Program-made: the position numbers and the translations under genes | Assembly: GCA_021796315.1 (NCBI GenBank) | Contig: JAJYOH010000150.1 | Coordinates: 1 to 11,021, forward strand | Length of the DNA: 11,021 bases | Source: Chloroflexota bacterium | GTDB taxonomy: Bacteria; Chloroflexota; Anaerolineae; Anaerolineales; Villigracilaceae | Direction of reading: 5' to 3' | The notes under the pieces: generated by a model | The model's database searches: none | What the model saw: only the letters and a program-made list of their open reading frames with translations | What the model was told of the DNA's origin: nothing | Shown: in pieces, positions 1-11,021 of the stretch | How the letters are laid out: each line of letters opens with the position of its first letter | Numbering within the stretch: position 1 is the first letter of the stretch

Positions 1-516
1 CGACGTGATTAAAGTCCACTTGTCCAGCACATACGGAGACCACTTATGCAGTGAGGCGTCATGCTGGATCAGGGCCCCTGCCGCGGAGGTGATCACCTCC
101 CGGTCATGCCGATCCTTTTTCTTCCGCTGGGGAAGATAACAGCCTTGCTGAACGGCGCGCTTGATGATCGTCGTGGTGGATACGCTTATGCCTGCCTTCT
201 TCAGACGATCATTGATGGCTGCGTAGTTGTAGCCAGAGATCGGCAACTCTTTATTCTCCACCAGGGCTTTGTCGCGTTGCAGTTCGGCACGGATCTTCTC
301 TTCCGCTTCGACACCCAGCCGCCCTTTGCTTTTGCGTTGGTAATCGATCGAGAAGGTCTCCGGATCCTTTCGAAATGCTTTTAGTAATGTGAAGAAACGG
401 GTCTTGCCGATCCCCAGGGTCTGCTCGATTTCACTGCGACTGATATGCCCCGCATCATAGGATCTGAACAATATTTTGACTTGATCAACGTTAAACTTCT
501 TGTGTAGTTGTGCCAT
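1..516 (-). CDS. IS transposase, DDE integrase-like, N-terminal part (partial at left edge)
   Basis: The minus-strand reading frame is open for 172 codons, from an ATG at 514-516 to the window edge. The ATG has a good Shine-Dalgarno (AAGGAA about 7 bases upstream). The protein begins MAQLHKKFNVDQVK and has a helix-turn-helix-like segment (about residues 20-45, with SRSEIEQTLGIGKTRFF). A second winged region follows (about 90-125, with YNYAAINDRLKKAGISVSTT). Then comes QHDASLHKW, where Asp153 sits like the first catalytic aspartate of an RNase H-fold DDE transposase; the rest of the catalytic core is outside the window. This arrangement matches IS481/ISNCY (IS1202-like) transposases, which cut and join IS ends. 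It points away from the sugar locus and is unrelated to it in function. I am confident it is a transposase but not of the exact IS family. Confidence 0.85.
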   Translation of the reverse strand, partial: MAQLHKKFNVDQVKILFRSYDAGHISRSEIEQTLGIGKTRFFTLLKAFRKDPETFSIDYQRKSKGRLGVEAEEKIRAELQRDKALVENKELPISGYNYAAINDRLKKAGISVSTTTIIKRAVQQGCYLPQRKKKDRHDREVITSAAGALIQHDASLHKWSPYVLDKWTLITS

Positions 517-582
517 GATGAGTTCCTTTCCACCCCATCATGTACCATGCCTACGGTTCACTTTTCAAGTTGCGGTAACACT

Positions 583-611
583 GAAAAAATGCCACATGAA
601 AAAAATGCCAC
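583..611. repeat. Two short direct repeats at the IS end
   Basis: The unit gaaaaaatgccac occurs at 583-595 and again, with one extra A, at 598-611, separated by two bases. The position between the transposase start and the presumed IS terminus suggests transposase-binding sites. Seen directly; the function is inferred. Confidence 0.6.
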
Positions 612-640
612 TTGACAAGGCTAGTTCAATTTTGTATACT
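612..640 (+). promoter_or_regulatory. Sigma-70-type promoter of the lacI-family gene
   Basis: A perfect -35 hexamer TTGACA (612-617) and a -10 TATACT (635-640, five of six consensus bases) are separated by exactly 17 bases. The expected transcription start is near 646-648, so the palindromic operator at 649-660 would lie at the very start of the transcript. The -35 box coincides with the presumed last bases of the upstream IS, which suggests a hybrid promoter. The promoter is a strong sequence match but has not been shown to be active. Confidence 0.75.
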
Positions 641-648
641 AATTCTAC

Positions 649-660
649 TAACACGTGTTA
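649..660. promoter_or_regulatory. LacI-family operator, copy 1
   Basis: TAACACGTGTTA is a perfect 12-bp palindrome with the central CG typical of LacI/GalR-family operators. It lies just downstream of the -10 box, where bound repressor would block RNA polymerase, and 10 bases before the regulator's ATG. The identical site recurs at 1735-1746. The most likely use is autoregulation by the adjacent regulator. Confidence 0.8.
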
Positions 661-669
661 CTGAACAAT

Positions 670-1710
670 ATGCGTCCTACAAAACGTGCCACCAGTATTG
701 ATGTCGCTAAAATGGCTGGAGTCTCACGAACGACTGTCTCGTTTGTTTTGAACAGCGTTCCGGGAGTCAAGATCAGCGAACCAACGCGCCAGCGCGTTCA
801 GGACGCGGTGAAAACTCTCAACTATCACCCCGATGTCGCCGGACGAAGGCTGGCCAGTGGAAAATCGAACACGATCGGGCTTGTGATGAGGCAAAGCCCC
901 GAACAGGTTTTTGCAGATGCTTTTCTCATTCAGGTAGTGCTGGGGGTAGAACAGGCCGCGGCCCAGCAGGGTTTTCACGTTTTGATCAAACCTGTCGAAC
1001 CGGACGATCATCAGGGCTACGCCCGACTAACCCATGAAAATTACGTGGACGGGATTTTGCTTTCCGGCCCGCGCGAGGATGATTCTGAGATCATCCGCAT
1101 GCACCATCAAGGAGTGCCGGTTATGTTGATGGGCCAGCTTCCCAACAGCGAAATTCCATTCGTAGATGTCAACGCAATCGCGGGCGCTGCGAATGCGATT
1201 CGCCATTTGATTGCTCATGGTCATCACCAGATCGCGATAATCACGAATGCATCATTGACTTACACTTCTGCCAAACAACGTCTTGAGGGATATCATCAGG
1301 CGTTAAGAGAGGCCGGATTAGAAATCGACGATTCGTATTTGCAGGAGGGCAACTACACTCCTGCCAGCGGATTCAAGGCCATGACCGAGCTACTTAAAGT
1401 GACACCCCACCCCACAGCAGTTTTTGTTGCCAGTGACGTAGTTGCTATGGGTGCGATCCAAGCCATTAAGGGCGCTGCGCTTCGTGTCCCGGACGATGTG
1501 GCAGTGGTCGGTTTCGACGATGTCCCCCTAGCTGAATATTGCGATCCGCCATTGACCACTGTCCGTTTGCCCGCTTACGGGTTGGGTTGGGCGGCGGGTG
1601 ACCGTTTGGTCCGGATGATACAGGCAGTAAGCTTGGAACAACCTCAGCTTTTCCTTGAGTCAGAACTCGTCATACGGCAGTCAAGCGTTATAGGTTTGCC
1701 TCGTCAATGA
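670..1710 (+). CDS. LacI/GalR-family transcriptional regulator of the alpha-glucoside locus
   Basis: This is a repressor-type DNA-binding protein of 346 residues, normal for the family. Residues about 9-28 form the LacI helix-turn-helix ([20 protein letters not shown]). The hinge helix follows ([17 protein letters not shown], about 51-67), then a periplasmic-binding-protein-like effector domain with the conserved closing motif [20 protein letters not shown] chose the ATG at 670. A GTG at 655 is also in frame, but it lies inside the operator and would add five residues the family does not need. No clear Shine-Dalgarno precedes 670, and the short distance from the promoter would allow an almost leaderless mRNA. 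It sits directly ahead of the sugar-import genes, and identical palindromes lie before it and before the binding-protein gene. It therefore probably represses both and is released by an imported sugar. It resembles AglR/MalR-type regulators; the effector is unknown. Confidence 0.93.
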
Positions 1711-1734
1711 TGGGCTGTTTTTTTACCAACTTAG

Positions 1735-1746
1735 TAACACGTGTTA
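1735..1746. promoter_or_regulatory. LacI-family operator, copy 2, ahead of the transporter operon
   Basis: TAACACGTGTTA is identical over all 12 bases to the site at 649-660 and lies 24 bases after the regulator's stop codon and about 90 bases before the binding-protein ATG. Two identical palindromes bracketing the regulator strongly suggest one repressor controlling itself and the operon. No convincing -35/-10 pair could be assigned here, so the transporter promoter itself remains unplaced. Confidence 0.8.
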
Positions 1747-1787
1747 GCAAAGGAGGTGCGCGAATAAATTTTCCAATCCAACTACCT

Positions 1788-1801
1788 GTTTCAATTGAAA
1801 C
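1788..1801. promoter_or_regulatory. Second, different perfect palindrome in the transporter leader
   Basis: GTTTCAATTGAAAC is a perfect 14-bp palindrome located 34 bases before the binding-protein ATG. Its centre is 54 bases downstream of the centre of the LacI-type operator. The sequence is unlike the LacI operator, so it could bind another regulator or be part of the promoter region. The palindrome is seen directly; its role is not known. Confidence 0.45.
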
Positions 1802-1834
1802 CATAGACAATAGTATCTATCAGGAGAGAAGAAA

Positions 1835-3187
1835 ATGAAAAAGTTTTACAGTGTTTTGGCCGCCGTGCTTTTGGCCTCCATGATTTTGACAGCCTGTGGC
1901 AGTCCCGCAACTCCGGCCGCGACCGAAGCGCCCGTTGTCACTGCGGCTCCCGTAACTCAGGCTCCTTCCACCGTCGCTCCCACCACAACTCCTGCATCCA
2001 ATATTAATTGCATGGGTGCTAAACCAGGTGATGAGATCAGCTTGCTCTACCAATGGTCAGGCGCTGAGGAAACCAGTCTTAATAAGGTGTTGCAGCCTCT
2101 CGTTGATAGTTGCGGCATCGTGCTAAAACCGGAGTCCACGCGCGATCAAGCGCTATTGGACACACGCGTCAAGGCCGGCACACCGCCTGACGTTGCGTTT
2201 TGGAATGTAGCACAACTTATACAGTACAAGGATCAGCTCAAGACAATGGATGAACTCGGCGCGCAGCGCGATAGCTATGCCGACTTCTTCGTCAATCCCG
2301 GCACTATTGATGGCAAGTGGCTGGGCCTGCCTGTTAAAGCCGATGTCAAAACGATCATCTGGTACAGCCCAGCCAATTTCAAAGCCCTGGGCTATAATGT
2401 GCCGACCACTTGGGATGAACTGAACACGCTCGTTGATAAGATGTCCGCTGACGGACATATACCCTGGAGTATGGGATTGGAATCTGGAGATGCCACTGGT
2501 TGGACCGGTTCCGACTTTATTCAGGATATCCTTCTAGTGCAACAAGGTCCTGCATACGTCATGGGCATCATAAATGGCAGCATCCCATATAATGACCCGG
2601 GCGTCAAGAAAGCTTATGAGACCTACGGCAAATGGGCCATGAATCCAAAATATGCTGTAGGCGGTGCGCAAGGTACGCTTTCAACCGCGTTCCTGGCTGC
2701 TATTTACAAACCATTCGCCGATCCGCCGGAAGCGATGATGGTCAAGCAATCCGGCTTCGCTGGTGGCGAGATTTCCAAGCAGTTCCCCACCCTTAAGCAA
2801 GGCACTGATTATGATTTCTTCATCGTCCCTGGTGCTCAAGGCTTGCAGGGCGGCGCGGACTGGATGATGGCCTTCAGCGATAAACCAGCGGTCAAAGCGC
2901 TGGTGGCTTATCTTTCCTCTCCAGAAGGAGGCGCCAATTGGGCCAAAGCTACCTTCGGCCTATCGCCCAACAAGGGCGCAGCCGGAAACTACACTGACCC
3001 GGCGTTGCAGAAACTCGGTCAGGCGCTCTCCACAACCAAGGGATTTACCCCTGATATCGGTGACACCATCCCCGGCGGTTTCGGCAGCGCTGAATGGAAG
3101 GCCATTGTAGATTACCTAAACGGCGGCAATCTGGATAAAGCTCTAAGCGATGCGGCGGCTGTACAAGCTGCAGCATTGAAGAAGTAA
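1835..3187 (+). CDS. aglE: Sugar ABC transporter substrate-binding lipoprotein (AglE-like)
   Basis: This is an extracellular solute-binding protein of 450 residues that captures a sugar and delivers it to the membrane permeases. It has a lipoprotein signal peptide with a lipobox LTAC ending at Cys21, then a flexible Pro/Thr/Ala linker (about 22-56), then a family 1 sugar-binding fold. Motifs in that fold include GTPPDVAFWN, LGLPVKADVKTIIWY and PTTWDELNTLVDKM. C59 and C94 could pair. The start has a good Shine-Dalgarno (AGGAGA, seven bases upstream). The two downstream permeases have AglF/AglG hallmarks, so I read it as the binding protein of an alpha-glucoside-type importer (trehalose, maltose, sucrose or similar); the exact sugar cannot be read from the sequence. 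Expression is probably controlled by the LacI-family repressor through the operator at 1735-1746. The family assignment is firm; the aglE symbol rests on context. Confidence 0.9.
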   Translation: MKKFYSVLAAVLLASMILTACGSPATPAATEAPVVTAAPVTQAPSTVAPTTTPASNINCMGAKPGDEISLLYQWSGAEETSLNKVLQPLVDSCGIVLKPESTRDQALLDTRVKAGTPPDVAFWNVAQLIQYKDQLKTMDELGAQRDSYADFFVNPGTIDGKWLGLPVKADVKTIIWYSPANFKALGYNVPTTWDELNTLVDKMSADGHIPWSMGLESGDATGWTGSDFIQDILLVQQGPAYVMGIINGSIPYNDPGVKKAYETYGKWAMNPKYAVGGAQGTLSTAFLAAIYKPFADPPEAMMVKQSGFAGGEISKQFPTLKQGTDYDFFIVPGAQGLQGGADWMMAFSDKPAVKALVAYLSSPEGGANWAKATFGLSPNKGAAGNYTDPALQKLGQALSTTKGFTPDIGDTIPGGFGSAEWKAIVDYLNGGNLDKALSDAAAVQAAALKK

Positions 3188-3201
3188 ATCGTCATTTAAG
3201 A

Positions 3202-3231
3202 TTGGGGACGCCTCGGTTGAGGCGTCCCCAA
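3202..3231 (+). other. Strong intercistronic hairpin between binding protein and permeases
   Basis: A perfect 13-bp stem (TTGGGGACGCCTC at 3202-3214 with GAGGCGTCCCCAA at 3219-3231) closes a four-base loop GGTT. No run of T follows, so it is not a standard intrinsic terminator. In ABC importer operons a hairpin at this place (compare the malE-malF gap) protects the 3' end of the binding-protein message and sets a high binding-protein to permease ratio. That role is an analogy; the hairpin itself is seen directly. Confidence 0.8.
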
Positions 3232-3250
3232 CCCCTTACAGGAGGAACTT

Positions 3251-4213
3251 ATGGCATCACAAAACATTCCCAAGATAATGAAGCATGGTAATCTGACACC
3301 CTGGCTCTATCTGTTACCTGCTTTGATAGTGATGTCCTTCTTCATTGTCTATCCAATGATTAACACTGTTGCCTTGAGCTTCAGTAATAAGGATGGCACT
3401 GCCTCTGCCGCGACAACTTGTACAGCCGGAGAATCCTGTTGGGGTGTTTTTGAGAACTACCACTATGTTTTGACCTCAGAATTTGACTTCAGCTCGCCCG
3501 GAGCTTTTTTGGACACTTTTTGGAAATCATCGTTTGGAAATAACATCAAATGGATTTTCCTGATGACTGCGGGAACAGTAAGTATTGGGTTGGCTTTTGC
3601 CGTACTTGCCGACCGGGTCAAATATGAGGCTCTGGCTAAGGCAATCATTTTCATGCCCATGGCTGTTTCCTTTGTGGGGGCCGGCATCGTCTGGAAATTT
3701 GTCTATGATTATGGCACACAGCAGGTTCAAATAGGCCTGCTTAATTCCATTATCACCGCTTTCGGAGGAAAACCTGTTGCCTGGCTGTCCACACCAGGCA
3801 TCAATACCTTGATGTTGATCATTGTGGGTATTTGGATTTGGACCGGCTTTTGCATGACGATCCTTTCCGCCGCGCTGAAATCCGTGCCTGATGAGATCCT
3901 CGAAGCTGCCCGCGTGGATGGTGCCAGCGAATGGACAGCGTTTTGGAGGATCATGGTTCCAATCATCATGCCCACGATTCTGGTAGTGATCACTACGATG
4001 GTCATAAATGTGTTGAAATTATTCGACATCGTTTACGTGATGACCGGCGGCAACTTTGGCACCAACGTGATCGCCAACCGCATGTACACGGAAATGTATA
4101 AAAACTTTAACGTAGGCCGAGGCACGGCGGTAGCCGTCATCCTTGTACTCTCCGTTATTCCCTTCGTTTACTACAACATCAAACGCTTTCTGGCACAGGA
4201 GGCAATCCGATGA
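3251..4213 (+). CDS. aglF: Sugar ABC transporter permease 1 (AglF-like, MalF type)
   Basis: This 320-residue inner-membrane subunit forms half of the translocation channel. A first hydrophobic segment at about 16-40 (LTPWLYLLPALIVMSFFIVY) is followed by an external loop with two cysteines, C57 and C63, and then a run of further membrane segments. The cytoplasmic EAA loop that docks the ATPase is clear at 218-241 (EAARVDGASEWTAFWRIMVP). The end (RFLAQEAIR) is typical of AglF-like proteins. It starts with a strong Shine-Dalgarno (GGAGG, five bases before the ATG) right after the intercistronic hairpin, and its stop overlaps the next permease's start. It belongs to the CUT1 class of carbohydrate uptake transporters. 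The partner ATPase is not encoded in the window. Confidence 0.92.
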   Translation: MASQNIPKIMKHGNLTPWLYLLPALIVMSFFIVYPMINTVALSFSNKDGTASAATTCTAGESCWGVFENYHYVLTSEFDFSSPGAFLDTFWKSSFGNNIKWIFLMTAGTVSIGLAFAVLADRVKYEALAKAIIFMPMAVSFVGAGIVWKFVYDYGTQQVQIGLLNSIITAFGGKPVAWLSTPGINTLMLIIVGIWIWTGFCMTILSAALKSVPDEILEAARVDGASEWTAFWRIMVPIIMPTILVVITTMVINVLKLFDIVYVMTGGNFGTNVIANRMYTEMYKNFNVGRGTAVAVILVLSVIPFVYYNIKRFLAQEAIR

Positions 4214-5397
4214 ACCGCGACAGGATCAACCGGATTCTTGGCAGAATCCCGACCCACCTCATTATCCTTATTACGATACTTATCTGGATTGTGCCGACAC
4301 TGGGTCTATTGATCACATCTATACGCCCGGTACAGGATGTCAACTCAACGGGTTGGTGGACAGTTTTCTCTCCATGGAGGAATATTAGCGCTTCTTATGC
4401 TCAATACTGTGCCTCCTGCCATGGTGCGGATGGAAAAACAATTCCACAGGCGGATCTATCCGATCCAAACTTGAATGCCAAGTATCCGCGTTCCTTGCAA
4501 CTGCTGGCAGTCTTGCGCAAGGACTTCAACGGTAAACCACACATGGACAACATCCCCCTGCCTACAATACAAGAGGCAGCAGACATAGCGGCTTATCTCA
4601 GAGACACCTCATCGGGCCAGGTCGCAGCGCGCTTCACAACCAGCAACTACGTAGATGCCTTGGTTGGCTATAGAGGCAGGAATACTTATGTTCAGGATTG
4701 CAGCGAGCACACACAATCGTTGGATCTCAAATGCAACGCCAGTGATTTGTTGAATCCGCGGGGCATGGGACGCGCTTTTCTCAATAGCCTGTTCATCACA
4801 ATACCGGCAACCATTCTGCCAATCTTATTTGCTGCATTTGCAGGTTACGCCTTTGCATGGCTGCATTTCAAAGGACGTTTTCTTTTGTTTGCCATACTCG
4901 TCGGCCTTCAGGTCGTTCCTCTCCAAATGACTCTCGTCCCGATCTCGCGGCTATATGCCCAAATGGGATTGAACGGCACGTTTTTGGGAGTCTGGCTGTT
5001 TCATACCGGCTTTGGTCTGCCGTACGCAATCTACTTGATGCGCAACTTCCTCGGTTCCCTGCCAAGCGACTTATTCGAAGCTGCTTATCTAGATGGTGCC
5101 TCTCACTGGACTGTGTTCACGCGCCTCGTTATTCCATTGGCGATGCCTGCCATCGCCTCGCTTGGTATTTTCCAATTCCTGTGGGTTTGGAACGACCTGC
5201 TTGTTGCCCTGGTCTTTCTGGGCGGCACCACCCCAGTCATGACCTACCAGATCAGCAACATGGTCACGTCGCTTGGCGCAGGCTGGCACCTATTGACCGC
5301 CGCGGCCTTTTTATCCATGTTGCTTCCGATGATCGTATTCTTCGGACTTCAGCGTTACTTTGTTCGCGGCATGATGGCCGGTGCAGTTAAAGGTTGA
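4210..5397 (+). CDS. aglG: Sugar ABC transporter permease 2 (AglG-like) with an inserted c-type cytochrome domain
   Basis: This 395-residue permease is longer than the roughly 280-300 usual for MalG-type subunits; AglG proteins are often longer. Its ATG overlaps the aglF stop (ATGA), implying translational coupling. TM1 is at about 17-38. The AglG-like STGWWTVF follows at 46-53. The GMGRAFLNS motif before the remaining membrane segments is at 185-193, the EAA loop at 290-313 (EAAYLDGASHW...), and the end is VRGMMAGAVKG. Between TM1 and TM2, residues about 59-140 read as a small cytochrome c. They include YAQYCASCHGADGK with C67-x-x-C70-H71 for covalent haem, KPHMDNIPLP with Met112 as candidate distal ligand, and the final helix EAADIAAYLRD. 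C164 and C175 lie after it. MalG topology places this loop outside the membrane, where haem is attached. The frame is intact across both junctions. The permease role is near certain; haem binding and any redox or docking role are inference. Confidence 0.9.
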   Translation: MNRDRINRILGRIPTHLIILITILIWIVPTLGLLITSIRPVQDVNSTGWWTVFSPWRNISASYAQYCASCHGADGKTIPQADLSDPNLNAKYPRSLQLLAVLRKDFNGKPHMDNIPLPTIQEAADIAAYLRDTSSGQVAARFTTSNYVDALVGYRGRNTYVQDCSEHTQSLDLKCNASDLLNPRGMGRAFLNSLFITIPATILPILFAAFAGYAFAWLHFKGRFLLFAILVGLQVVPLQMTLVPISRLYAQMGLNGTFLGVWLFHTGFGLPYAIYLMRNFLGSLPSDLFEAAYLDGASHWTVFTRLVIPLAMPAIASLGIFQFLWVWNDLLVALVFLGGTTPVMTYQISNMVTSLGAGWHLLTAAAFLSMLLPMIVFFGLQRYFVRGMMAGAVKG

Positions 5398-5409
5398 CCA
5401 GTCTTCTTA

Positions 5410-7168
5410 ATGGATTTCAGAACCCAACTTCTCGATCTGCTGAAAAACCAAATCAATATTACCCGCGTCCCGTTCAGTGCGCACGGCTCACGCCTGCTCG
5501 TTTATCAGGAGCCGGAAAAAAGCCGCCTGGTTGTAAAACTGGCCGAGCGCCTCGTCTGTCTTGATCCGGACCCTGAAGCTTATGTGCGTCGTCCACCCTT
5601 CATCCACAGCCTGGGATTTATTGATGAAGCGGGGGACTTCCTCGAATTCGAGACCGTCACATCCCCGGATGTCTTGTGTTTCCAAACCCGCCTCGGCGAA
5701 TTCAAGCTCGCGTTTCAGGATATCCATACGCTGGCAATTGGCTTGCCAGCCAACAGGAAGACCGGCATCAGGTTTTGTATTAACCCGGAAATGTGGTCCA
5801 GGATGGAGTGCGGCGGTGAAATAAAATCCGTTCGCAACTTTGCCTACCAGACCAATGGTCAGGTGCTCAGAAACCAGGTCGCGCCCGGGGAAAATGGATA
5901 TTCCATCGAATTTGTTGTGTGCGCAAACGACGATTGTACGATCACATTTCGCATCAGCAGTTCATTTGACCTGGCGCACCAGTCGCTTCCATTTTCACAG
6001 ATCAGCGCAAATGCAAAAGCCCTGTGGCAGGAGTGGTTCGATCAAGTTCCACCGGTTGTCGAGGCATATCGTCATACGTATGCATACGCCTGGTGGGTGA
6101 TGGGATGCAACCTGCTCAGCCCTCTAGGCAGCTTGGGCTTCGAGTGCGCCGCGCCATCAAAATCCACGTACATCGGAATTTGGCTTTGGGACAGCGCTTT
6201 CCACTCGATCGCGTACCGGCATATTAACCCTGGGCTGGCGCGTGACCAAATCCGCGCGATGCTCGCACACCAGCTCCCGAACGGGATGTTGCCGGACGCG
6301 ATTCACGATGAGGGCATTGTCACAGAGATTGATCATCCGTTTTTTTGCCGAGGTAACCAAACCGCCCATCCTCGCCTGGGCTGCCATGAAGATACACAAA
6401 ACCGCACCGGATATGCCTTTTCTCAGCGAGATTTACGCGTCCCTTGTTCGGTGGAACGCCTGGTGGTTCGAGTGCAACGATGATGACAGGGATGGGCTGG
6501 CTCAGTACAACCATCCCTATTCTTCTGGTCTCGATGACAGCCCACTCTGGGATTATGGGATGCCGGTTGAGTCGCCCGATTTGAACACGTATCTCTGCAT
6601 CCAGATGCAGTCTTTGGCGGAGATGGCCGAGGCCTTGGGAATGTTTGAAGATGGAAGCAAGTGGAGGTCCCGCGCGGAAGCGATTGTTCAGAGGATGATT
6701 GATGATCTCTGGGACGAAGTGTCCGGCCTGTTCCGCGCAACTCATGACGAAAATCCGATCCCGGTCATTACGCCCTTCAACCTGCTTCCGTTATGGACAG
6801 GTCATCTCCCTGAAAAAATTTGCGTCAGGTTGATCGCGCATCTGAAAAACCCGCGTGAGTTTTGGGGCGAACGCGTCATCCCAACGGTTGCCCGCAATGA
6901 CCCTGCCTATGATCCCGAAACCATGTGGCGTGGACCGATATGGGTAAACATCAATTATTTTTTCATCGAAGCTTTACGGCGGGTTGGCGATGATGCACTT
7001 GCGAATGAGTTGCGGGATAAAACGCTGAACTTGATCATGGATCAAGCGGGTATCTTCGAATACTACAACGCAGAGACTGGTGTTCCTCCGCTGAGAGCAG
7101 GCGGCATGTTCAGTTGGACCGCGGCCGTTTTCATTGACCTTGCGCTTGAAGCAAGTGAAAAAAACTAA
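5410..7168 (+). pseudogene. GH63/MGH1-like glycoside hydrolase, interrupted by a single-base frameshift
   Basis: The gene reads as one 585-residue enzyme if one T is dropped from the T7 run at 6340-6346. Codons 1-312 lie in the first frame (5410-6345) and codons 313-585 in the +1 frame (6347-7168), joining as DHPFF-AEVTKPPILAW. Without correction the first part ends at 6483 with a nonsense tail. The N-terminal half (about 1-200) looks like a beta-sandwich domain. The (alpha/alpha)6 barrel follows with WLWDSAFHSIAYRH (258-271), HPYSSGLDDSPLWD (368-381) and FEYYNAETG (548-556). In GH63 and related enzymes such as mannosylglycerate/glucosylglycerate hydrolase, the acid and base residues fall in motifs like the last two (D375 or D376, and E550); that is from memory. 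It would hydrolyse an alpha-glycoside in the cytosol, as no signal peptide is seen. It starts 12 bases after aglG with no clear Shine-Dalgarno. A sequencing indel is as likely as real inactivation. Confidence 0.8.
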
Positions 7169-7192
7169 AGGTTTCCAAAACCTTTAGTTTTT
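7160..7192 (+). terminator. Terminator-like hairpin between the hydrolase and treS
   Basis: A 15-bp perfect stem (7160-7174 with 7178-7192, core CTAAAGGTTT/AAACCTTTAG) closes a three-base CCA loop. It is flanked by an A-run on the left and a T-run (7188-7192) on the right, so it could act in both directions. The hydrolase stop codon TAA (7166-7168) lies inside the stem. treS begins only 18 bases later with no room for a promoter, so this is likely a partial terminator or attenuator that lowers treS transcription rather than the end of the operon. Confidence 0.7.
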
Positions 7193-7210
7193 CATTCCTG
7201 GTAAGAAATC

Positions 7211-8836
7211 ATGAATCAGACACCCTGGTATAAAGACGCAGTTTTCTATCAAATTTACGTCCGTGCATTTTATGACAGCAATGGCGATGGCCATGGGGAC
7301 CTGAACGGGATAACCCAAAAATTGGATTATCTGCAAACCCTTGGGGTGGATTGCATCTGGCTGATGCCGTTTTATCCCTCGCCATTGAAAGACGATGGCT
7401 ATGACATTGCTGATTTCTACAACATCGCAGAGATCTTCGGATCGGTGGATGATCTCAAAGCGCTAATTGAAGCCGCGCACGCACGCGATATCCGCATCGT
7501 CATGGACCTGGTCTTGAATCACACATCCGACGAGCACCCGTGGTTCAAGGCATCGCGTTCAGACCGTAATTCTCCCTACCGTGATTATTACGTCTGGAGC
7601 GATACAGACCAGAAATTCGCCGGTACACGCATCATCTTTGTTGATACCGAACCATCCAACTGGACATGGGATGAAAAGACGAAGCAGTATTATTGGCATC
7701 GTTTCTATGCCAGCCAGCCGGACTTGAACTACGATAATCCCAAAGTGCAGGGAGAGATGCTCAATGTAGAGCGCTTCTGGCTGGACTTGGGAATCGACGG
7801 TTTCCGTGCGGACGCGGTGCCGTATCTCTTTGAACGCGAGGAAACCAACTGTGAGAACCTGCCTGAGACCCACATCTATCTCAAAAAACTGCGTGCCTTC
7901 ATGGATAAAAATTATCCCGGCCGTATATTGCTCTGCGAAGCCAACCAATGGCCTGAAGATGTCCGTTCTTATTTCGGCGATGGTGATGAATTCCACATGG
8001 GCTTCCACTTTCCCATTATGCCGCGCATTTATATGGGGCTCAAAAAAGGCGACGTCACTGACCTCCTTGAAATCATAAATCGCACGCCGGCCATTCCCGA
8101 AAATTGCCAATGGTGCACCTTCCTCCGCAACCACGACGAACTGACTCTCGAAATGGTCACGCCGGAAGAACGTCAGTGGATGTGGGAACAATATGCGCCC
8201 GAACCGCGCATGCGACTCAATCTCGGCATCCGTCGTCGTCTCGCGCCTTTGCTCGATAATGATCGCCGCAAGATCGAGCTGGCAAATTCTCTGCTCTTCA
8301 CATTGCCCGGCTCGCCTGTCATTTACTACGGCGATGAAATTGGCATGGGCGATAACATTTGGCTCGATGATCGCAACGGCGTACGCACGCCGATGCAGTG
8401 GGACGATTCACCGAATGGCGGCTTCACCAGCGCCAAACCTTTTGCGCCATTGCTCAAAGGTCAATATGGTCCACAGCATGTCAACGTTGCCGCGCAAATG
8501 ACTGACCCTGATTCTCTTTTGCGAGCCATGCGGCGAATGATCGCTGCGCGCAAACAATATCACGTTTTTGGCTGGGGTAGTTTCGAGTGGATCGATGCAG
8601 GCACAAATTCAATCGCGGCTTACACGCGCAAATATAAAAACGAAACCATGCTCATTCTCAACAACCTCAGCGATCAAAAACAAACTGTCCATTTACCTTT
8701 CAGCGAGGCCACCAACATTCTTTCCAACGAAACTGCTCCGCTCGAATCGCTGACACTTCAACCATTTCAATATCTCTGGCTTCTGGTGACTACTCCCACG
8801 TCTGAAGGCGGATTTTTGAAATTAAACAAATCGTAG
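7211..8836 (+). CDS. treS: Trehalose synthase / maltose alpha-D-glucosyltransferase (GH13)
   Basis: This enzyme interconverts maltose and trehalose by intramolecular transglucosylation in the cytosol. The 541-residue protein matches TreS (GH13_16) from end to end. It opens with [20 protein letters not shown], followed by [14 protein letters not shown] and [20 protein letters not shown]. The nucleophile Asp201 is in [14 protein letters not shown], the acid/base Glu243 in [11 protein letters not shown], and Asp309 in [27 protein letters not shown] and [15 protein letters not shown] are TreS signatures. The C-terminal beta domain ends near residue 530; no maltokinase domain is fused. The start at 7211 fits the family N-terminus, though the Shine-Dalgarno is weak (GGTAAG). 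It is the last gene of the sugar operon, behind the hairpin at 7160-7192. The context suggests the importer brings in trehalose or maltose, or that TreS draws on it for trehalose. A plain alpha-glucosidase is less likely given the signatures. Confidence 0.92.
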
Positions 8837-9061
8837 CAGGCACCTGCTTCGGGTCTTATACGGTTTTATCCTTCAAATGTAATATTCTGGCAGCAGCTTG
8901 ATGGGGACTCCGTCAGATATCATATTTTTCCCATTGGCAACAATATTCATCAAAGAGGGCTTTTGACAATTATGCGCCAGCCACTTACAACTCGATAATA
9001 TCCGGATTAACGATCCGCGTTTATCAACCCACACTGTAGTATTGATGCAAAAGGATGAGGG
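8837..9061. other. Intergenic stretch after treS, no gene recognised
   Basis: No convincing reading frame was seen on either strand. A short 5-bp stem with a GCAC loop (AGCAG/CTGCT, 8835-8848) overlaps the treS stop but lacks a T-run, so the real end of the operon transcript is not identified. The rest is AT-rich non-coding sequence leading into a transposase remnant on the minus strand. It may include the outer part of that old IS, but no terminal inverted repeat could be recognised. Confidence 0.5.
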
Positions 9062-9237
9062 TCAATTTGTATGAGTCGTGTGGGAATAACTGTGGTGCAG
9101 ACCACCAAGGATTGCTCTGGATTTGATTCCCCTGGCTGCGTTTGACCTGGGCAGATCATAGTGGTCGGGGATACGTTGACCAACGCCCTGATGCGGCCGA
9201 TCCTGATTGAAGTAAACGATATATTCCTGAACCCCCG
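9062..9237 (-). pseudogene. C-terminal remnant of a transposase (integrase core)
   Basis: On the minus strand about 58 codons are open, ending at TGA (9062-9064), and read VQEYIVYFNQDRPHQGVGQ, then RIPDHYDLPRSNAARG and a short tail. The YFNQDRPHQGVGQRIP block is the typical end of IS481/IS3-like DDE transposases just after the catalytic Glu region. There is no start codon or catalytic core. A TAG lies a few codons upstream in the same frame, and the sequence then runs straight into the dispersed repeat at 9243-9298. It is a decayed IS tail. It does not match the visible part of the transposase at 1-516 because the two fragments cover opposite ends of such proteins, so a common origin cannot be tested here. 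Confidence 0.75.
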
Positions 9238-9242
9238 GTGTT

Positions 9243-9298
9243 GGCTACTTCAGTCATCCGCCCAGATTTGTAAAGTAAAACAAACTGTGGATAGAAAA
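9243..9298. repeat. Dispersed repeat, copy 1 (longer form)
   Basis: GGCTACTTcaGTCATCCGCCCA at 9243-9264, then 18 unique bases, then aaCTGTGgATAGAAAA at 9283-9298. The same two blocks occur in the same order and orientation at 10066-10103 without the spacer. Copy 1 lies at the edge of the transposase remnant and downstream of vapC. It could be a decayed IS end or a small dispersed element. Confidence 0.65.
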
Positions 9299-9353
9299 GA
9301 TCCAATATCTAACGAAATCCCCATAGTCCATCGCGAGTGAGACAAGCGCGGGC

Positions 9354-9749
9354 CTATGGATGAACCACTCGCAACCCCCAATGCTTTTCATATCCATCAA
9401 AGTCACTGTCATTATGCAATAAATCGTGCTTGTTTTCAATGCAATATGTGGCAATGAGACTATCTATCGTCTTGCGGACGGTGACTCCCTTGCGTCTTAA
9501 CATGCGATAATTACGCGCGCTTTGCAACGCTAGTTCGGGGGTAACTATCTCTACCTGAATATATTTCCCGAATGCGCGGCGGGCTTTTTCAAAATCGGCA
9601 TCGTTTCGAAATCCTTGCAGGACTTCCGCCAAAATTAAGTCGCCAATCAGAATTGGCGTTTTGTCCGCGATCTGGTGAAGATAATCAGTCTGCAAATTAT
9701 CGACACCATTGAAGTAGTCAATCCAAACTGTAGAATCAACAACAAGCAT
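9354..9749 (-). CDS. vapC: VapC-family PIN-domain ribonuclease toxin
   Basis: The toxin of a type II toxin-antitoxin pair, expected to cleave RNA (often tRNA or rRNA in this family) when the antitoxin is lost. The 131-residue length is typical. The PIN active-site acids are all visible: D5 in MLVVDSTVWIDYF, E42 in LAEVLQGF, D96 in RKTIDSLIATYC and D114 in LLHNDSDFD. Its ATG lies two bases after the vapB stop, so the two genes are translated from one mRNA; only a weak Shine-Dalgarno (GGGAA) lies in the vapB end. The complete set of catalytic residues argues for an active toxin. The RNA target is not known. Confidence 0.93.
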   Translation of the reverse strand: MLVVDSTVWIDYFNGVDNLQTDYLHQIADKTPILIGDLILAEVLQGFRNDADFEKARRAFGKYIQVEIVTPELALQSARNYRMLRRKGVTVRKTIDSLIATYCIENKHDLLHNDSDFDGYEKHWGLRVVHP

Positions 9750-9751
9750 GG

Positions 9752-9955
9752 TTAATTCCCAATGCGCGATAGACGTTGATCATGAAGATTTCCCTCCCAT
9801 TTCAACTTGCCACGCAAATTGCGGATTTCAGCCTGTTCACGCAATAAGATGAGCGTGCGCAAAGCCTCCTGCACCACTTCCCGTTTGGTTTTGATCCCTG
9901 TTAATTTTTGGGCGCGCTCGACGAGTTTGTCGTCAAGCACAATATTGGTTCGCAT
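9752..9955 (-). CDS. vapB: VapB-family antitoxin
   Basis: The antitoxin partner of the adjacent VapC, 67 residues. The N-terminal part (about 1-40, MRTNIVLDDKLVERAQKLTG then IKTKREVVQEALRTLI) is a ribbon-helix-helix DNA-binding domain of the VapB (DUF2191-like) type. The C-terminal tail (LRGKLKWEGN...) is the family's toxin-binding segment. The ATG has a GAGG Shine-Dalgarno six bases upstream. It comes first in the operon, as usual for antitoxins. It should repress its own promoter through the inverted repeat at 9974-10006. Confidence 0.93.
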   Translation of the reverse strand: MRTNIVLDDKLVERAQKLTGIKTKREVVQEALRTLILLREQAEIRNLRGKLKWEGNLHDQRLSRIGN

Positions 9956-9973
9956 TTCTGCCTCTTTCCCGTG

Positions 9974-10006
9974 TGTATAATTTTCAATTATTATGTGTAT
10001 TATACA
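9974..10006 (-). promoter_or_regulatory. vapBC promoter/operator inverted repeat
   Basis: TGTATAAT (9974-9981) and ATTATACA (9999-10006) form a perfect 8-bp inverted repeat with a 17-base spacer, 18 bases upstream of the vapB ATG. Read on the minus strand, the distal arm contains a perfect TATAAT -10 box, so RHH antitoxin binding would cover it. No good -35 was found. The operator role is inferred from position and symmetry. Confidence 0.6.
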
Positions 10007-10065
10007 TCAGAATAACCCAATTCATCGCTTCGACTTCACTCAGCGCGAGCCTTCCATCCCTAGCT

Positions 10066-10103
10066 GGCTACTTGGGTCATCCGCCCAAGCTGTGAATAGA
10101 AAA
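10066..10103. repeat. Dispersed repeat, copy 2 (shorter form)
   Basis: GGCTACTTggGTCATCCGCCCA (10066-10087) is followed at once by agCTGTGaATAGAAAA (10088-10103). This matches both blocks of the copy at 9243-9298 with four mismatches over 38 bases but lacks its 18-base internal segment. It lies between vapBC and the 3' end of arsD, so the two copies bracket the toxin-antitoxin module in direct orientation. Confidence 0.65.
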
Positions 10104-10130
10104 ACACCTACTATCTGGTAGCTGAGGTAA

Positions 10131-10532
10131 TTAACCAAGACAGGAGTGGTAAATTCTGGATTTGATACTGAGTCGCTTTACCGTTCCGTTTAATGCTGTA
10201 CGGATCTCATCCAGTGTTGGATATGCACCTATTTTAATAACCTTGCCGCGCACAACGATGATAGGCAGGGATGCCATTTCTTTTTCGCGTACCAGTTTCA
10301 TTACCTGCGCGTTCCCTAGAAAAGCGCTGGGATGACTGGTCATCTGGTAACGCTCCACGCGCAGGTTTTCGCGCTGGAGGGGCTGGATCATTTCATTTAT
10401 ATCCAGCAGAGTCTGGTCGAGAGTTGGCCCACATAATTCCGTAGGACAACACATCGGCGGGTCGAGAAATCCCACGTCAGCTGGGACAATTGATGTAGGC
10501 AGGGTATTCAACAGGGGGATGACATTGCTCAT
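10131..10532 (-). CDS. arsD: ArsD-family arsenic metallochaperone / trans-acting regulator
   Basis: ArsD binds As(III)/Sb(III) and passes it to the ArsA ATPase; it also acts as a weak repressor of ars operons. The 133-residue protein carries the family core FLDPPMCCPTELCGPTLD with the three conserved cysteines C28, C29 and C34. The thioredoxin-fold motifs VERYQMTSHPSAFL, ASLPIIVVRGKV and GAYPTLDEIRTAL follow. About 20 extra residues precede the core; the ATG at 10530-10532 has a GGAGA ten bases upstream. The last 17 residues after ALNG look unrelated to the family and end next to a dispersed repeat, so the natural C-terminus may have been replaced. The vicinal cysteine pairs found at the end of enterobacterial ArsD are absent. 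It lies downstream of arsR with a 73-base gap, probably in one operon. No ArsA or ArsB gene follows in the window. Confidence 0.88.
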   Translation of the reverse strand: MSNVIPLLNTLPTSIVPADVGFLDPPMCCPTELCGPTLDQTLLDINEMIQPLQRENLRVERYQMTSHPSAFLGNAQVMKLVREKEMASLPIIVVRGKVIKIGAYPTLDEIRTALNGTVKRLSIKSRIYHSCLG

Positions 10533-10605
10533 GATATTTCAATCTCCATAAAAGGGTTCGGGTAAGAAAACTACTTTTCTGAAACAGCCATAAAGGAAGG
10601 GAGGT

Positions 10606-11021
10606 TCATGCTGTTTTCGGGTTTTTATCCGAGATCAATACTGGCGCACATTGCGGACATTCGCAGGATGGATTTACCTGGGTATCGATGAGCACGGAAA
10701 CGGATTTAGCGGAGAGTCCGCTCAGGCGGGCGGAGGCAGTGATCAGATCCAGAGAAGAAGTATCTTTTAGTCGATAAAAAACGTAGCGGCCTTCGCGTCG
10801 ATCTTGCAAAATACCTGCTTTGCGAAGCGCCATCAAATGCTGGGAGATGTAGGCTTGCCGCCAGCCCAGCGCGGCTTCAAGATGACAGACGCAGGCTTCG
10901 CCGGTCCCGCTGGCAAGGAGGATGGCGATGCATTGCGAAGAGGCGATGACGGACAGTGGGGCGGCGTTGGCGAAGTAACCGATTCTGTAAATGATAGCGG
11001 GCGCGGAGGTTTCTCTGCGCC
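10606..11021 (-). CDS. arsR: ArsR/SmtB-family metalloregulator, 5' end beyond the right edge
   Basis: A metal-responsive winged-helix repressor. The minus-strand frame is open from the window edge for 137 codons to the TGA at 10606-10608, and no plausible start lies inside, so the N-terminus is missing. Numbering visible residues, 43-45 is the metal-sensing CVC in GEACVCHLEAALG. The recognition helix region is WRQAYISQHLMALRKAG (53-69), and the wing is RREGRYVFYRL (75-85). ArsR proteins bind as dimers to their own promoter and let go on As(III) or a similar thiophilic metal. The C-terminus carries further cysteines, CECPQC at 119-124, which could form a second metal site. It precedes arsD on the same strand. 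A short minus-strand version starting at TTG 10836 would lack half of the DNA-binding domain and is not correct. Confidence 0.9.
   Translation of the reverse strand, partial: RRETSAPAIIYRIGYFANAAPLSVIASSQCIAILLASGTGEACVCHLEAALGWRQAYISQHLMALRKAGILQDRREGRYVFYRLKDTSSLDLITASARLSGLSAKSVSVLIDTQVNPSCECPQCAPVLISDKNPKTA

Follow-up and report, generated by a model that had tools for sequence, protein, structure and literature searches.

Can a sugar permease carry a haem of its own, and what would a haem do in an importer? The question is raised by the window (the whole stretch of DNA analysed here, 11,021 nucleotides from a Chloroflexota bacterium), in which a sequence-only reading had seen a small cytochrome c lying between the first two transmembrane helices of a permease. 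From our analysis, ORF 4210-5397 is a MalG/AglG-type permease carrying a class I cytochrome c domain, and it runs as a single open frame without a stop, as that reading had held. The features on which the following rests are these:

655..1710, + strand: LacI-family regulator (PF00356, PF13377; gene order)
1835..3187, + strand: sugar-binding protein (PF13416)
3251..4213, + strand: partner permease of MalF/AglF type (PF00528, 4.5e-20)
4210..5397, + strand: MalG/AglG-type ABC permease with inserted haem domain (ORF of 395 aa; PF00528, 5.9e-16)
4252..4320, + strand: TM1 helix, residues 15-37 (AlphaFold model)
4375..4608, + strand: class I cytochrome c domain, residues 56-133, between TM1 and TM2 (PF13442/PF00034, model, PDB matches)
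4408..4422, + strand: haem-attachment motif CASCH, C67-C70-H71, with H71 as proximal ligand (sequence; kept in relatives)
4540..4542, + strand: His111, probable distal haem ligand (conservation)
4543..4545, + strand: Met112, the earlier ligand candidate, variable in relatives (conservation)
4699..4734, + strand: cysteine pair C164/C175, in the same outer loop as the haem domain (conservation)
4765..4857, + strand: TM2 helix, residues 186-216 (AlphaFold model)
5410..7168, + strand: GH63/MGH1-like glycosidase in two frames, 5410-6483 and 6242-7168 (ORFs, profile matches)
7211..8836, + strand: TreS-type maltose alpha-D-glucosyltransferase, GH13 (TIGR02456, 8.7e-248, over cut-off)

The permease part of the protein was recognised by PF00528 (BPD_transp_1) at residues 208-388 (59.2 bits against a cut-off of 26.4), and the NCBIfam matches were of the GlcU/UgpE/MalG type, each under its own cut-off (20 models listed). 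In the whole permease, PF13442 (Cytochrome_CBB3) matched residues 56-130 at 5.9e-6 with 27 bits, which equals the curated cut-off of 27, and PF00034 (Cytochrom_C) matched residues 61-133 at 1.1e-4 with 23.9 bits against a cut-off of 21.3. The scores rose when the 93-aa domain piece was searched alone, to 4.4e-7 and 30.6 bits for PF13442 (3.6 above the cut-off) and to 2.4e-6 and 29.2 bits for PF00034 (cut-off 21.3). The AlphaFold model places the permease helices at residues 15-37, 186-216, 223-251 (in two pieces), 258-282, 312-336 and 359-394, and the modelled haem domain has the cytochrome c fold and matches cytochromes c of the PDB. The identification of a cytochrome c in the TM1-TM2 loop is thus borne out by both profile and modelled structure, and the CASCH motif, the C-terminal helix of the domain (EAADIAAYLRD) and their coordinates were also read correctly from the sequence. 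The haem is predicted to be attached on the outer face of the membrane, in accordance with the MalG-type topology, which we take to be established and which would place the TM1-TM2 loop outside.

We then compared the domain across relatives in protein sets (P) and loci from species genomes (L), which share organisms and hence are not independent. CxxCH is kept in all 149 near proteins among the matches listed (P0001-P0149, drawn from the best 120 of 7999 and the best 120 of 810 matches) and in 113 of 117 proteins of a divergent subfamily, found by a class-wide genome search and a third protein search. The other four begin past the motif, so that no homologue with the whole insert and without CxxCH was seen among these 266 proteins. 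The haem domain is present in 53 of 80 loci, the remainder being 18 haem-less Chloroflexota permeases and 9 outgroups or fragments. The presence of CxxCH in every listed near protein and of the domain in these 53 loci indicates that the motif is not a product of chance. Within the class, the haem permease occurs in 19 of 199 genomes with one copy each (E 1e-10 or better); strong copies were likewise single in 16 of 16 genomes, one of which has an extra weak match. Most other positions of the haem domain are variable, with CxxCH and His111 nearly invariant and kept in members whose domain shares as little as 28% identity with that of the window, and in the divergent subfamily. Alignment A2 had 49 domains (the window and 48 of 52 loci) and A3 had 76 sequences. 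PF13442 recognised, at E 0.001, the domains of 43 out of 49 relatives. Where the match lists give source names, the relatives are called ABC or alpha-glucoside permeases. Three haem permeases (P0088, P0096 and P0104) come from metagenome-assembled genomes labelled Bacteroidota and Syntrophothermus, labels that are likely binning errors, or else reflect transfer out of Chloroflexota. One of the four proteins that begin past CxxCH (P0265, 302 aa), on a 14-kb contig, has its Met start within the haem domain and could be a broken or mis-started gene.

The distances around the haem motif are near-constant. In a set of 172 sequences (120 proteins and 52 loci, with L068 left out), 15-17 residues lie between W50 and C67 in every sequence and 39 residues lie between H71 and position 111 in 165, and haem-bearing sequences have 92-98 residues between W50 and N146. 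Such near-constant linkers suggest that the domain is held fixed beside TM1 and TM2 and not on a flexible tether. The omitted locus, L068, has in its G ORF (5974-7566) a pair of cytochrome c domains in tandem, one with CADCH and one with CAECH.

Which residue would complete the haem coordination was the one point on which the sequence-only reading had to be revised, as it had proposed Met112. Counting the distal position 40 or 41 residues after the His of CxxCH, we found His at position 111 in 149 of 149 listed near proteins, 111 of 113 divergent proteins and 52 of 53 loci, the exceptions being P0165 with Met, P0224 with Gln and locus L037 without His at the aligned position. Met112, on the other hand, is found in 138 of 149 listed near proteins, 32 of 53 loci and only 4 of 111 divergent proteins, in which Val, Leu, Ile or Thr takes its place. 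The expectation that the insertion would be conserved with its motif and Met112 intact therefore stands for CxxCH and fails for Met112, which we reject as the distal ligand because it is variable whereas His111 is conserved. The occurrence of Met exactly at position 111 in P0165 fits what is expected of a ligand position. Divergent-subfamily loci (L106-L112) have Val or Leu for Met112, some with a longer segment after the distal His. Judged by conservation, His111 is most likely the distal ligand, and the haem is probably bis-His ligated, which argues for a low potential. Among the structure matches is PDB 4h0k, an M58H mutant of cytochrome c6 with His engineered at the ligand site; from its aligned range (model 9-91 to chain 4-86), His111 would fall on the mutated ligand, residue 58, provided that the gaps cancel out. 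Searching the PDB with a profile built from the domain's C-terminal half gave no useful alignment, and so the equivalence of His111 to the axial Met is drawn from conservation.

To trace gain and loss, a quick tree of the permease was built with the insert columns removed, SH-aLRT support only and rooting on Leucobacter; three fragments (L073, L079 and L080) and a broken ORF (L069) were left out, and long-branch warnings apply to L072 (with the outgroup), L068, L041, L044, L053 and L063. Haem-less Anaerolineae groups (L047/L048, L050, a group of 13, and L067) are nested in haem-bearing ones, which is indicative that the domain was lost several times. The tree needs five changes of haem state, although its starred branches force only two, and the natural reading of this topology would be one gain and about four losses. 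In 17 haem-less Chloroflexota proteins, 16-32 residues lie between W50 and N146, as against 92-98 in haem-bearing ones, indicating that the domain is missing as a whole and has not decayed.

The gene sits in a recurring sugar operon. A sugar-binding protein is encoded at most three ORFs upstream of the haem permease in 47 of 52 loci (haem-less, 16 of 18), the partner permease directly upstream in 43 of 52 (haem-less, 17 of 18), and the full order LacI, binding protein, F and G permeases is found in 26 of 52 (haem-less, 12 of 18). A glycosidase or TreS-type gene follows within two ORFs downstream in 39 of 52 haem-bearing and 12 of 18 haem-less loci, all these counts including some loci truncated by contig ends. 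With TreS-type and MGH1/GH63-like neighbours, the imported sugar is probably an alpha-glucoside, for example trehalose or maltose. The glycosidase frames overlap in the window and correspond in relatives (e.g., L001) to one ORF of 585 aa, so that the split is a sequencing error or a recent frameshift. No ATPase partner (MalK/MsmK) was found among the nine window ORFs scanned; importers of the MalG/AglG type usually share an ATPase encoded elsewhere in the genome. CxxCH is absent from all 264 unlabelled ORFs that neighbour the permease in the haem loci; the widest recurring family, which reads like a sugar/nucleoside-type ABC ATPase, is found in 10 of 53 loci. The DNA context therefore points to no redox partner. 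Downstream of the operon in the window, we noticed a VapC-type toxin of a toxin-antitoxin pair (9354-9749, - strand) and an ArsD-like metallochaperone (10131-10532, - strand).

The binding protein and both permeases (window 1835-4734) have extracytoplasmic cysteine pairs that are conserved across most members of Chloroflexota, possibly marking a disulfide-stabilised importer family. The pair C164/C175 is kept in 120 of 120 listed proteins and 53 of 53 haem-bearing loci, and also in haem-less Chloroflexota members. These cysteine pairs are present with and without haem, and the outgroup permeases examined lack them; we thus rejected a part for them in any haem mechanism.

Does the domain follow other cytochromes in the genome? 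We compared 50 genomes of our own choice, 32 of them haem-bearing (from the 53 loci) and 18 holding all the haem-less Chloroflexota permeases, with L069, whose genome has no PF13442 match, counted as haem-less. PF13442 domains were found in 32 of 32 haem-bearing and 0 of 18 haem-less genomes. When one match in each haem-bearing genome was set aside as being the permease, other PF13442 cytochromes were found in 31 of 32 against 0 of 18 (Fisher 1.1e-12, kinship ignored). The exception is the genome of L021 (a 2.0-Mb assembly), which keeps the domain and has no other PF13442 and no other PF00034 match. PF00034, searched in 24 of the 50 genomes, matched in 5 of 6 haem-bearing genomes, some of the matches being the permease itself, and in 1 of 18 haem-less ones. 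Genes of cytochrome c maturation, whose absence from the host would have told against the sequence-only reading, occur in the relatives: PF01578 assembly genes were found in 31 of 32 haem-bearing and 11 of 18 haem-less genomes, most of them, judging by ORF length, probably CcmF/CcmC of System I. ResB (PF05140) matched in 5 of 50 genomes and is uninformative by itself; in the haem-less G013 and G016 it lies on the same contig as a PF01578 match, as in System II. Missing assembly genes can be discarded as the sole cause of the haem-less state, since 11 of the 18 haem-less genomes keep PF01578. That these 11 have assembly genes and no PF13442 is indicative that the domain depends on a network of c-type cytochromes, which appears to go beyond the mere ability to attach haem.

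These genomes are related, and independent pairs number two on the starred branches and four on the best tree, so that the PF13442 link cannot reach significance; it agrees in 1.5 of 2 pairs and is never opposite (p 0.5), and PF01578 agrees in 1.3 of 2. COX1 (heme-copper oxidase) was over cut-off in 24 of 32 haem-bearing and 2 of 18 haem-less genomes (Fisher 1.8e-5 on the raw table), leaving 8 haem-bearing genomes without it. In spite of this strong raw table, COX1 fails as a correlate in independent pairs, in which it goes the same way in 0.8 and the other way in 1.0 of 2.

We propose a model in which the permease of an alpha-glucoside/trehalose-type ABC importer would bear one covalent haem c in its first extracytoplasmic loop, ligated by His71 and most likely His111 at a low potential, with short near-constant linkers tying the haem domain to TM1 and TM2. 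The domain is predicted to exchange electrons with the class I cytochromes c of the cell, and its redox state would act on the permease, or on how the binding protein docks to it, whereby import would follow the state of the respiratory chain. The constant linkers, the near-invariant haem residues and the distribution lead us to favour such redox control of import, and the fact that relatives lack the domain where the genome has no such cytochromes suggests a tie between sugar uptake and the condition of the respiratory chain. As a whole, the proposal that a redox-responsive gate or sensor couples alpha-glucoside import to the cytochrome c pool is a tentative one, to which we give somewhat less than an even chance; L021, the small number of independent pairs, the outcome for COX1, the lack of His in L037, the Gln of P0224 and the lack of a recurring redox neighbour gene count against it. 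A bolder form, a widespread Anaerolineae importer family with a covalent bis-His haem in its permease acting as a redox valve, is possible and rather more doubtful. If true, sugar would enter only when the c-type respiratory pool accepts electrons, which would make it the first case of an ABC importer with its own haem as the gate.

Other functions must be weighed against such gating. The domain may be an electron-transfer module linking a periplasmic donor (a sugar dehydrogenase or another) to the respiratory chain, with the permease as a membrane anchor that would co-localise uptake with oxidation. Although the class I fold and the co-distribution with class I cytochromes c are what such a module would show, its short linkers are ill-suited to a mobile carrier and its neighbourhood offers no CxxCH-bearing ORF and no non-sugar family that reaches beyond 10 of the 53 loci, and we consider it unlikely. 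Equally improbable to us is a structural or docking module, i.e., a platform for the binding protein or a tether to a respiratory complex, in which the redox change is unused. The outer-loop location, the near-constant linkers and the precedent of MalF-P2 as an inserted docking domain suit it; nevertheless, CxxCH and His111 are almost invariant while most positions of the domain vary, and haem-less members, which lack it, still have a binding protein and a partner permease that are related. A haem-based sensor of O2, NO or CO that switches import recalls the haem c sensor domains of chemoreceptors and could draw on the raw excess of COX1 in haem-bearing genomes, but that link does not survive in independent pairs and a conserved sixth ligand, His111, would block a free site unless it dissociates, making this quite improbable. 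We see very little room for a functionless passenger, since the haem motif and His111 are retained in distant members and in the divergent subfamily, although the domain can be missing while the rest of the protein remains and P0265 may be a broken copy. An assembly or annotation artefact, i.e., a chimera of two genes, or a chance motif is refuted by the recurrence of the same architecture in 53 of 80 separate-species loci and by CxxCH in all 149 listed near proteins, and its probability is negligible.

A redox-controlled importer of this kind is best judged beside known systems. Control of known ABC importers operates through cytoplasmic domains and substrate trapping; a haem domain exposed outside would add a new mode of control that couples the uptake of carbon directly to respiration, and the domain is conserved in bacteria known mostly from metagenome-assembled genomes. 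As related haem-less permeases are natural controls, the idea is testable now. Among the titles and abstract openings that our searches of mostly open-access journal papers listed, none reports an ABC importer with a haem.

MalG/AglG/GlcU-type CUT1 permeases have the same PF00528 domain, with the partner permease and binding protein in one operon, and the window permease differs by a class I cytochrome c domain, some 80 residues long, that is added between TM1 and TM2. The P2 loop of MalF, in the maltose importer, is likewise a folded domain set into a sugar permease at a periplasmic loop, and has no haem; the window domain lies in the other permease and in another loop, and has a haem motif. 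With class I cytochromes c (cytochrome c6 and the CcoP-type cbb3 domains) it has CxxCH, profile and fold in common, but a conserved distal His stands for the usual Met and the domain is built into a transporter. The Geobacter chemoreceptors GSU0935 and GSU0582 have haem-c sensor domains of PAS-type fold that signal to kinases; they resemble the permease in having a covalent haem, predicted in the permease, outside the membrane on a transmembrane output, and the window permease differs in its class I cytochrome fold and in being a transporter. A study of Chloroflexi (PMC8756737) describes NirS with extra cytochrome c domains in Anaerolineales, a cytochrome c fusion like that of the window permease, made to an enzyme of denitrification and not to a transporter. 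In essence, the permease and the cytochrome are each of a known kind, and it is their combination that appears new.
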